Assembly (NCBI RefSeq): GCF_034424215.1
Contig: NZ_CP139960.1
Coordinates: 2,356,001 to 2,420,000, forward strand
Origin: Niabella yanshanensis
Lineage (GTDB): Bacteria; Bacteroidota; Bacteroidia; Chitinophagales; Chitinophagaceae
Direction of reading: 5' to 3'
Length of the DNA stretch: 64,000 nucleotides
The notes beneath the pieces are model-generated. The model ran no database searches. It saw only the letters and a program-made list of their open reading frames with translations, and was not told where the DNA came from. Of the stretch, positions 1-64,000 are shown piece after piece (position 1 is the stretch's first letter; the number at the start of each line of letters is the position of its first letter). The position numbers and the translations under genes were made by a program.

Positions 1-1451
1 AATTCTAATTCCTCTATAGCTTCCATTGCAGCGCCCAATTGACCTTTACCACCGTCAATGATCACCAGCTGCGGAAAATCCTGCTGCTCTTCCTTTAATC
101 TTTTATAACGGCGATAAACTGCTTCCTTCATAGAGGCAAAATCATTAATGCCCTCTACCGTCTTCACATTAAAATGGCGATAATCTTTTTTACTGGGCAC
201 TCCATTCTTAAAACAAACCATCGCACTCACCGGATAGCTGCCCTGGAAATTAGAGTTATCAAAGCATTCTATATGCGTAGGCAGGTCTTGTAGCTGAAGA
301 TCCGTTTGCAACTCCTCCAATACCTTGATTTGATCGACATTCCTACTTATTTTCAACCGCTCTTTATTCTTCAGCTCTTCAATAAAGTAGCCCGCGTTTT
401 TTTCCGAAAGCTCTACCAGTTTTTTCCGGTCACCGCCTTTGGGTACTATTACCTCTGTATTTACATCGGGATATTCGATCTCAAACGGAACCACAATTTC
501 CCTTGTATCGCTGTGAAAGGTAGAACGTAAATGTTGAATGGCATACACCAGTATTTCTTCTACAGGCTCGTCCAGGTGTGTTTCCAGTTTATTGGTTTGC
601 GTTTGCACAATCGTACCGCCTCTTACCATCAGGTAGTTAACATAGGCAATATCCTTTTCCTTCAGAATACTGAACACATCTTTATCTCCGCCTTTCATAC
701 CCGTTACTACAGATCGTGACTGGTAATAGTCTTCCAGGTAAGCAATCTTCTTACGGATATACTCGGCTTTTTCGAATTGAAGATCTGCAGCCAGCGCTTT
801 CATTTCATCTTTAAAATGCCTGATTACGGGCGAAAGATTGCCTTTTAACAGATCCCGCACCTGTCTTATATTTTCGTCGTAGTCTTCTTTGGTTTGATGA
901 GCTTCACAAGGTCCCTTGCAGTTTCCAAGATGATACTCCAGGCACACTTTAAATTTACCTTTTGCGATATTATTTTTTGTAAGGTTCAGTGTGCAGGTCC
1001 TTAAAGGAATAGCTCTTCTGATAAATTCCAGCAATTCTCTTACTCTAAAAACAGAAGTGTAAGGGCCCAGGTATTCAGACCCGTCATTTACCGGTTGCCG
1101 GGTTAAATACACCCTGGGAAAAGGCTCGTTTTTTATAACAATGTAGGGATAAGACTTATCATCTTTAAGGTTGATATTATAACGAGGCTGAAATTGCTTA
1201 ATAAGCGAGTTTTCTAAAAAGAAAGCATCCTGCTCGCTGTTTACGATGGTGAATTCAATCTTTTGAATCCGCTGAACCAGCTCATGTGTCTTGTAGTTCG
1301 TAAACGTCTTATTAAAATAGGAACTTACCCGTTTACGCAGGCTTTTAGCTTTACCCACATAGATAATCTTACCAGTTGCATCAAAGTACTTGTAAATGCC
1401 TGGCTGCAAGGGGATAGTGGACGCTATTTTCGAGAATTCTTCCTGGGTCAT
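1..1451 (-). CDS. uvrC: UvrABC system protein C (excinuclease subunit C), 3' end cut by the window
   Basis: Nucleotide excision repair endonuclease that makes the two incisions around a UvrB-bound lesion. About 483 residues are visible. The N-terminal GIY-YIG nuclease domain (GIY at residues 18-20, followed by IYVGKAKSLRKRV) makes the 3' cut. A UVR-type helical segment near residue 205 would bind UvrB, and the RNase-H-like domain begins with IECFDNSNFQG (Asp398) and reaches the IVDGGKGQ motif (Asp466) at the edge. UvrC is usually about 600 residues, so the end of the nuclease domain and the tandem helix-hairpin-helix lie beyond base 1. I chose the ATG at 1449-1451; a GTG three codons upstream is also in frame. 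Identification is firm from family motifs. Confidence 0.95.
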   Translation of the reverse strand, partial: MTQEEFSKIASTIPLQPGIYKYFDATGKIIYVGKAKSLRKRVSSYFNKTFTNYKTHELVQRIQKIEFTIVNSEQDAFFLENSLIKQFQPRYNINLKDDKSYPYIVIKNEPFPRVYLTRQPVNDGSEYLGPYTSVFRVRELLEFIRRAIPLRTCTLNLTKNNIAKGKFKVCLEYHLGNCKGPCEAHQTKEDYDENIRQVRDLLKGNLSPVIRHFKDEMKALAADLQFEKAEYIRKKIAYLEDYYQSRSVVTGMKGGDKDVFSILKEKDIAYVNYLMVRGGTIVQTQTNKLETHLDEPVEEILVYAIQHLRSTFHSDTREIVVPFEIEYPDVNTEVIVPKGGDRKKLVELSEKNAGYFIEELKNKERLKISRNVDQIKVLEELQTDLQLQDLPTHIECFDNSNFQGSYPVSAMVCFKNGVPSKKDYRHFNVKTVEGINDFASMKEAVYRRYKRLKEEQQDFPQLVIIDGGKGQLGAAMEAIEELE

Positions 1452-1597
1452 ATCAATCACTCGTCTTATTAAAACACAATGATAAGCATGATTATGCTAA
1501 ACTTAATACTGGGGTAATAGTGAACTTATACATTTGCCACCATTCTAAGCTAAAATTACAAAGCAGATTACCAGCAATTAAAAAAATAATTGAAATC

Positions 1598-3166
1598 ATG
1601 TTAAAGCAACTTTTTGTAACAACAGGCCTGGCTTTTTGTTTAGCCGCTGCTGCTCAAAACAATGTAAAAGGTTATGTTTATATCGACCAAAACAATAACG
1701 GTCATTTGGATAAAAAAGAGACTGGCCTGGCGGGCATCCCTGTATCCAATGGAAAAGATATTACCGTAACTGACGAAAACGGGCTTTACCAGCTTCCTGT
1801 TGGCAACGATAACATCATTTTTGTTATTAAACCTGCTGGCTATCAGTTTAAAAAGAACCAGTATAACCAATCTGAGTTTTTTTACATCCATAAACCACAA
1901 GGCTCTCCCACCTCTACAAAATACAATGGTGTAGACCCTACTCAGCCCCTTCCCGCGAACCTGAACTTTGCATTGCACCAACAGGAGGAACCGGCAGACT
2001 TCAGCGTATTGGTATTTGGTGATCCGCAACCTTATAACGAGCAGGAGCTCGGCTATTTCGCCAAAAGTATCGTAGCCGATGTTCGCACAGGCAGCCATGT
2101 AAAATTTGGGATCAGCCTGGGAGATATCGTAGGCGACAATCTCAACCTGCATTTACCTTACAAAGAAATAATGACCAAACTGAACCTGCCCTGGTACAAT
2201 GTAATGGGCAACCATGACATGAATTATGAGGCCATTACTGATTCTTTATCAGACGAGACTTTTGAAAGAAATTTCGGCCCTAACAATTACTCCTGGAATT
2301 ATGCTAATACACACTTTATAATTTTAGACAATATTCTTTACCCCGATCCACGGGATGGAAAAGGCTACTGGGGTGGATTACGTTCGGACCAGATGGAGTT
2401 TTTAAAAAATGACCTGGCCCTGGTTGACAAAAACAAACTGGTGGTTATTTCCTTTCATATCCCTTTCAGCAATGAAGGCGGCGACGCAATACGGCTGGAA
2501 GACAGGCAAGCCATGTTTGACCTGTTGAAAGATTTTGATAACTGCCTGTTGATGTCAGCGCATACCCATTTCCAAAAGCAGATCTATTACAAAACCATTG
2601 ATGGCTGGCAGGGTAAAAGCGAGGGGCTACATGAATATAATGTGGGTACCACTTCCGGGGATTGGTATTCTGGTGAATTAGATGCAGCTGGAATCCCTGA
2701 TGGCACTATGAGAGATGGTACGCCGCGGGGTTATGCATTTTTAAACATACAAAACAATAAATACAACCTGCGTTATAAAGTGGCAGGGAGAGATAGCACT
2801 TACCAGATCAGGATATATGCCCCAAAGATTGTAGCACATAACAGCCGCGGCGCAGCGCCGTTTTATGCCAATTTTTTTATGGGATCTGACAAAGACCTGG
2901 TAGAATACAAAATCGATAGTGGTAAATGGACTGCTATGCTACGTGATTCTACGTTCGACTATACCTATCTTGATATGGTAACGAGGTGGGACAAGACAAC
3001 AACCTTATTGCAGGGCAGACGCCCCTCGGCACCGGCCGCAACAGGTCATCTATGGTCTGCGCCGGTTAATAAAAAACTAGCGCCGGGCGAACACACGATT
3101 CATGTGAGAGTAAAAGATGTGTATGGCAATATACATGAAGAGCAACAAGCTTACACGATTCAATAG
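1598..3166 (+). CDS. Secreted calcineurin-like metallophosphoesterase
   Basis: Predicted exported phosphoesterase of 522 residues. The open frame starts at 1520, but the ATG at 1598 gives a clean signal peptide (MLKQLFVTTGLAFCLAAAAQ), so I start there. After it comes a short beta domain with SdrD/Cna-B-like features (residues 22-115, DQNNNGHLDKKETGLAG). The catalytic domain follows, with the binuclear metal motifs GDPQ (141-144), GDIVGD (175-180), GNHD (204-207) and AHTH (321-324). A C-terminal beta domain fills the rest (about 400-522). This three-part layout matches the Bacteroidota family MetallophosN-Metallophos-MetallophosC. The substrate cannot be told from sequence. It is divergent from uvrC and is followed by its own terminator. 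Confidence 0.88.
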   Translation: MLKQLFVTTGLAFCLAAAAQNNVKGYVYIDQNNNGHLDKKETGLAGIPVSNGKDITVTDENGLYQLPVGNDNIIFVIKPAGYQFKKNQYNQSEFFYIHKPQGSPTSTKYNGVDPTQPLPANLNFALHQQEEPADFSVLVFGDPQPYNEQELGYFAKSIVADVRTGSHVKFGISLGDIVGDNLNLHLPYKEIMTKLNLPWYNVMGNHDMNYEAITDSLSDETFERNFGPNNYSWNYANTHFIILDNILYPDPRDGKGYWGGLRSDQMEFLKNDLALVDKNKLVVISFHIPFSNEGGDAIRLEDRQAMFDLLKDFDNCLLMSAHTHFQKQIYYKTIDGWQGKSEGLHEYNVGTTSGDWYSGELDAAGIPDGTMRDGTPRGYAFLNIQNNKYNLRYKVAGRDSTYQIRIYAPKIVAHNSRGAAPFYANFFMGSDKDLVEYKIDSGKWTAMLRDSTFDYTYLDMVTRWDKTTTLLQGRRPSAPAATGHLWSAPVNKKLAPGEHTIHVRVKDVYGNIHEEQQAYTIQ

Positions 3167-3191
3167 CGTCATAATAATCCATTTAATAACA

Positions 3192-3216
3192 GCCCGGTAT
3201 CTGCCGGGCATTTTTT
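3192..3216 (+). terminator. Rho-independent terminator after the phosphoesterase
   Basis: GCCCGG and CCGGGC arms (3192-3197 and 3204-3209) with a 6-nt loop are followed by six T residues after one A. It lies 25 bases after the phosphoesterase stop codon. Confidence 0.85.
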
Positions 3217-3226
3217 ATATTTATGA

Positions 3227-3784
3227 ATGATTATCTCTCTCAATGAAAATACAGCGTTGATTTTTAACCAGGCCAGCCATGCAGCAGAACTGTTTGCTTT
3301 GGTAGACAGTAACCGTTCGCATTTATCGAGGTTCCTGCCCTGGGTACCTCACATGCTATCTGTAAAAGATATGGAGCGCTACCTGTTGAATTGTGAAAAA
3401 TTAAACCGCGAAGGTTTAGATACCAGTTTTAATATCCTTCAGCAGCGCCGGATTGTTGGCAGAATCGGGTTGAGCTATATCAATAAGGCTAACAAAACAG
3501 CGAATATCGGCTACTGGCTGGCCCAAAAAGCACAGGGAGCTGGCCTGATCAGCAAGGCAGTGAAAGCGTTATTGGGTTTTGGGTTTGAGGAGCTGGATCT
3601 AAACAGGATCGAAATAAAAGCCGCCACCACCAACTTGCGCAGTAAAGCTATTCCAGAAAAGCTTGGCTTTCATTTCGAAGGTATCTTAAGAGAGGCCGAA
3701 TGGGTAAATAACGAACCGCTTGATTTAATGCTCTATTCCATGTTAGGTTCCGAATGGACTAAAGGACAAGAAAAAACCTCGTAG
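3227..3784 (+). CDS. GNAT family N-acetyltransferase, RimJ/RimL type
   Basis: A 185-residue acetyltransferase of the type that modifies ribosomal protein N-termini or small amines with acetyl-CoA; the acceptor is not predictable. The acetyl-CoA pyrophosphate-binding loop is visible as QKAQGAG at residues 100-106, preceded by the GYWL strand and followed by the helix and the KLGFHFEGILREA segment typical of the Acetyltransf_3 group. Length is normal for the family. The ATG at 3227 sits just downstream of the previous gene's terminator, so it needs its own promoter; the T/A-rich run at 3211-3225 would have to contain it. Its stop codon lies inside the left arm of the gpmI terminator that reads the other way. 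Confidence 0.85.
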   Translation: MIISLNENTALIFNQASHAAELFALVDSNRSHLSRFLPWVPHMLSVKDMERYLLNCEKLNREGLDTSFNILQQRRIVGRIGLSYINKANKTANIGYWLAQKAQGAGLISKAVKALLGFGFEELDLNRIEIKAATTNLRSKAIPEKLGFHFEGILREAEWVNNEPLDLMLYSMLGSEWTKGQEKTS

Positions 3785-3803
3785 TTTTTTAAAGCTACGA
3801 GGC
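3770..3803 (-). terminator. Rho-independent terminator of gpmI, overlapping the acetyltransferase 3' end
   Basis: Perfect arms CCTCGTAG and CTACGAGG (3777-3784 and 3795-3802) extend by A/T pairs; on the minus strand they are followed by six T residues (3771-3776). The TAG stop codon of the convergent acetyltransferase is the end of the left arm. Confidence 0.85.
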
Positions 3804-3824
3804 TGTAAATGTGTTTGTAATTTT

Positions 3825-5372
3825 TTATAACGAAGCCGTGTCCACCAACACATTTCCGGTCATTTGTGCGGGTATCGGCAGTTTCATGAAGCTCAGGATG
3901 GTTGGGGCAATATCGCCCAGCTTGCCTTCTTTTATTTCGCCACGCCAGTTATTGTCAATAATAAACAAAGGCACCAGGTTCAGCGTATGCGCCGTATTCG
4001 GACTACCATCGTCATTGATCATAAAGTCCGAATTACCGTGGTCAGCAGTTAAAAACACTACATAGTCCTGCGCCAAAGCTTCTGTAACCACACGTTCTAC
4101 GCAATGATCAACAGTTTCAACCGCCTTGATTGCAGCAGAAAAAACACCTGTATGACCTACCATATCGGCGTTAGCAAAGTTCAGACAGATAAAATCTGCA
4201 GACTGGTTTTTAATTTCAGGCAACAATGCTTCAGTCAATTCATTAGCGCTCATCTCCGGCTGCAGGTCATAGGTGGCCACTTTAGGAGAAGCTTTCAGTA
4301 TCCTGCTTTCCCCCTCGAAAGGCAATTCGCGCCCTCCGTTAAAGAAGAAGGTCACGTGCGGATATTTTTCGGTTTCCGCAATACGTATCTGCTTTAAACC
4401 ATTGTCTGCTATTACCTCGCCCAAAGTTTTGGTCAGATCTTCATTTCTGAAAATTGAATAAACCGCTGTGTATTTATGATCATACACGGTCATAGTAGTA
4501 TAATCCAGGTCCAGGCGCTTCATACCGAATTCGGAATTGTCGGACTGGGTCAGCACTTCTGTAATTTCCCGGCAACGATCGGTGCGGAAATTAAAACATA
4601 ATACATGGTCGCCCTCCTGAATGGTTGCTACCGGCTTATTGTCAGCATCAACAATTACGGTGGGGTTAATAAACTCATCGGTAATATTTTCTTCATAGCT
4701 CTGCTTTACAGCCTCTACCCCGCTGGTGGCCGTATCGCCGGCCCCATTTACCAGGGCGTCGTAAGCTTTGCAAACTCTTTCCCAGCGCTTGTCCCTGTCC
4801 ATTGCATAATAACGGCCACTAACTGTGGCTATTTTACCCAGCCCGATAGCATCGATATGATTTTGCAGGTCTTCAATAAAGTGCAACCCGCTTTTAGGAT
4901 CCGTATCACGTCCATCTGTGAAGGCATGCACATACACCTCTTTCAGACCGTGGTCTTTACAAATATCCAGCAGCGCTTTCAGGTGGTTAATGTGCGAGTG
5001 TACGCCCCCGTCGCTTACCAGTCCCATTAAATGCATAGGCTTATTGCTGGCTTTTGCTGCTTCCAGGGTTCTTACTAATTCAGCATTTCTTGCCAGTTCC
5101 CCGGTTTTAATAGCAACATTGATACGCTGTAACTCCTGGTAAACGATACGGCCTGCGCCTAAATTGAGGTGTCCCACTTCTGAGTTCCCCATCTGCCCTT
5201 CCGGCAAACCCACTAATTCGCCAAAAGTGGTTAAAGTTGTATGCGGGTATTTATCGTATAAAGATCTGGTAAAAGGCGTGTTGGAGTTTTGAATGGCATC
5301 AGCCGATGCAACTTTTCCTAATCCCCAGCCGTCCATTATAATTAAAATAGCTTTTTTTTGTACGGTTGACAT
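3825..5372 (-). CDS. gpmI: 2,3-bisphosphoglycerate-independent phosphoglycerate mutase
   Basis: Glycolytic and gluconeogenic enzyme interconverting 3- and 2-phosphoglycerate in the cytosol through a phosphoserine intermediate, with two Mn ions. The 515-residue length is normal. The metal-binding Asp14 is in IIMDGWGLG, the nucleophile Ser64 is in GQMGNSEVGHLNLGAGR, DGRDTDP follows, and the C-terminal metal ligands are in LTADHGNSD and AHTLNLVP. It stands alone as a single-gene transcription unit, convergent with the acetyltransferase and ending at the hairpin at 3770-3803. A near-match to the Bacteroidota -7 box (TAACTTTA, minus strand, 5430-5437) lies about 60 bases upstream. Confidence 0.97.
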   Translation of the reverse strand: MSTVQKKAILIIMDGWGLGKVASADAIQNSNTPFTRSLYDKYPHTTLTTFGELVGLPEGQMGNSEVGHLNLGAGRIVYQELQRINVAIKTGELARNAELVRTLEAAKASNKPMHLMGLVSDGGVHSHINHLKALLDICKDHGLKEVYVHAFTDGRDTDPKSGLHFIEDLQNHIDAIGLGKIATVSGRYYAMDRDKRWERVCKAYDALVNGAGDTATSGVEAVKQSYEENITDEFINPTVIVDADNKPVATIQEGDHVLCFNFRTDRCREITEVLTQSDNSEFGMKRLDLDYTTMTVYDHKYTAVYSIFRNEDLTKTLGEVIADNGLKQIRIAETEKYPHVTFFFNGGRELPFEGESRILKASPKVATYDLQPEMSANELTEALLPEIKNQSADFICLNFANADMVGHTGVFSAAIKAVETVDHCVERVVTEALAQDYVVFLTADHGNSDFMINDDGSPNTAHTLNLVPLFIIDNNWRGEIKEGKLGDIAPTILSFMKLPIPAQMTGNVLVDTASL

Positions 5373-5590
5373 TTTTTTGACAGTTGATTATCAGTTAATT
5401 AATATATTTAATAAAATTATTAACGCGCGTAAAGTTAAAGAATGCCGGGAGAACAAAGGTTGCAGTCTGGCATATTTTTAGCACTTTTGAAAAAGATTAC
5501 AATAATTAAACATGAAATAAAGCATAAAAAATACTCATTCATCTATTTGTAATGAATATTTTTCCTGCCGAATCAATAAAAAATATACAT

Positions 5591-5980
5591 ATGAGAAAGT
5601 TTATTGGTATTGCGTTGGTTGCCGGTTCAATTTTATTGACTTCAACATTATATGCCCAAAGCATTGATGGGGTGGTAACCGGCATCAAAAATGGCAATGC
5701 AGTACAGGTAACAGATAATGCCGGGGCTAATTTCTCTCTTACGATCATGGATAAAAGCAATAATTACAGTAAGACAGAAGCGCAGCAAGCCATAAAAAAT
5801 TTCTTTGCTAAAAACAGCGTAAAAGGTTTTGAAGTAAAGCACAAAGGTAATTCGCCAAACGGGCAGTATGCTATTGGCACCCTGTCTACCGGCAGTGGTA
5901 ACTATCGCGTGAACATCTTTATGAAAAAAGAAGGCGCTAAAGAAGTGATCAAAGAATTACGTTTTCAATTGATTGAGTAA
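5591..5980 (+). CDS. DUF4783-type small exported protein
   Basis: A 129-residue protein from the ATG at 5591; the longer frame from 5552 would put extra residues in front of a good signal peptide (RKFIGIALVAGSILLTSTLYAQ), so the internal ATG is preferred. The mature part is a small alpha/beta domain with the pattern SKTEAQQAIKNFFAKN followed by FEVKHKG and a C-terminal strand KELRFQLIE. This matches the NTF2-like fold of DUF4783, common in Bacteroidota and of unknown function. It probably acts in the periplasm. Single gene, followed by a strong terminator. Confidence 0.75.
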   Translation: MRKFIGIALVAGSILLTSTLYAQSIDGVVTGIKNGNAVQVTDNAGANFSLTIMDKSNNYSKTEAQQAIKNFFAKNSVKGFEVKHKGNSPNGQYAIGTLSTGSGNYRVNIFMKKEGAKEVIKELRFQLIE

Positions 5981-6003
5981 TAAAGATCATTTTTAAATAA
6001 TTG

Positions 6004-6031
6004 AAAAAGCCTCCCGCCGGAGGTTTTTTTT
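6004..6031 (+). terminator. Rho-independent terminator after the DUF4783 gene
   Basis: Arms AAAAAGCCTCC and GGAGGTTTTT around a CGCC loop, ending in a run of eight T residues. Confidence 0.9.
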
Positions 6032-6135
6032 ATCACTATCTTGAACCACTATAATGCGGGCCATACAGTTAAAGAATTGCTTGAATTGAAGTGCAGCATG
6101 TCGATTTAAAAAGCATCATTTATCTTGCATTCATT

Positions 6136-6996
6136 ATGACCCAGGAATTTCAACAAAAATTAAAACATCTGGTAGAAGAGGCGTTATCAGAAGACATAGG
6201 CAATGGCGACCATTCTACACTTTCGAGTATCGATGCCGGGGAGGAAGGCAGCGCTGTTTTAAAGATCAAACAGGATGGCGTTTTGGCCGGTGTAGATGTA
6301 GCCCGGTTCATTTTTGATTATAAAGAACCCGGATGCAGTTTTGAAGTGTTTAAAAGAGATGGCGAGCCGATGTTCGCGGGTGAAAAAGCTTTTGAAGTAG
6401 CCGCACATGAACATACTATCCTGCAGTGTGAAAGATTAGTATTAAACTGCATGCAGCGAATGAGTGGTATTGCTACTTTGACTAAACAATACACAGATAA
6501 GCTACTGGGTTATAAAACAAAACTGCTGGACACCCGTAAAACCACTCCTAATTTCAGGTTATTAGAGAAGGATGCGGTGCGTATCGGTGGTGGCGTCAAT
6601 CACCGGTTTGGTTTATATGATATGATTATGTTGAAGGATAACCATATTGACTATGCAGGGGGTATTGAAAAAGCCATTAATAAAGCTCATGACTATGTTG
6701 TAAAAAACGATCTTGACATAAAAATAGAAGTAGAGACCCGTTCGATAGAAGATGTAAAAAAAGTAATCGAAGTTGGCGAGGGAAAAGTATTCAGAGTAAT
6801 GCTTGACAATTATACACCGGAACAAATCACCGAAGCGCTGGAGCTGATCGCAGGCCGTTTTGAAACCGAAGCCAGCGGCGGTATCAATCTGGAAACCATC
6901 GAAAGCTATGCAGCAACAGGTGTTGACTATGTAAGCGTGGGTGGATTGATACACCAGGCCCAAAGCCTAGATTTGAGTTTAAAAGCTGTGCTGTAG
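6136..6996 (+). CDS. nadC: Nicotinate-nucleotide pyrophosphorylase (carboxylating)
   Basis: De novo NAD synthesis: converts quinolinate and PRPP to nicotinate mononucleotide with loss of CO2. From the ATG at 6136 the protein has 286 residues, normal for the family; the frame is open from 6091 but the first residues there do not look like NadC. The active-site segment TRKTTP is at residues 133-138, followed by RLLEKDAVRIGGGVNHR and the barrel motifs IEVETRS, VMLDNY, EASGGI and YVSVGG. The start lies a few bases after a weak -7-like TATCTTG, so the leader may be very short. nadA and nadB are not nearby. Confidence 0.95.
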   Translation: MTQEFQQKLKHLVEEALSEDIGNGDHSTLSSIDAGEEGSAVLKIKQDGVLAGVDVARFIFDYKEPGCSFEVFKRDGEPMFAGEKAFEVAAHEHTILQCERLVLNCMQRMSGIATLTKQYTDKLLGYKTKLLDTRKTTPNFRLLEKDAVRIGGGVNHRFGLYDMIMLKDNHIDYAGGIEKAINKAHDYVVKNDLDIKIEVETRSIEDVKKVIEVGEGKVFRVMLDNYTPEQITEALELIAGRFETEASGGINLETIESYAATGVDYVSVGGLIHQAQSLDLSLKAVL

Positions 6997-7043
6997 TGAA
7001 TGGAAAATAGTGAGTAATGATGAGGCAATAGAAGCAGCATTAT

Positions 7044-7077
7044 CCAGTCAACTAGTCAACTTATCAACCAGTCAACC
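7044..7077 (+). repeat. Degenerate short-period repeat, TCAAC-type
   Basis: Four TCAAC units spaced 8-9 bases apart between nadC and the SUI1 gene. The same unit recurs, in either orientation, at about 10693, 14571, 32661 and 50163. Confidence 0.6.
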
Positions 7078-7084
7078 ACACCCC

Positions 7085-7426
7085 ATGTCCAAAAATAAAT
7101 CAAATAGCCCCTTTGTTTTCAGTACCAATCCTGATTTTAAATTTGAGCAGGATCCAGAACAGGTATCCACACTTGCTCCTGCTGCGCAAAAGCTAAGGCT
7201 GCAGTTGGAAACCAAACATCGTGGTGGTAAAACAGCTACTGTATTATTAGGTTTTATGGGTACCGAAAAAGACCTTGAGGACCTGGGCAAAAAGCTTAAA
7301 TCATTTTGCGGCACTGGTGGATCGGCTAAAAACGGAGAGATCATTATACAGGGCGACCACCGTGATAAATTATTGCAGTGGTTTTTGAAAAACGGTTATA
7401 CTAACACTAAAAAAAGTGGCGGTTAA
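7085..7426 (+). CDS. SUI1/eIF1-family translation factor (YciH type)
   Basis: A 113-residue homologue of eIF1. The core signature is KHRGGKTATVLLGFMG, then LEDLGKKLKSFCGTGGSAKNG and IIIQGDHRDKLLQWFLKNGY, which is the eIF1 fold including the basic loop and the CGTGG turn. Family members in bacteria are proposed to affect start-codon selection or to regulate translation; their role is not settled. I start at the ATG at 7085 because the frame upstream to 7010 is made of the intergenic repeat and encodes nothing family-like. It lies 88 bases after nadC and could be cotranscribed. Confidence 0.88.
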   Translation: MSKNKSNSPFVFSTNPDFKFEQDPEQVSTLAPAAQKLRLQLETKHRGGKTATVLLGFMGTEKDLEDLGKKLKSFCGTGGSAKNGEIIIQGDHRDKLLQWFLKNGYTNTKKSGG

Positions 7427-7496
7427 TCATCACTACACGTCAGCTTTTGCAACAAATATTAGTTAGGAAAAGATAAGGCTTATCAAAAAAATTAAA

Positions 7497-7516
7497 GTAA
7501 AAATGACTATTTTTAC
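7497..7516. promoter_or_regulatory. Palindrome upstream of apaG, possible operator
   Basis: Perfect 8-bp arms GTAAAAAT and ATTTTTAC around a 4-base spacer, ending 15 bases before the apaG start. There is no T-run that would make it a terminator, and its AT-rich arms look more like a protein-binding site. No cognate regulator is adjacent. Confidence 0.4.
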
Positions 7517-7531
7517 TAAAACGCACTTTTC

Positions 7532-7918
7532 ATGAGCAGCATGATTTCAGCAGGCATAATGGTGAATGTTGAGGTTTTTTATCAACCTGAATACAGCAAT
7601 CCGTTGCAGCATGAGTATATGTTTGCCTATCGCATTACATTAGAAAACTATAACTCCCACCCCGTAAAACTCCTGCGCCGCCACTGGAATATATTTGACA
7701 GCAATGGTGTATACAGGGAAGTTGAAGGCGAAGGCGTTGTAGGCGTACAACCTGTATTACAAGCTGGAGAAAGTTATCAATATATGAGTGGCTGTAATCT
7801 TAGCACTGATATGGGCAAAATGAAAGGTGTTTATGAAATGGAGAACCTCGATCTCCGTAAGAAATTCCAGGTGCTGATTCCTGAGTTCGAAATGATTGTA
7901 CCTGCAAAAGCTAACTAG
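7532..7918 (+). CDS. apaG: ApaG domain protein
   Basis: A 128-residue protein consisting of a single ApaG beta-sandwich. Recognisable segments are YMFAYRITLENYNSHPVKLLRRHW, followed by GEGVVGVQPVL and YMSGCNLSTDMGKMKGVYEM, the most conserved part of the family. ApaG has been linked to Co/Mg resistance and Ap4A levels in enterobacteria but its biochemical role is unclear; F-box proteins of eukaryotes use the same fold for binding. A later ATG at residue 4 or 10 is possible as start. Single gene with a palindrome just upstream. Confidence 0.92.
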   Translation: MSSMISAGIMVNVEVFYQPEYSNPLQHEYMFAYRITLENYNSHPVKLLRRHWNIFDSNGVYREVEGEGVVGVQPVLQAGESYQYMSGCNLSTDMGKMKGVYEMENLDLRKKFQVLIPEFEMIVPAKAN

Positions 7919-8028
7919 CAGGGCGATAAGAGAGTTATTTCTTCGCATAGCGCTTTTTAAAAAAGTTTTTCGTTTGTTCTATTTTTTTCAAAGCATTTAA
8001 TGCCGTGTTGAAAAGTAATTTTTCGATT

Positions 8029-8067
8029 TACTAATATTTTTAGTATTATTGTACTAATATTTTTAGT
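8029..8067 (+). promoter_or_regulatory. Tandem palindromic operator in front of the 2H phosphoesterase gene
   Basis: Two copies of TACTAATATTTTTAGT start at 8029 and 8052, 23 bp apart, about two helical turns. Each is itself a palindrome (TACTAA / TTAGTA with a TATTT spacer; the second copy loses the outermost pair). The pair ends 14 bases before the start codon, so a bound dimer pair would cover the promoter. Such an arrangement is typical of a repressor site. The regulator is not in the window. Confidence 0.6.
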
Positions 8068-8081
8068 TATAAACATTCATT

Positions 8082-8684
8082 ATGTCTGCAGCTATTACAA
8101 CACCGGCCGTTGCTGAATACCTATTATTAATTGAACCCCGTAAAGATCTGAGCGATGCCATCACCGAAATCAAAAAGGCTTTCTATAATCGATATAAAAC
8201 CCAGGAAGCGCTGAAGGGAAAACCTCACCTCACCCTTGTCAACTATAAGCAATACACCAGTTTTGAAAGCCGGATTGTTCAAAAGTTGCGCACCATTTCG
8301 GTGCGGCTCTCTCCCATCGCCATCGACCTTCAGGATTATGGCTCCTTTCCATCCCACACAATTTACATTAACGTGGTTTCGAGAAGCACCGTGCAAAACC
8401 TTGTAAAGAATATCCGTACCCATTTACAGGGTTTGATGAAAATGGATAAAGACAATAAACCCCATTTTATCATGGAGCCTCATATAACCATTGCCCGGAG
8501 GTTAAAACCCTGGCAGTACGAACAAGGTTGGTTGGATTATAGCCATCAATCATTCAGCGGCAGGTTTATTGCGAACACGATGGTTTTATTAAGAAGAGAG
8601 ACGCCGGATCAAAAGTACGAACTGGTTCATCGGTTTGAGTTCCAGGGAATGGCAGTTGGCGCTTCCCAGGCTGTGCTGTTTTAG
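8082..8684 (+). CDS. 2H phosphoesterase superfamily protein (2'-5' RNA ligase/LigT-like)
   Basis: A 200-residue two-histidine phosphoesterase. The paired catalytic motifs H-x-T-x are at KPHLTL (His49, Thr51) and EPHITI (His134, Thr136). Family members act on 2',3'-cyclic phosphates or 2'-5' bonds in RNA or nucleotides; the substrate here is unknown. It lies behind a tandem palindrome and 44 bases ahead of a PA0069-type radical SAM gene in the same direction, so the two are probably one regulated operon. A second, divergent member of the superfamily is at 23068. Confidence 0.88.
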   Translation: MSAAITTPAVAEYLLLIEPRKDLSDAITEIKKAFYNRYKTQEALKGKPHLTLVNYKQYTSFESRIVQKLRTISVRLSPIAIDLQDYGSFPSHTIYINVVSRSTVQNLVKNIRTHLQGLMKMDKDNKPHFIMEPHITIARRLKPWQYEQGWLDYSHQSFSGRFIANTMVLLRRETPDQKYELVHRFEFQGMAVGASQAVLF

Positions 8685-8728
8685 CAATTAATAATTATCA
8701 GTAACCCCACTAACACCCGTATGTGCAG

Positions 8729-9838
8729 ATGGACAAGAAATTAAAGCAGGACCATTTTAAAGTGGCCGTATCATCCAAAAAAGAAGAGCAGCAATACCTG
8801 CAGGGACGCGGCGCCCAGATCAATACCCGCAATCGCTTTTTAAAAGATGAACGGGTTAAGGAGCATATAGAAGCCATTGATGAATGGGATGAACCCAACC
8901 TGGCAACCCAGTATATTGAACAGGAAGCAAAAACGATCGTCAACAAAGTGGATAGTCCCGATGTAGGCATGGCTTATAGCATGAATGCCTATGCCGGCTG
9001 CGAGCATGGCTGCATTTACTGCTACGCCCGTAATGTGCATGAATACTGGGGATACAGCGCCGGGCTGGATTTTGAAAGAAAGATCATTGTCAAAAAAAAT
9101 GCACCCCAGTTACTACGCAAGCAGCTCATGCATCCTAAATGGGAAGTAATGCCCATTATGCTCAGTGGGAATACTGACTGCTATCAACCCGCCGAAAAAA
9201 AGTATCGCCTGACGAGAGGTTTACTGGAAGTGTGCAATGAGTTTAACCAGCCCGTGGGTATCCTTACTAAAAATTCAGGCATTTTAAATGATAAAGATGT
9301 GCTACAGGAAATGGCCCAGAAAAACCTGGTGAGAGCCATGGTGTCTATTACTTCGTTCAATGAGGACCTGCGTCGCGTTATGGAGCCCCGCACTACTACT
9401 GCCACACAGCGCCTAAAGGTAATTGAAGAGTTGAGTAAGGCGGGAGTTACCATGGGCATTATGATGGGACCGATGATACCTGGCTTAAACGAACATGAAA
9501 TGCAAAGGATTATGAAAGCCGCTTCAGAGGCCGGCGCTACATTTACAGCTTATACCTTTATACGATTAAACGGTGCTATCAAATTTTTGTTTCACGATTG
9601 GTTATACAAAAATTTTCCCGACCGGGCAGATAAAATATGGCACCTGATAGAGCAAAGTCATAACGGGAAAGTAAACGATAGCCGCTGGGGATTGCGCATG
9701 CGCGGGGAAGGCAGCATCGCTGAAATCGTAGCCCAGCAATATGCCAAGTATGGAAAACTCTATAACATGAACGAAGGCCGCACCGGCCTTAACCTGAATA
9801 GCTTTAAAAGGCCTGGTCAGCAGTATACATTGTTCTAA
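8729..9838 (+). CDS. PA0069-family radical SAM protein (SplB-like)
   Basis: A 369-residue radical SAM enzyme. The [4Fe-4S] cluster motif CEHGCIYC has cysteines at residues 91, 95 and 98, preceded by MNAYAGC as in the SplB-like PA0069 group. Other conserved stretches are LSGNTDCYQPAE, GILTKNSGI, SITSFNEDLRRVMEPRT and GPMIPGLN. The spore photoproduct lyase relationship suggests a nucleic-acid repair or modification role, but the family substrate is not known. A GTG at 8723 opens the same frame two codons earlier; the ATG at 8729 is the more usual choice. Its end overlaps the convergent small membrane protein gene by four bases. Confidence 0.88.
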   Translation: MDKKLKQDHFKVAVSSKKEEQQYLQGRGAQINTRNRFLKDERVKEHIEAIDEWDEPNLATQYIEQEAKTIVNKVDSPDVGMAYSMNAYAGCEHGCIYCYARNVHEYWGYSAGLDFERKIIVKKNAPQLLRKQLMHPKWEVMPIMLSGNTDCYQPAEKKYRLTRGLLEVCNEFNQPVGILTKNSGILNDKDVLQEMAQKNLVRAMVSITSFNEDLRRVMEPRTTTATQRLKVIEELSKAGVTMGIMMGPMIPGLNEHEMQRIMKAASEAGATFTAYTFIRLNGAIKFLFHDWLYKNFPDRADKIWHLIEQSHNGKVNDSRWGLRMRGEGSIAEIVAQQYAKYGKLYNMNEGRTGLNLNSFKRPGQQYTLF

Positions 9839-10071
9839 TCACTGCGTCTGTTGCCCCTTAGAAGCGCTACCAGCAATAGAATAAAAAGGGCCCCGCCTAC
9901 AACCCAAACCCAGGGCTGCATGAAGAAACTGTTGGCACTCTCACCAGCCCCTTTCGTATTGATGTCCACTTCAATTTTTTTAGTGTCATCCTGGGCCCAT
10001 GAGGCTATAGAAATAAGGCCTGCGATAAGTGATAACACAATCTTAATGTGTAGTTGCTGCAAAGCTTTCAT
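9835..10071 (-). CDS. Small exported single-span membrane protein
   Basis: A 78-residue protein with an N-terminal signal peptide (ending SIASWAQ), a short polar stretch DDTKKIEVDINTKGAGES and one transmembrane helix WVWVVGGALFILLLVALL before a basic end RGNRRSD. It is therefore a bitopic inner-membrane protein with a short periplasmic part. The pattern of a signal followed by a short linker and one helix is common in small Bacteroidota envelope proteins; I recognise no specific family. It overlaps the radical SAM gene tail to tail by four bases. Confidence 0.65.
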   Translation of the reverse strand: MKALQQLHIKIVLSLIAGLISIASWAQDDTKKIEVDINTKGAGESANSFFMQPWVWVVGGALFILLLVALLRGNRRSD

Positions 10072-10198
10072 AACTTCAGTTTAAGTTAAAGTGATAAATA
10101 TTATGCCAAAAAACCGAAGGCGCTCATTCACATACTGTGCATAAGTTTATTTGCTTTATATAACGAATAAATGATAACGTTGTGAAACACTAATTTCC

Positions 10199-10687
10199 AT
10201 GCAGCATCAAACAAAACAATGGAGGAAGTTGACGGGCGAGTACCTCAAGAACTACATTGCAGACGAGGTACATGGCGCCATACTCCGCGAAAAAGAATTA
10301 GGTCACACACTGAAAGTGTGCATTGGCACCGACAGCCAGGTAAAAGGCTCCCAGACAGAATTTGCTACAGTTATCGTTTTCGTTCGCAAAGGCCGCGGTG
10401 GCTTTATGTTTTTAAATAACGAAACCACACGCGAAAAAATGAGTATCAAACAGCGTATGATGACTGAAGTATCCAGGAGTATTGAAGTAGCTTATCATTT
10501 AAGCAATGTATTTTCGGATCATAGTGTTGATATGGAAGTACATGTAGACATCAATACCAGCCCTCTTTACAAAAGTAATGACGCTTTAAAAGAAGCAGTT
10601 GGTTATATAACCGGCATGGGCTTCTCTTTTAAAGCCAAACCCGAAGCCTTTGCCAGTTCCTGTTGCGCGAACAAAGTGGTGCAGTAA
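10199..10687 (+). CDS. YkuK-like (DUF458) RNase-H-fold protein
   Basis: A 162-residue protein of the DUF458/YkuK family. The first strand pair is VCIGTDSQVKGSQTEFATVIVF with the D-S pair typical of the RNase-H-like fold, and the later strand VDMEVHVDINTSPLYKSN is followed by an AVGYITGMGF helix and KPEAFASS. The family is conserved in Firmicutes and Bacteroidota without an established reaction; acidic residues at the expected RNase-H positions suggest nucleic-acid binding or cleavage. Length is normal. Single gene; 127 bases of unremarkable spacer separate it from the small membrane protein gene. Confidence 0.85.
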   Translation: MQHQTKQWRKLTGEYLKNYIADEVHGAILREKELGHTLKVCIGTDSQVKGSQTEFATVIVFVRKGRGGFMFLNNETTREKMSIKQRMMTEVSRSIEVAYHLSNVFSDHSVDMEVHVDINTSPLYKSNDALKEAVGYITGMGFSFKAKPEAFASSCCANKVVQ

Positions 10688-10692
10688 AGAGA

Positions 10693-10726
10693 AGTTGACA
10701 GGTTGACCAATTGACGGTTGACGGGG
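10693..10726 (+). repeat. Degenerate short-period repeat, GTTGAC-type
   Basis: Four (G/A)TTGAC units (AGTTGAC, GGTTGAC, AATTGAC, GGTTGAC) spaced 8-9 bases apart, directly after the YkuK-like stop codon. This is the reverse complement of the tract at 7044. Confidence 0.6.
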
Positions 10727-10844
10727 TTTCCTATGCATTTATAATGTAACATTTCTGCTTGCGGGTTAAAGCAAATATCTCCAATCGCAGTGGGTAAAAC
10801 ACGCAATAACAAAATTATGAAACGGTTATTGTAATTCTTCATGC

Positions 10845-10905
10845 TATCGTAGGGTGAAATCCCATACCTGATAAGTCCCCTGTCCGGAAGCCGACCGGCA
10901 TCCGG
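10845..10905 (+). ncRNA. Possible structured RNA of two hairpins, riboswitch-like
   Basis: First hairpin: TATC-GTA-GGG pairs with CCC-A-TAC-CT-GATA around a TGAAAT loop (10845-10873). Second hairpin: CCGG at 10884 pairs with CCGG at 10902, enclosing GCC/GGC. The pieces GGTGAAATCC, GTCCCCTGT and AGCCGACCGGC resemble conserved parts of cobalamin riboswitches (and some of FMN riboswitches), but the element is far shorter than either. It may be a decayed riboswitch or an unrelated RNA. Strand is chosen from that resemblance. Confidence 0.35.
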
Positions 10906-10978
10906 TTAATACCAATAAAGTTATAATGAACAAAACAGTCATGTCTATGACGGGTTTAATTAGTATGGTATCCCTCAA

Positions 10979-11266
10979 ATGCACTACACCAAAAAATTCG
11001 AAAATCAGGGATGGCCTAACTTTGAAACAGCTATCAAAGTAAATAGTATTAACAAAAATATCAGCTGTTACTCAAACTATACCCCCGATGTAAACTTGAA
11101 TCGCAGTCAGCTATACCAAAGGAAAGAAACGTACGATGTTATTATGATTAAACCCGGCGGAAAAAAGCCTGTTATTATTTCGATAACCAACTTGACGCAT
11201 AAACCTATAAAAATGGCGCGTGTCTCCACGCGCCCGGGCACAGTATACCCATTGCTGTTTTCATAG
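10979..11266 (+). CDS. Doubtful hypothetical reading frame
   Basis: A 95-codon frame with no signal peptide, no transmembrane helix and no motif that I recognise. It overlaps out of frame the 38-codon frame beginning at 10926, whose start has a hydrophobic stretch like the beginning of an exported protein. One reading is that both are pieces of a single frameshifted gene downstream of the structured element. Another is that neither is translated. It is listed because it is the longest frame in this gap and no other gene competes with it. Confidence 0.22.
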   Translation: MHYTKKFENQGWPNFETAIKVNSINKNISCYSNYTPDVNLNRSQLYQRKETYDVIMIKPGGKKPVIISITNLTHKPIKMARVSTRPGTVYPLLFS

Positions 11267-11287
11267 GCAGGTCAAATGGTGCTGTAG

Positions 11288-11368
11288 TTATTGGTTAAGC
11301 TGTATAAATACCAGTATTGCAATAACAGAGAGTAGTGTAATTAATATCAGTATTTGATCTTTTTTCAT
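11288..11368 (-). CDS. Candidate single-helix membrane micropeptide
   Basis: A 26-residue frame starting MKKDQ and consisting almost entirely of one hydrophobic helix (ILILITLLSVIAILVFIQL) ending in NQ. The basic start, single helix and short polar end are those of small inner-membrane peptides. It lies 488 bases upstream of nothing related on its strand and 62 bases upstream-side of the DUF4173 stop. No homologue comes to mind; the case rests on composition only, and such short frames also occur by chance. Confidence 0.35.
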   Translation of the reverse strand: MKKDQILILITLLSVIAILVFIQLNQ

Positions 11369-11429
11369 GCATGTAATTTTAAAAAGGATGCCATAAACCC
11401 TTACTTATTAAATGCTGCGAGAACAAAGG

Positions 11430-12800
11430 CTATTGTACATCCAGGAATTCAAAGTATAATCTTTTAGAAAGGAATTGATCTGAGCGCTCTGCATCTATAT
11501 CACGCTTCATTTCAGTATCAGGCATTCCTTTTTCTTTGTAAATGGTATTCAGCAGTTGCCTGTTGTAGTGCAGTGAGTTTAAATAGTTCCAGTCAGGATT
11601 GGCAAAATGGCTGGTATTGTAAAGGGTTACTATCCAACCCCAGTTAATCAGGCTACTTACCACTAAAACATAGAAAGCAGCCCAAACCATCCTGTTGATT
11701 AAAAATATATTGGTCTTCCTGTTCTTTAATTTTACCCAGGTAATAAAAAGCCCAAACAGGCTGAGTAAAAGGAATATAAACACACCAATGCGTTTAAAGG
11801 TAAGGCCATAGGCAACGATATATTCCATGTTTTGAAAAAACACCGTACCTATCAACAATACATTTAGGCCGATCCATATAAATGAAAGTTTTTTAAGCAA
11901 ACCCGACTGTGTATCGAAATTGAGTAATCCCTGGAAATAAATCATGATCACACCAATGGCCATAACAATTGAGAGGATCAATACATATACGCGCTCATGT
12001 ACATCGTTGCTTAAAGTTCCCGATGAGCCCGGTGTTCCAAACTGCTCTATACCATAAATAATGATGAAGAAAATCAATACCGCATTTAACAGGATCAGCG
12101 ATATTTCACCGCTACGCCTCTGCGAAATCACGTCCAGTAAATGAAACCTTTTGTTTCTTCTTTGCACAAAGCCGTCCGAAAAATCATCTTTTAAATAGCC
12201 ATTACAGGCAATAACTGCTTTAGGTACTGAAGAATAGAAAAAATTAAACATCAGGAAAAATCCAAGTACCGTTAACACTGCCAACTGCAGGAAATCAAAC
12301 TCGAGGTTGATAACCAATAACGACGCAAACTTATCACTGGCTGCAGTATAGACACCAATAAAAATGGCGGCAAATGCAGCAGGAATCAGCACATAACTGA
12401 TTGCCTTCTTTGCCAACCCGTCGCTGGATAACCGAACACCTAACCATTTCTGCGGAGTTAAGACACGAAAGATAAAGGTAATGTAATTGAAAGCGGTATT
12501 AAAGGGTAAAACCAAAACATTTAGCCTGGGGTAAAAGGCTTTAAACCCGGTTAGCAACAATGACAGGAACAGGGCGGCGAAGCAGATAAAATCACCATAC
12601 CAGGCAAATGCCCCCACCGATACCAAACTGGTGACGGAGAGCGCCCAAAACATTTGCGTGCGCTTGATGGCGGGAGTTATGCCTAATAGAAACAGCCAGG
12701 TCATCAGACCAAAAAAGCTGATATTAATCCCGGGACTTTGGTTGTAAAACAACCCTACAAAAACAATCACCGAAACGAAGAAAAACAGATTCTTTTTCAT
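11430..12800 (-). CDS. DUF4173/DUF4153-type polytopic membrane protein
   Basis: A 456-residue integral membrane protein with roughly eleven to twelve hydrophobic segments and a hydrophilic C-terminal tail from about residue 395 (NTSHFANPDWNYLNSLHYNRQ). The segment DVHERVYVLILSIVMAIGVIMIYFQ is characteristic of the DUF4173 family, where it often reads NELRVY. The function of the family is unknown. It is the last of three genes in one direction: membrane protein, winged-helix regulator, then this gene. The 52-base spacer before it contains the same 17-bp palindrome that lies upstream of the first gene, so it can probably be controlled separately by that regulator. Confidence 0.82.
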   Translation of the reverse strand: MKKNLFFFVSVIVFVGLFYNQSPGINISFFGLMTWLFLLGITPAIKRTQMFWALSVTSLVSVGAFAWYGDFICFAALFLSLLLTGFKAFYPRLNVLVLPFNTAFNYITFIFRVLTPQKWLGVRLSSDGLAKKAISYVLIPAAFAAIFIGVYTAASDKFASLLVINLEFDFLQLAVLTVLGFFLMFNFFYSSVPKAVIACNGYLKDDFSDGFVQRRNKRFHLLDVISQRRSGEISLILLNAVLIFFIIIYGIEQFGTPGSSGTLSNDVHERVYVLILSIVMAIGVIMIYFQGLLNFDTQSGLLKKLSFIWIGLNVLLIGTVFFQNMEYIVAYGLTFKRIGVFIFLLLSLFGLFITWVKLKNRKTNIFLINRMVWAAFYVLVVSSLINWGWIVTLYNTSHFANPDWNYLNSLHYNRQLLNTIYKEKGMPDTEMKRDIDAERSDQFLSKRLYFEFLDVQ

Positions 12801-12817
12801 ATTTAAAAATTAAAAGT

Positions 12818-12834
12818 ACTTTGTATTTCAAAGT
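12818..12834 (-). promoter_or_regulatory. Palindromic operator overlapping the DUF4173 gene promoter
   Basis: ACTTTGTATTTCAAAGT: 6-bp perfect arms ACTTTG/CAAAGT with a 5-base spacer. On the minus strand the left arm is part of TAACTTTG, a full match to the Bacteroidota -7 box, so a protein bound here would block transcription of the gene starting at 12800. The identical 17-mer, in inverted orientation, is at 13782. Confidence 0.65.
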
Positions 12835-12852
12835 TATAGTACAAAAAAATAG

Positions 12853-13143
12853 TTACCCCCGTAATAGCTTCTCCAAAGCATTGATATGCTTTTCAAATGC
12901 CCCCTTACCCGTCTTAGTGGCTTTGTAAGATGTTTTGGGCTTTTTCCCGACAAACTCTTTTTTCACTTCTATATATTTTTTCTGCTCCAGCGCATTAATA
13001 TGACTGGCCAGGTTGCCATCAGTCACCTGTAAATGATCTTTCATCTCCAGGAAATCAATCCATTCGTTTACCACCAGAATCGACATGATACCCAGCCTCA
13101 CCCTACTTTCGAAATCTTTATTTAAATGCTCTAATAAGCTCAT
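12853..13143 (-). CDS. Winged-helix transcriptional regulator (HTH_34 type)
   Basis: A 96-residue MarR/ArsR-like winged-helix protein, nearly the whole length being the DNA-binding domain. SRVRLGIMSILVV opens the first helix, WIDFLEMKDHLQVTDGNLASHINALEQKKYIEV is the helix-turn-helix and recognition helix, and KTSYKATKTGKGAFEKHINALEKLL is the wing and dimerisation helix. This is the standard HTH_34 family layout, often found in Bacteroidota next to small membrane proteins. It lies 17 bases after the preceding membrane protein gene. The palindromes at 13782 and 12818 are the natural candidates for its binding sites, implying autoregulation (inference). Confidence 0.87.
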   Translation of the reverse strand: MSLLEHLNKDFESRVRLGIMSILVVNEWIDFLEMKDHLQVTDGNLASHINALEQKKYIEVKKEFVGKKPKTSYKATKTGKGAFEKHINALEKLLRG

Positions 13144-13160
13144 TACACAATTTAATAGTC

Positions 13161-13775
13161 TTACCGGTACTTCTGATACATCAATAAACCGTACACAATA
13201 TGTAACACACCAAACCCTAATGCCCAGAACACCAATCCATATCCGGGTATAAACATCGCAATAACACCTAAAAATGCCTCACAATAGCCCAGGTTCTGAA
13301 TGTCAGAAAAGGTATACCTACCTGCATTAATGAGCGCCAGTCCATAAAATACCAGCATTAACGGAGCCATTATGATAAAATGTCCATGGTACATAGCGGC
13401 CAGGCAAAATAAGCCCCCAAAGATCAATGGAACAAATAAAGCAACCAATAATTTCTTAGTAGTGGAAGTCCATATTTTATGACCCTGCTTTTTCGTTTTA
13501 TTTACAGTAAGCAAAATGCCCAGACCAACAGCTGCAATCAACACCACAATCGCCAGCAAGGTTAACTGGGTTACTACTCCCACACCTGTAGCTCCGCTAT
13601 AATCCTGGAAATAATCGATACTACTTTTTTGCAGAATGTAATAGGCCACAAAAGCTCCTGCTAACGCAACTACGCCTGCCACTACACCCGATAACCCGTT
13701 GAGCGAAATAAACCGGGATGATTGCTCCATCATTTTCCGGATATGTTGTAAGTCGTCTTTTAATTCCTGACTCAT
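13161..13775 (-). CDS. Polytopic membrane protein partnered with an HTH_34 regulator
   Basis: A 204-residue membrane protein with about six hydrophobic helices. It begins with a cytosolic amphipathic segment MSQELKDDLQHIRKMMEQSSRFISLNGLSG that leads into the first helix; this opening is common among Bacteroidota membrane proteins encoded directly upstream of HTH_34 regulators. No catalytic motif is visible, and its function is unknown. It is the first gene of the three-gene unit and starts six bases after the palindrome at 13782. Confidence 0.75.
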   Translation of the reverse strand: MSQELKDDLQHIRKMMEQSSRFISLNGLSGVVAGVVALAGAFVAYYILQKSSIDYFQDYSGATGVGVVTQLTLLAIVVLIAAVGLGILLTVNKTKKQGHKIWTSTTKKLLVALFVPLIFGGLFCLAAMYHGHFIIMAPLMLVFYGLALINAGRYTFSDIQNLGYCEAFLGVIAMFIPGYGLVFWALGFGVLHIVYGLLMYQKYR

Positions 13776-13781
13776 AAAAGC

Positions 13782-13798
13782 ACTTTGAAATACAAAGT
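13782..13798 (-). promoter_or_regulatory. Palindromic operator upstream of the regulator operon
   Basis: Read on the minus strand this is ACTTTGTATTTCAAAGT, exactly the 17-mer found at 12818. It lies immediately before the start codon of the first gene. Two exact copies flanking the regulator gene make it the most likely target of that regulator. Confidence 0.68.
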
Positions 13799-13819
13799 AA
13801 GTAATCTAATGCCGGTCTA

Positions 13820-13850
13820 CCAAAAAAAAGTCGCTGAAAAGCGACTTTTA
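13820..13850 (-). terminator. Rho-independent terminator of the Tyr/Arg-rich exported protein gene
   Basis: AAAAGTCGCT and AGCGACTTTT arms around a GAAA loop; on the minus strand the hairpin is followed by eight T residues. It lies 20 bases after the stop codon at 13870 and insulates the downstream operon. Confidence 0.88.
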
Positions 13851-13869
13851 TCAATTTTAAACATCTTTC

Positions 13870-14358
13870 CTATCTGCGTCCTCTTCTTACATAATCCCTG
13901 TCACGGTTATTATTGTTGCGGCCGTTATTCCATTCTTTATGCTTAGGATGGTGCTTGCTTTCATAATATTTATATTCACGGCTATCACGTATTACAGCCT
14001 GGCCATGAGCACTACGGTACCGGTTGTAGCTCTGAATATCGCGGCTATTGTCACGGTACGGCTCATAATTCCTGTTTACCACAACTTTGTAAGTATTATA
14101 GAGATTTACCCTCCCGTAAGACGCAGGCAAAGATCTGCCATAAACCCAGCTGCGCCTGTTAGGGTATATGAATTGCTCACGCGCCACATCATAATAAACA
14201 TTATACTCGGGCAGGTAGTAATAGCGGGCATAATCGTATCCCACCGGGCCCCATGCCGGCTGGTTACCAATATTTATATTAATCCGAACCTGTGCATTGG
14301 CATTTTGTGCTAAACTAAAACCGGCAATCACTAACGCAGCAAAAATGAACTTTTTCAT
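13870..14358 (-). CDS. Exported Tyr/Arg/Asn-rich protein of unknown function
   Basis: A 162-residue protein with a clear signal peptide (MKKFIFAALVIAGFSLAQNANA). The mature part starts QVRININIGNQPAWGPVGYD and continues with a tyrosine-rich stretch (YARYYYLPEYNVYYDVA), the motif IYPNRRSWVYGRSLP and a strongly basic, Asn/Arg-rich tail ending DYVRRGRR. The same architecture, with a W-G-P-x-G-Y-D-Y motif near the start, is widespread in Bacteroidota envelope proteins; the function is unknown. The basic tail could bind nucleic acid or an acidic surface polymer (inference). Single gene with its own terminator. Confidence 0.75.
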   Translation of the reverse strand: MKKFIFAALVIAGFSLAQNANAQVRININIGNQPAWGPVGYDYARYYYLPEYNVYYDVAREQFIYPNRRSWVYGRSLPASYGRVNLYNTYKVVVNRNYEPYRDNSRDIQSYNRYRSAHGQAVIRDSREYKYYESKHHPKHKEWNNGRNNNNRDRDYVRRGRR

Positions 14359-14570
14359 GATCTTTAATTTTATCGTCGTTCCTTTTGAAGGGGTTGGACG
14401 GGTTTACAATTTTTTTGTAAAGCGCTTTGATTAATAGACGCTGAATTAAATCCAAAAGGTTGTGGGCCTTCTCACTTTATCAAATTATTAGCAAATCATT
14501 TTTTTACAATTATTATTCTATACTAAAGTCAGCCCATTGAATAGAATATTTTCTAAGTACCCGTGCTCCC

Positions 14571-14648
14571 AATCAACCAGTCACCTTTTCAACCTATCAA
14601 CCAGTTACCTTATCAACCTCACAACTCGTTAACTTACCAACTTATCAG
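14571..14648 (+). repeat. Long degenerate short-period repeat, TCAACC-type
   Basis: About nine units related to (A/T)TCAACC(A/T), such as AATCAACC, TTTCAACC, TATCAACC and CTTACCAA, at 7-9-base spacing. It runs right up to the surE -7 box, and is the longest of the tracts of this type in the window. Confidence 0.65.
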
Positions 14649-14649
14649 C

Positions 14650-14657
14650 TAAATTTG
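14650..14657 (+). promoter_or_regulatory. Bacteroidota -7 box of surE
   Basis: TAAATTTG, an exact TAnnTTTG match, ends six bases before the surE ATG. Transcription would start at or next to the start codon, so the mRNA is probably leaderless or nearly so. Confidence 0.55.
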
Positions 14658-14663
14658 CTAACT

Positions 14664-15512
14664 ATGGCAAAAGCAAAGAACAGCAAACCCGTTATCCTGA
14701 TCACTAATGATGATGGTATTACATCACCTGGCATCAGGGCTTTATACGAAGCAGTTAAAGACCTCGGACAAATAGTTATTGTGGCACCTGACAAGCCCCA
14801 GTCGGGTATGGGGCACGCGATCACCATCGGACATCCCCTCCGTTTGCAACCGTCTGACCTGTTCCCGGGTATTGATGCTTATTCCTGCTCGGGCACACCG
14901 GTAGATTGTGTGAAGCTGGCAGTTGACAAAGTGCTCCATCGTAAGCCGGACCTTTGCCTGAGTGGTATTAACCATGGACCCAATCATAGTATCAACGTTA
15001 TTTATTCGGGCACTATGTCTGCCGCCATGGAAGCCGCTATTGAAAACATTCCCGCAGTAGGTTTTTCACTCATGGATCATAGCATCAATGCAGACTTTTC
15101 TGCTGCCCAACACTATGCCAGAGTGATCACTGAAAAAATGCTGAAGGATAAACCGACCAAACATATCCTGCTGAATGTAAACATTCCCAACTTTCCTTTA
15201 TCTGAAATAAAAGGGTATAAGATCTGCAAGCAGGCTTATGCCAAATACCAGGAAAAATTCCTGGAACGCAAAGACCCGAGTGGTAAAAAGTATTACTGGT
15301 TAACCGGGGAGTTTGTGAACTTTGATAATGGGAGGGATAGTGACGTATGGGCTTTGGCGAACAATTATGTGAGCGTAGTTCCGGTGCAATTTGATTTGAC
15401 CAACTATGATCTCAAAACCAAACTGGAAAAGCAATGGAAAGACAAGCCAGACCGTTCAGTGAAAGCTCCTGTTAAGAAGATCGTTAAAAGATCAATGCCG
15501 AAATCTGAATAA
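14664..15512 (+). CDS. surE: 5'/3'-nucleotidase SurE
   Basis: Metal-dependent nucleoside monophosphate phosphatase involved in stationary-phase survival. From the ATG at 14664 it has 282 residues; a TTG three codons earlier is in frame but lies inside the promoter. The metal-binding aspartates are Asp16 and Asp17 in ITNDDGI, followed by PDKPQSGMGHAIT and the SGINHGPN motif that provides the Asn ligand. The core of the family is about 250 residues; the last 20 are a Lys-rich tail (KAPVKKIVKRSMPKSE). lpxB follows after 39 bases and is likely cotranscribed. Confidence 0.95.
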   Translation: MAKAKNSKPVILITNDDGITSPGIRALYEAVKDLGQIVIVAPDKPQSGMGHAITIGHPLRLQPSDLFPGIDAYSCSGTPVDCVKLAVDKVLHRKPDLCLSGINHGPNHSINVIYSGTMSAAMEAAIENIPAVGFSLMDHSINADFSAAQHYARVITEKMLKDKPTKHILLNVNIPNFPLSEIKGYKICKQAYAKYQEKFLERKDPSGKKYYWLTGEFVNFDNGRDSDVWALANNYVSVVPVQFDLTNYDLKTKLEKQWKDKPDRSVKAPVKKIVKRSMPKSE

Positions 15513-15551
15513 AAAATCAGCATCGCTACGTATCACATAAATACAACTCAC

Positions 15552-16694
15552 TTGAGTCAACAGAAAAAATACTATATCATCGCCGGCGAAGCATCGGGCG
15601 ACCTGCACGGGGGCAACCTTATACGTGCAATTAAACAGCAGGATGCTGCTGCCGATATACATTGCTGGGGTGGTGATAAAATGCAGGCAGCGGGTGGTGT
15701 TTTGGTGAAACATTACCGGGACCTGGCTTTTATGGGTTTTATAGAAGTAGTAAAGAACCTGGGCACTATTTTAAAGAACTTAAAATTCTGCAAGCAGGAT
15801 ATACTGGCTTTCAAACCCGATATACTGGTGTTGATAGATTACCCGGGATTTAATTTGCGCATTGCCAAATGGGCTAAAGAACAGCGGATAAAAGTGGTGT
15901 ATTATATTTCTCCGCAAGTGTGGGCCTGGAAAGAGAACCGGGTAAAAATGATGAAGCAATGTATCGATGAGATGATTGTAATTTTGCCTTTTGAGAAAAG
16001 CTACTTCGAGGATAAATGGAACTGGAAAGTAAGCTATGTGGGGCATCCGCTGATAGAAGAAATCGCCAAAAAAAGGGCGCATTCATCTGACCTGGCAATA
16101 AATGATGCTGCGGGGAACAACAACACCAAACCGGTTATCGCGTTATTACCTGGCAGCCGTAAACAGGAAATAGAAAAGAAACTCCCGGTTATGCTCGAAG
16201 TAAGTAAAGCTTTTCCCGGTTACCAGTTTGTGGTGGCCCAGGCGCCCTCTCTTGACAGTGAATTTTATCACACTTACACCCATCAATATCCCAATGTAAG
16301 CATAGTAAATAACCGCACATATGATTTGCTGATGCAATCAAAAGCCGCCCTGGTGACTTCTGGCACCGCTACCCTTGAAACTGCACTGTTTGGCGTACCG
16401 GAAGTAGTTTGCTACAAGGGGTCTGAGATCAGCTACCAGATAGCGAAGCGTGTGATCAGCATCAAATACATTTCGCTGGTTAACCTGATTATGGATAAGG
16501 AAGTGGTGAAGGAGCTGATACAACAGGACATGAATGTTGTCAACCTTACAACTGAGCTTAATAAATTACTGAACGATGCAGGCAGGCAGCAACAGATACG
16601 GGAAGATTATGTACAGCTTCAACAGATACTGGGGGCAGGCGGCGACGCGTCGGCAAAAGCAGCAGCTATTATAATAAAGTCAGCTTCTCAGTAA
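15552..16694 (+). CDS. lpxB: Lipid-A-disaccharide synthase
   Basis: GT19 glycosyltransferase that joins UDP-2,3-diacylglucosamine and lipid X to form the lipid A disaccharide at the inner membrane. The 380-residue protein opens with YIIAGEASGDLHGGNLI, then contains FMGFIEV, DYPGFNLRIA, YYISPQVWAWKENR, VGHPLIEE, LLPGSRKQEIEKKLP and the C-terminal SGTATLETALFGVPEVVCYK; all are conserved in LpxB. There is no ATG near the N-terminus. The TTG at 15552 gives the right length and is the only sensible start, an unusual choice. It shows that the organism makes lipid A. Confidence 0.94.
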   Translation: MSQQKKYYIIAGEASGDLHGGNLIRAIKQQDAAADIHCWGGDKMQAAGGVLVKHYRDLAFMGFIEVVKNLGTILKNLKFCKQDILAFKPDILVLIDYPGFNLRIAKWAKEQRIKVVYYISPQVWAWKENRVKMMKQCIDEMIVILPFEKSYFEDKWNWKVSYVGHPLIEEIAKKRAHSSDLAINDAAGNNNTKPVIALLPGSRKQEIEKKLPVMLEVSKAFPGYQFVVAQAPSLDSEFYHTYTHQYPNVSIVNNRTYDLLMQSKAALVTSGTATLETALFGVPEVVCYKGSEISYQIAKRVISIKYISLVNLIMDKEVVKELIQQDMNVVNLTTELNKLLNDAGRQQQIREDYVQLQQILGAGGDASAKAAAIIIKSASQ

Positions 16695-16873
16695 CTTGAT
16701 GATTAATATAATCATGCAAATGATAAAAAGGAAAATACTGAGGCGGTTGATATTATGCATGTAGCCTACCCAACTGCTCTTCGGCCTGCCGGGGTCTTTC
16801 TTTTTCAGAAAAAGATATTCAGCCAATTGTTTCAATACACCCATCAGTTCTTATTTAAATAACGACTCCTGGT

Positions 16874-17572
16874 TTAGTATTCGGGATCATAGCGGTTGTA
16901 ACGCTTTTGAAACAAGCCCACATTTACACCAGCGCGTAATACAGGCACTATCCTGATACGTTCATCCGGGGTACCATAATAGTCTACATCTACATAAGGA
17001 CTATTCCTGTTTTTGAGTATGTCTGCCAGAACAGAGAAGTAAAAGAAAGTAGTTCCCCCCTTAACTCTGCCTGTCGAAAGTCCGCCTCCCACTAAAAAAG
17101 AAGTGGCGCTGGTATTGGTTTTCAAATCAGCTGTAGCTGAGCCGGCTCCATAATAGCGTTGTATGGTAAAGTTTTGCTCCAATTGCACCTGGGCAAATAA
17201 AAATGGTAAAGGATAAGCTCTTGCAAAAACGCCGGGCCCGAATACATGCTGACGAAATTTATCGTTATAAACATAGCGGTCTCTGTTTCCCTGGTAAACA
17301 TAATTAACTACTACTCCGGCATCAAAATAGTCATTCAGCTTATATCCTAAAACCGGGCTGGCGCCTAACAAACTTCCACCGGAGTAAAAAGACGCAGTGG
17401 CCCCTCCTCCCGTAAAAAGATTTTCCTTTTTAAACCCTTTTTCCACTACTACAGGTTCCGGATCTTCATTAGCATTTCTCACTTTTACTTCTTCATCCTG
17501 CGCCAAAGCAACAAAATTGAAAACCAGCATAAATACCGCTGACATACCTGTTATACAAAAAAATTTCTTCAT
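16874..17572 (-). CDS. Exported protein with outer-membrane beta-barrel features
   Basis: A 232-residue protein with a signal peptide ending VALAQ. The mature part begins with an acidic linker (DEEVKVRNANEDPEPVVVEKG) and then has alternating amphipathic strands with many glycines and aromatics: GGGATASFYSGGSLLGASPVLGY, YFDAGVVVNYVYQG, HVFGPGVFARAYPL, LFAQVQLEQNFTIQRYYG, SFLVGGGLSTG, TFFYFSVLADIL and a last strand VLRAGVNVGLF. This is the look of an eight-stranded outer-membrane barrel. It ends in Tyr rather than Phe, which is acceptable in Bacteroidota. No specific family is recognised. Single gene. Confidence 0.68.
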   Translation of the reverse strand: MKKFFCITGMSAVFMLVFNFVALAQDEEVKVRNANEDPEPVVVEKGFKKENLFTGGGATASFYSGGSLLGASPVLGYKLNDYFDAGVVVNYVYQGNRDRYVYNDKFRQHVFGPGVFARAYPLPFLFAQVQLEQNFTIQRYYGAGSATADLKTNTSATSFLVGGGLSTGRVKGGTTFFYFSVLADILKNRNSPYVDVDYYGTPDERIRIVPVLRAGVNVGLFQKRYNRYDPEY

Positions 17573-17661
17573 CTATATCTGTTTAGTTTTACCGGCCGTA
17601 AAAATAGTATATATTTTTCAGGGCTGTATACACCAGCTAATCTGGCCGGCAATTTAACATC

Positions 17662-19071
17662 TTAATCAAATATTTTACCGGCATTCAGGATATTATTAGG
17701 ATCGAATACCTTTTTGATCTCCCGCATAATCTGCAGCTGGCGTTCTTCAAAAACAATATCCATAAATCCTTTTTGAATAAGCCCAATGCCATGTTCTCCG
17801 CTGATAGTGCCGCCTAATTGCTTTATTAAAGCAAACAACTCCCGCACGATAGTATCCATTTCGGGATTTTGATAGCTATTGGGAACACCTTCTTTTTTGA
17901 TGCGGATGTGCAGGTTACCGTCGCCCGCATGTCCGTAAGCCACTGCATCAAAGTCATGTTGCCTGCCCAGAACTTTTAATCCCCTGATCAGCTTAGGCAG
18001 TTCTGCCCGTGGCACTACCGCATCTTCTTCTATGGTGTAACCGGCCAATTTTACATACTCTGCTACCTTGCGGCGTAATTTCCAAAGTTCTTCTTTCTGC
18101 TGCGCGTCTTCAGCCAATAATAGCTCCCCAGCCTCAAAGTGCTCCAATACGCCTGCAATTTGTTCCATCTCTTTTAGTAATACGTCAGTATCATTTCCGT
18201 CTACCTCAATCAATAAATGAGCTTCCGTATGGTCGTTAACCGGCATCGCATGATTATCTATCATACTGCTCACAACCTTTAGCGCATTGATCTCCATAAG
18301 CTCCAGCGCACTGGGTGTATACCCTGCCCTGAATATAGCACTTACAGCCTCACAGGCCTTTTCCAGGTTGGCAAAAGGAGCCAGCATCAGTACATCGTAT
18401 TTTGGCAAAGGAATCAGGCGTAATACAATTTTAGTAACGATGCCCAAAGTACCCTCGCTGCCTACTACCAGTTGTGTAATATTATAACCTGTGGCATTCT
18501 TCAAAACATTGGCGCCGGTCCATATAATTTCACCCGTTGGTAATACTACCTCCAGATTTAAGACATAATCTTTTACTACGCCGTATTTTACGGCCCTGGG
18601 GCCGCCACTGTTTTCTGAGATATTACCGCCTATAAAACAGGAACCTTTACTAGCCGGGTCAGGCGGATAAAATAAACTCTTTTCCGCAACAGCCCGCTGT
18701 AATACTTCAGTGATCACTCCGGGTTCGGTGGTTACCTGCAGGTTGCGCTCATCAATATCCAAAATTTTGTTCAGCCGTTCGGTAGAAATCACCACTCCCC
18801 CTAAATGCGGAAGCGCACCGCCGGTTAAACCAGTCCCCGCACCTCTTGGGGTAACCGGTACCTGGTGCTCATTGCATATTTTAAGTACAGCACTAATCTC
18901 CTGTGACGTAGCGGGCTTTAATACTACATGCGGTTTGAAGCTCAGTGTTTCCGTCTCGTCACGGCTGTAGCGCAGCAACGATTCGTCATCAGCAAAAAAA
19001 TATTCGTTTCCTACTATTGATTTGAACGATTCTATAAGGTCTGCTGTTATTCTGTTTGGCAAATGCTCCAT
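17662..19071 (-). CDS. FAD-linked oxidase of the GlcD / D-lactate dehydrogenase group
   Basis: A 469-residue flavoenzyme oxidising a 2-hydroxy acid such as glycolate, D-lactate or D-2-hydroxyglutarate. The PCMH-type FAD-binding domain (residues 45-225) contains PRGAGTGLTGGA at 75-86, YPPDPASKGSC, GGNISENSGGPRAVKYG and GSEGTLGIVT. The C-terminal FAD-oxidase_C domain has VAYGHAGDGNLHIRI and GTISGEHGIGLIQK, both conserved in GlcD, plus a C-terminal DPNNILNAGKIFD. No glcE or glcF partner is adjacent, so it may work as a single-subunit enzyme. The substrate cannot be fixed from sequence alone. It is divergent from cysM. Confidence 0.9.
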   Translation of the reverse strand: MEHLPNRITADLIESFKSIVGNEYFFADDESLLRYSRDETETLSFKPHVVLKPATSQEISAVLKICNEHQVPVTPRGAGTGLTGGALPHLGGVVISTERLNKILDIDERNLQVTTEPGVITEVLQRAVAEKSLFYPPDPASKGSCFIGGNISENSGGPRAVKYGVVKDYVLNLEVVLPTGEIIWTGANVLKNATGYNITQLVVGSEGTLGIVTKIVLRLIPLPKYDVLMLAPFANLEKACEAVSAIFRAGYTPSALELMEINALKVVSSMIDNHAMPVNDHTEAHLLIEVDGNDTDVLLKEMEQIAGVLEHFEAGELLLAEDAQQKEELWKLRRKVAEYVKLAGYTIEEDAVVPRAELPKLIRGLKVLGRQHDFDAVAYGHAGDGNLHIRIKKEGVPNSYQNPEMDTIVRELFALIKQLGGTISGEHGIGLIQKGFMDIVFEERQLQIMREIKKVFDPNNILNAGKIFD

Positions 19072-19167
19072 CGGTGTAAATATACCTTTTTACTTTTAAG
19101 CTAAATATAGTGACAGGTAAAAGAACCGGGGGCAGTGAAGCCGGATAGTCGATAAATTTAACATACT

Positions 19168-19175
19168 TATCTTTG
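19168..19175 (+). promoter_or_regulatory. Bacteroidota -7 box of cysM
   Basis: TATCTTTG, an exact TAnnTTTG match, 20 bases before the ATG at 19196. A short A-rich leader follows. Confidence 0.6.
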
Positions 19176-19195
19176 AAGCATTCAAAATAAAAAAA

Positions 19196-20077
19196 ATGGC
19201 CGGAATACTTGACCAGATTGGCAATACACCTTTAGTAGAGCTTACAAAAATAGCGGTAAATAAAAATGTAAAAATATATGCCAAGCTGGAGGGGAATAAC
19301 CCCGGCGGCAGTGTGAAAGACAGGGCCGCCTATGGCATGATCAAGGGAGCTTTAGACCGGGGAGAGATTCAACCCGGAACTCAATTAATTGAAGCAACAA
19401 GCGGCAATACGGGTATTGCTTTGGCGATGATTGCTAACCTGTTTGGAATTGATATTGAGCTGGTAATGCCTGAAAGTGCCACGCGGGAACGGGTATTGAC
19501 GATGCAGGCTTTTGGCGCCAAAGTAACACTCACCCCCAAAGAAAGAGGTATGGAGGGGTCTATTGACTACGCAAACGATAAAATAAAATCGGGCGGTTAT
19601 TTGATGCTTAACCAGTTTGGTAATCCGGATAACCCGGGTATGCACTATAAAACCACAGGGCCCGAGATATGGAGAGATACCGAAGGCCGGATCACACATT
19701 TTGTTTCTTCAATGGGTACAACGGGTACTATTATGGGTGTTTCCAGGTATTTAAAAGAAGTGAATCCTGATATACAGATCGTGGGTTGCCAGCCAACAGA
19801 CAACTCCAGCATCCCCGGCATACGTAAATGGCCGGAAGCCTATTTGCCCAAGATCTTCGATAAAAGCCGTATTGACCGGGTAATCGAACTGGATGAGTCT
19901 GATGCCCGCACCATGGCAAAAAGACTGGCCCGGGAAGAAGCCGTATTTGCGGGTATGAGCAGCGGCGGCGCCGTACATGCAGCCATTGAGCTTTCAAAAG
20001 AACTGGAGTCGGGTATTATTGTTTGTATTATTTGCGACAGAGGCGATCGGTATTTATCTTCTGATTTGTTCGATTAG
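19196..20077 (+). CDS. cysM: Cysteine synthase B (O-acetylserine sulfhydrylase)
   Basis: PLP enzyme making L-cysteine from O-acetylserine and sulfide (or thiosulfate for CysM). The 293-residue length fits CysM rather than the longer CysK. The PLP lysine is Lys41 in NNPGGSVKDRAA, the substrate loop is EATSGNTGIALAMIA, the phosphate-binding glycine loop is SSMGTTGTIMG, and the C-terminal segment is FAGMSSGGAVHAA. The motif MEGSIDYAND in the mobile domain is typical of the B isozyme. It is a single gene with promoter and terminator visible. Confidence 0.94.
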   Translation: MAGILDQIGNTPLVELTKIAVNKNVKIYAKLEGNNPGGSVKDRAAYGMIKGALDRGEIQPGTQLIEATSGNTGIALAMIANLFGIDIELVMPESATRERVLTMQAFGAKVTLTPKERGMEGSIDYANDKIKSGGYLMLNQFGNPDNPGMHYKTTGPEIWRDTEGRITHFVSSMGTTGTIMGVSRYLKEVNPDIQIVGCQPTDNSSIPGIRKWPEAYLPKIFDKSRIDRVIELDESDARTMAKRLAREEAVFAGMSSGGAVHAAIELSKELESGIIVCIICDRGDRYLSSDLFD

Positions 20078-20106
20078 TAGTTAGTCTATCATAAAAATCA
20101 TTGTTG

Positions 20107-20133
20107 ATGCGGCGCCTTTGGTGCCGCATTTTT
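20107..20133 (+). terminator. Rho-independent terminator of cysM
   Basis: ATGCGGCGCC and GGTGCCGCAT arms (allowing G-T pairs) around a TTT loop, followed by a T-run. It lies 29 bases after the stop codon. Confidence 0.85.
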
Positions 20134-20206
20134 ACATAACTATACCAATAAAAATACTTCAGTTCAGCAGAAGAATTTATCTTCACGCCTTACTAAAGTT
20201 TTATAA

Positions 20207-21946
20207 ATGAAAAGGTTCCTCACCATTTGCCTGCTGCTGGCATGCTGCACTGCTTTTTCTCAAAACTCCGCTGATCTCTATCTGCAAACCAGCGAAGTAC
20301 ATGATATCATGGTTCGCTATAATGCCGATAAAGGAAGCATCCTGCGTTTTTATGGAAGCAGCGATGGATGGCGGAGTGAAACTGGTTTTAATACTCCCGA
20401 ACGAAGAGAACGCCTGATGAAACTGATCGGCAGCTACTTGTCTGAATTAGAGCAAATGCGTTTTGAGACGATGAATGTTAACGGTAAAGTAGATTATATC
20501 CTATTTAAAAATCAACTGGAAGACCAGCGCTATCAATTAAAAAAAGAAGAAAAAACATACAGCGAGATAGCAGGCCTATTGCCATTTTCTGACAGGATCC
20601 TTCAAATGTATACACCCCGAAGACGCGGTATTTCGGTAAAAGGAGAAGAAGTAGCCAGGGAAATGAATAGCATGAGCGGGGAAATAAAAGCCCTCATTAA
20701 AAAGCTGGAAAATAGTCCGGCTCTTGAAAAAGACCAGGCTTTAACGGCATCCGGATCAGCAAAAACCTTACAGGCCCTGCTACAAAATTACTTTAATTTT
20801 TATAATGGTTACGATCCCCTGTTTAGCTGGTGGGTTCCTAAGAGCTATAACGTATTAGACAGTGTTTTGGGAATATACACGACGGCATTGTCTAAAAAGA
20901 TCACTACCAATGGTGTTCAGAAAGATGACGGCAGCGGTATTATCGGCAACCCCATTGGCCGTGAAGAGCTGATACGCCAGTTGAAGCTGGAGTTCATTCC
21001 TTATACGCCGGAAGAGCTGGTAGATATCGCTAATAAGGAATTTGCCTGGTGCGATGCTGAACTGCTGAAAGCTGCTAAAGAAATGGGGTTTGGAACCAAC
21101 TGGAAGGCCGCACAGGAAAAAGTGAAGAACAGCTATGTGCCCGTAGGGAAACAGCCGGAAGCCATGCTGGAATTGTATAACCAGTCGGTTGATTTTTTAA
21201 AGAAACATGACCTGGTAACTATCCCTCCCATTGCTGAAGAAACATGGCGCATGACGATGATGTCACCCCGGCAACAACTGGTAAGCCCCTTCTTCCTGGG
21301 CGGAGAAACATTAATGATCTCCTATCCTACAGACGAAATGGCCCATGATGATAAGCTGATGAGCATGCGGGGTAATAATCCGCATTTCTCCCGGGCCACG
21401 GTACATCATGAGTTAATAGCCGGTCATCATTTACAGGGCTTTATGAATAACCGTTACAAAACCTATCGTGACTTCGGCACTCCGTTCTGGCACGAAGGGA
21501 ACGCGTTGTACTGGGAGTTCATCTTATGGGATCTTAATTTCCCCAGGGGGCCCGAAGATCGCGTTGGTATGCTGTTCTGGCGCATGCATCGCTGTGCCCG
21601 TATCATCTTCTCTTTAAATTACCACCTGAACAAATGGACACCGCGGCAATGCATCGACTTTTTAGTGGACCGGGTAGGCCATGAAAGGGCGAATGCTGAA
21701 GGCGAAGTACGCCGGTCTTTTACTGGCGGATATGGCCCGCTTTACCAGATTGCATATATGATCGGCGGACTCCAGTTTTATGCTTTAAAAAAAGAACTGG
21801 TTGATACAAAGAAAATGAGCTACAAGCAATACCACGATGCCATCCTGAGGGAAAACAGTATGCCGCTTGAAATGCTCAGGGCTATTTTAATGAACCAAGA
21901 CCTGAAAAAAGATTTCAAAACCAACTGGAGATTTTACAACAAATAA
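20207..21946 (+). CDS. DUF885-family exported metallopeptidase-like protein
   Basis: A 579-residue protein with a signal peptide (KRFLTICLLLACCTAFSQ). The mature part is mostly helical, as in DUF885 proteins, and contains VHHELIAGHHLQGF with His400, His401, Glu402, His407 and His408, the zinc-binding HE...GHH pattern of the family. The downstream FWHEGNALYWEFILWD and VGHERANAEGEVRR segments are also family features and may supply the third ligand. These proteins are related to gluzincin peptidases, but substrates are largely unknown. It is 23 bases ahead of the enolase-superfamily gene, suggesting an operon of three genes that may process a peptide and its released parts (inference). Confidence 0.87.
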   Translation: MKRFLTICLLLACCTAFSQNSADLYLQTSEVHDIMVRYNADKGSILRFYGSSDGWRSETGFNTPERRERLMKLIGSYLSELEQMRFETMNVNGKVDYILFKNQLEDQRYQLKKEEKTYSEIAGLLPFSDRILQMYTPRRRGISVKGEEVAREMNSMSGEIKALIKKLENSPALEKDQALTASGSAKTLQALLQNYFNFYNGYDPLFSWWVPKSYNVLDSVLGIYTTALSKKITTNGVQKDDGSGIIGNPIGREELIRQLKLEFIPYTPEELVDIANKEFAWCDAELLKAAKEMGFGTNWKAAQEKVKNSYVPVGKQPEAMLELYNQSVDFLKKHDLVTIPPIAEETWRMTMMSPRQQLVSPFFLGGETLMISYPTDEMAHDDKLMSMRGNNPHFSRATVHHELIAGHHLQGFMNNRYKTYRDFGTPFWHEGNALYWEFILWDLNFPRGPEDRVGMLFWRMHRCARIIFSLNYHLNKWTPRQCIDFLVDRVGHERANAEGEVRRSFTGGYGPLYQIAYMIGGLQFYALKKELVDTKKMSYKQYHDAILRENSMPLEMLRAILMNQDLKKDFKTNWRFYNK

Positions 21947-21969
21947 CATGATTAAAATTATCGTTCAAT

Positions 21970-23061
21970 ATGAGTGCTTCTTCTACTAAAATAAGATCTT
22001 ATCAAATTTTCAAAACAAAAGCCAGGCTTCAAAAACCTATTGCCGATGCTACGCATACATTGCATGAAATATCATTTTTAGTATTACGGCTGCATTTACA
22101 TAACGGCGTTATGGGTGAAAGTTATTTACTGTCTTTTCAATATTCACCCAATGCGATACTAGGCGCATTAAAGGATGCATTGCCTCATATGGTAGGATTG
22201 GAGGCATTTGAAACCGGCAAGGCCGAATCCCTCCTCTATCATGAGTCTGAATATTTTGGGACTGATGGCCTCAATAAATGGGCCGCCGCCGCCATTAATA
22301 TTGCCATGTGGGACGCCTGGGCCAGATCGCTCGAACAGCCTGTATGGAAACTATGGGGTACACATAAAGACAGGTGCGCTATTTATGGTAGTGGTGGCTG
22401 GCTATCGTATAGTACTGATGAACTAATTGAAGAAGTAACCAACTATAAAGCGCGCGGCTTTAAAGCCGTAAAAATAAAGGTAGGTTCTCCCAACTGGAAA
22501 ACAGATGCGGAGCGCCTGCAACTGGTGAGAGATGCGGTGGGAGACGATTTAAATATTATGATGGACGCCAACCAGGGCATGCAGTTACCTGAGGCCATAC
22601 AGCTGGCGAACAAAGCAAGGGAACTGAATATTTACTGGTTTGAAGAGCCTTTACATCATCAAAACTTTGAAGGATACAAAACATTGAAACAACAAACAGG
22701 TATATCGCTGGCGATGGGAGAACGCGAATATAATGTTCAGCCACTGAAAGAACTTATTGCCAAAAACGCTTTAGATATATGGCAACCCGATATTCTGAGG
22801 ATTGGCGGTGTAGAAGCCTGGCGGGCCAGCGCTGCATTAGCGCATGCTCATCACCTGCCGGTATTGCCGCACTATTACAAAGATTATGATGTTCCGTTGG
22901 TATGCAGTATTCCTAACGGCGTGGGTGTGGAAAGCTTTGACTGGATTGATCCGTTAATTGACAATCCTATGCTGGTGAAAGATGGCTTTGCCTATCCGCA
23001 CAACCAGCCCGGCTGGGGCTTCCGTTTTTTGGATGAGCACTTACAGGAAATAAAATGGTAG
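21970..23061 (+). CDS. Mandelate racemase/muconate lactonizing enzyme family (enolase superfamily)
   Basis: A 363-residue TIM-barrel enzyme that abstracts the alpha-proton of a carboxylate. The general bases and metal ligands are in order: KIK (Lys168 and Lys170), DAN (Asp199), FEE (Glu225), GER (Glu251), WQPDILRIGG (the Asp of the His-Asp dyad) and PHYY (His301). Having both the KxK lysines and a His-Asp dyad places it in the mandelate racemase-like subgroup rather than the dipeptide epimerases. Substrates in this subgroup are mostly sugar acids; the exact one is not predictable. It lies between the DUF885 gene and a 2H phosphoesterase with very short spacers. Confidence 0.88.
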   Translation: MSASSTKIRSYQIFKTKARLQKPIADATHTLHEISFLVLRLHLHNGVMGESYLLSFQYSPNAILGALKDALPHMVGLEAFETGKAESLLYHESEYFGTDGLNKWAAAAINIAMWDAWARSLEQPVWKLWGTHKDRCAIYGSGGWLSYSTDELIEEVTNYKARGFKAVKIKVGSPNWKTDAERLQLVRDAVGDDLNIMMDANQGMQLPEAIQLANKARELNIYWFEEPLHHQNFEGYKTLKQQTGISLAMGEREYNVQPLKELIAKNALDIWQPDILRIGGVEAWRASAALAHAHHLPVLPHYYKDYDVPLVCSIPNGVGVESFDWIDPLIDNPMLVKDGFAYPHNQPGWGFRFLDEHLQEIKW

Positions 23062-23067
23062 TTCGAT

Positions 23068-23628
23068 ATGTCAAGGGATAACCTGTATTTTATAGCCGCC
23101 ATTCCGCACCGGCAGCTGCAGGATAAAGTCAGAAAGATCGAGCTGGACTTTGCTCAACGTTTTAATAGCAGCAGGGCATTGAAAGTGATGCCGCATATCA
23201 CGTTGAAAGCTCCTTTCATTATACCTCCGGAGCTACACGAGTCGTTACTGAAGTGGTTTGAGGATTTTAAGCCGGCACAAAGAGCATTCACAATAGCATT
23301 AAATGGGTTTGGCGCTTTCCCCAATAACTTACATCCCGTTATATTCATTAAGCCTGTGAACCATACGGCGCTAAGCCTCCTGCAGCATAACCTTATTCAA
23401 AGCTTTAAAGGATTTGCGCCTTTCGTCATACAACCAGTTGACAAGAAATTTGTACCCCATATGACGGTGGCCTATCGCGACCTGACGCCGGATCATTTTG
23501 AAAAAGCATGGGCTGAATACAGCCATAAAGCATTTGAAGAACAGTTTGAGATCAATGCAGTGCACCTGCTTCAACACAATGGCACTCAATGGAACGTCAT
23601 TGCATCCAAACCGTTGGCGACTGCATAG
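23068..23628 (+). CDS. 2H phosphoesterase superfamily protein, second copy
   Basis: A 186-residue two-histidine phosphoesterase with motifs MPHITL (His43, Thr45) and VPHMTV (His131, Thr133). It is clearly diverged from the copy at 8082, with a different N-terminus (NLYFIAAIPHRQLQDKV) closer to the ThpR/2'-5' RNA ligase type. It starts six bases after the enolase-superfamily gene, so it is translationally linked to that operon, but no functional link is obvious. The end nearly touches the convergent YjbR-like gene. Confidence 0.85.
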   Translation: MSRDNLYFIAAIPHRQLQDKVRKIELDFAQRFNSSRALKVMPHITLKAPFIIPPELHESLLKWFEDFKPAQRAFTIALNGFGAFPNNLHPVIFIKPVNHTALSLLQHNLIQSFKGFAPFVIQPVDKKFVPHMTVAYRDLTPDHFEKAWAEYSHKAFEEQFEINAVHLLQHNGTQWNVIASKPLATA

Positions 23629-23630
23629 TA

Positions 23631-23957
23631 TTATTTCTTTTTTTTAGCCACCAGCTCATAAGAGTGATCAATCCACTCTTTTAATTGTTTAAACGGCACC
23701 GACCCATCAGCCGTAACGGTGTTCCAATGCTTTTTATTCATATGATAACCCGGCTGTACACAGGTATAGGTTTCCCTCAGCTCCTGCGCCAGATCGGGAT
23801 CGCATTTTACATTGAAAGAGAGGGGTTCACTATCCATGCCCATCAGCAGGAATATCTTGCCATTTACCTTATACACCAATGTATCCGGACCAAAGGGCAG
23901 GGTCTCTTCAACATCCGCTTTGCCCAAACAATAATTTCTGATACTTTCTATATTCAT
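23631..23957 (-). CDS. MmcQ/YjbR-family protein (DUF419)
   Basis: A 108-residue protein of the CyaY-like fold family MmcQ/YjbR. It starts MNIESIRNYCLGKADVEE, with the conserved TLPFGPDTLVYKVNGKIFLL, then CDPDLAQELRETY and the end motif GYHMNKKHWNTV followed by WIDHSYELV. The frame is open 13 codons further upstream, but the ATG at 23957 gives the family's normal N-terminus. Members are suspected DNA-binding proteins on structural grounds only. It ends in a run of lysines. Tail-to-tail with the 2H phosphoesterase gene, two bases apart. Confidence 0.9.
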   Translation of the reverse strand: MNIESIRNYCLGKADVEETLPFGPDTLVYKVNGKIFLLMGMDSEPLSFNVKCDPDLAQELRETYTCVQPGYHMNKKHWNTVTADGSVPFKQLKEWIDHSYELVAKKKK

Positions 23958-24135
23958 CAAAAAAAAATTAATACAGTCATATGCAACCGTTTGCACTTAA
24001 ACCTTCTCCATAAAAATACTAACTTGATGTGTTTATCAGCGCTGTAACTTGTTTTTTTATATACTGGCAGGTAAACCCCAATATGCTGATTGAGCAAGAA
24101 AGTAATGATCTATATTGTATTAACATGTATATTCA

Positions 24136-26418
24136 ATGAGAAAAGCGTCTATATTCCTGGTATTGTTAACGCTATGTTTTGCAGTTCGTTTAATTGCACA
24201 ACCTCTGCCACAGCATAACCTTAACTTCGATCAACTGGCCAGTCGCTGGGATGAAGCTATTCCTTTAGGCAATGGTATGCTTGGGGCGCTGGTATGGCAG
24301 AAGCAAGGCAACTTAAGGCTTTCGCTGGACCGGGCGGATCTTTGGGATGAGCGAAAAGCACTGGATCTTTCTACTTTTAATTTCACTGATGTGCAGCGGT
24401 GGGTAAAAAATAAAACCTATGACTCTGCACATCGCCTGGGCGACCAACCTTACGATGCGTTCCCATATCCTACAAAGTTACCCGCAGCGGCAATCGAATT
24501 TGACATCTCTTCCTTAGGAAAGGTAATTTCCAATACGCTGGATATTACCACGGCATTAAATACGGTTCAATTTGAAAGCGGCATACTGTTCAAAACCTAT
24601 ATACATGCCGGCAAAGAACTGGGATATTTCTCGTTTGAACATATTGATAAAAAGAAACATCCGGATATAGTAAGCCTGCTGGCGCCAAAACTAATCGTGC
24701 ACTCTTATAATAAGGGCGGATCCCGGGATAAAGACAACAGCCATGCAGGCGAAGGATTAGGCAAACTGGGCTATGCTGAAGGCGCTGTGGTTAAAACCAA
24801 CAACAGCATCCGTTATCATCAGCCAACTTACAATGGCCACTACTTTGAAGTATTGATCAGCTGGAAAAAATTTCCGGGCAATCGCATCATTGGCCAATGG
24901 GTTATATCCAATGATAAAAAGGCACAGGCGCCTGATTTAAATACAACCCATAAAGAGCCCACCAGTTGGACCAGCCATATCAGTTGGTGGAAAAACTTCT
25001 GGTCAAAATCTTCTATTGCAGTGCCTGATTCCCTGATCGAAAAACAGTACTATCTTGAAATGTATAAACTAGGGGCCGTTTCCCGTCCTAACGCCCCTGC
25101 CATAACACTGCAGGCCGTATGGACTGCGGACAACGGAAGTTTGCCCCCCTGGAAAGGCGATTTCCATAATGATCTGAATACGCAACTCAGTTACTGGCCT
25201 GTATACACAGCCAACCGTTTAAAAGAAGGAGAAAGCTATATCAACTGGCTCTGGAATAATAAAAAGAAAAACGAGCAATATACCAGGCAGTATTTTGGTG
25301 TACAGGGTTTGAACGTGCCTGGTGTGGCCACGCTTAGCGGAGACCCTATGGGAGGTTGGATACAATATTCACTAGGTCCGACAGTTGGGGCATGGTGCGC
25401 GCAACATTTTTACTGGCAATGGAAATATTCAATGGATAACACATTTCTGCAAACCAGGGCCTATCCCTATATACATGATGTAGCTACTTACATGGAACAA
25501 ATAACTTTCTTAAAAGATGGCAAAAGAATGCTGCCTCTAAGCTCCAGTCCGGAGTACAATGACAATGCGATTACTGCCTGGTTTACCCAATGGAGCAATT
25601 TCGATCTGGCCCTTGTACAGTTCTTGTTTAAAGCAGCAGCCGAGGTGGCACTTGCATCCAACAAAACTGCAGAAGCAGCACATTGGAAACAAATAGCGGC
25701 TCAGTTACCGGCTTATGAAACCAATGCAACCGGCTTTACCATTGCCCCGGGCCAGGACCTCCATTCATCGCACCGGCATATGTCCTCTTATATGGCTGTT
25801 TACCCCCTTGCACTTTTGGATATCAATAAACAGGAAGACAAGGATATTATCCAAAACTCTCTGAAGAGAATTGAAGAAAAGGGTACCAGTGCCTGGTGTG
25901 GCTATTCCTTTAGCTGGATGGCTTCGCTGTACGCCAGGGCCTATGAAGCCAATAAAGCGGTGAAACAGTTACAGATATTTGCTTCTAACTTCTGTTCACC
26001 TAACAGCTTTCACCTTAATGGTGATCAGAAAGGAGGACAGCACTCCAGCTTTACTTACCGGCCATTTACATTGGAGGGTAATTTTGCCTTTGCCCAGGGC
26101 GTTCAGGAGTTACTGTTGCAAAGCCGCGATGGTTATATCGAAGTCTTTCCGGCAGTTCCGCGCAGCTGGAATGATGTTTCATTTAAACGATTAAGAGCAG
26201 AAGGTGCATTTATCGTTTCTGCTCAAAAAGAAAATGGCGTTCCTGTTGCTATAACAATAACTGCCGAAAAGGGAGGTTTATTAAGGATAAAACTTCCTTT
26301 CAGAACATGGATAACCAGAAGTATTCCCATGTCCTTGTTCAATACCAGCGAGCAAGGTGTCATTTCTGTTAACATGAAAAAAGGGCAAACCATTACCATT
26401 GAAAACGGGTATGAATAA
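24136..26418 (+). CDS. GH95-like glycoside hydrolase, exported
   Basis: A 760-residue secreted hydrolase with a signal peptide ending VRLIAQ. The N-terminal beta domain starts with WDEAIPLGNGMLGALVW, the GH95 hallmark, and includes LDRADLWDER. The (alpha/alpha)6 barrel follows from about residue 305 with YKLGAVSRPNAPAITLQAVWTADNG and HNDLNTQLSYWP, and the C-terminal beta domain contains LLLQSRDGYIEVFPAVP. Characterised GH95 enzymes remove alpha-1,2-L-fucose or L-galactose. Here the first Asn of the usual catalytic N-x-N pair reads Asp346 (DLN). It heads a cluster with a sulfatase and a sialate O-acetylesterase, which suggests removal of decorations from a host or algal/plant glycan. Confidence 0.82.
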   Translation: MRKASIFLVLLTLCFAVRLIAQPLPQHNLNFDQLASRWDEAIPLGNGMLGALVWQKQGNLRLSLDRADLWDERKALDLSTFNFTDVQRWVKNKTYDSAHRLGDQPYDAFPYPTKLPAAAIEFDISSLGKVISNTLDITTALNTVQFESGILFKTYIHAGKELGYFSFEHIDKKKHPDIVSLLAPKLIVHSYNKGGSRDKDNSHAGEGLGKLGYAEGAVVKTNNSIRYHQPTYNGHYFEVLISWKKFPGNRIIGQWVISNDKKAQAPDLNTTHKEPTSWTSHISWWKNFWSKSSIAVPDSLIEKQYYLEMYKLGAVSRPNAPAITLQAVWTADNGSLPPWKGDFHNDLNTQLSYWPVYTANRLKEGESYINWLWNNKKKNEQYTRQYFGVQGLNVPGVATLSGDPMGGWIQYSLGPTVGAWCAQHFYWQWKYSMDNTFLQTRAYPYIHDVATYMEQITFLKDGKRMLPLSSSPEYNDNAITAWFTQWSNFDLALVQFLFKAAAEVALASNKTAEAAHWKQIAAQLPAYETNATGFTIAPGQDLHSSHRHMSSYMAVYPLALLDINKQEDKDIIQNSLKRIEEKGTSAWCGYSFSWMASLYARAYEANKAVKQLQIFASNFCSPNSFHLNGDQKGGQHSSFTYRPFTLEGNFAFAQGVQELLLQSRDGYIEVFPAVPRSWNDVSFKRLRAEGAFIVSAQKENGVPVAITITAEKGGLLRIKLPFRTWITRSIPMSLFNTSEQGVISVNMKKGQTITIENGYE

Positions 26419-26458
26419 TCGCTGTAAACAATCAACATAGCATATTAACGAATTAACC

Positions 26459-27775
26459 ATGCGCCTGATCATCATTTTACTGCTAAGTATAACAACCTCC
26501 AGATTGTTTGCACAAAAAAAGCCCAATATCATTTTAGTACTGGCCGACGATATGGGTTATAGCGATATTGGTTGTTATGGCAACCCCTTAATACAAACTC
26601 CGTTCCTCGATAAAATGGCGCGCAATGGTGTGATGGCTACTAATTTCGTCACCACCTCTCCTATTTGTTCTCCTTCCCGTGCATCGCTGCTAACAGGCCG
26701 ATACTGCACCAGGTCCGGCATCACTTATGTTATTGGCCCCGGCAATAAAATAACCATGCCCGAAAATGAAATAACTATTGCAGAAATATTAAAACCCAAT
26801 GGCTATACAACCGGCGCTGTGGGTAAATGGCATGTGGGAGATTACGGCAGCGGCCTGCCTAATAAACAAGGCTTTGACTTTTTTTATGGGATGATGTACA
26901 GTCATGATTATAGAAGCCCTTATGTAAAAACGGATACGGTAATTAAGCTATTCAGAAACACCACCCCCGAAATCTATCAACCAGCCGACAGCGTATTGAA
27001 TGATCTTTATGTAAAAGAAGCAACGGGGTTTATTACTAAATCTGCTAAAAATAAAAAGCCCTTCTTTCTCTACCTTGCTCATAACATGCCACATTTACCG
27101 GTTGCATTTGCAGCGATGAAGAAACGGGGAAAAAGTTCGGCGGGTGGTGAACTGGGTGATGTGATAGAGGATATGGATGAAGGATTATCCAGGATATGGA
27201 AAGCTGTTGAGCAGGCCGGGCAAGCGGATAACACAATTTTTATATTCAGCAGTGACAATGGTCCCTGGCAGAATGCTCCACAAAGAATGTATGACGATGG
27301 TTACAGTCAGCCCTATCATGTAGGCGCTGCAGGTATCTTCAGAGGCTGGAAGGCGCTCTCGTATGAAGGCGGACATCGTGTACCTTTTATCGTGTACTGG
27401 AAGGGGCACACTTTAAAGAATGAAGTGTTATTGAAACCCGTTTCCAATCTTGATGTGTTACCTACCCTGGCCGAATGGACAAAATCAAAGCTACCGGGCA
27501 ATACCTTAGATGGCCAATCTATATCCGGATTTCTTACAACTAAAAATTACAGCGAGCCGCACCGTCCTATTTACTATCACAATACCGTATTGGAAGGTGT
27601 AAAAGACGGGGACTGGAAATTGCGAATTACCCGAAAAGATAACGATCAATTGAAAGAGTTATTTAACCTCTCATGGGATCCTTCCGAGAGGGTCAATCTT
27701 TTTGAGAATCCCCAATATACTCAGGAGAAAGAACATCTTTTACAATTATTCGAAGAGTTTCCCAAAGGCAAATAA
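26459..27775 (+). CDS. Exported sulfatase, formylglycine-dependent (S1 family)
   Basis: A 438-residue arylsulfatase-type enzyme with a signal peptide (ending TTSRLFAQ). Metal ligands Asp30 and Asp31 are in LADDMGYSDIGCYG. The CSPSR motif at residues 70-74 places Cys70 as the residue that becomes formylglycine, inside PICSPSRASLLTGRY. Further conserved parts are GAVGKWHVG, HNMPHLP, FSSDNGPW and GGHRVPFIVYWKG. It needs a maturase (anSME or SUMF1 type), which is not in the window. It lies 40 bases after the GH95-like gene and probably removes sulfate from the same glycan. Confidence 0.93.
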   Translation: MRLIIILLLSITTSRLFAQKKPNIILVLADDMGYSDIGCYGNPLIQTPFLDKMARNGVMATNFVTTSPICSPSRASLLTGRYCTRSGITYVIGPGNKITMPENEITIAEILKPNGYTTGAVGKWHVGDYGSGLPNKQGFDFFYGMMYSHDYRSPYVKTDTVIKLFRNTTPEIYQPADSVLNDLYVKEATGFITKSAKNKKPFFLYLAHNMPHLPVAFAAMKKRGKSSAGGELGDVIEDMDEGLSRIWKAVEQAGQADNTIFIFSSDNGPWQNAPQRMYDDGYSQPYHVGAAGIFRGWKALSYEGGHRVPFIVYWKGHTLKNEVLLKPVSNLDVLPTLAEWTKSKLPGNTLDGQSISGFLTTKNYSEPHRPIYYHNTVLEGVKDGDWKLRITRKDNDQLKELFNLSWDPSERVNLFENPQYTQEKEHLLQLFEEFPKGK

Positions 27776-27809
27776 AGCCTTAACTTCAGGCCTTTAAAAT
27801 ATTTGAATA

Positions 27810-29255
27810 ATGATTGTAATAAAGCCCCGGTTTTTCACTAAACAATTATTGAGCGCTCTGTTCATTTGCTTTATACTTACTGTATCGTATACCACTTTTG
27901 GCGCGATAAGACTACCCAACATTATTGGAAACAATATGGTGCTCCAGCAAAAAAGTGAAACAGCCTTATGGGGTTGGTCCAACCCAGCTGAGAAAATTTA
28001 CATAACTACATCGTGGGATAATCATAAGGATTCAGTGACAGCCGATGGTACCGCCAGGTGGAAATTGAATATCAAAACTCCTGAAGCTGGGGGGCCTTAC
28101 ACCATCACCTTAAAAGGAGAAAATACTATTGTGCTGGAAAATATCATGATCGGAGAAGTATGGGTATGCTCGGGCCAGTCCAATATGGAATGGAGCAGTA
28201 TACAAAAGCTTCAGCAAATTATTGACGAGATGCCTCATAGCCAAAACAACAATATCAGGTTATTTCATGTGGCTAAAACAACCTCGCCCTACCCGCAGGA
28301 TTATATAGAAGGGAGCTGGAAGGTTTCGGGGCCTGATGCCTTAAAAGGCTTTAGTGCTGTCGCTTATTTCTTTGCAAAGGAACTGCAGCAAAAGCTCAAC
28401 GTACCGGTTGCCGTAATCAATACGAGCTGGGGTGGTACACCTGCTGAAACATGGACGCCGGCAGAAAAAGTAAATAATAATGAAGTATTGGCCAGATCTG
28501 CCGCCATGCAAAAAACAGTGCCCTGGTGGCCTGTAACACCCGGTTATGCTTATAATGCCATGATCTATCCACTACTAAACCTTTCTATTGCAGGCGCCAT
28601 TTGGTACCAGGGTGAGGGTAATACGGCAATGCCTTTTACTTACGGGCAGCTATTTTCTGAAATGATCCAAAGCTGGAGGGCGGCATGGAAAAAAGATTTC
28701 CCGTTTTATTATGTACAGATAGCGCCCTTTAATTATGGCAATAATAACGTGGGTAACCTGATTCGCGAGCAACAGGCGAAAGTACTTAACCTGCCTAACA
28801 CAGGTATGGTGGTTATTTCAGACCTGGTAAATGATGTTAAAAACATTCACCCCACCAATAAAAAAGATGTGGCTTTGCGGCTGGCCAATTATGCATTAGC
28901 AGAGACTTATGGCCATAATATAGCAGGCTATAAAAGCCCCTTGTTTAACCGCATGCAGATAACCGGTAATAAGGTCAACTTATATTTTGACAATGCTCCC
29001 AACGGCTTTAAGCTAAATGCAGGTAAAGCTGCTACCGAGTTTTACCTCGCAGGGGCAGATCAGGTATTTGTGCCCGCATCTATTAAAACAGAAAAAGACC
29101 GGTTGATTGCGTCCAATCCTGAAGTTAAAAACCCTGTAGCTGTAAGGTTTTCCTTTAGTAATGGAGGTATGTCCAATATCCTCAGCAAGGAAGGTTTACC
29201 GGTAGCTCCTTTCAGAACAGATGACTGGGCGGTGGATACAAGTAAGGTGAAGTAG
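27810..29255 (+). CDS. Sialate O-acetylesterase-type carbohydrate esterase (SASA/SGNH), exported
   Basis: A 481-residue esterase with an N-terminal signal (TKQLLSALFICFILTVSYTTFG). A beta domain with RLPNIIGNNMVLQQKS, the standard opening of this family in Bacteroidota, precedes the SGNH domain. The nucleophile is Ser124 in CSGQSNMEW, and INTSWGGTPAETWTP, IWYQGEGNT and FYYVQIAPFNYG are the other conserved blocks, with the His-Asp end in VNDVKNIHPTNKKDVALRLA. It removes O-acetyl groups from sialic acid or from polysaccharides such as xylan or pectin. It is the third gene of the carbohydrate cluster, 34 bases after the sulfatase. No SusC/SusD pair is present, so this is not a complete utilisation locus. 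Confidence 0.92.
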   Translation: MIVIKPRFFTKQLLSALFICFILTVSYTTFGAIRLPNIIGNNMVLQQKSETALWGWSNPAEKIYITTSWDNHKDSVTADGTARWKLNIKTPEAGGPYTITLKGENTIVLENIMIGEVWVCSGQSNMEWSSIQKLQQIIDEMPHSQNNNIRLFHVAKTTSPYPQDYIEGSWKVSGPDALKGFSAVAYFFAKELQQKLNVPVAVINTSWGGTPAETWTPAEKVNNNEVLARSAAMQKTVPWWPVTPGYAYNAMIYPLLNLSIAGAIWYQGEGNTAMPFTYGQLFSEMIQSWRAAWKKDFPFYYVQIAPFNYGNNNVGNLIREQQAKVLNLPNTGMVVISDLVNDVKNIHPTNKKDVALRLANYALAETYGHNIAGYKSPLFNRMQITGNKVNLYFDNAPNGFKLNAGKAATEFYLAGADQVFVPASIKTEKDRLIASNPEVKNPVAVRFSFSNGGMSNILSKEGLPVAPFRTDDWAVDTSKVK

Positions 29256-29325
29256 GGATGGAAGACGCTGGATACTGGATGCGGGATCGAGATATAATGC
29301 ATGACCTCAACGTTCAATATTCAAT
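29256..29325 (+). repeat. Degenerate short-period repeats, GGATAC- and TTCAAT-type
   Basis: After the esterase stop there are four to five GGATnn(C/G) units (GGATGG, GGATACT, GGATGCG, GGATCGAG) and then GTTCAAT-ATTCAATT. They have the same 7-8-base spacing as the other intergenic tracts but a different unit. Confidence 0.5.
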
Positions 29326-29389
29326 TAAAGCTGTAGAGAGCAGCCATACACCGTATATCGTACATTGAGAGAGAGACCGAATGCGGCCC

Positions 29390-31885
29390 TTATATCCCGT
29401 CTACATCAGGTATAACCGTTACCGATTTATACCTGGGCTCCTGGTGTAATACGGCGATCTGGTAGAGAATATCTTTTTTGCATTGCTCTAATGCTTTGGC
29501 ATTACGGGGCAATTTCAATAATATTTCCATTAAATACTGGTTTCTAAGCCGGTTAATAACAGGTTCAGCCGGCCCGGTAATATGGTCCTTATACCGGTTA
29601 GACAAAGCTCCTGTAAAAATCTGGGCTGCGTCCTGCACTACTTCCCTGATCTTGTTCTTAAAAGTCAATTTAATGATCCTCGAAAAAGGAGGATAAAAAA
29701 ACTGTTCCCGTTTAGCTATCTCATCGTTATAGAGTGCATCATAATCATGTTGCTGCACCTGCATCAAAACGGGATGTTTGGGTTGCGAGGTTTGTACCAA
29801 TACTTTTCCTTTACCATGCTTTCTTCCGGCGCGGCCGCTTACCTGCTCCATCAATTGGAACGCTCTTTCGTTTACCCTGAAATCAGCGAATGATAAAATA
29901 CCATCAGCATCTAAAATACCCACTAGGTCTACATTCCCGAAATCCAACCCCTTAACCACCATTTGCGTTCCAACCAGTATGTCGATATTCAGCTGTTCAA
30001 AACTCTGGATCAGCTGATCGTGTGCATTTTTTCCTCGTACTGAATCCATGTCCATGCGTGCCGTTTTAGCCAGCGGAAAAATTTCCTGCAGTACTTCCTC
30101 AATACGTTCAGTACCAAATTGCCTCTGTACAAAGTCGTGACTGCCACAGGCTGCGCAGGTCTGCATAGGCGCGTAGCTGGTTCCGCAGTAATGGCAAACC
30201 AGCTTATTGTAAAATTTATGAAATGTTAATGATACGTCGCAGTGCTTGCATTGAGGTATCCAACCGCAAACATTACATCGTTGATAAGGCGTGTATCCGC
30301 GCCTGTTCTGGAACAATATTACCTGCTTTGCGGCGTCCATTGACGCTTGTATGGCATTGCACAAAGGCTCACTTAAAATCGCGGCATTAGGATCTTTGGG
30401 TTTCAACCTGCGCGTATCAATCATTTCCAGTACCGGCATCTCTACGTTGCCATAGCGCTGCATTAGTTTTACCAACCCGTATTTCTCTTTGGAAGCATTG
30501 TAATAAGACTCCAGAGATGGTGTAGCACTTCCCAGCAGCACTTTACAATCTTCGTATAAAGAAGACATATAAATCGCCGTATCTCTGGCATGGTACCGGG
30601 GTGCGGGCTCCATTTGCTTATAGGACGTATCATGTTCCTCATCACATATGATCAGCCCGAGATTTCCAAAAGGTAAGAATAGAGCCGAACGGGCACCTAA
30701 CACTATTTTCAACTCCCCATCTTTTACTTTATTCCATATTTCTATTCTTTCGTTTTGGGAGAACCTGGAATGATAAACACCGATATGGCCGCCAAAATGC
30801 TTTTGCAAACGCCTGATGGTTTGGGAGGTCAGCGCAATCTCAGGCAACATATATAATACCTGCTTACCCGACCTGATATAGTCTTCTATTAAACGGATAT
30901 ATATTTCGGTCTTGCCGCTCGATGTAACGCCATGCAACAAGCAGATAGGCTTCTCCGTTAGCGAAGTTTTAATTTCTTCAAAAGCAGTTGTCTGCGCTTC
31001 CGATAAACTAAAATTAATTTCAATATTTTTCGCCCCTCTTTTTATACGGTCTACCACCCTCCTTTCTGCCACCAATATGCCCTTTTCTATCAGCCCTTTT
31101 AATTGAGCATCTGTTGCTCCTGATTTTTTAAGTAAGGCCGACTTGGTAATTTCTCCCTCTGTTTTTTGAAAATGCAGGTAAGCCAGGAGTAACTCCATTT
31201 GCTTCTCAGCCCGTTGCAATCTTTTGTCTTCATTAAGCAACAGCTCCAATGCGGCTTCCGAGCTGTACTCCGTACTCAATAAGATATAGTCTTCTTTTTT
31301 AGGAGTATAGGTTTCCTTTAGCGCCTCCCATACATAACATATCCTTTTTTGTATCAAACGGTTGATCACCGGATACACGTGAGATGAGTCAAGTATCAAC
31401 TGTACTTCCGGCAATTTTAGTTCTTTTCTAATCAACAGCGCTTCCGCTACCAGGTATTCTTCATTATCCAGTTCTGTAAAGTCCTCACCCGCTTCTTCAT
31501 TAAAGACCAGAACTGATTCACTGCTTAGCTTAAAATGCGCCGGTAAGGCCGCCGCCATAACCTCGCCCTGCGTACACATATAGTAGGCCGACATCCACTC
31601 CCACAGCAGTAACTGCTGAGGGTACACCACAGGCTGAACATCCAGGATATTCAATACCTCTTTGGCTTCAAAAAATTCCGGAGCTTCCTGATGTAACTGT
31701 TTTACGATCCCGGCATAGCGTTTATTTTTACCCAGGTTCACTTCTACCCTGCATCCCACCTTGATAATCGGAAGCATATGTTGTGGCACCAGCCAGGTGT
31801 AATTAATGGGTAGCGCCAACGGAATTATAATTTCCGCGAAAACCTTTCTTGTATTAGTTGGTTCGTATAATTCCAGCTCCTGCAT
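29390..31885 (-). CDS. priA: Primosomal protein N' (replication restart helicase PriA)
   Basis: Superfamily 2 helicase that reloads DnaB at stalled forks. The 831-residue protein has an N-terminal 3'-DNA-binding domain and a winged-helix region, then the helicase core: GVTSSGKTEIY (Lys325 of Walker A), CDEEHD at residues 415-419, GSATPSLES and QNRRGYTPYQRC. A zinc module follows with paired cysteines in CNVCGWIPQCKHCDVSLTFH and CHYCGTSY...CAACGS. The C-terminal motifs QMVVKGLDF and QVSGRAGRKHGKGKV complete it. Length is somewhat above the E. coli protein, normal for Bacteroidota. It is 15 bases downstream of plsC. Confidence 0.97.
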   Translation of the reverse strand: MQELELYEPTNTRKVFAEIIIPLALPINYTWLVPQHMLPIIKVGCRVEVNLGKNKRYAGIVKQLHQEAPEFFEAKEVLNILDVQPVVYPQQLLLWEWMSAYYMCTQGEVMAAALPAHFKLSSESVLVFNEEAGEDFTELDNEEYLVAEALLIRKELKLPEVQLILDSSHVYPVINRLIQKRICYVWEALKETYTPKKEDYILLSTEYSSEAALELLLNEDKRLQRAEKQMELLLAYLHFQKTEGEITKSALLKKSGATDAQLKGLIEKGILVAERRVVDRIKRGAKNIEINFSLSEAQTTAFEEIKTSLTEKPICLLHGVTSSGKTEIYIRLIEDYIRSGKQVLYMLPEIALTSQTIRRLQKHFGGHIGVYHSRFSQNERIEIWNKVKDGELKIVLGARSALFLPFGNLGLIICDEEHDTSYKQMEPAPRYHARDTAIYMSSLYEDCKVLLGSATPSLESYYNASKEKYGLVKLMQRYGNVEMPVLEMIDTRRLKPKDPNAAILSEPLCNAIQASMDAAKQVILFQNRRGYTPYQRCNVCGWIPQCKHCDVSLTFHKFYNKLVCHYCGTSYAPMQTCAACGSHDFVQRQFGTERIEEVLQEIFPLAKTARMDMDSVRGKNAHDQLIQSFEQLNIDILVGTQMVVKGLDFGNVDLVGILDADGILSFADFRVNERAFQLMEQVSGRAGRKHGKGKVLVQTSQPKHPVLMQVQQHDYDALYNDEIAKREQFFYPPFSRIIKLTFKNKIREVVQDAAQIFTGALSNRYKDHITGPAEPVINRLRNQYLMEILLKLPRNAKALEQCKKDILYQIAVLHQEPRYKSVTVIPDVDGI

Positions 31886-31900
31886 GTATGATCAATAAAA

Positions 31901-32641
31901 TTACGATTTAGATACCCAATCTGCATTGTACTGGAGCAATGCCTGCTCCATAGCTGCAAAAACGGTTTGCTTTAACAAATGATAATCTGCTCCCGGTTCA
32001 ATTTTGCTTAAATATAACGCCCTGCACCTCCCCGGCGTTAGCGAAAAAACCGTGCTGTAATGCATCCGTTTATAAGTATCTAAAAACAAAACCGGCTGCA
32101 CGGGTGTTTGCGTCTCTACGGCCAGTTTAAATGCTCCGTTATAAAATTCTTTTAACGGAGCAGTAGTTTCATTAAACGTTCCTTCAGGAAATACAAATAT
32201 GGATATCCCTTTGTTTAAAACTGCTTTAAGTGTTTTTAAACTCGAGGCTCTGTGAGCAGCATCGCTGCGGTCTACTGTAACGATCGCATTTTTATAAATG
32301 AAGCCGAATACCGGTACCTTAGTCATTTCTATTTTTCCTAACGGCCGCAACGGTGTTCTAAAAACCTTCACCAGCATAGGAATGTCCAGATAGGAAATAT
32401 GATTGGCTACAATAATGCTTTTTTCACGGGCATTGAATGGTGTTTCATAAATCGATTTTACACGGATAAATGTAAAAGCGAACCAGCAATCGGCCCAGAA
32501 AACGCAGAGCCTGTAAATCATATTCCCACCTTTGATATGGCCGAAAAAACTGGCGATGATCACAAAAGGGAATATCAACAACATGAAGGCCACAAAGATG
32601 ATGGCGGCATAAATGCTGAATAGAAAACGAAGTACTGTCAT
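31901..32641 (-). CDS. 1-acyl-sn-glycerol-3-phosphate acyltransferase (PlsC-like)
   Basis: Membrane acyltransferase of the LPLAT superfamily that acylates lysophosphatidic acid in phospholipid synthesis. From the ATG at 32641 it has 246 residues; a TTG four codons upstream also fits. A hydrophobic N-terminal anchor (FLFSIYAAIIFVAFMLLIFPFVIIA) is followed by NHISYLD with the catalytic His81 and Asp86, GKIEMTKVPVFGF, and FPEGTFNE near residue 150. Related Bacteroidota enzymes can also act on amino-acid lipids, so the acceptor is not certain. Cotranscribed with priA. Confidence 0.88.
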   Translation of the reverse strand: MTVLRFLFSIYAAIIFVAFMLLIFPFVIIASFFGHIKGGNMIYRLCVFWADCWFAFTFIRVKSIYETPFNAREKSIIVANHISYLDIPMLVKVFRTPLRPLGKIEMTKVPVFGFIYKNAIVTVDRSDAAHRASSLKTLKAVLNKGISIFVFPEGTFNETTAPLKEFYNGAFKLAVETQTPVQPVLFLDTYKRMHYSTVFSLTPGRCRALYLSKIEPGADYHLLKQTVFAAMEQALLQYNADWVSKS

Positions 32642-32660
32642 ATACTGTAGCAAATGTAAT

Positions 32661-32734
32661 GATTAGTTGGTTGGTTGCTTAGTTAACAAGTTGATATGTT
32701 GACTGACTCCCCGGCGGCTGACGGGGTTAACAGG
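32661..32734 (-). repeat. Degenerate short-period repeat, GTTGAC-type
   Basis: Units AGTTGG, GGTTGC, AGTTAAC, AGTTGAT, TGTTGAC, GCTGAC, GGTTAAC at 7-9-base spacing, with the inverted pair CTGACTCCCCGGCGGCTGACGGGG in between. A second small tract (CTTTCAACTTTTCAAC) follows at 32861-32876, next to the mtaB promoter. Confidence 0.55.
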
Positions 32735-32878
32735 GAACACGAAATCTACTTTGTTTTGTGTAGTGCCACGAAAACAAAAGCAGTTAGACGGAGACTGTTC
32801 AATCCAAAAACAGACAGAGCCTTGCGCACTCCCCTTCCTGGGATAGGTTAGGGAGACCAACCTTTCAACTTTTCAACG

Positions 32879-32886
32879 TACCTTTG
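32879..32886 (+). promoter_or_regulatory. Bacteroidota -7 box of mtaB
   Basis: TACCTTTG, an exact TAnnTTTG match, ending seven bases before the ATG at 32894. As with surE, this leaves almost no 5' untranslated leader. Confidence 0.58.
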
Positions 32887-32893
32887 CACTCTT

Positions 32894-34183
32894 ATGCAGG
32901 GCGCAAAATCAGTAGCTTTTCACACTTTGGGATGTAAATTAAATTACTCTGAAACCTCCTCCATTTCGCGAATGATGGAAAATGAAGGTTTTGTGAAAAA
33001 GGAATTTACAGAAGAAGCGGATGTGTATGTGATCAACACCTGCTCTGTTACGGAAAATGCGGATAAAGAATGCCGCCAGCTGGTACGCCGTATACAGCGG
33101 AAAGCACCTGAAAGTATTGTAGTGATCACCGGCTGCTATGCCCAGTTAAAACCTAAAGAAATTGCTGAGATTCCGGGAGTTGACCTGGTACTCGGAGCTG
33201 CCGAAAAATTCAATATTACCAAACATATTAAAGAAATTGCCAAAGGTGACTCGGCTAAAATATGCAGTTGCGATATCGAAGAAGTTTCAGGATTCAACTC
33301 TTCTTTTTCGATCAACGATCGCACCCGTACTTTTTTAAAAGTACAGGATGGTTGTGACTATAATTGCTCTTTTTGTACTATTCCGATGGCTCGTGGCAAA
33401 AGCCGGAGCGATAGTATTGCCAATGTGATCAAAAGTGCGCAGAGCCTGGCGGCAACTGGTGCGAAAGAAATTGTACTTACGGGTATTAACCTGGGTGATT
33501 TTGGAAAAGGACCCGATGGCAATGAGCCTATATCTTTTCAAAACCGCGAAGAAAACTTTTACAAGCTGATTCAGGAGTTGGACCAAATAGACGGTATTGA
33601 ACGCTACCGTATTTCTTCCATCGAGCCCAACCTGCTTACCAATGAAATAGTGGAGTTTGTAGCCAACAGCCAAAAGTTTATGCCTCATTTTCACATTCCT
33701 TTACAAAGCGGCAGCAATACTATTCTGGGGATGATGCGTCGCCGGTACAAGAGGGAGCTATATGCCGAGCGTGTTGGCCTGATCAAAACTTTGATGCCTC
33801 ATGCAGCCATCGGAGTTGACGTTATTGTAGGATTTCCGGGCGAAACGGAAGCTGCCTTCAGAGAAACCTATGATTTTCTTCACGCGTTGAATATCTCCTA
33901 CCTGCACGTTTTCACCTACTCTGAGCGTGATAACACGCATGCGCTTAGCTTGGGTCCTGTAGTGGATATGCATACACGGCATGAAAGAAACAAATCGCTT
34001 CGCAATCTTTCTTACATGAAAATGCAGTACTTCGAAGCCAGCCACGCAGGACAGACACGAAAAGTATTATTTGAAAACCATAATAAGAACGGCATGATGG
34101 AAGGATATACCGACAATTATATCCGTGTGAGTGTGCCTTATAAAACCGGCTGGGAAAACAGTATTATGGAGTGGCGCTTGTAG
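32894..34183 (+). CDS. mtaB: tRNA t6A37 methylthiotransferase MtaB
   Basis: Radical SAM enzyme converting t6A37 to ms2t6A37 in tRNAs reading ANN codons. The 429-residue protein has the three-domain MTTase layout. The N-terminal UPF0004 domain carries cluster cysteines Cys14 (GCKLNYSE), Cys50 (NTCSVT) and Cys81 (GCYAQ). The radical SAM domain has CDYNCSFC (Cys154, Cys158, Cys161). GIDVIVGFPGE-like GVDVIVGFPGETEAAF and a short TRAM-like end (KVLFENHNKNGMMEGYTDNYIRV) complete it. The opening HTLGCKLNYSET separates MtaB from MiaB and RimO. Confidence 0.94.
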   Translation: MQGAKSVAFHTLGCKLNYSETSSISRMMENEGFVKKEFTEEADVYVINTCSVTENADKECRQLVRRIQRKAPESIVVITGCYAQLKPKEIAEIPGVDLVLGAAEKFNITKHIKEIAKGDSAKICSCDIEEVSGFNSSFSINDRTRTFLKVQDGCDYNCSFCTIPMARGKSRSDSIANVIKSAQSLAATGAKEIVLTGINLGDFGKGPDGNEPISFQNREENFYKLIQELDQIDGIERYRISSIEPNLLTNEIVEFVANSQKFMPHFHIPLQSGSNTILGMMRRRYKRELYAERVGLIKTLMPHAAIGVDVIVGFPGETEAAFRETYDFLHALNISYLHVFTYSERDNTHALSLGPVVDMHTRHERNKSLRNLSYMKMQYFEASHAGQTRKVLFENHNKNGMMEGYTDNYIRVSVPYKTGWENSIMEWRL

Positions 34184-34192
34184 TGCCGGGAT

Positions 34193-34795
34193 TTACTTGC
34201 CTTTATTTGCCTTGTATTGTTGATTTAAGCCTTGTATTACTTCGCTGGTAATATCATAAGCCGTATCACTGTAATAGAAGAAGGGTTCATGAGAAAATAT
34301 AAAGGAATAAGTACCGTCAGCGTTAAACTTCTTAAGGTAATCCTGAATGTCTTTGATAACACTCATGTTTTTAGAGGCCAGCCAGCTTTGATAGCCATCC
34401 ATTAGTGATTGTCTTTTTTCCAGGATCTGGCGTTGGGTACTCTCAATATCCTCCCGTGCTGCCACGGCCTGTTCCTCGGTCATAGAGGCACCTCTTTGTT
34501 GATAGCCTTCAAACTTATTTCTGTAAGCTTTGTCCATTTTATTCAATTCTGCATCTAAACTCTCCTGCCTTCTTTCTACTTCTTTAGATACAGCTTTAGC
34601 CAGTTCATATTTACTCTGGATGGAATCCATATTCATGTAAGCAAACAATAGTTTCTTACTCCCGAGGCTATCTTTTGTTTTCAAAACGCCCCCGGCTGTC
34701 ACCACTTTTTCCGAACCGCTTGTAAATTGCTTATACAATAAGAATGATACGGCAATAACCAGCAAAGCATTTACAATCAATAAGGTTTGTTTCAT
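34193..34795 (-). CDS. OmpH/Skp-family periplasmic protein with N-terminal anchor
   Basis: A 200-residue protein. It starts with a hydrophobic helix (TLLIVNALLVIAVSFLLY) that is an uncleaved anchor or signal. Then come LFAYMNMDSIQSKYELAK, the beginning of the OmpH/Skp fold, a long coiled coil (residues about 65-145, rich in Glu/Gln/Lys/Arg) and a C-terminal part YSFIFSHEPFFYYSDTAYDITSEVIQGLN that folds back. Skp-like proteins are chaperones for outer-membrane proteins. It is convergent with mtaB, nine bases apart. Confidence 0.85.
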   Translation of the reverse strand: MKQTLLIVNALLVIAVSFLLYKQFTSGSEKVVTAGGVLKTKDSLGSKKLLFAYMNMDSIQSKYELAKAVSKEVERRQESLDAELNKMDKAYRNKFEGYQQRGASMTEEQAVAAREDIESTQRQILEKRQSLMDGYQSWLASKNMSVIKDIQDYLKKFNADGTYSFIFSHEPFFYYSDTAYDITSEVIQGLNQQYKANKGK

Positions 34796-35044
34796 CCGAA
34801 TATTTTATTTTTTTATGGGTTGGACGCCCACCTTACAGGTGGAAAGCGAACGCCTGCCGCTATCCTCCCTATCAAACTTTTTACATGGCGTCTTATGTAA
34901 CATCCAAATTTAAACCTGCAATATAGTCATCAATTAAAGAAAAAGTGCAGATGAAAACCTTTCTTATGAAAGGCTTAACGAGAATTCAGAGATTTTAGAT
35001 CGAAAAGTTAAGAGTTAACATGCGAACTACCAAGTTTCTTCCAT
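34796..35044. other. Intergenic region between the OmpH-like gene and rpoC terminator
   Basis: Upstream region of the OmpH-like gene and downstream region of rpoC. Contains a small inverted repeat (CCACCTTACAGGTGG at 34830-34844) that could be in the leader of the OmpH-like gene. No reading frame of note. Confidence 0.45.
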
Positions 35045-35083
35045 AAAAAAAGAGCAACCCTGGTATGATCCAGAATTGCTCTT
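35045..35083 (-). terminator. Rho-independent terminator of rpoC
   Basis: Long arms AAGAGCAA..CTGG and CCAG..TTGCTCTT around a 6-nt loop with two internal mismatches. On the minus strand they end in a T-run. It lies 21 bases after the rpoC stop codon. Confidence 0.9.
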
Positions 35084-35103
35084 ACCAATCTTTATTTTAG
35101 AGA

Positions 35104-38100
35104 TTACTCTTCCTCATCAAATGCCATAGCTTCACGGGTAGTTTGTAACAGTTCGTATTCTTCTTTGCTTCCTACGATCATGTTTTCAAACTCACGCAAA
35201 CCAGTACCGGCAGGAATGTGATGACCGGTAATTACGTTCTCTTTCAAGCCCAGCATTTCATCTGCTTTACCGTGTATAGCTGCAGAAGACAACACTTTAG
35301 TTGTTTCCTGGAACGATGCCGCAGAAATCCAGCTTTGTACGCCCAAAGAAGCTTTTGTAATACCCAGTAATGTAGGCGATGAAGTTGCAGGTTGTGCATC
35401 CCTGAACTCAACAGGCTTTTTATCATTACGACGTAATACAGAGTTTTCTTCTCTCAGGTCGCGTAAGCTGATGATCTGACCTGCGCGAAGTTTAGCAGAG
35501 TCACCCGGATCGGTAACTACTTTCTTCTCGTATACGTAATCATTTTCGTCAACAAATTCAAATTTATCTACCAGGTCATCTTCAAGGAAACGGGTGTCTC
35601 CCGGATCAACGATGTTTACTTTACGCATCATTTGACGAACGATCACCTCAACGTGTTTGTCGTTGATTTTCACCCCCTGTAAACGATAAACCTCCTGTAT
35701 CTCGTTCACAACATACTGTTGTACAGCAAACGGTCCCTGAATAGAAAGGATATCCTGAGGAGAAACCTGACCATCACTTAAAGAAGTACCGGCTTTCACA
35801 AAATCACCATCCTGAGCCAGGATCTGGCGTGTTAAAGGAACCAGGTATTTTCTGGTAACGCCATCTTTAGCTTCAATGATGATTTCACGGTTACCACGTT
35901 TTACAGCACCCATAGTTACCACACCATCAATCTCAGAAACCACCGCAGGGTTACTTGGGTTACGAGCCTCAAACAATTCTGTTACACGAGGCAGACCACC
36001 CGTGATATCTTTCAGTTTACCTAAGATACGAGGGATTTTCACTAACACTTTACCCGCTTTCACCTCATCACCTTCATCCAGCATAATATGAGAGCCCGTA
36101 GGTAAGTTGTAAGATTTATCCGTTTTACCTTCTACGATGATGGAAGGAATTTTCGTTTTATCTCTGGTTTCGATTACCACTTTTTCACGGTGACCTGTTT
36201 GCTCATCAGATTCTTCGCGGTAGGTGATACCTTCAATTACATTATCAAATTTCAACACACCATCTACCTCTGCTACGATAACGTTGTTATAAGGATCCCA
36301 TGAGCAGATCGCATCTCCTTTGGAGACTTTCTGGCCATCTTTCACCAACAAGGTAGAACCATAAGGAATGTTGTTAGTAATTAATAACCTGTCCGCCTTA
36401 GTATCAATGATACGCGCTTCACCGGTACGACCAATAACCACTTTCACTTCTTCGCCTTCAGCATTGGTTGTAGCAACAGAGCGCACACCGTCAAACTGTA
36501 TCGTACCGTCAAACTTAGCGATCAATGTAGATTCTACAGAAGCAGAACCGGCAACACCACCCACGTGGAAGGTACGAAGTGTTAACTGTGTACCTGGTTC
36601 ACCGATTGACTGTGCAGCGATGATACCCACCGCGTCACCTCTTTGCGCCAATATGCCGGAAGCCAGGTTTTTACCATAACACCTAACGCAACATCCGCGC
36701 TTGCTTTCGCAGGTTAATACAGAACGTATTTCAATAGACTCAACGCCGGCTTCTTCAATTTGTCTTGCTACTGCTGCTGAGATTTCCGTACCTGCTTCAA
36801 TAATCAGCTCATCAGTTTGAGGATGGAATACATCATGCAATGAGGTACGTCCTTCAATCCTGTCTGATAATGGTTCGATCACATCTTCGTTATCTTTTAA
36901 AGCAGATGTATTAATACCACGTAAGGTACCGCAATCTTCTTCAGTAATTACCACGTCCTGAGAAACGTCCACCAGACGACGGGTTAAGTAACCTGCATCC
37001 GCCGTTTTCAGAGCCGTATCCGCCAAACCTTTACGCGCACCGTGTGTAGAGATAAAGTAATCCAATACATTCAAACCGCCTTTAAAGTTAGAAAGGATCG
37101 GGTTTTCAATGATCTCAGAACCGGTAGAACCGGATTTTCTTGGTTTAGCCATCAGCCCCCTGATACCAGCCAGCTGTTTGATCTGCTGTTTAGAACCACG
37201 GGCTCCGGAATCCAGCATCATGTAAACCGAGTTAAATCCTTGTTTGTCTGAGGCCAGCTCACGAATCAAGGTTTCGGTCAACCTCGTATCCACACGGCTC
37301 CAGATATCTACGATCTGGTTATAACGTTCGTTGTTGGTAATAAGCCCCATGTTATAGTTGTCCCAAACCTCATCCACTTCACCTTTGGCGTTCTCCAGTA
37401 ACTCAGCTTTAATTTCCGGAATGATCAGGTCATTAATGCTGAACGATAAACCACCCTGGAAGGCAGTACGGAAACCTAACTGCTTGATATCATCCAGGAA
37501 TTTCGCTGTTTTAGGAACGTTAGTGATCTCGATGATATTACCAATGATCTCACGAAGGTTTTTCTTTGTCAACAGTGCGTTTACAAATCCCACTTCTTCG
37601 GGAACATGCTGGTTAAATATAACACGGCCAACAGTTGTTTCTAATAATTTAAACTCCAGCCCGCCTTTTTCGTTACGAACATTGGTTTTTACTTTAATCC
37701 AGGCATGAAGGTCGACACGCTTTTCATTGTAAGCAATGATCACTTCTTCTGCAGAATAAAAAGCCTTACCCTCGCCACGTACTTTTTCAGTCTCGGTTGA
37801 TTTCTTACCCTTGGTAATATAATACAAACCGAGTACCATGTCCTGCGAAGGAAGGGTGATTGGCGTACCATTCTGAGGGTTCAGAATATTATGAGAAGCC
37901 AGCATCAATAACTGGGCTTCCAATACCGCCGCGTTGCTCAAAGGCACGTGTACCGCCATCTGGTCACCATCAAAGTCGGCGTTAAATGCCGCTGTAACCA
38001 ATGGGTGTAACTGGATGGCTTTGCCTTCAATCAGTTTAGGCTGGAAGGCCTGGATAGATAAACGGTGCAGTGTTGGGGCACGGTTCAACATGATCGGGTG

Positions 38101-39396
38101 ACCTTTCAGAATATTTTCAAGGATATCCCAGATAACCGCTTCTTTTTTATCTACCAGCTTCCTTGCAGATTTAACGGTTTTTACGATTCCTCTTTCAATC
38201 AATTTGCGAATGATAAATGGCTTAAACAGCTCAGCTGCCATATCTTTTGGCAAACCGCACTCATGCATTTTCATTTCAGGACCTACAACGATAACCGAAC
38301 GACCAGAATAGTCAACACGTTTACCTAAAAGGTTCTGACGGAAACGACCCTGTTTACCTTTCAATACATCTGAAAGAGATTTCAATGCACGGCCACCCTC
38401 AGCTTTAACAGCATTAGATTTACGGCTATTGTCAAACAAGGAGTCGATCGCTTCCTGAAGCATACGCTTTTCGTTACGTAAGATTACCTCAGGCGCTTTA
38501 ATCTCCATCAAACGTTTTAAACGGTTGTTACGGATAATTACGCGACGGTACAAATCGTTCAGATCAGAAGAGGCAAAACGACCACCATCCAATGGAACCA
38601 GCGGACGCAGTTCTGGTGGGATTACCGGGATATACTGCATTACCATCCACTCAGGGCGGTTGGTAATACGGGTATTGGCATCACGGAAAGCTTCTACCAC
38701 GCTCAAACGCTTCAAGGCGTCTGCTTTACGTTGCTGAGAAGTTTCAGTAGCGGCACTGTTTCTTAAATCAAAAGATAACTGGTCCAGGTCGATACGTTGT
38801 AACAAATCATGAACCGACTCAGCGCCCATTTTTGCAATGAACTTCTGAGGATCATCATCAGGTAAATACTGGTTATCTTTAGGTAAAGCATCCAGTATAT
38901 CCAGGTATTCTTCTTCTGTTAACAAATCACCATAACTCTGCCCTTTATCTTCACGCACACCTGCCTGAATTACTACATAACGCTCGTAGTAAATAATGCT
39001 CTCTAATTTCTTAGAGCTCATTCCCAACAGGTAACCAATTTTATTAGGAAGGGATTTAAAGTACCAGATATGAACTACAGGAACTACCAGTTTAATGTGT
39101 CCCATTCTTTCACGACGTACTTTTTTCTCGGTTACTTCCACACCGCAACGGTCGCACACAATACCCTTATAACGGATACGCTTGTACTTTCCGCAGGCAC
39201 ACTCATAATCTTTTACCGGGCCAAATATTCTTTCGCAAAACAAACCATCTCTTTCGGGTTTGTAAGTACGGTAGTTAATCGTTTCTGGCTTCAATACTTC
39301 ACCAAAGCTCTTCTCCAGGATAGAGTCAGGCGAAGCAAGGCCAATAGTTATTCTTGAAAACGCTGCTTTTGGACGATTGTCTTTTTTAGTAGCCAT
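35104..39396 (-). CDS. rpoC: DNA-directed RNA polymerase subunit beta'
   Basis: Catalytic large subunit of RNA polymerase. The 1430-residue protein has the N-terminal zinc site CACG...CDRC (Cys66, Cys68, Cys81, Cys84). The active-centre NADFDGD has Asp474, Asp476 and Asp478 for Mg. The second zinc site is in [13 protein letters not shown]. The bridge helix [14 protein letters not shown] and trigger loop [16 protein letters not shown] are also intact. Length is normal for Bacteroidota. It is 99 bases behind rpoB, with a strong hairpin in the spacer. Confidence 0.99.
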
Positions 39397-39454
39397 GTTC
39401 TATTTAAAGTTTTTTATTTTAAGATTTAAGAATCGGGACGCTGACTGTTAGAAG

Positions 39455-39488
39455 AAGTCCATAGACCATTGATATGGTCCATGGACTT
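39455..39488 (-). promoter_or_regulatory. Strong stem-loop in the rpoB-rpoC spacer
   Basis: AAGTCCATAGACCAT pairs with ATGGTCCATGGACTT with one mismatch around a short loop. No T-run follows on the minus strand, so it is not a standard terminator. It may be an RNA processing or stability element in the rpoBC transcript, or a copy of a palindromic intergenic repeat. Confidence 0.5.
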
Positions 39489-39495
39489 TCAAATA

Positions 39496-42400
39496 TTATT
39501 CAAACGTCAGGTCAAGACCTAAACCTCTTAACTCATGTACCAATACATTGAATGATTCAGGAACTCCGGCACGCGGTACGTTTTCACCTTTTACAATGCT
39601 TTCGTACGTTTTAGCGCGGCCAATGATATCATCCGATTTAATGGTTAATAATTCCTGTAAGATATTCGATGCTCCGTATGCTTCGAGTGCCCATACCTCC
39701 ATCTCACCAAAACGCTGACCACCGAACTGAGCTTTACCACCCAGAGGTTGTTGTGTGATCAGTGAGTATGGTCCGATAGAACGTGCGTGCATTTTATCAT
39801 CCACCATGTGGTGCAGTTTGATCATGTAGATCACGCCCACTGTTGCTTTCTGGTGGAAGCGCTCACCGGTTTCTCCATCATACAGGTGCGTGTGACCGAA
39901 CTTAGGGATACCTGCTTCGTCACAATAGTTCTCAATTTCTTCGGTAGAAGCACCATCGAAAATAGGCGTAGCGAATTTCACACCCAGGTTTTTACCAGCC
40001 CAACCTAAAACAGTTTCATAAATCTGTCCCAGGTTCATACGTGAAGGTACCCCTAGCGGATTCAATACGATATCCACCGGTGATCCATCCTCAAGGAACG
40101 GCATATCTTCCTGGCGAACGATCTTCGCAACAATACCTTTGTTACCGTGGCGACCCGCCATTTTATCACCCACTTTCAATTTACGTTTCACCGCCAGGTA
40201 TACTTTAGCTAATTTCAATACACCTGCAGGTAATTCGTCACCTATTGAAATATTGAACTTTTCTCTTTTATAGCGTCCGAGTTCTTCGTTAAACTTAATG
40301 CTATAGTTATGCAGTAAAGTATTTACCTGGTCATTGATCTTTTCGTCGGTAGTCCAGCCCAAAGGATTGATATTTGCATAATCCAAAGAAGCCAGGTTTT
40401 TAGCGTTGAACTTAGAGTTCCTACCAATCACGATCTCATCAAAGCTATTCTTAACACCTACAGAAGTCTGGTTTTCCAGTAAAGTACCCAGTTTTTCTAA
40501 CAGCACATTCAGGATATCCTGCTCGTTCTTTTCATGAACGCGATCTAATTTTTCAATTGCTGCTTTTTCACGAACCTTGGCATTTTTATCTTTCTTGGCA
40601 CGCTGGAATAGCTTCTTACCAATCACCACACCTTCTACACCGTTCGGCGCTTTCAAAGAAGCATCTTTTGCATCACCTGCTTTATCACCAAAAATCGCAC
40701 GTAATAACTTCTCTTCAGGAGTCGGATCGCTTTCACCTTTTGGAGTGATCTTACCAATAAGGATATCACCTTCCTTGATCTGCGCACCTATGCGGATAAT
40801 ACCGTTCTCATCCAGGTCTTTAGTAGCTTCTTCAGATACGTTGGGGATATCAGCTGTTAATTCTTCTTCACCTAATTTAGTATCACGCACTTCCAGCTCG
40901 TATTCCGAAATGTGGATAGAAGTAAACATATCTTCTTTCACCACACGTTCACTGATCACGATTGCATCCTCGAAGTTGTAACCTTTCCATGGCATGAAGG
41001 CCACTTTCAGGTTTTTACCTAATGCAAGCTCACCGTTTTGAGTAGCATAACCCTGGGTAAGGAAGTCTCCATTTTTTACCTTCTGACCTTTTTTTACAGT
41101 AGGCATCAGGTTAATACAAGACTCCTGGTTGGTTTTTATAAATTTGGTCAGCTTGTATATTTTCAGATCTTCTTCAAAGCTTACCAGTTTTGCATTCACA
41201 TCTCTGTCGTAACGCACGTGAATTTCAGTTGCGTCTACAAACTCAACCACACCATCGCCTTCAGCGTGGATCTGGATCCTGGAATCGCGTGCTGCTTTTC
41301 CTTCCAGACCTGTACCCACGATAGGTGCATCAGGACGCAATAGAGGAACCGCCTGACGTTGCATGTTTGATCCCATCAATGCACGGTTGGCATCATCATG
41401 CTCCAGGAACGGAATCAAAGAAGCGCTCAATCCCACGATCTGGTTAGGAGCTACGTCCATGTATTCTACTTCAGATTTATCCAAAATGGGGAAGTCTCCT
41501 GTTTCACGGCTTTCAATTTTCTCTTCAACAAAATTACCATCAGCATCTAACGCAGTATTTGCCTGGGCAATTTTTGCTGTATCTTCTTCTTCTGCGCTTA
41601 AGAATTTAAGTTTCTTCACATCCACTTTACCGTTTACCACTTTATGATAAGGGGTTTCGATAAAGCCCATTTCATTAATAGTAGCATGTACGCAAAGTGT
41701 AGAGATCAGACCGATATTCGGTCCCTCCGGGGTTTCAATAGTACATAAACGGCCGTAGTGCGAATAATGCACGTCACGAACCTCAAATCCGGCTCTCTCA
41801 CGACTCAAACCGCCTGGCCCGAGCGCTGAAATACGGCGTTTGTGTGTAATTTCCGACAGCGGGTTGGTTTGATCCAGGAACTGGGATAACTGAGACGTAC
41901 CAAAGAAAGAGTTGATCACAGAAGAAAGGGTTCTTGCATTGATCAGATCCACCGGCGTAAATACCTCGTTATCACGAACGTTCATTCTTTCACGGATGGT
42001 ACGAGCCATACGTGCCAGACCCACACCAAACTGGGCATATAACTGCTCACCCACCGTACGTACCCGACGGTTGCTCAGGTGATCGATATCATCGATCTCT
42101 GCTTTACCATTGGTTAAACGTACCAGGTATTTGATGATCTCGATAATATCGAGCTTAGTTAAAGTTTTCTGGTCCAGGGGAGCGTCTATATTCAATTTAC
42201 GATTGATTTTGTAACGTCCCACTTCACCCAGATCATAACGCTTATCGCTAAAGAATAATTTATCGATAATACCACGGGCAGTTTCATTATCAGGAGCATC
42301 AGCACCGCGCAACTGACGGTAAATGAACTGAACCGCTTCCAACTCACTGTTCGAAGTATCTTTATTTAAAGTGTTGTAAATAATTGCATAATCACCTCCT

Positions 42401-43299
42401 ACATCTTCTCTCTGGATAAATACGGTATCGATCGCCATATCAACGATCGTTTCGATCGCCTCTTCATCCAGAACCGTATCACGCTCCATTACAATTTCAT
42501 TACGCTCAATCGATACTACTTCACCTGTATCTTCATCCACAAAATCTTCTACCCATGTGCGCAACACGCGTGCCGCCAATCTTTTACCAAGATGGGCTTC
42601 CAACGCTTTTTGGTCCCCGGCTACTTCATCAGCCATGCCAAATAATTCCAGGATATCCTTATCTGTTTCATAACCGATAGAACGCAATAAGGTAGTAACC
42701 GGGAATTTCTTCTTGCGGTCGATATACGCATACATTACGTTGTTGATATCGGTAGCGAACTCCATCCATGCTCCTTTAAAAGGAATAACACGTGCAGAGT
42801 AGATTTTTGTACCATTCGGGTGAACAGACTGACCAAAGAATACACCAGGAGAACGATGTAACTGGGAAACAACCACACGCTCTGCACCATTGATAACAAA
42901 AGTACCACGCGGAGTCATGTAAGGGATATTACCCAAAAACACATCCTGAACGATCGTCTGGAAATCAACGTGCTCTTCGTCGTTACAGCTTAGGCGAAGT
43001 TTCGCTTTCAGCGGAACGGCATAAGTTAAGCCCCGCTCCATACACTCGTCGATCGAATAACGGGGAGGATCAATAAAGTAGTCTAAAAATTCCAGTACAA
43101 AGATGTTTCTCGTATCAGTGATAGGGAAGTTATCTTTGAACACACGGAACAAGCCCTCAATGTTACGCTTGTCGGGTGTGGTTTCAAGCTGGAAAAACTC
43201 TTTAAATGATTGAATCTGAACTTCGAGTAAATCGGGCGTTTCAGCCAGATGCTTGATTTTCCCGAAATTCACTCTTGATTTTACGCTTGTAGCAGACAT
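39496..43299 (-). CDS. rpoB: DNA-directed RNA polymerase subunit beta
   Basis: Second large subunit of RNA polymerase and the target of rifampicin. I use the ATG at 43299 ([17 protein letters not shown]), giving 1267 residues; the frame is open to 43386 but that extension is not family-like and lies in the leader. Conserved blocks include [33 protein letters not shown]-type rifampicin-pocket sequence, [35 protein letters not shown] and [24 protein letters not shown]. The rifampicin pocket looks wild-type. The gene has its own -7 box and is not contiguous with rplL. Confidence 0.98.
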
Positions 43300-43441
43300 A
43301 AATAATACACCGGTTTTAATGATCGACCTATAGAAACGCCAAAAAGGACCACTTTTATCGCTAAAAGAAATCCTACTGAAATTCAATTACTTGAACACAT
43401 TTCGTAAGTCAAAATTTTATTGGCCAAAATAAAAAGGACTG

Positions 43442-43449
43442 CAAAGTTA
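43442..43449 (-). promoter_or_regulatory. Bacteroidota -7 box of rpoB
   Basis: On the minus strand TAACTTTG, an exact TAnnTTTG match, about 143 bases upstream of the rpoB start codon. It implies a leader of about 135 bases, and that rpoBC is transcribed independently of rplKAJL. Confidence 0.6.
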
Positions 43450-43549
43450 GGGGATAAAGTATAAAGAAAAAACTTATTAGCAATAATTTTGCCAAATTTT
43501 ATTTTGATAGTGGTTTTTAGAAATCGTAAATTTAGGAAAATTGCTAGCT

Positions 43550-44542
43550 ATGAGCCTGAAACACACGCTGAAAGAGTCTTTGACTTTTTCCAAAAAAGAA
43601 CGTATAGGTATAATATTTCTGGTGCCTGTTATCCTGATTATTGCTTTTCTCCCCTTTTTTCAAAAACAGCCCGGCCAGGCTAAGCGCTCCTCAGCGGACT
43701 CAATATGGCTGGCAACTGCTAATAATCTGCTGGAAAAAAACACAAGCGAACCATCAGCCGGGCCCGATGACCTATCAGCGCCTGTTAGCTCCCATTTCCC
43801 TGTCGACAAAACGGCTGGTAGCTACAACAACCCGGCAAAAAGCGTTCTTTTTAATTTTGATCCGAATACCCTGGATGCCGGCGGCTTTACAAAACTGGGG
43901 TTAAGGGACAAAACAATCCGCACTCTCATCAACTATCGAAATAAGGGCGGAAAGTTCAGAAAACCGGATGACCTGGCGAAAGTGTATGGACTGCGACAGG
44001 AAGAGTTTCAACGATTGAAACCCTACATAACCATCGCAAACAGTACAGGCAGAGGTGATTACTATCACCCAAATAATAACTATAAAAATAGGGATCAGGA
44101 GGGATACATATCTTCGGAACGGAAGCCGCGCTATACCCTCAAAATAATCGACATCAATGCTGCAGATATCGCCGGCTTTGAGTCTTTATACGGAATCGGT
44201 AATAAACTGGCTTCTAAAATTATCAATTTCAGGGACAAGCTGGGAGGATTTTATTCGGTTGACCAGGTTGGAGAAACCTATGGGATACCAGATTCAACCT
44301 TTCAGAAAATAAAGACGCAGTTAAAAGTTGATGGCCGATCCATCAAAAAAATAAACATCAATACAGCTTCCTATGCGGAGCTCAATAATCATCCCTATAT
44401 AAGTGCGAAACTGGCTTTCCAGATTTTAAAAGAAAGGAAAGAAAAAGGCAATTTCGCGTCTATAGAAGCGGTAAAAGATCTGGCCATGCAACCTACTGAT
44501 GACTATGACAAGTTTTCAAGATATATTACCGTTGGTAACTGA
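43550..44542 (+). CDS. ComEA-like helix-hairpin-helix protein, membrane-anchored
   Basis: A 330-residue protein with one N-terminal transmembrane helix (GIIFLVPVILIIAFLPFF, residues about 22-40) and a polar linker. Helix-hairpin-helix modules follow: FNFDPNTLDAGGFTKLGL...RNKGGKFRKPDDLAKVYGL, then IDINAADIAGFESLYGIGNKLASKIINFRDKLGGFYSVDQVGETYGI, then ININTASYAELNNHPYISAKLAFQILKERKEKGNF. These are repeated ComEA-type DNA-binding units. It may hold DNA outside the inner membrane for uptake (inference from family). The ATG at 43550 is preferred over the TTG three codons earlier. It is divergent from rpoB and interrupts the rplL-rpoB neighbourhood. Confidence 0.85.
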   Translation: MSLKHTLKESLTFSKKERIGIIFLVPVILIIAFLPFFQKQPGQAKRSSADSIWLATANNLLEKNTSEPSAGPDDLSAPVSSHFPVDKTAGSYNNPAKSVLFNFDPNTLDAGGFTKLGLRDKTIRTLINYRNKGGKFRKPDDLAKVYGLRQEEFQRLKPYITIANSTGRGDYYHPNNNYKNRDQEGYISSERKPRYTLKIIDINAADIAGFESLYGIGNKLASKIINFRDKLGGFYSVDQVGETYGIPDSTFQKIKTQLKVDGRSIKKININTASYAELNNHPYISAKLAFQILKERKEKGNFASIEAVKDLAMQPTDDYDKFSRYITVGN

Positions 44543-44556
44543 CAATAAGAGATGAT

Positions 44557-44590
44557 AATAAAAGCCCGCAAATTGCTTTGCGGGCCTTCG
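44557..44590. terminator. Terminator between convergent genes
   Basis: GCCCGCAA and TTGCGGGC arms around a 6-nt loop. On the minus strand the stem is followed by TTTTATTAT, so it mainly ends the large secreted protein gene. On the plus strand it follows the helix-hairpin-helix gene by 21 bases and may act in both directions. Confidence 0.75.
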
Positions 44591-44623
44591 TGTTAAAGGG
44601 CTCTGAAACAGAGGGCTTATACC

Positions 44624-46843
44624 CTACTTTTTTATTACTGCAACGGCTTTTGAATAAGTGGTAGTTCCATCTTTATCAACCTGGGCTATACGAACATAAG
44701 CGATGGGCTGCTCGCCCGTATCGTAAGAGTCCCCGGATTTATTACATGAGACTGAGACAAAAGCTAAAACAATCGCCAATACCGGTGTTGCCCAAAATGC
44801 AGTTTTACGTTTAACCGATGGGAATAACATTAAGGCAATAATGACAAGGGCTACTGCCGGGATCATTGCAAAGCCAGATAAAACTATCAACTCCTGCGCT
44901 GTTTTACTAAAGCTGTAACTAATGCTGGTATCAGAGTTACCTCCTTCTGCCTTTGAAGCTACCGTGCCCAGCTTCACCCATGTTTTGCCGTCTGCAGAGC
45001 CTTCAATTATAAACTCCTTATTATTCGTTTCGGAAATTGTGCTCCAGTCGATCTGCAGGCTATTATTCTGGAAGATGGCGCTAATATTTCCAAAAGTTAC
45101 CGGAAGAACAGAATTTGAAGTAACAAAAGCACTATATACGTCCAAGCTGTTTCCCACACTTGTCAAGCCGTCAACTGTAAGCCTTACCTCATCAAAATCT
45201 TGACTGGTCTGGAAACCGATAATACTCACATCTGGCGCTGTAATCCCGTTAAGTAGTGTAAGCCCCAACGCACTAAGATTTAATAAATTGCTATTAGTAA
45301 AAGTTTCAGCAGCCACACCATCATTATAAGTAGTAATTGTTATGCCGGTAAGCAGTCCAACATCTAACAACCCACTACCTCCTTTTACAATAAAGCCCAC
45401 GTATTCATCGTTCGTAAATGTATGATTCGGTGTCGTAACAGCTAATGAAGCTGAGCTGGCAGCGCCGGCTCCGACAACACTGCTGTTTAAAGTAACGAAA
45501 TTGTCAGGATCCGCATCTACCAGGTTGTCGAGTGATTCAGAAAATCCGAGAACATTGGCGCCCACGAGCCCGGAGTTGCCTCCGTTCACAGCCACGCCCA
45601 TACCGTTAGCAGTTGGGTTACCATTGGCCAAAACCGTATAATCTCCCAATGACGGGCTGGGTGCGCAAAAACCTCTTACCACTGCATTATATACATTAAT
45701 CACCCCAACATTTGCTTCCAGCAAGCCCTGGCCAATATTAAGCCGTATCTCGTCAAATTCGGTTCCGGCAGTTACCAGAAGCCCGATAGTCTGCTTGCTG
45801 CCGGCCGTTAATACGGAGGCATTCAGCAAATTAAGCCCGGAAACACTTTGTACCGTAGTGCCATTATTAAGCACTTCTACGCCAAGGCCACTTAATACTC
45901 CCAGGCCCAACAAATTCGTATTTTCAATTTCAAAACCCGCAAAATGGCCAACGGGCATGCTACCTTCTAATAATCTTACAGACAGGTAAGCTCCTCCCGC
46001 TACACTTAAATTGGTTCCAATGGTAGCAAAATCGGTAGTAGTGCCATTTACAACATTAGCAGAGTTAGATATGCCATTTAAAATACCAGATATATTAGCC
46101 GCGGTATTCAACCCACCTGTTAATCCTGTTGCTCCATAACTCGCCACTGCAGGATAAGATGCCTGGGTTAATGTTGCGGGAGTAGCGCAATTGGGCGCCG
46201 TGCCAGCTTCAGGCACTAAAATTTCGGCATAATAGATATTCGGCGGAGTTAGTAATGCGCCAAGATCCAGACCAGAAAATGTGATACGCACTCTTCTAAA
46301 GTTTGCTGTGGTAACAAAACCGATCCTCTCTCTATCCGTACCCAAGCCCAAGCCCAGCAACTGCGCCGCATTTTTTGTTTCTACTGCCGTTCCGCCACTG
46401 GCTGTAGCGTAGGTACTAATCTGGATATTACTTAAAAGGGCGATACTCAAGAGACCTTTATCCACTACAAAACCAACATCAGCCCCTGCTGCAAATCCAC
46501 CAGAATAGTCAACTTCAACATACCCGTTGCCTACGGCCAGAGGGTTCATTGAGGCAGAATTAGTGGTTGTATTATTATCAATAACATTTCCAGAGCTTAA
46601 AAAACCTGACTGCCCTACAGTTAAATTCCCGGCTGTAAACGTACCGCCACCGCCGCCAATAACAATCGGGGTACTGGTGTTAGTTGGAATTTGAGCATAA
46701 GCAGACATGGTATTTAGCAAACATAAAAAGGATAGTAGTACAGTAGCTGCCGTACCTAAATAACTGCTCAGGTTTTTAAAGGGTGAGCATTTGAAAACAT
46801 AGGTTAAATAATGTCCTACGTTCAAAGATGTAATTTTCTTCAT
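44624..46843 (-). CDS. Large exported repeat protein with an unusual membrane-anchored C-terminus
   Basis: From the ATG at 46843 it has 739 residues with a long signal peptide ending MSAYAQ near residue 50. Three tandem copies of a domain of about 105 residues follow, each with a pattern like GFVV..GLLSIALLSNIQISTY...GF.TT..F..VRI...L (about 105-215, 285-395, 455-570). A beta-sandwich begins at 580 (LPVTFGNISAIFQNNSLQIDW), as in many type IX secretion cargo proteins. It seems interrupted at about 650-714 by two hydrophobic helices and Cys700 in a lipobox-like SVSC, and resumes with AYVRIAQVDKDGTTTYSKAV. The frame is open to 47041; that extension has a Cys-rich stretch but would hide the signal peptide. 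Function unknown. Confidence 0.72.
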   Translation of the reverse strand: MKKITSLNVGHYLTYVFKCSPFKNLSSYLGTAATVLLSFLCLLNTMSAYAQIPTNTSTPIVIGGGGGTFTAGNLTVGQSGFLSSGNVIDNNTTTNSASMNPLAVGNGYVEVDYSGGFAAGADVGFVVDKGLLSIALLSNIQISTYATASGGTAVETKNAAQLLGLGLGTDRERIGFVTTANFRRVRITFSGLDLGALLTPPNIYYAEILVPEAGTAPNCATPATLTQASYPAVASYGATGLTGGLNTAANISGILNGISNSANVVNGTTTDFATIGTNLSVAGGAYLSVRLLEGSMPVGHFAGFEIENTNLLGLGVLSGLGVEVLNNGTTVQSVSGLNLLNASVLTAGSKQTIGLLVTAGTEFDEIRLNIGQGLLEANVGVINVYNAVVRGFCAPSPSLGDYTVLANGNPTANGMGVAVNGGNSGLVGANVLGFSESLDNLVDADPDNFVTLNSSVVGAGAASSASLAVTTPNHTFTNDEYVGFIVKGGSGLLDVGLLTGITITTYNDGVAAETFTNSNLLNLSALGLTLLNGITAPDVSIIGFQTSQDFDEVRLTVDGLTSVGNSLDVYSAFVTSNSVLPVTFGNISAIFQNNSLQIDWSTISETNNKEFIIEGSADGKTWVKLGTVASKAEGGNSDTSISYSFSKTAQELIVLSGFAMIPAVALVIIALMLFPSVKRKTAFWATPVLAIVLAFVSVSCNKSGDSYDTGEQPIAYVRIAQVDKDGTTTYSKAVAVIKK

Positions 46844-47620
46844 AAAAGGGCTTTTAAAATGATAAATCGGGTTTTTTAAGAATATTTTCAGGGCATAAAA
46901 TATCTCTGCCATCAGATGTCGGGCGACTTCTGGTGTTGCATCTACACCATAGCATGGTACTCCATTGGGGCAGGTTCGACAGTTATAGTGCTCACAAACC
47001 TTTAAAGTGTCTAAGGGTAAGAAACCTGCTTCCAAAGGCAAAACATCCAGGTACTACTGCGCAAAGCTTATTTGCCTGAAATATTCAGACGTTGAAAGCC
47101 ATACCAGTTCCTGATTGCAATTGAGAAGTACCCAATGGCAAAAAGCTACGGCAACGGTCGGTGATGAACGTGCGGATCGAACTTTTTACGGATATGCGAC
47201 CGTATATGAATAGTTATTAAACTGCATAGTTCAGGTAGGGCCAAACCAGGGGCATTACAAAATTTCCGTGTGAGATCAGCATTCAGTCTCATAACGTATA
47301 GGTTTAAAATGAGCGTTATGCGCAAAATTCACTGCCTTTAAAAGAGAAACGGCTACTACACGGGGCTTAATCGCGTTTACAGCCAGCTTATGAACTTTAA
47401 CGCCTTTTTTCGGGCTTTTAACTTAAAACATTTCCAAACATCCGGAAAACAAAATGAAGTGTAGGACATAGGGCTCCATTTGTTAGGTATTAGGGCTTTA
47501 TAATACCTGGCGGCTTATTTGGAATACAAATATATCTAAAAGACGCTTATTATAATTAACAATAAAAATATTTATTATTAACTATTTTTATAGACCAATT
47601 TATATGCCACAATGCATGTA
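46844..47620. other. Long gene-free region upstream of the secreted repeat protein
   Basis: About 780 bases between rplL's terminator and the repeat protein start, with no convincing gene on either strand. The part nearest the gene (46844-47041) is an open continuation of its frame and encodes CEHYNCRTCPNGVPC, which I read as leader sequence or chance. The remainder presumably holds the promoter and a long leader. I could not identify any known riboswitch in it. Confidence 0.45.
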
Positions 47621-47650
47621 AAAAAGGCAACCATAGAAATGGTTGCCTCT
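47621..47650 (-). terminator. Rho-independent terminator of rplL
   Basis: GAGGCAACCAT and ATGGTTGCCTT arms around a 4-nt loop, ending in a T-run on the minus strand. It lies 21 bases after the rplL stop and closes the rplKAJL unit. Confidence 0.92.
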
Positions 47651-47671
47651 ATAAAATTATAGTGAAAGGAA

Positions 47672-48043
47672 TTAAGCTACTTCAACATCAGCGCCAGCTT
47701 CTTTCAACTTAGCTGCGATATCTTCTGCTTCAGCTTTGCTCACGCCTTCTTTAACAGGTTTTGGAGCGCCGTCAACTAATTCTTTCGCTTCTTTCAAACC
47801 TAAACCAGTTAAATCTTTAACGATTTTAACAACGTTTAATTTAGAAGCACCACCGCTTTTCAGGATAACGTCAAATGCTGTTTTTTCTTCTACAGCAGCT
47901 GCGCCACCACCGTCGCCGGAAACTACTACTGCTGCTGCAGCTGGTTCGATTCCGTATTCAGTTTTTAAGAAATCTGCTAATTCCTGTACTTCTTTTACAG
48001 TTAAACCTACCAGGCTTTCTGCTAAATTTTTAATGTCTGCCAT
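47672..48043 (-). CDS. rplL: 50S ribosomal protein L7/L12
   Basis: Multimeric stalk protein that recruits translation GTPases. The 123-residue protein has the N-terminal L10-binding helices ([25 protein letters not shown]), an Ala/Gly-rich hinge ([19 protein letters not shown]) and the globular C-terminal domain with [42 protein letters not shown] and the terminal GADVEVA. Last gene of the rplKAJL unit, followed by a terminator instead of rpoB. Confidence 0.98.
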
Positions 48044-48216
48044 TTTTGTTTAATTTTTACCGTCTTCATTTCCCTCAGAAGGATCCGACGGCGGGTTTAA
48101 AAAAATTGTACCCCCAACCCCTTAAAAAGGGATGATTTGGGCGGTGATTTATAAAAAGAACTAAATCCTTGTTTGCCAGATTTGAAACGGACCTGCCCTC
48201 CCAAATCTGTTGCTGA

Positions 48217-48813
48217 TTACTCAGCTGCAGGTTTTTCATCTGCCGCAGGAGCTTCGGGTGCTGCAGGAGCCTCGGGAGCCGCTTCAGCCGCAGGCGCTGC
48301 TTCAGCAGCAACCGGAGCCACATCTCCTTCTGGTTTGTTTTGTAACGCACCAATAACACGCTGAATTGGAGAAAGCAACAAGCCAATAACCTCGCCGATA
48401 AGTTCGTTCTTGGTTTTGATTTGTGTTAATGCTTTCAGCTGGTTGTCACCTGCATACAGGTCTCCGTTGATAAAAGCCAGCTTCAATTCTGGTCTTTCAG
48501 CTTTAGCTTCGCTACGGAAAGAGCTTAAAATAACAGCTGGTTCTTTGGGATTTTCAGAGAACATTAAAGCCGTTACTTTATGTAAAGAATCATAAACACC
48601 TGCATATTTTTCAGCATCCAGAGATTCCAGTGCTTTTTTGATAAGGGTGTTTTTAGCCACTTTCATTTCAACATTTTTATTGAAACAAGCACGGCGTAAT
48701 TTACTTACCTGCTCTACAGTAAGCGATTCTGTATCGGTTATATAGAAATTGTCGTACTGAGAGAATTTACCTTTCAATACCTCAATTACTTCGTTTTTTT
48801 GATCTTTAGTCAT
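48217..48813 (-). CDS. rplJ: 50S ribosomal protein L10
   Basis: Base of the L7/L12 stalk and, in other bacteria, autogenous regulator of its operon. The N-terminal RNA-binding domain (FYITDTESLTVEQVSKLRRACF, MKVAKNTLIKKALES) and the C-terminal L12-binding helix (NELIGEVIGLLLSPIQRVIGALQ) are clear. The 198-residue length exceeds the usual 165-175 because of an Ala/Pro/Glu-rich tail of about 35 residues. The 173-base spacer to rplL is long; it contains the palindrome CCCCTTAAAAAGGG at 48118-48131, inside a sequence that looks like an intergenic repeat. Confidence 0.97.
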   Translation of the reverse strand: MTKDQKNEVIEVLKGKFSQYDNFYITDTESLTVEQVSKLRRACFNKNVEMKVAKNTLIKKALESLDAEKYAGVYDSLHKVTALMFSENPKEPAVILSSFRSEAKAERPELKLAFINGDLYAGDNQLKALTQIKTKNELIGEVIGLLLSPIQRVIGALQNKPEGDVAPVAAEAAPAAEAAPEAPAAPEAPAADEKPAAE

Positions 48814-48865
48814 TTTATTTCGATTTGACTGTGTTTAAAATTGTTTCGGTTGTTCTACAACCTGA

Positions 48866-49558
48866 TTAGTGAACAAAGCCTTTAGTGTCTAAAGCAATGC
48901 CTGGGCTCATAGAGCTTGCCATGCTGATACCTTTTAAATAGGTACCTTTTGCCGTAGAAGGTTTTGCCTTAATGATAGCGTTGATGAACTCCTGTCCGTT
49001 CTGAGCGATCTTTTCCGGAGAAAAGCTTACGCGACCGATAGAAGCGTGGATAATACCAGCTTTATCAACCTTAAACGCAATTTTACCACCTTTTACTTCA
49101 TTCACTGCAGCTGCCACATCGTTGGTAACAGTACCTGTTTTAGGGTTAGGCATCAGGTTACGAGGACCTAATACTTTACCTAATTTACCAATTTTAGGCA
49201 TTACGGCAGGAGTAGCGATGATTACATCAACATCTGTCCAGCCGCCTTCAATTTTTTGAATAAACTCGTCTAAACCTACGTGGTCTGCTCCTGCTTCTTT
49301 AGCAGCAGCTTCTTTATCAGGAGTGCAAAGAACCAGCACTCTTTTTGTTTTACCTGTACCGTGAGGTAAGGTAACGGTGCCGCGAATAGCCTGATCTGCT
49401 TTCTTAGGATCAACACCTAAACGTACGTGCAAATCAACAGAAGCATCAAATTTCGCAACATTTATTTCTTTCACCAGTGAAGAAGCTTCGTTAAGCGTAT
49501 AAGCTTTGTTAGCATCCACCTTGGAATTTACAGCTTTTCTTTTCTTTGTAATTGCCAT
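48866..49558 (-). CDS. rplA: 50S ribosomal protein L1
   Basis: Binds 23S rRNA at the L1 stalk and takes part in E-site tRNA release; represses the L11-L1 mRNA in other bacteria. The 230-residue protein shows [40 protein letters not shown], then [24 protein letters not shown] and [12 protein letters not shown], all diagnostic. Length is normal. It is 26 bases downstream of rplK and 52 bases upstream of rplJ. Confidence 0.98.
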
Positions 49559-49584
49559 TGTAATTCTTTTAAGGGTTTAATGGA

Positions 49585-50028
49585 TTAATTTTCCCAGGGG
49601 GCTTTACCTTCTACAGTTAATCCCATGCTACGTGCTGTACCAGCAACCATTTTCATGGCGCTTTCAGGAGTAAAGCAGTTCAGGTCAGGCATTTTATCTT
49701 TTGCGATCGCCTCTACCTGCTCCCATGTAACTTTACCTACTTTGGCACGGTTGCTTTCTTTAGACCCTTTTTGAATTTTAGCCGCTTCCATCAACTGCAC
49801 AGCAGCCGGAGGCGTTTTAATTACAAAGTCGAAACTTTTGTCGGTATAAACTGTGATTAATACAGGAAGTACTTTTCCTGGTTTTTCCTGTGTGCGCGCA
49901 TTGAACTGCTTGCAGAATTCCATGATGTTAACACCTTTGGAACCCAGCGCCGGACCGATTGGAGGTGCAGGATTGGCCTGACCACCTTTACACTGCAGCT
50001 TTACAAAGCCGGAGATTTCTTTTGCCAT
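49585..50028 (-). CDS. rplK: 50S ribosomal protein L11
   Basis: Binds 23S rRNA at the GTPase-associated centre and is involved in the stringent response. The 147-residue length is normal. Conserved sequence: [37 protein letters not shown] at the N-terminus, [12 protein letters not shown] in the middle, and [28 protein letters not shown] at the end. It is the first gene of its operon here, with a promoter box 119 bases upstream; nusG and secE, the usual upstream neighbours, are not found before it. Confidence 0.98.
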
Positions 50029-50146
50029 TTTTAATGATTTATTGGTTCAAACGCTCTGCCGGTTATTCCGGGAAGAGCTCCCAAATTCCTCGTTCTGTAT
50101 TGATATGTATCTGTACAGAAAACCTAAAAAGAACTAATTGGGGGTG

Positions 50147-50154
50147 CAAAGGTA
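50147..50154 (-). promoter_or_regulatory. Bacteroidota -7 box of the rplKAJL operon
   Basis: On the minus strand TACCTTTG, an exact TAnnTTTG match, giving a leader of about 112 bases before rplK. The leader includes GGGAGCTCTTCCC, a possible small hairpin near 50065, and could hold an autoregulatory site. Confidence 0.58.
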
Positions 50155-50162
50155 GGTATTTT

Positions 50163-50196
50163 AGTTGAAAAGTTAGCAAGTTGACAGGTTTACAGG
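50163..50196 (-). repeat. Degenerate short-period repeat, GTTGA-type
   Basis: AGTTGAA, AGTTAGC, AGTTGAC and GGTTTAC units at 8-9-base spacing, just upstream of the rplK promoter. Same family as the tracts at 10693 and 32661. Confidence 0.5.
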
Positions 50197-50260
50197 AACA
50201 GGCATCAACCAAAGACGCAAAACTAATTGGTTTCAAAAGTATTATTGATAATTTTAGGGA

Positions 50261-51190
50261 ATGAAATATATCCTTTTCGCATTGTTTGTCTCCTTTTGGG
50301 TGCCGGCTTCGGCCCAAACATCGCCATTTTTCGATTCAACAGGTATTGTTGCCAGTGAATTTGAAGGCTTGATGAAAATAAAGCAGGTATTTAGTTTTAC
50401 CGAAGGACCTGTTGCTGATAAAGACGGTAAAGTATATTTTACCGATCAGCCCAATAACAGGATATGGCGCTACGACCCAGCTACTACCGTATTATGGGAG
50501 TTTAAAAAAGATGCCGGCAGAGCCAACGGTCTGGACATTGACGCTAAAGGTAATATTATCGCCTGCGCCGATGAGAATAATGAAATATGGTCGATAGACA
50601 CCAGGGGGCATATTGTAAAAGTGTTGCTGGGTAAAGTAGACGGCAAAAAGCTGAATGGCCCCAACGATTTATGGATTGACCGTAAAGGAGGCATTTATTT
50701 CACTGACCCCTATTACCAGCGTGATTACTGGACCCGCACAGCACCCGAAATCAAAGAACAAAACGTATATTATTTGCCTAAAGGCGCTACCCAGCCCATA
50801 ACGGTGAATAACGAACTGGTAAAGCCGAACGGCATCACAGGTTCGGCTGATGGAAAATATCTTTTTGTGGCCGACATAGGGGACAACAAGACCTACAGAT
50901 TTCAGATAAACCGTGACGGCACTTTATCAGGCAAACAATTATTTGTGTCCCAGGGATCGGATGGCATCACCCTCGACAACAGAGGCAATCTATACTTAAC
51001 GGGAAATGGCGTTACTGTTTATGACAGCACGGGCAAAAAAATAGCCTATATACCGGTACCGGAAAAATGGACGGCCAATATTTGCTTTGGGGGAAAAGAC
51101 CGGAATATTCTTTTTATGACAGCGGGACCGTCTGTATATTATTTGAAAATGAAAGCTAAGGGGCCGGAAAAGTTTAAACGCAACCAATAG
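50261..51190 (+). CDS. Exported SMP-30/gluconolactonase-like protein
   Basis: A 309-residue six-bladed beta-propeller with a signal peptide (MKYILFALFVSFWVPASAQ). Propeller motifs include FSFTEGPVADKDGKVYFTDQPNNRIWRYDP, GRANGLDIDAKGNIIACADENNEIW, LNGPNDLWIDRKGGIYFTDPYYQRD and LVKPNGITGSADGKYLFVADIGDNKTYRF. The Glu in TEGP and the Asn/Asp in PND and SDG-type loops are the metal ligands of the family. It probably hydrolyses a sugar lactone in the periplasm. It is transcribed toward the lasso cluster but is 93 bases away and has no evident part in it. Confidence 0.9.
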   Translation: MKYILFALFVSFWVPASAQTSPFFDSTGIVASEFEGLMKIKQVFSFTEGPVADKDGKVYFTDQPNNRIWRYDPATTVLWEFKKDAGRANGLDIDAKGNIIACADENNEIWSIDTRGHIVKVLLGKVDGKKLNGPNDLWIDRKGGIYFTDPYYQRDYWTRTAPEIKEQNVYYLPKGATQPITVNNELVKPNGITGSADGKYLFVADIGDNKTYRFQINRDGTLSGKQLFVSQGSDGITLDNRGNLYLTGNGVTVYDSTGKKIAYIPVPEKWTANICFGGKDRNILFMTAGPSVYYLKMKAKGPEKFKRNQ

Positions 51191-51241
51191 TGTCGAATGA
51201 AAATTTAAGCAGTTTATTACCTGACTTAAAACCTCACTGAC

Positions 51242-51249
51242 TACTTTTG
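51242..51249 (+). promoter_or_regulatory. Bacteroidota -7 box in front of the lasso-peptide cluster
   Basis: TACTTTTG, an exact TAnnTTTG match, 35 bases before the kinase ATG. A small inverted repeat ACCCA/TGGGT with a 5-base loop (51257-51271) sits at the expected transcription start and might be an operator. Confidence 0.5.
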
Positions 51250-51283
51250 CAGCCTCACCCAATTAGTGGGTATTTTAAAATCA

Positions 51284-52207
51284 ATGGCTTATCATTACCT
51301 AGCATTCGGCATTCCTGTTATTTCAGAAATTGAACTGCCTGCATTATTTCCTATCAATGAATCCTCCAACCTGGAAAACCCGGTATATGTAAAGCTGGGC
51401 CTGGCGCCCGTTGAGCTTACAGGTGAGGGACAAAATGCTGATAGAAATGCTTACTGCAATGCTGATGAAATGATTTACACGATCAGCAAGAAAATCAAAT
51501 TCTATATTTCTAATGGCAACCAGGTGATCATTGAGCCGATTGCGGCGGATTACCGTACTAACCTGATTTATTTTTATTCCAACGGGCTAGCGGCTATTTT
51601 GTACCAGCGGGATATGATCCCGTTTCATGTGTCCGGAGTTTTCACCGGATCCGGAAAAGTTGCGCTCTTTGCAGCTCCCTCCGGCACAGGCAAGTCTACC
51701 CTGGCCGTAAAATTACAGGAGTTGGGGTTTCAGCCCTTTACAGATGATACCGCTGTATTATTTATAAAGGACGGGAAGTGTTATGCACAAGCGTCCTATC
51801 CTATGATCCGTTTGTGGGAACAAACATTGGATCAACAGCATTTGCTGAATATTGCCAATAAGCAAAAGATCTTTGATGATGGGGACCGGGATAAGTTTGG
51901 CTTTTCCTTCCACAGCCAGTTTGCAACAGCGCCGGTTGAGGTTGAAAAAATAATCTTCCTGGATAAAGAGGGTTCGGAAATGCGTCTGTCGCCTATAGGA
52001 AATATAGAAGCATTTAAAGCGCTTTCGGATAATGTGTATCGGAACCATTGGATACCGGTGATACAAAAAAGCAAATTACAGTTCTCATTAGTAGGTAAGA
52101 TATTGAATTGCACCCCTTATTTCTTGGCTCTGCGTCCCAAAGATGTCAATAGCATATCAGAATTCCCCCTATTCGTGAAAAAAATTTTGCAAAATGTTCA
52201 GAACTAG
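51284..52207 (+). CDS. HPr-kinase-like enzyme of a lasso-peptide cluster (putative lasso-peptide kinase)
   Basis: A 307-residue homologue of the HPr kinase C-terminal domain. The P-loop APSGTGKSTL spans residues 131-140, and the acidic pair Asp154-Asp155 in PFTDDTAVLF follows, as in HprK. The preceding FHVSGV with His115 matches the segment before the P-loop in this group. Homologues in paeninodin-type clusters phosphorylate the C-terminal Ser of the lasso precursor or peptide (established for that family), and the precursor next door ends in Ser. A GTG at 51266 opens the frame six codons earlier; I chose the ATG. First gene of the cluster. Confidence 0.82.
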   Translation: MAYHYLAFGIPVISEIELPALFPINESSNLENPVYVKLGLAPVELTGEGQNADRNAYCNADEMIYTISKKIKFYISNGNQVIIEPIAADYRTNLIYFYSNGLAAILYQRDMIPFHVSGVFTGSGKVALFAAPSGTGKSTLAVKLQELGFQPFTDDTAVLFIKDGKCYAQASYPMIRLWEQTLDQQHLLNIANKQKIFDDGDRDKFGFSFHSQFATAPVEVEKIIFLDKEGSEMRLSPIGNIEAFKALSDNVYRNHWIPVIQKSKLQFSLVGKILNCTPYFLALRPKDVNSISEFPLFVKKILQNVQN

Positions 52208-52208
52208 G

Positions 52209-52215
52209 TATTTTG
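52209..52215 (+). promoter_or_regulatory. Possible second promoter for the precursor gene
   Basis: TATTTTG, one base short of TAnnTTTG, 30 bases before the precursor ATG, with a TTTG about 20 bases further upstream at the end of the kinase gene. It would allow precursor transcription independent of the kinase gene. Confidence 0.35.
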
Positions 52216-52245
52216 CACCCCGTAATTAACATTAAAACTTAATTT

Positions 52246-52344
52246 ATGGAAACTAAAAAAACTTGGATCGCCCCGGAAATAGCTGAGATTGAAATCAACA
52301 ACGGAGTTGATGCCAAAACCGACTTTTCGAATACTGCAAGCTAA
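52246..52344 (+). CDS. Lasso-peptide precursor
   Basis: A 32-residue peptide beginning METKKTWIAPEIAEIEI and ending in Ser32. The leader contains W7-x-x-P10-x-I12, the counterpart of the Y-x-x-P-x-L motif read by the PqqD-like protein in lasso leaders. The best core candidate starts at Gly20 after NN: 13 residues with Asp26 at position 7, giving a seven-residue macrolactam ring as in xanthomonins, and the tail FSNTAS. The usual Thr at the second-last leader position is missing (Asn here). The C-terminal Ser fits modification by the adjacent kinase. It sits 38 bases after the kinase gene. Assignment as precursor is strong from context; the exact core is inference. Confidence 0.8.
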   Translation: METKKTWIAPEIAEIEINNGVDAKTDFSNTAS

Positions 52345-52382
52345 TTGTTATCAGGCAGTATTAGTTAATGCTAAAAAAATTT

Positions 52383-52413
52383 AAGCGGAGTTTAGTTTTA
52401 AACTCCGCTTTTT
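52383..52413 (+). terminator. Terminator-like hairpin between precursor and synthetase genes
   Basis: Twelve-base perfect arms AAGCGGAGTTTA and TAAACTCCGCTT around a short loop, followed by further T residues (TTTAT). It lies 12 bases before the start codon of the synthetase gene. It would end most transcripts after the precursor and let a minority continue into the enzymes. Confidence 0.85.
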
Positions 52414-52425
52414 ATTTAATGACTG

Positions 52426-54312
52426 ATGGACATCTTATCTGGGTGCTGGCAATATTACGATCCTGGTTCTATTGCCTCAACACTTAAAAAAATGTATAGT
52501 GCGTTCAAGGCACTGCCACATATTTCTTACAATTGTAAAACAATAGAATTTGTAGGATTTGGACACCTAGTTTCTGGGACGATTTCATCGGTTAACAACG
52601 CTCCCTTGTATTTGTCTGGTGAACGGTTACTTTTCGCTGCGCAAGGAAGAGTTGACAATATAGATAAACTCACTAAGGACCTGGGTGCTGAATTTAAGAA
52701 TTCATCTGGTTCTACGTTACTTTTGCAAGCCTACATAAAATGGGGGAAAGACTGCGTGCATTATTTGCGTGGCGATTGGAATATTGTAGTTTTTAACTGC
52801 AATACTGAAGAGTTATTTATAGCGCAAAGTCCAACCGGTTACACATCAATCTATTATTACCAGGATAATACCGGATTTTACTTCAGTTCCTCCATAAAAG
52901 GTATTCTGCAGCTTCCTAATTATTCCAAACAGTTGAACGAAACGCATTTCATGCGTCAGCTCACGCTATGGGATAGAAATAGATGCGAAAAAGATACCTT
53001 TTATAACAATATTTTTTCTTTACCCTTAGCACATTCCCTTACGGTAAAAAACAGGAGACTATCAATAGAAAGGTACTGGCAGCCGCAAAACATAGCTAAA
53101 AGGACCTACAAAAATAAGCAGGACTATGCAGATAAAATGACCGAACTGCTTACAACTGCTATTAAGGTCAGACTTTGTAGTCATAAGCCTGTTGCATCTA
53201 CCTTAAGCGGCGGTCTGGACAGCAGTACAGTAAGCTATATAGCGGCTGAGCTTCTGAAATCACAGCAAAAAAAGCTGGCCACTTTCAGCCATGTCCCCCT
53301 TTTTACATCTGATACGGCTCGGGATATAGAAAAGAAAAAAAGTATTTTGGATGAAACGCCTTTAATCGAAGAAGTTGTACGGGCTTCGGGAAATATTAGA
53401 CCGACATTATTAAATTCCTCCGGATACAGTGTACTTAATGGATTGAAAGACTTTTTACATATTTACGATGCACCGATTCACGGTGCAAGTAATGCCTTTT
53501 GGTTTCTTGACATTTATAAACAATCCAAGGAGGCAGGAATAGGTGTTATGCTTACTGGAGAGGGAGGTAATGGCAGCATCTCTTTTGCGGGTGCGCGCTA
53601 TATGCTTCCGCCAAATCTCTCTGGTTTTCTGCACAGCCCATTATGGTTTATGAGAAATCATATTATTAAGCCCGTTGCAAAAAGCCTTTTTGCAGACTAT
53701 ATTAGTAAAAGATCCTATAATAGAAATGATTTAAAAAAATATGCGTTAAACATTTTTGCACAGCCCTTCATGTTGGAAAAATGCAATATTGGCGCAACTA
53801 TTCCCGAAAATACCCAATCGCTAAAATTGAATAGCAGGGATATTAATCAAGACAAAGAGCTTTTTCTACATTTATACAATACTAGAAGCTTGGTAGGTGC
53901 GGCCTGTGGTCATTATTACGGAATAGAATTAAGAGACCCTACGGTAGATCAAGATGTTATGGAATATTTTTTCAGTATTCCTAATGAGGTCTTTTTTGAT
54001 GACCGACATAATAACCGCATGTTGGTAAAACGAATGATGCGGGGCAAAATACCGGACAGCGTTTTATTTGAAAAAAGAAAGGGTCTCCAAAGTGCGGATA
54101 TAGCGTATAGAGTGAAGGCACAAAGTGACGAAATTACTGCCGCTATCGATACGATAAACCGAAGTGCTGCGGCCAACCACTATATTAATACAACGGAATT
54201 GGCAAAAACCTGGTTGTCTTACTCAAAAGAATCGTATATACAACCTTATCAGATGCAACGGCTTCTGAAAGCTCTTCAATTTGCCTTATTTTTGCAAATC
54301 AATTTCGATTAG
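52426..54312 (+). CDS. Lasso-peptide macrolactam synthetase (asparagine-synthetase-like, C protein)
   Basis: A 628-residue homologue of class B asparagine synthetase. The ATP-pyrophosphatase loop is SGGLDSS at residues 261-267, and EGGNGSISFAG and RDPTVDQDVMEYFFSIP appear later, as in McjC-type proteins. The N-terminal half keeps the glutaminase fold (HLVSGTISSVNNAPLYLS, GRVDNIDKL, LRGDWNIVVFN) but starts MDIL and lacks the Cys2 nucleophile, as expected for lasso C proteins, which adenylate the Asp/Glu side chain and close the ring with the core N-terminus. The gene looks more AT-rich by eye than the ribosomal and carbohydrate genes. Fourteen bases separate it from the B1 gene. Confidence 0.9.
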   Translation: MDILSGCWQYYDPGSIASTLKKMYSAFKALPHISYNCKTIEFVGFGHLVSGTISSVNNAPLYLSGERLLFAAQGRVDNIDKLTKDLGAEFKNSSGSTLLLQAYIKWGKDCVHYLRGDWNIVVFNCNTEELFIAQSPTGYTSIYYYQDNTGFYFSSSIKGILQLPNYSKQLNETHFMRQLTLWDRNRCEKDTFYNNIFSLPLAHSLTVKNRRLSIERYWQPQNIAKRTYKNKQDYADKMTELLTTAIKVRLCSHKPVASTLSGGLDSSTVSYIAAELLKSQQKKLATFSHVPLFTSDTARDIEKKKSILDETPLIEEVVRASGNIRPTLLNSSGYSVLNGLKDFLHIYDAPIHGASNAFWFLDIYKQSKEAGIGVMLTGEGGNGSISFAGARYMLPPNLSGFLHSPLWFMRNHIIKPVAKSLFADYISKRSYNRNDLKKYALNIFAQPFMLEKCNIGATIPENTQSLKLNSRDINQDKELFLHLYNTRSLVGAACGHYYGIELRDPTVDQDVMEYFFSIPNEVFFDDRHNNRMLVKRMMRGKIPDSVLFEKRKGLQSADIAYRVKAQSDEITAAIDTINRSAAANHYINTTELAKTWLSYSKESYIQPYQMQRLLKALQFALFLQINFD

Positions 54313-54326
54313 TCAATTACGCCGGC

Positions 54327-54590
54327 ATGAACTATCAATTTAACGCAAAGGATATATTAATAACACAGCTAGGAGAAGAAGGTGTAGCATTTAACAGCGT
54401 TACGAACGAGTATTTTTCGTTAAATGAAACCTCCTTTAAAATTCTTAAAGGAATTGAAAATAATTTATCAGTTGACGCTATTTGCGAGCAATTGATAAAG
54501 GAATATGATATTGCAAAATCTGATTGTGAAAAGCAGGTAAATACCACCATTCAGCTTTTTCTTTCCAAGAAGTTGATTACAAAAGAATGA
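54327..54590 (+). CDS. PqqD-like leader-binding protein (lasso B1)
   Basis: An 87-residue PqqD/RRE domain protein. Residues 18-30 (EGVAFNSVTNEYF) form the beta-hairpin edge, followed by SLNETSFKILKGIENNLSVDAICEQLIKEYDIAKSDCEKQVNTTIQLFLSKKLI, the three-helix bundle typical of PqqD. In split-B lasso clusters this protein grips the leader through the Y/W-x-x-P motif and delivers it to the peptidase. Its stop overlaps the B2 start by four bases (ATGA), which indicates translational coupling. Confidence 0.9.
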   Translation: MNYQFNAKDILITQLGEEGVAFNSVTNEYFSLNETSFKILKGIENNLSVDAICEQLIKEYDIAKSDCEKQVNTTIQLFLSKKLITKE

Positions 54591-55027
54591 TCAACAAAAT
54601 CAAATCTTTTTTGAGATTAAGCCTATCCAGGAAAATCATAGTGATCCAGGCTTTTTGCGTATCGGTGTATACCTTTTTCCTTTTTAGATTTTTTAACCGG
54701 CGGGCCAGGTTCGGAGAAAAAATACCTTCCACAGGTAGCCTATATCAATTGCCTTATAAAAAGGCAATTGATATAGGCTGGGCTATACAAATTGTGGCTA
54801 AATATATCTCCTGGAAAAATGTATGCAGGCACCAGGCTTACCAGGCAAAATTGCTTTGTAACTTATACAAAATACCCTACATGATTTTTGTAGGTTTTAA
54901 GAAAGATGCGCATACAAATGAAATAGAAGCACATGCCTGGACGGTTGCCGGAGGGAAAATAATTACAGGGTTCTGTAATCCCGATGAGTACATGGTGCAA
55001 AGCGTATATAAAAATAAATGGCAATAG
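54587..55027 (+). CDS. Transglutaminase-like leader peptidase (lasso B2)
   Basis: A 146-residue cysteine protease of the lasso B2/McjB C-terminal type. The catalytic Cys80 is in WKNVCRHQAYQAKLL and His117 is in EAHAWTVAGG, the two signature blocks; a later Asp (about 133) in NPDEYM may complete the triad. The N-terminal 35 residues include a hydrophobic stretch (IIVIQAFCVSVYTFFLF), more than in soluble B2 proteins. The coding sequence contains a perfect 19-bp inverted repeat at residues 51-65 (YQLPYKKAIDIGW). The stop overlaps the exporter start by ten bases. Confidence 0.9.
   Translation: MINKIKSFLRLSLSRKIIVIQAFCVSVYTFFLFRFFNRRARFGEKIPSTGSLYQLPYKKAIDIGWAIQIVAKYISWKNVCRHQAYQAKLLCNLYKIPYMIFVGFKKDAHTNEIEAHAWTVAGGKIITGFCNPDEYMVQSVYKNKWQ
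54737..54779. repeat. Perfect 19-bp inverted repeat inside the B2 coding sequence
   Basis: The arms 54737-54755 and 54761-54779 are exact reverse complements with a 5-base loop (ATAAA). The core reads CCTATATCAATTGCC and its complement. As RNA this is one of the most stable stem-loops in the window. It encodes residues 51-65 without disturbing the frame. Confidence 0.9.
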
Positions 55028-56802
55028 AATTAAAAAACTTTAATCCCAGGGACCTGATCAAGAACATCAGGCGCTCTCTGCTGCTATTATGGGAAACAAG
55101 TAATTCTTTGGCATTATTGACCTTTGGCCTGCATATAATACAGGCCCTATTGCCCGTGGCCTCTCTTTACTTTATTAAGATATTAATAGAAGGCGTCACC
55201 AATAAACGGGATTTTTCTGAAATTGTTCCTTTTATCATTTACTTCCTGGTATCCCAGTTATTGCTTGCCCTTGCACAGCAATATGCCAACTACATTGTAA
55301 CCATTTATCAACTCCGGGTTACCGACTACCTGTCCAGGCAGGTTCTTGAAAAAGCAGTGAGTGTTGATTACGGGTATTATGAAAACCCCGCCTATCACGA
55401 TAATCTGCATTTAGCACAACAACAATCTCTGTACAGGGCAGGTATGCTGTTAACCAGCTTTACGGCCTTTATTACCTCTGGTTTTGCGCTCCTGTTTCTG
55501 CTGGCATTTTTTATCAGTATGCAGTCTTTTTTTGCGTTATTGTTTATTATGTTCTCTTTGCCCCTGGCTACTATAAAATGGTATTATGGCATTGCGATCA
55601 TGCAACAGGAGCGAAAACTAACCCCGCTTGAAAGAGAAAGCAATTACTTACACCAGATATTAACCGGCGTTAGTTTTGCAAAAGAAGCCCGGATGTTTGG
55701 CTTTGGCTCATTCTTCATCAGCAAATTTGTAAACATTCGCAATTTTATCAGGCTTCAAAAGCAACAGCTCAATAAAAAGCTCACCAATTATAGCCTCATT
55801 GCCGAAACCGTAGAAATAATTGCAATGGCTATTATTTTTGCTATGCTTGCCCGCCAAACCCTTGCAGGAGCTGTTTCTATTGGTCTTTTCGTGGTTTATA
55901 TCCAGGGGTTTCAAAGCCTGCAAAATAATTCGAAAAATTTCCTGCAAAGCATTGTACAGATTTTTCAGCAACGTATTTTCTTACAAGACCTGTTTTTGTT
56001 CCTCGATATACCTGCATCTCGTCAAACAAGCACTCTGAACCCCTTCCCACTTACTCGGTCAGGATTAATTATCAACAACCTTAGTTTTCAATATTCACCT
56101 GACAGTAAACAGGTGCTTCACAATGTGTCACTTCAATGTAAACCCGGGCAGATTATTGCCATTGTGGGTCAAAATGGATCAGGAAAATCTACCTTAATCA
56201 AACTCCTGGCTAAGCTGTATGAAGCGAGCCAGGGTCATATATTACTTGACGATACAGCAATCGGCGATATCCCCCCTCAGGTTTATAAAGATCAAACGGT
56301 TTTCCTGTTCCAGGATTTTGAAAAATATTTTTTTACAATAGAAGAAAATATTGTTTTGGGCGAGCCCGACAAGACAAAAACCACAGCTGACCTCCAATCG
56401 GCTGCAGAAGCTGCAGGTGCAGAAAGCCTGATAGCAAAATTGCCGCATGGCTATAAAACCCGCATGGGCCGCATTTTCGACGGCAGCACCCAGCTCAGCG
56501 GAGGAGAGTGGCAGAAAATTGCATTGGCGAGAGTCTTTTACCGCGATAAAGCCCAGTTGATTGTTTTGGACGAACCTACCAGTGCATTAGACGCGCCGGC
56601 TGAATACGAAATATTTAAACAAATCAAAGCCATTGCAAAAAACAAAATGGTTATTTTAATAACACACCGTTTATATAATTTAAAGATCGCCGATCATTTA
56701 TACGTGATGGAAAACGGCCGAATTGCGGAAGAGGGCTCTTTTGACGAATTGATTGAAAAAAATGGCGTATTTGCACAGCTTTATAATATGCAGCAACTAT
56801 GA
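55018..56802 (+). CDS. ABC transporter, permease-ATPase fusion (lasso-peptide exporter, D protein)
   Basis: A 594-residue type IV ABC exporter half-transporter. The N-terminal part has six transmembrane helices (LALLTFGLHIIQALLPVASLYFI, IVPFIIYFLVSQLLLALA, SFTAFITSGFALLFLLAFFISM and others) and the coupling-helix region YYENPAYHDNLHLAQQQS. The ATPase has Walker A VGQNGSGKST (residues 383-392), signature LSGGEWQ (493-499) and Walker B LIVLDEPTSALD. It would export the mature peptide and give immunity, as McjD does. It overlaps B2 by ten bases and the nucleotidyltransferase gene by four. Confidence 0.92.
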   Translation: MAIELKNFNPRDLIKNIRRSLLLLWETSNSLALLTFGLHIIQALLPVASLYFIKILIEGVTNKRDFSEIVPFIIYFLVSQLLLALAQQYANYIVTIYQLRVTDYLSRQVLEKAVSVDYGYYENPAYHDNLHLAQQQSLYRAGMLLTSFTAFITSGFALLFLLAFFISMQSFFALLFIMFSLPLATIKWYYGIAIMQQERKLTPLERESNYLHQILTGVSFAKEARMFGFGSFFISKFVNIRNFIRLQKQQLNKKLTNYSLIAETVEIIAMAIIFAMLARQTLAGAVSIGLFVVYIQGFQSLQNNSKNFLQSIVQIFQQRIFLQDLFLFLDIPASRQTSTLNPFPLTRSGLIINNLSFQYSPDSKQVLHNVSLQCKPGQIIAIVGQNGSGKSTLIKLLAKLYEASQGHILLDDTAIGDIPPQVYKDQTVFLFQDFEKYFFTIEENIVLGEPDKTKTTADLQSAAEAAGAESLIAKLPHGYKTRMGRIFDGSTQLSGGEWQKIALARVFYRDKAQLIVLDEPTSALDAPAEYEIFKQIKAIAKNKMVILITHRLYNLKIADHLYVMENGRIAEEGSFDELIEKNGVFAQLYNMQQL

Positions 56803-58025
56803 TGATTCCTATCGAAGATGTAAAATCAAAATATGGGACCGAAATATCAATGGTATTGCTATGCTGCCGGCTGCATTTTGATACTGAAAAACTTGCAACC
56901 TTACAGCACTGTATCGATACCTATGAAATTAACTGGGATGATGTTATCTATCTTTCAAGATATCATAGAATTGAACCTATTGTCTATAAGATACTAAGCA
57001 AGGCTAATTTGCCGGCCGCTATCGCTTTGCGCGTAAAGCAAAGTCAACTCCTCTTAGTTCAGAATAATTTTAAACAGGCTTTAGAGACTGAGCGAATAAT
57101 AGAATTGCTTGAAACCAGGGATATCGAATGTACGCCTTATAAAGGTGTTGCTTTTTCCATGCAGTTTTATGGCGATATTATATCCAGGGAGTCGAGCGAT
57201 ATAGACCTGGTGATATCACATAAAGACTTTGGCGAAGTGTTAAAGCTGATGACAGCGGATGGTTATATTTTTGAAAACGAAGTTGAATACAACTATTATA
57301 AAAAAGATATTTTTGATAAAAGCAATAGTCTCAACTTTGATAAATTTAAAAAGGACGTAAGAGAATTTCACATCGAATTTCATTGGCGGATAACTGAAAA
57401 CTTCATACAGGTTCACAGCGAGGCTCACAGGCAGCTATTCAATAATTCCGATAAAATTGTTTTAGCAAAGCGGGAAGTAAATGCATTAAACGTTAATGCC
57501 CATTATGTAACCATCTTCATTCATCATTCTAATCATGATGGGTTCAGAGTTCTTAAGAACCTTGTAGATCTTTGCCAATTCCTCCCTTCCAACAATCCTG
57601 CTATCGATATCAACTATATTAAAAAAGCTTTTAAAAACCTCCGGTTGGTAAAGGCTGCTGAAGTCTGTTGCTATCTTGCAGCTGAGGTATTAGGCGTTCA
57701 TCTGCCATTTTCCACAGCCAACAATGATAACAAAATACCTGAAAAATTAAAAGCATTTTTTGTAGAACGGCTACTGGGTAAAAGGTCCTACCGCGATACG
57801 GCTTTGGATAACCTCGACAACAGAAGCCAGCTATATCTCAAAGATTCCCTGTCGGAGAAAATCGCATTTATTTTTGCCGGTTTCAAACAAAGAACCTCCC
57901 CTTCTCCGGAAGACCTGCAAACCCTGAAATTAAACCGAAATCTACACTTTCTTTACCCTGCTATTAAATCCTTCAGGCTATTTACCAAAGGCATTGATAA
58001 GAAGCATATAAAAAAACAAAAATGA
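56799..58025 (+). CDS. Nucleotidyltransferase-family protein (PF14907 type) of the lasso cluster
   Basis: A 408-residue protein of the nucleotidyltransferase superfamily. The signature is CTPYKGVAFSMQFYGDIISRESSDIDLVI: Lys-Gly at residues 115-116, the aromatic GD turn and the metal-binding DID at 134-136. The middle and C-terminal parts are helical (FHIEFHWRITENFIQ; VTIFIHHSNHDGFRVLKNLVDLCQFL), as in other family members. Related genes recur in lasso-peptide clusters that also carry an HPr-kinase-like gene, where their role is unknown; transfer of a nucleotide or of a second phosphate group to the peptide is possible (inference). It overlaps the exporter gene by four bases and is the last gene of the operon. 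Confidence 0.85.
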   Translation: MMIPIEDVKSKYGTEISMVLLCCRLHFDTEKLATLQHCIDTYEINWDDVIYLSRYHRIEPIVYKILSKANLPAAIALRVKQSQLLLVQNNFKQALETERIIELLETRDIECTPYKGVAFSMQFYGDIISRESSDIDLVISHKDFGEVLKLMTADGYIFENEVEYNYYKKDIFDKSNSLNFDKFKKDVREFHIEFHWRITENFIQVHSEAHRQLFNNSDKIVLAKREVNALNVNAHYVTIFIHHSNHDGFRVLKNLVDLCQFLPSNNPAIDINYIKKAFKNLRLVKAAEVCCYLAAEVLGVHLPFSTANNDNKIPEKLKAFFVERLLGKRSYRDTALDNLDNRSQLYLKDSLSEKIAFIFAGFKQRTSPSPEDLQTLKLNRNLHFLYPAIKSFRLFTKGIDKKHIKKQK

Positions 58026-58033
58026 TTATGGTC

Positions 58034-58924
58034 TTAATGATGATAACCTTTATATAGATGGTAGAAGACTAATAAGTGAACCGTTTTTATTCTGAGCGAA
58101 AGAGGCAAACGGCGGTTTTCAGCAGCCTGCATCAGTAATCTTCTCGGAATTAAATGATACAGTATTTTTCCTTTCCATGAGGTTAAGAAATTAAGCTGAA
58201 AAACATCGTCAGCCCATGGATGCTTTTTAAGCAGGTACTTTAAACCCTGATTCGCGAAAGCTTCCCGCTGCTGCAATGCAAAACTTAGAGGTTTATCCAT
58301 TACCCCGGTCGCAACCGCCTGTTTATTAAATAAAACCTTTACTCCTGCTTCTTTTTGCATTCTGCACCCGAGTTCAGTATCCTCCCCCCCATAAGTAGTG
58401 ATCCCTTCGTCAAAGCCGTTGAGTTTAACAAACAAAGAGGCGGGCATGGATACATTTCCTGTGAGGATATATTTTGCGGGTATTTCAGCCAGGTTATTTT
58501 GAAACCGGTTCATTCCCCTGGTCATGTCATACTCCCCCCAGATATCACCTCTTTCATATTGGATTTTCCCTAATGAAATGATGTATCCGCCACTGACTTT
58601 GAAAGCTGCATAATGTACCGAAACAAAGTCACTTTGCACCGTCAGGTCCGAGTCCAGGAACAGCACGTAGTTTGCTGTTAAATGAGGGAGCACCAGGTTT
58701 CGTGTAGCGGCTCTTCCATGATTCTTTTTATCGGAATGCTCCACCCAACTCAACGGGAAATTAAAAGAATTCAAGGATAGATATTCTAAAGTAGCATCGG
58801 TTGAGCCGTCTACTGCCACCCACACTTTAAAATTGCGAAGGGTTTGCCTTTCCAGGCTTTCGAGGCATTGTTTAAGCTCTTCGAGGTTATTATAGGTGGG
58901 TATAACAATATCAAAAAGCAGCAT
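58034..58924 (-). CDS. Glycosyltransferase family 2 protein
   Basis: A 296-residue GT-A fold glycosyltransferase. It opens FDIVIPTYNNLEELKQCLESL, with the nucleotide-binding VAVDGSTDATLEYL (Asp39), the metal-binding DSD at residues 91-93 in YVLFLDSDLTV, and GGEDTELGCRM as the acceptor-side motif. The C-terminal part is helical with basic clusters and may touch the membrane. Donor and acceptor are unknown. It is tail-to-tail with the lasso operon, eight bases apart, so it is not cotranscribed with it, and the PorU2-like gene lies 29 bases upstream in the same direction. A role in tailoring the peptide is possible but unsupported. Confidence 0.88.
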   Translation of the reverse strand: MLLFDIVIPTYNNLEELKQCLESLERQTLRNFKVWVAVDGSTDATLEYLSLNSFNFPLSWVEHSDKKNHGRAATRNLVLPHLTANYVLFLDSDLTVQSDFVSVHYAAFKVSGGYIISLGKIQYERGDIWGEYDMTRGMNRFQNNLAEIPAKYILTGNVSMPASLFVKLNGFDEGITTYGGEDTELGCRMQKEAGVKVLFNKQAVATGVMDKPLSFALQQREAFANQGLKYLLKKHPWADDVFQLNFLTSWKGKILYHLIPRRLLMQAAENRRLPLSLRIKTVHLLVFYHLYKGYHH

Positions 58925-58953
58925 TCAAAAAATTTGATTTTAACTGAAACATT

Positions 58954-61900
58954 TTATCTGATCAACACCATTTTCCCGTACCCCTTATTAAAATACTTAT
59001 CGGTATTATTATCTTTTGTACTGTATTTATCCAGGCTTCTTCCATTCAAATTAGTAAGCACCCGGTACAGGTACACACCATTGCCCAGTTTTTGACCATA
59101 TTGATCGGTTCCATCCCATTTAAATTCGGTGATATTCCTCCCAATACGCAACGGCCCCAATTCAGCCTTGGTAATTTCACGAACGATCTTACCGGTTACC
59201 GTTAATATCTGGATTCTGATATTCTGTGGAATATCAGAACCGGTTAAAGTAAATACAAATGCGGTCGAACTTGTAAAAGGGTTAGGATAGTTGAGTAAGT
59301 TAGAGATCATGGGTTTGTTGATCACCTGGAATGCGATCCTGTAGTCGAGATTACCCGCAGTATTTCCGCTTTGGTCTTTTGCACTAACCATTAATTCATA
59401 ATCTCCGTCTGCCAGGAGGTGGGGCTTAAAGGTTACCGTAGCGGTGTTGGCATTATTACCGCCCTGACCCGGAGTGGTTAACACTAAAGTATCATTGTTA
59501 AACTTATAATCGCGCGTTGCACCATCAGGATGTTTCAATTGTACTTTTACCAGGTCGGTATTATTCAACAGCAGATACTTAGAGTCGTCAGTAAGCTTCA
59601 TCACGATAGTGGGCTTACTGGAAATAATATCCCTGTTAAGAATACGCGCGCCATCAAAAGTTACATCCAGATAGGGATTGGTGGTATCTCTTCGTACATG
59701 AAAATTCCGGGATACAAAATTATTAAACAGATATTGTTCAAGCTGGTGATGCCCGCCTTCCGGATTCACTTCCAGGTAAGCAAGATTGGTTCCACCGAAG
59801 GACCTGGTATCAACCGAAACATTCACCCGAACAGTATCTCCCGGTGCCAGGGGTTTTATTTTAGGAACATTTATTAAATGTTCTACATTGTTTTGATCAC
59901 GAATCGAAAGTTTAAGAGCCAAACTATCAAAACTATGATCACTCACATTTTTAAAGGCTATCCCCAGATTAAGCGGCTCACCGGCTTCTACTGTGTCTTT
60001 CGTGCTGAAATATATATTGGGAGCAATACCTCCTTCAGGTGCTGGAACATTATAAAGACGCCAATACTTTAGCTGATAGGGGCTTTTATCTATCGTATCA
60101 CGCGTTTGCAAAGCAATTCTTAAGCCTGCATAATTTTGTACATTAAGGGAAGAGAGATCCAATCGTTTCTGACTAACAGGTACCTGGCCAATTAATTCTG
60201 TTTCCCGGCCGGTTGCATCTACACCCAGCACAGCCAGAAAAGCATTATCCGTTGATGGAGTTTCAACACTATACCCATCCCAGACTAATGTTTTCCACTC
60301 TTTGGCTTTAGGGTAAACAGGAGATTTTACCGTACCTGTTGTTCCATAAGCAGGCACCGTAATACTCACACTTAGCTTATCGGATACAGTAGTGCCAACC
60401 GCCTGGGCTAATGGGCCGGGCTTTCCTTTTTGATAAATAAAAATATAAGGAACTACAGAGTTTACTAAATCCAACTCCGACAGGCCGATAGACTTAAGCT
60501 GGTGATATAACGAAATATTTCTACCAAGAACACTTGTGTCTGCCTGCCAGGCTGCCGGTAAAATTGTTGACCCAATTTGATTGCTTGTTAGCGCAACGTA
60601 ATAGCCATTTGGGATAGAATCTAAAAAGCTCATGACCGTCTTCCTGGCATTGGTTGTAGATATATCAAACTGAAAATACTTCACCAGCCTTGGATGAGTA
60701 CCTGCTATGGGAAGGGGGCGATAGCTACCGTACATACCACTTGCCCCCAGATCGGCGTTCTCGACCGGAGCAAGAGATCTGTTGTTAATTAAATAAAAAC
60801 GCAGCGAATTTTCCTGAGGGTTGGCACTCCCATTTGCCGGATTCATAATATATCCTCCCTGTATTCCTAACCCATTTATCTGGTAAGCAACATCATTAAG
60901 CAATCCTGGCGACCTTGTAATGGCGTTTGTAACGATTAATGAAGCTGTCAGGCTATCATAAACAAAGCTCCCGTCGCTTTTAATACCCATTTCACTGTAA
61001 GCATTGTCTATTAACTGTCCATAACCTGATTGACTGTAACCGTAATTCGTTCCCTGCATGTAGGTAAAAGAAGCTCCATTCCAGATAGGTTGCTCGTTAG
61101 CATTTGATGACTTATAAGCTACCCGCCAGTAATAAACTGTGCTGTCCTTAAATGTGAAACCGGGACTAAATTCAAGAAGTCCACCGGATGAAATTTTATT
61201 TTGGCTAATTTTAAAAGATGAATTGAATGTTCTCACCGTATCTATCTCTATTACATAATTTCTTGATTCGGCAAACGGGTTTCCTGTTGAAGCAGAAAGC
61301 ACTATATTCTGGCGATTTATTATGGAATAATTAGCAGGGAATACCGGTTTAATATCATCTTCGTAAATAAAAATATCCTTAATAAGTGTATTATTGGTTT
61401 CAAATAATTCACTAGTAGCGTTCTCCGGATCGATAGTAATCGTAAACTGGTTAGCACCCTTATCAATCAAAGGATCAATATGTATTTGATATAAGATTGA
61501 ATCTGCATAGCGTATAGGAGGTAATGTATCCCTTTGGATTATCTTTGTAGAAAGATCAGGCAGCGTTCTCTTTAATTCTACAATCACATTCCTGTTAACT
61601 GCCTTTCCCAGGTTAGCAATTTTTGCTTTTATAATGAAGCTCGGATCGGCTACCGAAACAATAGAAGGATTAACCGTAACCATTTGATCCTCGATAGCAT
61701 AATCCGGCTTGTCATACTGGTAGAAACGTATTGCGGGGTCTCCGTTCAAAGTATACTGCTCACATTGAGCTCTTACATACCTGTTTCCCTCACCACCCTG
61801 CTTTGCAAAAGTTTTAACAATTGCCTTTTGCATCATTTCTCCAAGGGTACCTCCATAGCTTGTTTTACTTAATTCAGCATATAGTTCCTGGTTATACAAC

Positions 61901-64000
61901 GCCAGAGATTGGATAAAACCCAACGCCGTTCCCGCCATCATAGCAATACTCCCCCTCTCCTTTTCAAACATAAACTTCTCTGAAAAAGTGGTAATATTGG
62001 AAAGTCGGGCCTCGTTCAAAATAAAAATATCTCCAACATTGCACCCCATCATATGGAATACAGGATATTTACCCTGGTTCAAATACCCGGTTGGGTCATC
62101 AAGTTTAAAGACAAGCCCTTCGGTACTTGAATGACCGAAGTAGGATACCAGGTTCACTCCGCTATTCATTAGCGATCTGAATGCTTCAGCTGCTTTTTGT
62201 TGTTCACCTGCGTTGGTGCTTTTCAGGAAATCAATAACATTAGCACCATATAAAGTATCGGTAGCAATATTTTTAGCGAAGTTCAATGCTGCATATAATT
62301 GACTGATTTCACCCGGAACGTCAGAACCGACTATATGAGCAATATTTTTTTTCCAGCTATTGGCTAGCGGATTCGGTTGGGGCAGCAATTTTTCTTCATA
62401 CTGTTTCACTTTTTCAAGGTAAATTGCAAATTCGTTGCCGTTTACTACAGGTACCCGGCCAATTGGAGTTAGGGGAATAGAACTTGCGCCCTCAGCAGCC
62501 AATAGCTTATCTGATGCAGGCTCTCCAAAGGTAGGAATGAGATTCAACCTGCCTGTTACCGGATTAGACTCATTATATCGGGCCGCAGTATACTTTACAC
62601 CCTTACCAACAATAAACACACTTTTGGGAGCAGTAGAAAAATGGCTCCGGGCAAACCTCAGAAAATTCCTTACACTCAAAGGGCTTCCTTTAATACCATA
62701 AGCAAATTGATCCGTTAACTGATCAATCAGGTATATCTTAGCATTATAACCTCCACCAGCCTGAGAGCTTCTATAGGCACGATATTCCTCAACAGGTTGA
62801 GATCCGCCCGATCCGTTCAATATGGCTTGATGTGTGATCATTAAATAATTCCCCTGATTGGCCGGAGCGGAATAATCAATAAAACTCCTTGTTTCGAAAT
62901 TGTTGATCGTTTTAACAGTGGCAGTATTTACTAATACTACCTCCGCATTGGCTATAGAAGGCAATACATATATTTTTACAAGGGAGGGATTAGAGGCATC
63001 GGCGTCATATCTCTTTCCACTGCTGAGGTCATATAAAACAGGAGCACCTGAAGTGTTAAAGCCGGCAATTTCCATGTACTTGCCGGTAGCAGTTGCGCCC
63101 GGTAGTTTAAAACGGAAATTACCCGAACCTCCAAAATTGAAAATGCGGGGATAGACAATTTCAATGGCGCCAATTTTAATACGATTATTGGCAACCGCAG
63201 ATATATTTGATACCTGAATGCTTTCTGAAGCACCGGTTAAAGCAGTAACAGGCAGGGTGCCGGATAATCTGGAATAATTGAATTGGTTTAAGGTTGTATT
63301 GAATACTTCATTATTATTCAATTTCATTTGTACCACCCGGCTATTGTCACTGTTGCCCACAACGCGCATATTAAGTTGCATTGGAGGAGCGCCAGAACCA
63401 GTGAACGGGAATAATCCGGATTGTGGAATTGTTCTTGTTTGATTTTGATTTATTTCATTCGAGGTCCAGCCTTCGCCTCCTTCAAAAGAAGCCGAAATTG
63501 CCGGAGTTGACACAGCACCTTCATAAGGCCCTAAATGTATGCTCTCATTGAGATAAATACCTGCAGTATGCATGAAATAAGGCTCCGCAACCGCACCTGC
63601 AGGTATGGTGTTAGCTGTGGGTATAAGTCTTTTGTTACTGCCGGCTGCATTTACAGTAAGGAAATAAGCGGCTGTGTCGGTAAACAAGCTTTTGCTGTTG
63701 TTAATCTGGTCCAGCGGATTACGATATAGTACCTGATCCGCCTTACCATCGTTGACCTCACCCCAGAACTCTATGAACCCGCCAGCAGCCAAAGCACCGG
63801 TTTGACCGGAAGTGTAAATGGGCACTTCTACCCCGTTACGCCAGAGCTGAAAAGCCGAAACATCGGTATTAGCCTGATTGATGGCCACCAATGCCGATTG
63901 CGGGATCCTGTAAAGCCCGTTGGATCCCACTTTAAATTTGTAATAGGTTTTGCTATAATCGATCCACTCATTATTAAATGATTGCGCCAGGGCAGTCATT
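58954..64000 (-). CDS. C25 family cysteine peptidase, PorU2-like (type IX secretion), 5' end cut by the window
   Basis: At least 1681 residues are visible; the first ones, ALAQSFNNEW, look like the end of a signal peptide, so only a short N-terminal piece is missing. A gingipain-type C25 domain contains the catalytic His623 in YFGHSSTEG and Cys653 in HMMGCNVGD (visible numbering). CARDB-like and other beta domains follow (IIKAKIANLGKAVNRNVIVELKR; LNLGIAFKNVSDHSFDSLALKLSI). The end is a type IX sorting domain with NYPNPFTSSTAFVFTL, GRNITEFKWDGTDQYGQKLGNGVYLYR and GKMVLIR. PorU is the sortase that cleaves such domains; the large paralogue with the same active site is called PorU2 in Bacteroidota annotation. 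It might also be a gingipain-like cargo protease. Upstream neighbour of the GT2 gene. Confidence 0.85.
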   Translation of the reverse strand, partial: MTALAQSFNNEWIDYSKTYYKFKVGSNGLYRIPQSALVAINQANTDVSAFQLWRNGVEVPIYTSGQTGALAAGGFIEFWGEVNDGKADQVLYRNPLDQINNSKSLFTDTAAYFLTVNAAGSNKRLIPTANTIPAGAVAEPYFMHTAGIYLNESIHLGPYEGAVSTPAISASFEGGEGWTSNEINQNQTRTIPQSGLFPFTGSGAPPMQLNMRVVGNSDNSRVVQMKLNNNEVFNTTLNQFNYSRLSGTLPVTALTGASESIQVSNISAVANNRIKIGAIEIVYPRIFNFGGSGNFRFKLPGATATGKYMEIAGFNTSGAPVLYDLSSGKRYDADASNPSLVKIYVLPSIANAEVVLVNTATVKTINNFETRSFIDYSAPANQGNYLMITHQAILNGSGGSQPVEEYRAYRSSQAGGGYNAKIYLIDQLTDQFAYGIKGSPLSVRNFLRFARSHFSTAPKSVFIVGKGVKYTAARYNESNPVTGRLNLIPTFGEPASDKLLAAEGASSIPLTPIGRVPVVNGNEFAIYLEKVKQYEEKLLPQPNPLANSWKKNIAHIVGSDVPGEISQLYAALNFAKNIATDTLYGANVIDFLKSTNAGEQQKAAEAFRSLMNSGVNLVSYFGHSSTEGLVFKLDDPTGYLNQGKYPVFHMMGCNVGDIFILNEARLSNITTFSEKFMFEKERGSIAMMAGTALGFIQSLALYNQELYAELSKTSYGGTLGEMMQKAIVKTFAKQGGEGNRYVRAQCEQYTLNGDPAIRFYQYDKPDYAIEDQMVTVNPSIVSVADPSFIIKAKIANLGKAVNRNVIVELKRTLPDLSTKIIQRDTLPPIRYADSILYQIHIDPLIDKGANQFTITIDPENATSELFETNNTLIKDIFIYEDDIKPVFPANYSIINRQNIVLSASTGNPFAESRNYVIEIDTVRTFNSSFKISQNKISSGGLLEFSPGFTFKDSTVYYWRVAYKSSNANEQPIWNGASFTYMQGTNYGYSQSGYGQLIDNAYSEMGIKSDGSFVYDSLTASLIVTNAITRSPGLLNDVAYQINGLGIQGGYIMNPANGSANPQENSLRFYLINNRSLAPVENADLGASGMYGSYRPLPIAGTHPRLVKYFQFDISTTNARKTVMSFLDSIPNGYYVALTSNQIGSTILPAAWQADTSVLGRNISLYHQLKSIGLSELDLVNSVVPYIFIYQKGKPGPLAQAVGTTVSDKLSVSITVPAYGTTGTVKSPVYPKAKEWKTLVWDGYSVETPSTDNAFLAVLGVDATGRETELIGQVPVSQKRLDLSSLNVQNYAGLRIALQTRDTIDKSPYQLKYWRLYNVPAPEGGIAPNIYFSTKDTVEAGEPLNLGIAFKNVSDHSFDSLALKLSIRDQNNVEHLINVPKIKPLAPGDTVRVNVSVDTRSFGGTNLAYLEVNPEGGHHQLEQYLFNNFVSRNFHVRRDTTNPYLDVTFDGARILNRDIISSKPTIVMKLTDDSKYLLLNNTDLVKVQLKHPDGATRDYKFNNDTLVLTTPGQGGNNANTATVTFKPHLLADGDYELMVSAKDQSGNTAGNLDYRIAFQVINKPMISNLLNYPNPFTSSTAFVFTLTGSDIPQNIRIQILTVTGKIVREITKAELGPLRIGRNITEFKWDGTDQYGQKLGNGVYLYRVLTNLNGRSLDKYSTKDNNTDKYFNKGYGKMVLIR

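Follow-up and report, generated by a model that had tools for sequence, protein, structure and literature searches.

An apparently complete lasso-peptide locus of Niabella yanshanensis, located within the 64,000-nucleotide stretch of its chromosome analysed here (the window), appears to make a phosphate-tailored product and to lend its processing line to a second, distant precursor-cyclase pair, an overall explanation to which we assign a probability of roughly 0.7. Both precursors carry the same unusual leader tag, a sign that a single line may process and export two different knotted peptides. The gene identities, the shared tag, the single B1 and B2 and the conservation of the second pair were computed directly. 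The locus spans 51284-58025 on the + strand in the order K, A, C, B1, B2, D and N, with all seven frames intact:

51284..52207, + strand: K, 307 aa, PEPCK/HPr-kinase fold; ATG start, with an in-frame GTG at 51266
52246..52344, + strand: A, precursor, 32 aa, leader METKKTWIAPEIAEIEIN followed by putative core NGVDAKTDFSNTAS
52246..52299, + strand: leader of A, with KKxWxxPE recognition motif, short spacer and Ile(-2)-Asn(-1); the only register under a rule of T/I/V/M at -2 and D/E at +7 to +9
52300..52341, + strand: putative core of A, with a predicted Asn1-Asp8 macrolactam, tail FSNTAS and C-terminal Ser
52383..52410, + strand: hairpin resembling a terminator, between A and C, with a 12-bp stem and a T run
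52426..54312, + strand: C, asparagine-synthetase-like lasso cyclase, 628 aa
54327..54590, + strand: B1, PqqD-like recognition element, 87 aa
54587..55027, + strand: B2, transglutaminase-like leader peptidase, 146 aa, Cys80/His116
55018..56802, + strand: D, ABC exporter, 594 aa
56799..58025, + strand: N, PF14907 nucleotidyltransferase-fold tailoring enzyme, 408 aa
L028:5808-7752: second precursor-cyclase pair, ~2.2 Mb from the window on the same chromosome

A preliminary description of this DNA had read the seven genes as a one-strand set whose last four members overlap by 4-10 bases, and both readings hold, with overlaps of 4 (B1/B2), 10 (B2/D) and 4 bases (D/N). Its assignment to split-B lasso clusters with a paeninodin-type kinase, here in a Bacteroidota genome, is supported by profile, fold and comparative evidence, and the lasso-type homologues of the synthetase and B2 that it proposed to look for in profile searches are present. 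The short leader with Ile(-2), the divergence of the core-cyclase module and the unlinked second pair had escaped that description. Five other Niabella genomes also have the genes together and conserve the precursor leader, which is more than chance would give; in one of these, G686, N was not seen and the contig stops inside D. The hairpin between A and C has a folding energy of -16.8 kcal/mol (z -4.8), has a comparable counterpart, as judged by eye, in five of the six aligned Niabella loci, and is possibly an attenuator. A sigma-70 promoter scan was uninformative, with 25 candidates observed against 19.8 expected.

The rank of its profile matches and its grouping point to C as a lasso cyclase, whereas the bit score to the lasso cyclase model NF033535 alone does not separate lasso cyclases from ordinary synthetases. 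This model is the top NCBIfam match of C (1.4e-73, 248.6 bits, under its 525-bit cut-off), and PF00733 matches at 1.2e-29. By bits the model is unspecific: three ordinary synthetases reach 194-336, one of them outscoring the window C (249), and the second cyclase (183) has fewer bits than ordinary synthetases reach. By rank, the lasso cyclase model comes first, with TIGR01536 under its cut-off, for C, the second cyclase, the cyclase of L122 and the main C proteins of L041, L026 and L045, whereas the extra synthetases without a precursor (3/3) rank TIGR01536 first and above its cut-off. In a quick tree, C groups with the C proteins of other lasso clusters. B1 matches PF05402 (5.4e-12, over cut-off) and, as its best NCBIfam match, the lasso PqqD model NF033536 (3e-11, under cut-off), and B2 matches the lasso B2 model NF033537 with 48 bits against a cut-off of 33 (E 1.5e-12), its residues C80 and H116 being kept in 97% and 100% of 32 aligned rows. 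The locus has both a discrete PqqD-like B1 and a B2-type cysteine leader peptidase. Genome-wide, B1 is the sole match to PF05402 at E<=0.01 and B2 the sole match to PF13471 and NF033537, both lying inside the window. D matches PF00005 (2.1e-28) and MsbA-like profiles.

Between close relatives, the core and residues 1 to ~480 of C are far more diverged than the flanking genes, as recombinational exchange of a core-cyclase cassette might produce. The distance between the window and N. hibiscisoli, divided by their distance from other Niabella, is 1.04 (0.94-1.15) for C1-480, against 0.58 (0.51-0.65) for K, B1, B2 and D together and 0.53 (0.36-0.71) for C500-628. Fast local evolution could instead account for the low identity, and we hold this at a little under even odds. 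C and several flanking genes are close to saturated at synonymous sites, a state in which recombination and fast evolution are not separable, and an AU test against a clade of the window with N. hibiscisoli (and G677) gives borderline p values of 0.059 and 0.048. Moreover, the ratio for G677 over C500-628 is 0.91 (0.71-1.13), its excess not being limited to residues 1-480. The contrast of ratios between the window and N. hibiscisoli nevertheless argues against fast evolution, as do the outgroup C proteins, whose identities are lower still (G523, 30-39%; G281, 23-30%), so that the identity floor has not been reached.

The leader of A is atypical in ways shared across the genus. We compared 31 hand-picked precursors, eight of them from Niabella. 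Left out before counting were L043, which duplicates L015; L021 and L076, whose stretches contain B2 alone; L068 and L073, which showed no precursor (in L068 the contig also cuts the cyclase); the second precursor copies of L065 and L066 (ending in Pro), L070 and L072 (Thr) and L074 (Ser); and both L024 peptides, which end in Ser and have an unclear register. All six main-cluster Niabella precursors found have a conserved leader in which Ile(-2)-Asn(-1) replaces Thr(-2) and which is three to five residues shorter than in 21 of the 23 others in the comparison. Under the register rule, to which M at -2 was added only once the window genome's second precursor had been inspected, each of the eight Niabella precursors has exactly one register, with a Trp-to-core distance of 12 and Asp at +8 in seven and +9 in the remaining one. 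According to Duan 2023 (PMC10368454), the leader motif "always" spans -17 to -12; it lies at -12 to -7 in 8/8 Niabella precursors. The other surveyed precursors vary too (15-17, the value of 15 for L072 being counted by hand from its Trp); L020 and L069 have no register at these distances, and several others allow more than one. A carries the aromatic-xxP leader motif (WIAPEI) and an Asp/Glu seven to nine residues into the core (Asp8), and in the favoured register it has Ile where Thr(-2) is usual. This lowers its typicality and not its membership, because Ile/Val(-2) is a documented exception to Thr(-2) (PMC10368454). The C-terminal Ser is conserved in all eight Niabella precursors and occurs in 29 of the 31, with Thr in the other two. 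In a mechanical control over a 1-kb zone, outside which the L019 and L046 precursors fall, candidates near C ended in Ser/Thr in 29/48 cases on the same strand vs 3/19 on the opposite strand. The core of A is likely NGVDAKTDFSNTAS, with a ring of eight and a C-terminal Ser.

Asn is rare at core position 1 among known lasso peptides, and Gly is the commonest residue there. The core could begin one residue downstream (GVDAKTDFSNTAS), giving a Gly1-Asp7 ring and a leader ending Asn-Asn within the same lasso cluster. We consider this shifted start unlikely. In its favour, the first core residue would become G in the window, A in N. hibiscisoli, G in G677, D in G688, G in G107 and S in G686. Against it, position -2 would hold Asn or another residue, and five of the six main precursors would have a ring of seven. 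For the second pair, the shift yields Asn1 and again a ring of seven, whereas most other precursors allow a ring of eight or nine. The local DNA match to N. hibiscisoli also stops at 52299, the final base of codon 18, although the end points of such matches are soft and that of G677 runs to 52304.

The second precursor, with leader MKMNLNPIRSKKDWITPETTENHMN and core GNGGGGPDFASELPNGS, lies immediately 5' of its cyclase, and none of K, B1, B2, D or N was found near the pair in a 12 kb stretch. The short KKxWIxPE...[I/M]N tag of the window precursor recurs in this second leader, which in the window genome has Met and not Ile at -2. N. hibiscisoli has an orthologous pair, its cyclase being 78% identical with a dN/dS of 0.23 over 588 codons, so that the pair is present in two of the six Niabella genomes having the main cluster. 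In G107, G686 and G688 cyclase searches matched only the main C of each genome, with no counterpart of the second pair, and G677 is too damaged to judge. The second cyclase, a long branch in the quick tree, clusters apart from the window C, among cyclases whose leaders end in Thr-Leu or Thr-Lys at distance 16, with L025 (Ile-Gln, distance 15) as the exception within this group. A cyclase of another lineage that nonetheless goes with the same tag indicates that the leader tag tracks the local B1/B2 and not the cyclase. We rejected an ordinary asparagine or polysaccharide synthetase as the identity of this gene, as a lasso-type precursor precedes it; its first-ranking lasso cyclase model and its grouping with lasso cyclases also oppose that identity.

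It is rather improbable, in our estimation, that the second pair is a relic, or is matured by an unrelated protease in place of the window B1/B2. The distance of ~2.2 Mb and the three genomes with no counterpart would fit such a reading, but the frames are intact in the window genome, the cyclase is under purifying selection, and the core GNGGGGPDFASEL..GS and the leader tag are kept in two species. Among further cyclase-like genes in 20 extra stretches, one (L122, in G223) has an adjoining lasso-type precursor; on inspection, no peptide was judged lasso-like in the other 19. One of these, L136 (G010), has a C profile match of 1e-160 and falls among lasso cyclases, and its score and tree position suggest that it may be another lone cyclase.

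K and N are the candidate tailoring enzymes. K has weak HprK-related NCBIfam matches (HprK_rel_A 7.6e-6, under cut-off) and, by sequence search against solved structures, weak PEPCK matches; its structural model (pLDDT 90.8) resembles PEPCKs and, further down the ranking, the HPr kinase 3tqf. Residues H115, S133, G136, K137, S138, T139, D154 and D155 are invariant across 12 aligned kinases, and K combines the paeninodin-type His-Lys-Asp-Asp set (H115, K137, D154, D155) with an HprK-like fold. We predict that K phosphorylates the C-terminal Ser of A. This Ser is also present in L018, L023 and L045, three clusters that showed no kinase, and is on its own no proof of kinase action. N matches PF14907 (1e-46, over cut-off) and keeps K115, G116, R130, E131, D134, D136, E193 and H195 invariant across nine aligned proteins. 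Its model (pLDDT 82.8) gave weak matches to nucleotidyltransferases (best E 1e-3) and FKRP, and a sequence search against solved structures found no match. As in pseudomycoidin, an annotated nucleotidyltransferase sits in one cluster with the kinase, and a hexose-phosphate is likelier than a nucleotide as the group derived from N, because PsmN, which adds hexose to phosphorylated Ser (reviewed in PMC9266682), offers a functional precedent. That K targets a ring Ser/Thr, or N another substrate, with the C-terminal Ser kept for other reasons, has the precedent of BsfK acting on core Ser3 (PMC10368454) and would fit the Ser of kinase-less clusters, but it is very unlikely given that the putative core position 3 in Niabella is V, G, G, G, G, I, G and G, never Ser/Thr, and that BsfA ends in Asp where all eight Niabella precursors end in Ser.

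From these observations we infer each chemical step, the product, its phosphorylation, the position of cleavage and the action in trans on the second pair. K would phosphorylate the C-terminal Ser, B1 would bind the KKxWIxPE leader motif, and B1 and B2 together would cut after the unusually short leader ending Ile(-2)-Asn(-1); C would join Asn1 to Asp8, N would decorate the phosphate, most likely with a hexose, and D would export the resulting small lasso peptide. The same K/B1/B2/N/D line may also serve the second pair in trans, in which case exchangeable precursor-cyclase pairs would plug in through the shared leader tag. Whether this amounts to a plug-in system, with one line, a short Ile-Asn tag and interchangeable pairs, one replaced within the operon and another acting in trans with a cyclase of a different lineage, we regard as evenly poised. 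The arrangement suggests that lasso cyclases go with the core and leaders with the peptidase and recognition protein, which would be mix-and-match biosynthesis occurring in nature. It makes testable whether one B1/B2 pair serves two cyclase lineages and what the minimum leader length is, and genome mining that insists on neighbouring B genes for every precursor will overlook unlinked pairs.

A literature search limited largely to non-subscription papers found no description of a lasso peptide from Niabella or Chitinophagaceae and, judged by titles and abstract openings, no unlinked precursor-cyclase pair; both are weak evidence of absence. Butyrivibrio lasso clusters also contain an HPr kinase and an uncharacterised nucleotidyltransferase (PMC7533575); they are from Firmicutes, known in silico only, and likened here by description. 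Paeninodin (pade), from Paenibacillus, shares B1, B2, a His-Lys-Asp-Asp kinase and a phosphorylated C-terminal Ser, with no N gene mentioned in the portion of the review available (PMC9266682). In pseudomycoidin (psm), from Bacillus pseudomycoides, K and N act on the C-terminal Ser, which receives (poly)phosphorylation and then one or two hexoses (PMC9266682); the likeness of the Niabella N to PsmN is again by description. The closest counterpart in gene content is bsf of Bradymonas sediminis (Duan et al. 2023, PMC10368454), which has A, B1, B2, C, D, K and N as here and a phosphorylating kinase aided by B1. There, as in the favoured register here, Ile stands at -2, in bsf by experimental verification; the recognition motif lies at -17 to -12 in bsf and at -12 to -7 in Niabella; BsfA has a C-terminal Asp and is phosphorylated on Ser3, whereas the Niabella A ends in Ser; and the available part of that paper makes no mention of a second precursor-cyclase pair. 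The seven-gene set (bsf) and the combination of K with N (pseudomycoidin) are thus already known, and what sets Niabella apart is the short leader, the diverged core-cyclase module and the distant pair.

All seven genes of the lasso set that the preliminary description had proposed lie on one strand, and further precursor-cyclase pairs occur elsewhere in this genome and in another genome, G223.

51284-58025, + strand: seven reading frames, the HPr-kinase-like K, precursor A, cyclase C, PqqD-like B1, leader peptidase B2, exporter D and nucleotidyltransferase N
L028:5808-7752 (G000:C1, about 4.609 Mb, outside the window): second pair, a lasso-type precursor and cyclase whose leader tag is that of the window cluster
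L122:2342-4460 (G223): additional precursor and cyclase, with another cyclase of that kind about 14 kb away

Profile searches returned lasso-type homologues for both the synthetase-like protein and B2: C is a lasso-type cyclase, and B2 scores as lasso B2 above the curated cut-off. B1 is PqqD-like, D an ABC exporter and N a PF14907 nucleotidyltransferase; K scores weakly by sequence, and its predicted model (pLDDT 90.8) adopts a PEPCK/HPr-kinase fold. A terminator-like hairpin lies between A and C. We put the probability that this locus is a lasso cluster at roughly 0.93. Against the cyclase model NF033535, ordinary synthetases scored 194-336 bits, the window C 249 and the second C 183; what told lasso and ordinary synthetases apart was which model ranked first (the lasso model, with TIGR01536 under its cut-off, or the other way round), together with the tree and an adjoining precursor. 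A large Peptidase_C25 protein (58954-63999, - strand), presumably a PorU-like type IX secretion component, is unrelated to the cluster.

With C as query, 6 of 17 genomes of the genus matched, including the window genome (a single 5.54 Mb contig) and N. hibiscisoli (G681, NZ_JAKWBK010000001.1), which carries the main cluster. Each of the six carries K, A, C, B1 and B2, along with some or all of D; N is present in five, and in the sixth, G686, the contig stops within D. The adjoining ribosomal genes have DNA matches in N. hibiscisoli, G677 and G107. More widely, the B2 family had matches at E<=1e-4 in 11 genomes out of 298 in the order and in 23 out of 394 in the family, and K and N accompany 28 and 21, respectively, of 31 cyclase-bearing clusters (the window plus 30 loci, one duplicate removed).

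The second cyclase, about 2.2 Mb away, is the genome's only PF00733 gene besides the window C. The precursor in front of it (leader MKMNLNPIRSKKDWITPETTENHMN, core GNGGGGPDFASELPNGS) has a stop adjoining the likely cyclase start, L028:5938. Its neighbours encode LepA, AHSA1 proteins, an AraC regulator, a hydrolase, a YaiO protein and a glycosyltransferase; no B1, B2, K, D or N was found in the L028 stretch, and the genome's single PqqD, PF13471 and NF033537 matches all lie within the window cluster. N. hibiscisoli has a counterpart pair in matching surroundings (L091; leader MKMNVNPISSKKDWIAPETIEIHIN, core GNGGGGPDFASELTVGS), with a cyclase 78% identical and a dN/dS of 0.23 over 588 codons, read through a frame break in that assembly; its PF13471 matches are one above cut-off and one weak below. 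No counterpart was found in G107, G686 or G688, where only the main C matches; G677, a damaged assembly, gave no match. Other matches to the second cyclase are at most 34% identical (E<=1e-45, 394 genomes of the family, N. hibiscisoli not being among the matching genomes). In a quick tree, the second cyclase, on a long branch, groups with those of L018, L122, L023, L025 and L063-L066 (SH-aLRT 97), and the Niabella main cyclases group separately (100). Because the leaders of these relatives have Thr(-2) and a Trp-to-core distance of 16 (except L025, with Ile and 15), the most economical interpretation is that the second leader became adapted to the window's B1/B2. Processing of the second pair in trans is predicted as likely. 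G223, with three cyclases of this lasso type versus two B2 genes, may be a second case of an extra pair. A cyclase of G010 (L136:195-2201) is placed with lasso cyclases; its 4.5 kb stretch showed neither a precursor nor B genes.

The main core and cyclase diverge sharply among Niabella clusters. At the DNA level, N. hibiscisoli matches locally (83%) from the ribosomal genes through 52299, the inferred leader's last base, and G677 as far as 52304; matches restart within C at 53854 and 53909, respectively, with one intervening match each (66% over 543 columns; 75% over 109). C1-480 is 49% identical to N. hibiscisoli and 39% to G677, whereas K, B1, B2 and D reach 72-91%. The window-N. hibiscisoli distance ratio is 1.04 (0.94-1.15) for C1-480 and 0.58 (0.51-0.65) for K+B1+B2+D; the G677 ratio for C500-628 is likewise high, 0.91 (0.71-1.13), although that assembly is damaged and its figures rough. 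We lean slightly towards core-cyclase exchange through recombination; these comparisons do not separate it from fast evolution. Beyond the core and cyclase, further genes are mosaic: N is 77-81% identical to the window N (56799-58025) in N. hibiscisoli and G677 and 27-29% in G688 and G107, and the D and K ratios differ for G688-G107. N, the operon's last gene, seems to have been replaced too (window N versus L026 and L041).

In structure comparison, the predicted N model (pLDDT 82.8) resembles nucleotidyltransferases and has a weak match to FKRP; no match is at E <0.001. FKRP transfers ribitol phosphate from CDP-ribitol. Addition of a sugar-type group by N is marginally favoured, and that N transfers a phospho-sugar from a nucleotide sugar is a speculative idea. 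With PsmN as precedent (review PMC9266682), hexose-phosphate decoration would be the favoured form. HPr kinase and nucleotidyltransferase genes have already been published as occurring together in Butyrivibrio lasso clusters (PMC7533575, excerpt).

H115, S133, G136, K137, S138, T139, D154 and D155 are kept across 12 aligned kinases, in agreement with the lasso-kinase motif in excerpts of PMC10368454 and PMC9266682. Precursors end in Ser (29 of 31) or Thr (2 of 31) in a hand-picked set of 8 Niabella and 23 others, which omits two second-copy precursors ending in Pro; counted mechanically among candidates near C, Ser/Thr ends occur in 29 of 48 on the same strand versus 3 of 19 on the opposite one. 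Conservation of this Ser in kinase clusters is already on record (review PMC9266682, in part). The three clusters in which no kinase was visible (L018, L023, L045) have Ser ends too, so a Ser end does not single out kinase clusters. Phosphorylation of the window precursor's C-terminal Ser is predicted with good confidence. L070 (G952) and L072 (G906) each have two adjacent kinases and two precursors ending His-Thr, not Ser; perhaps Thr is phosphorylated there. L065 (G935) and L066 (G956) have tandem precursors, the first with a Ser end and the second finishing Ser-Ala-Pro; one of the products might thus avoid being phosphorylated at its C terminus.

Registers were assigned by T/I/V/M at -2 and Asp/Glu at +7 to +9, M having been admitted after the second precursor had been seen. 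All eight Niabella precursors (six main, two second-pair) have a single register, with a Trp-to-core distance of 12 and a leader ending Ile-Asn or Met-Asn; seven have a ring of 8 and one a ring of 9. A register at distance 15-17 is available in 21 of 23 non-Niabella precursors, several of which permit others (L072 was counted by hand from its Trp). The window precursor is quite probably joined Asn1-Asp8. Under favoured registers, Ile(-2) occurs in Bacteroidota in all six main-cluster Niabella precursors, one second-pair precursor, L025, L047 and L071, and Val(-2) in L022, L067 and L074; an excerpt of PMC10368454 documents Ile/Val(-2) for Bradymonadales, Acidobacteriaceae and Sphingomonadales. 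The same source, Duan 2023, states that the recognition motif "always" spans -17 to -12, whereas the Niabella motif would span -12 to -7.
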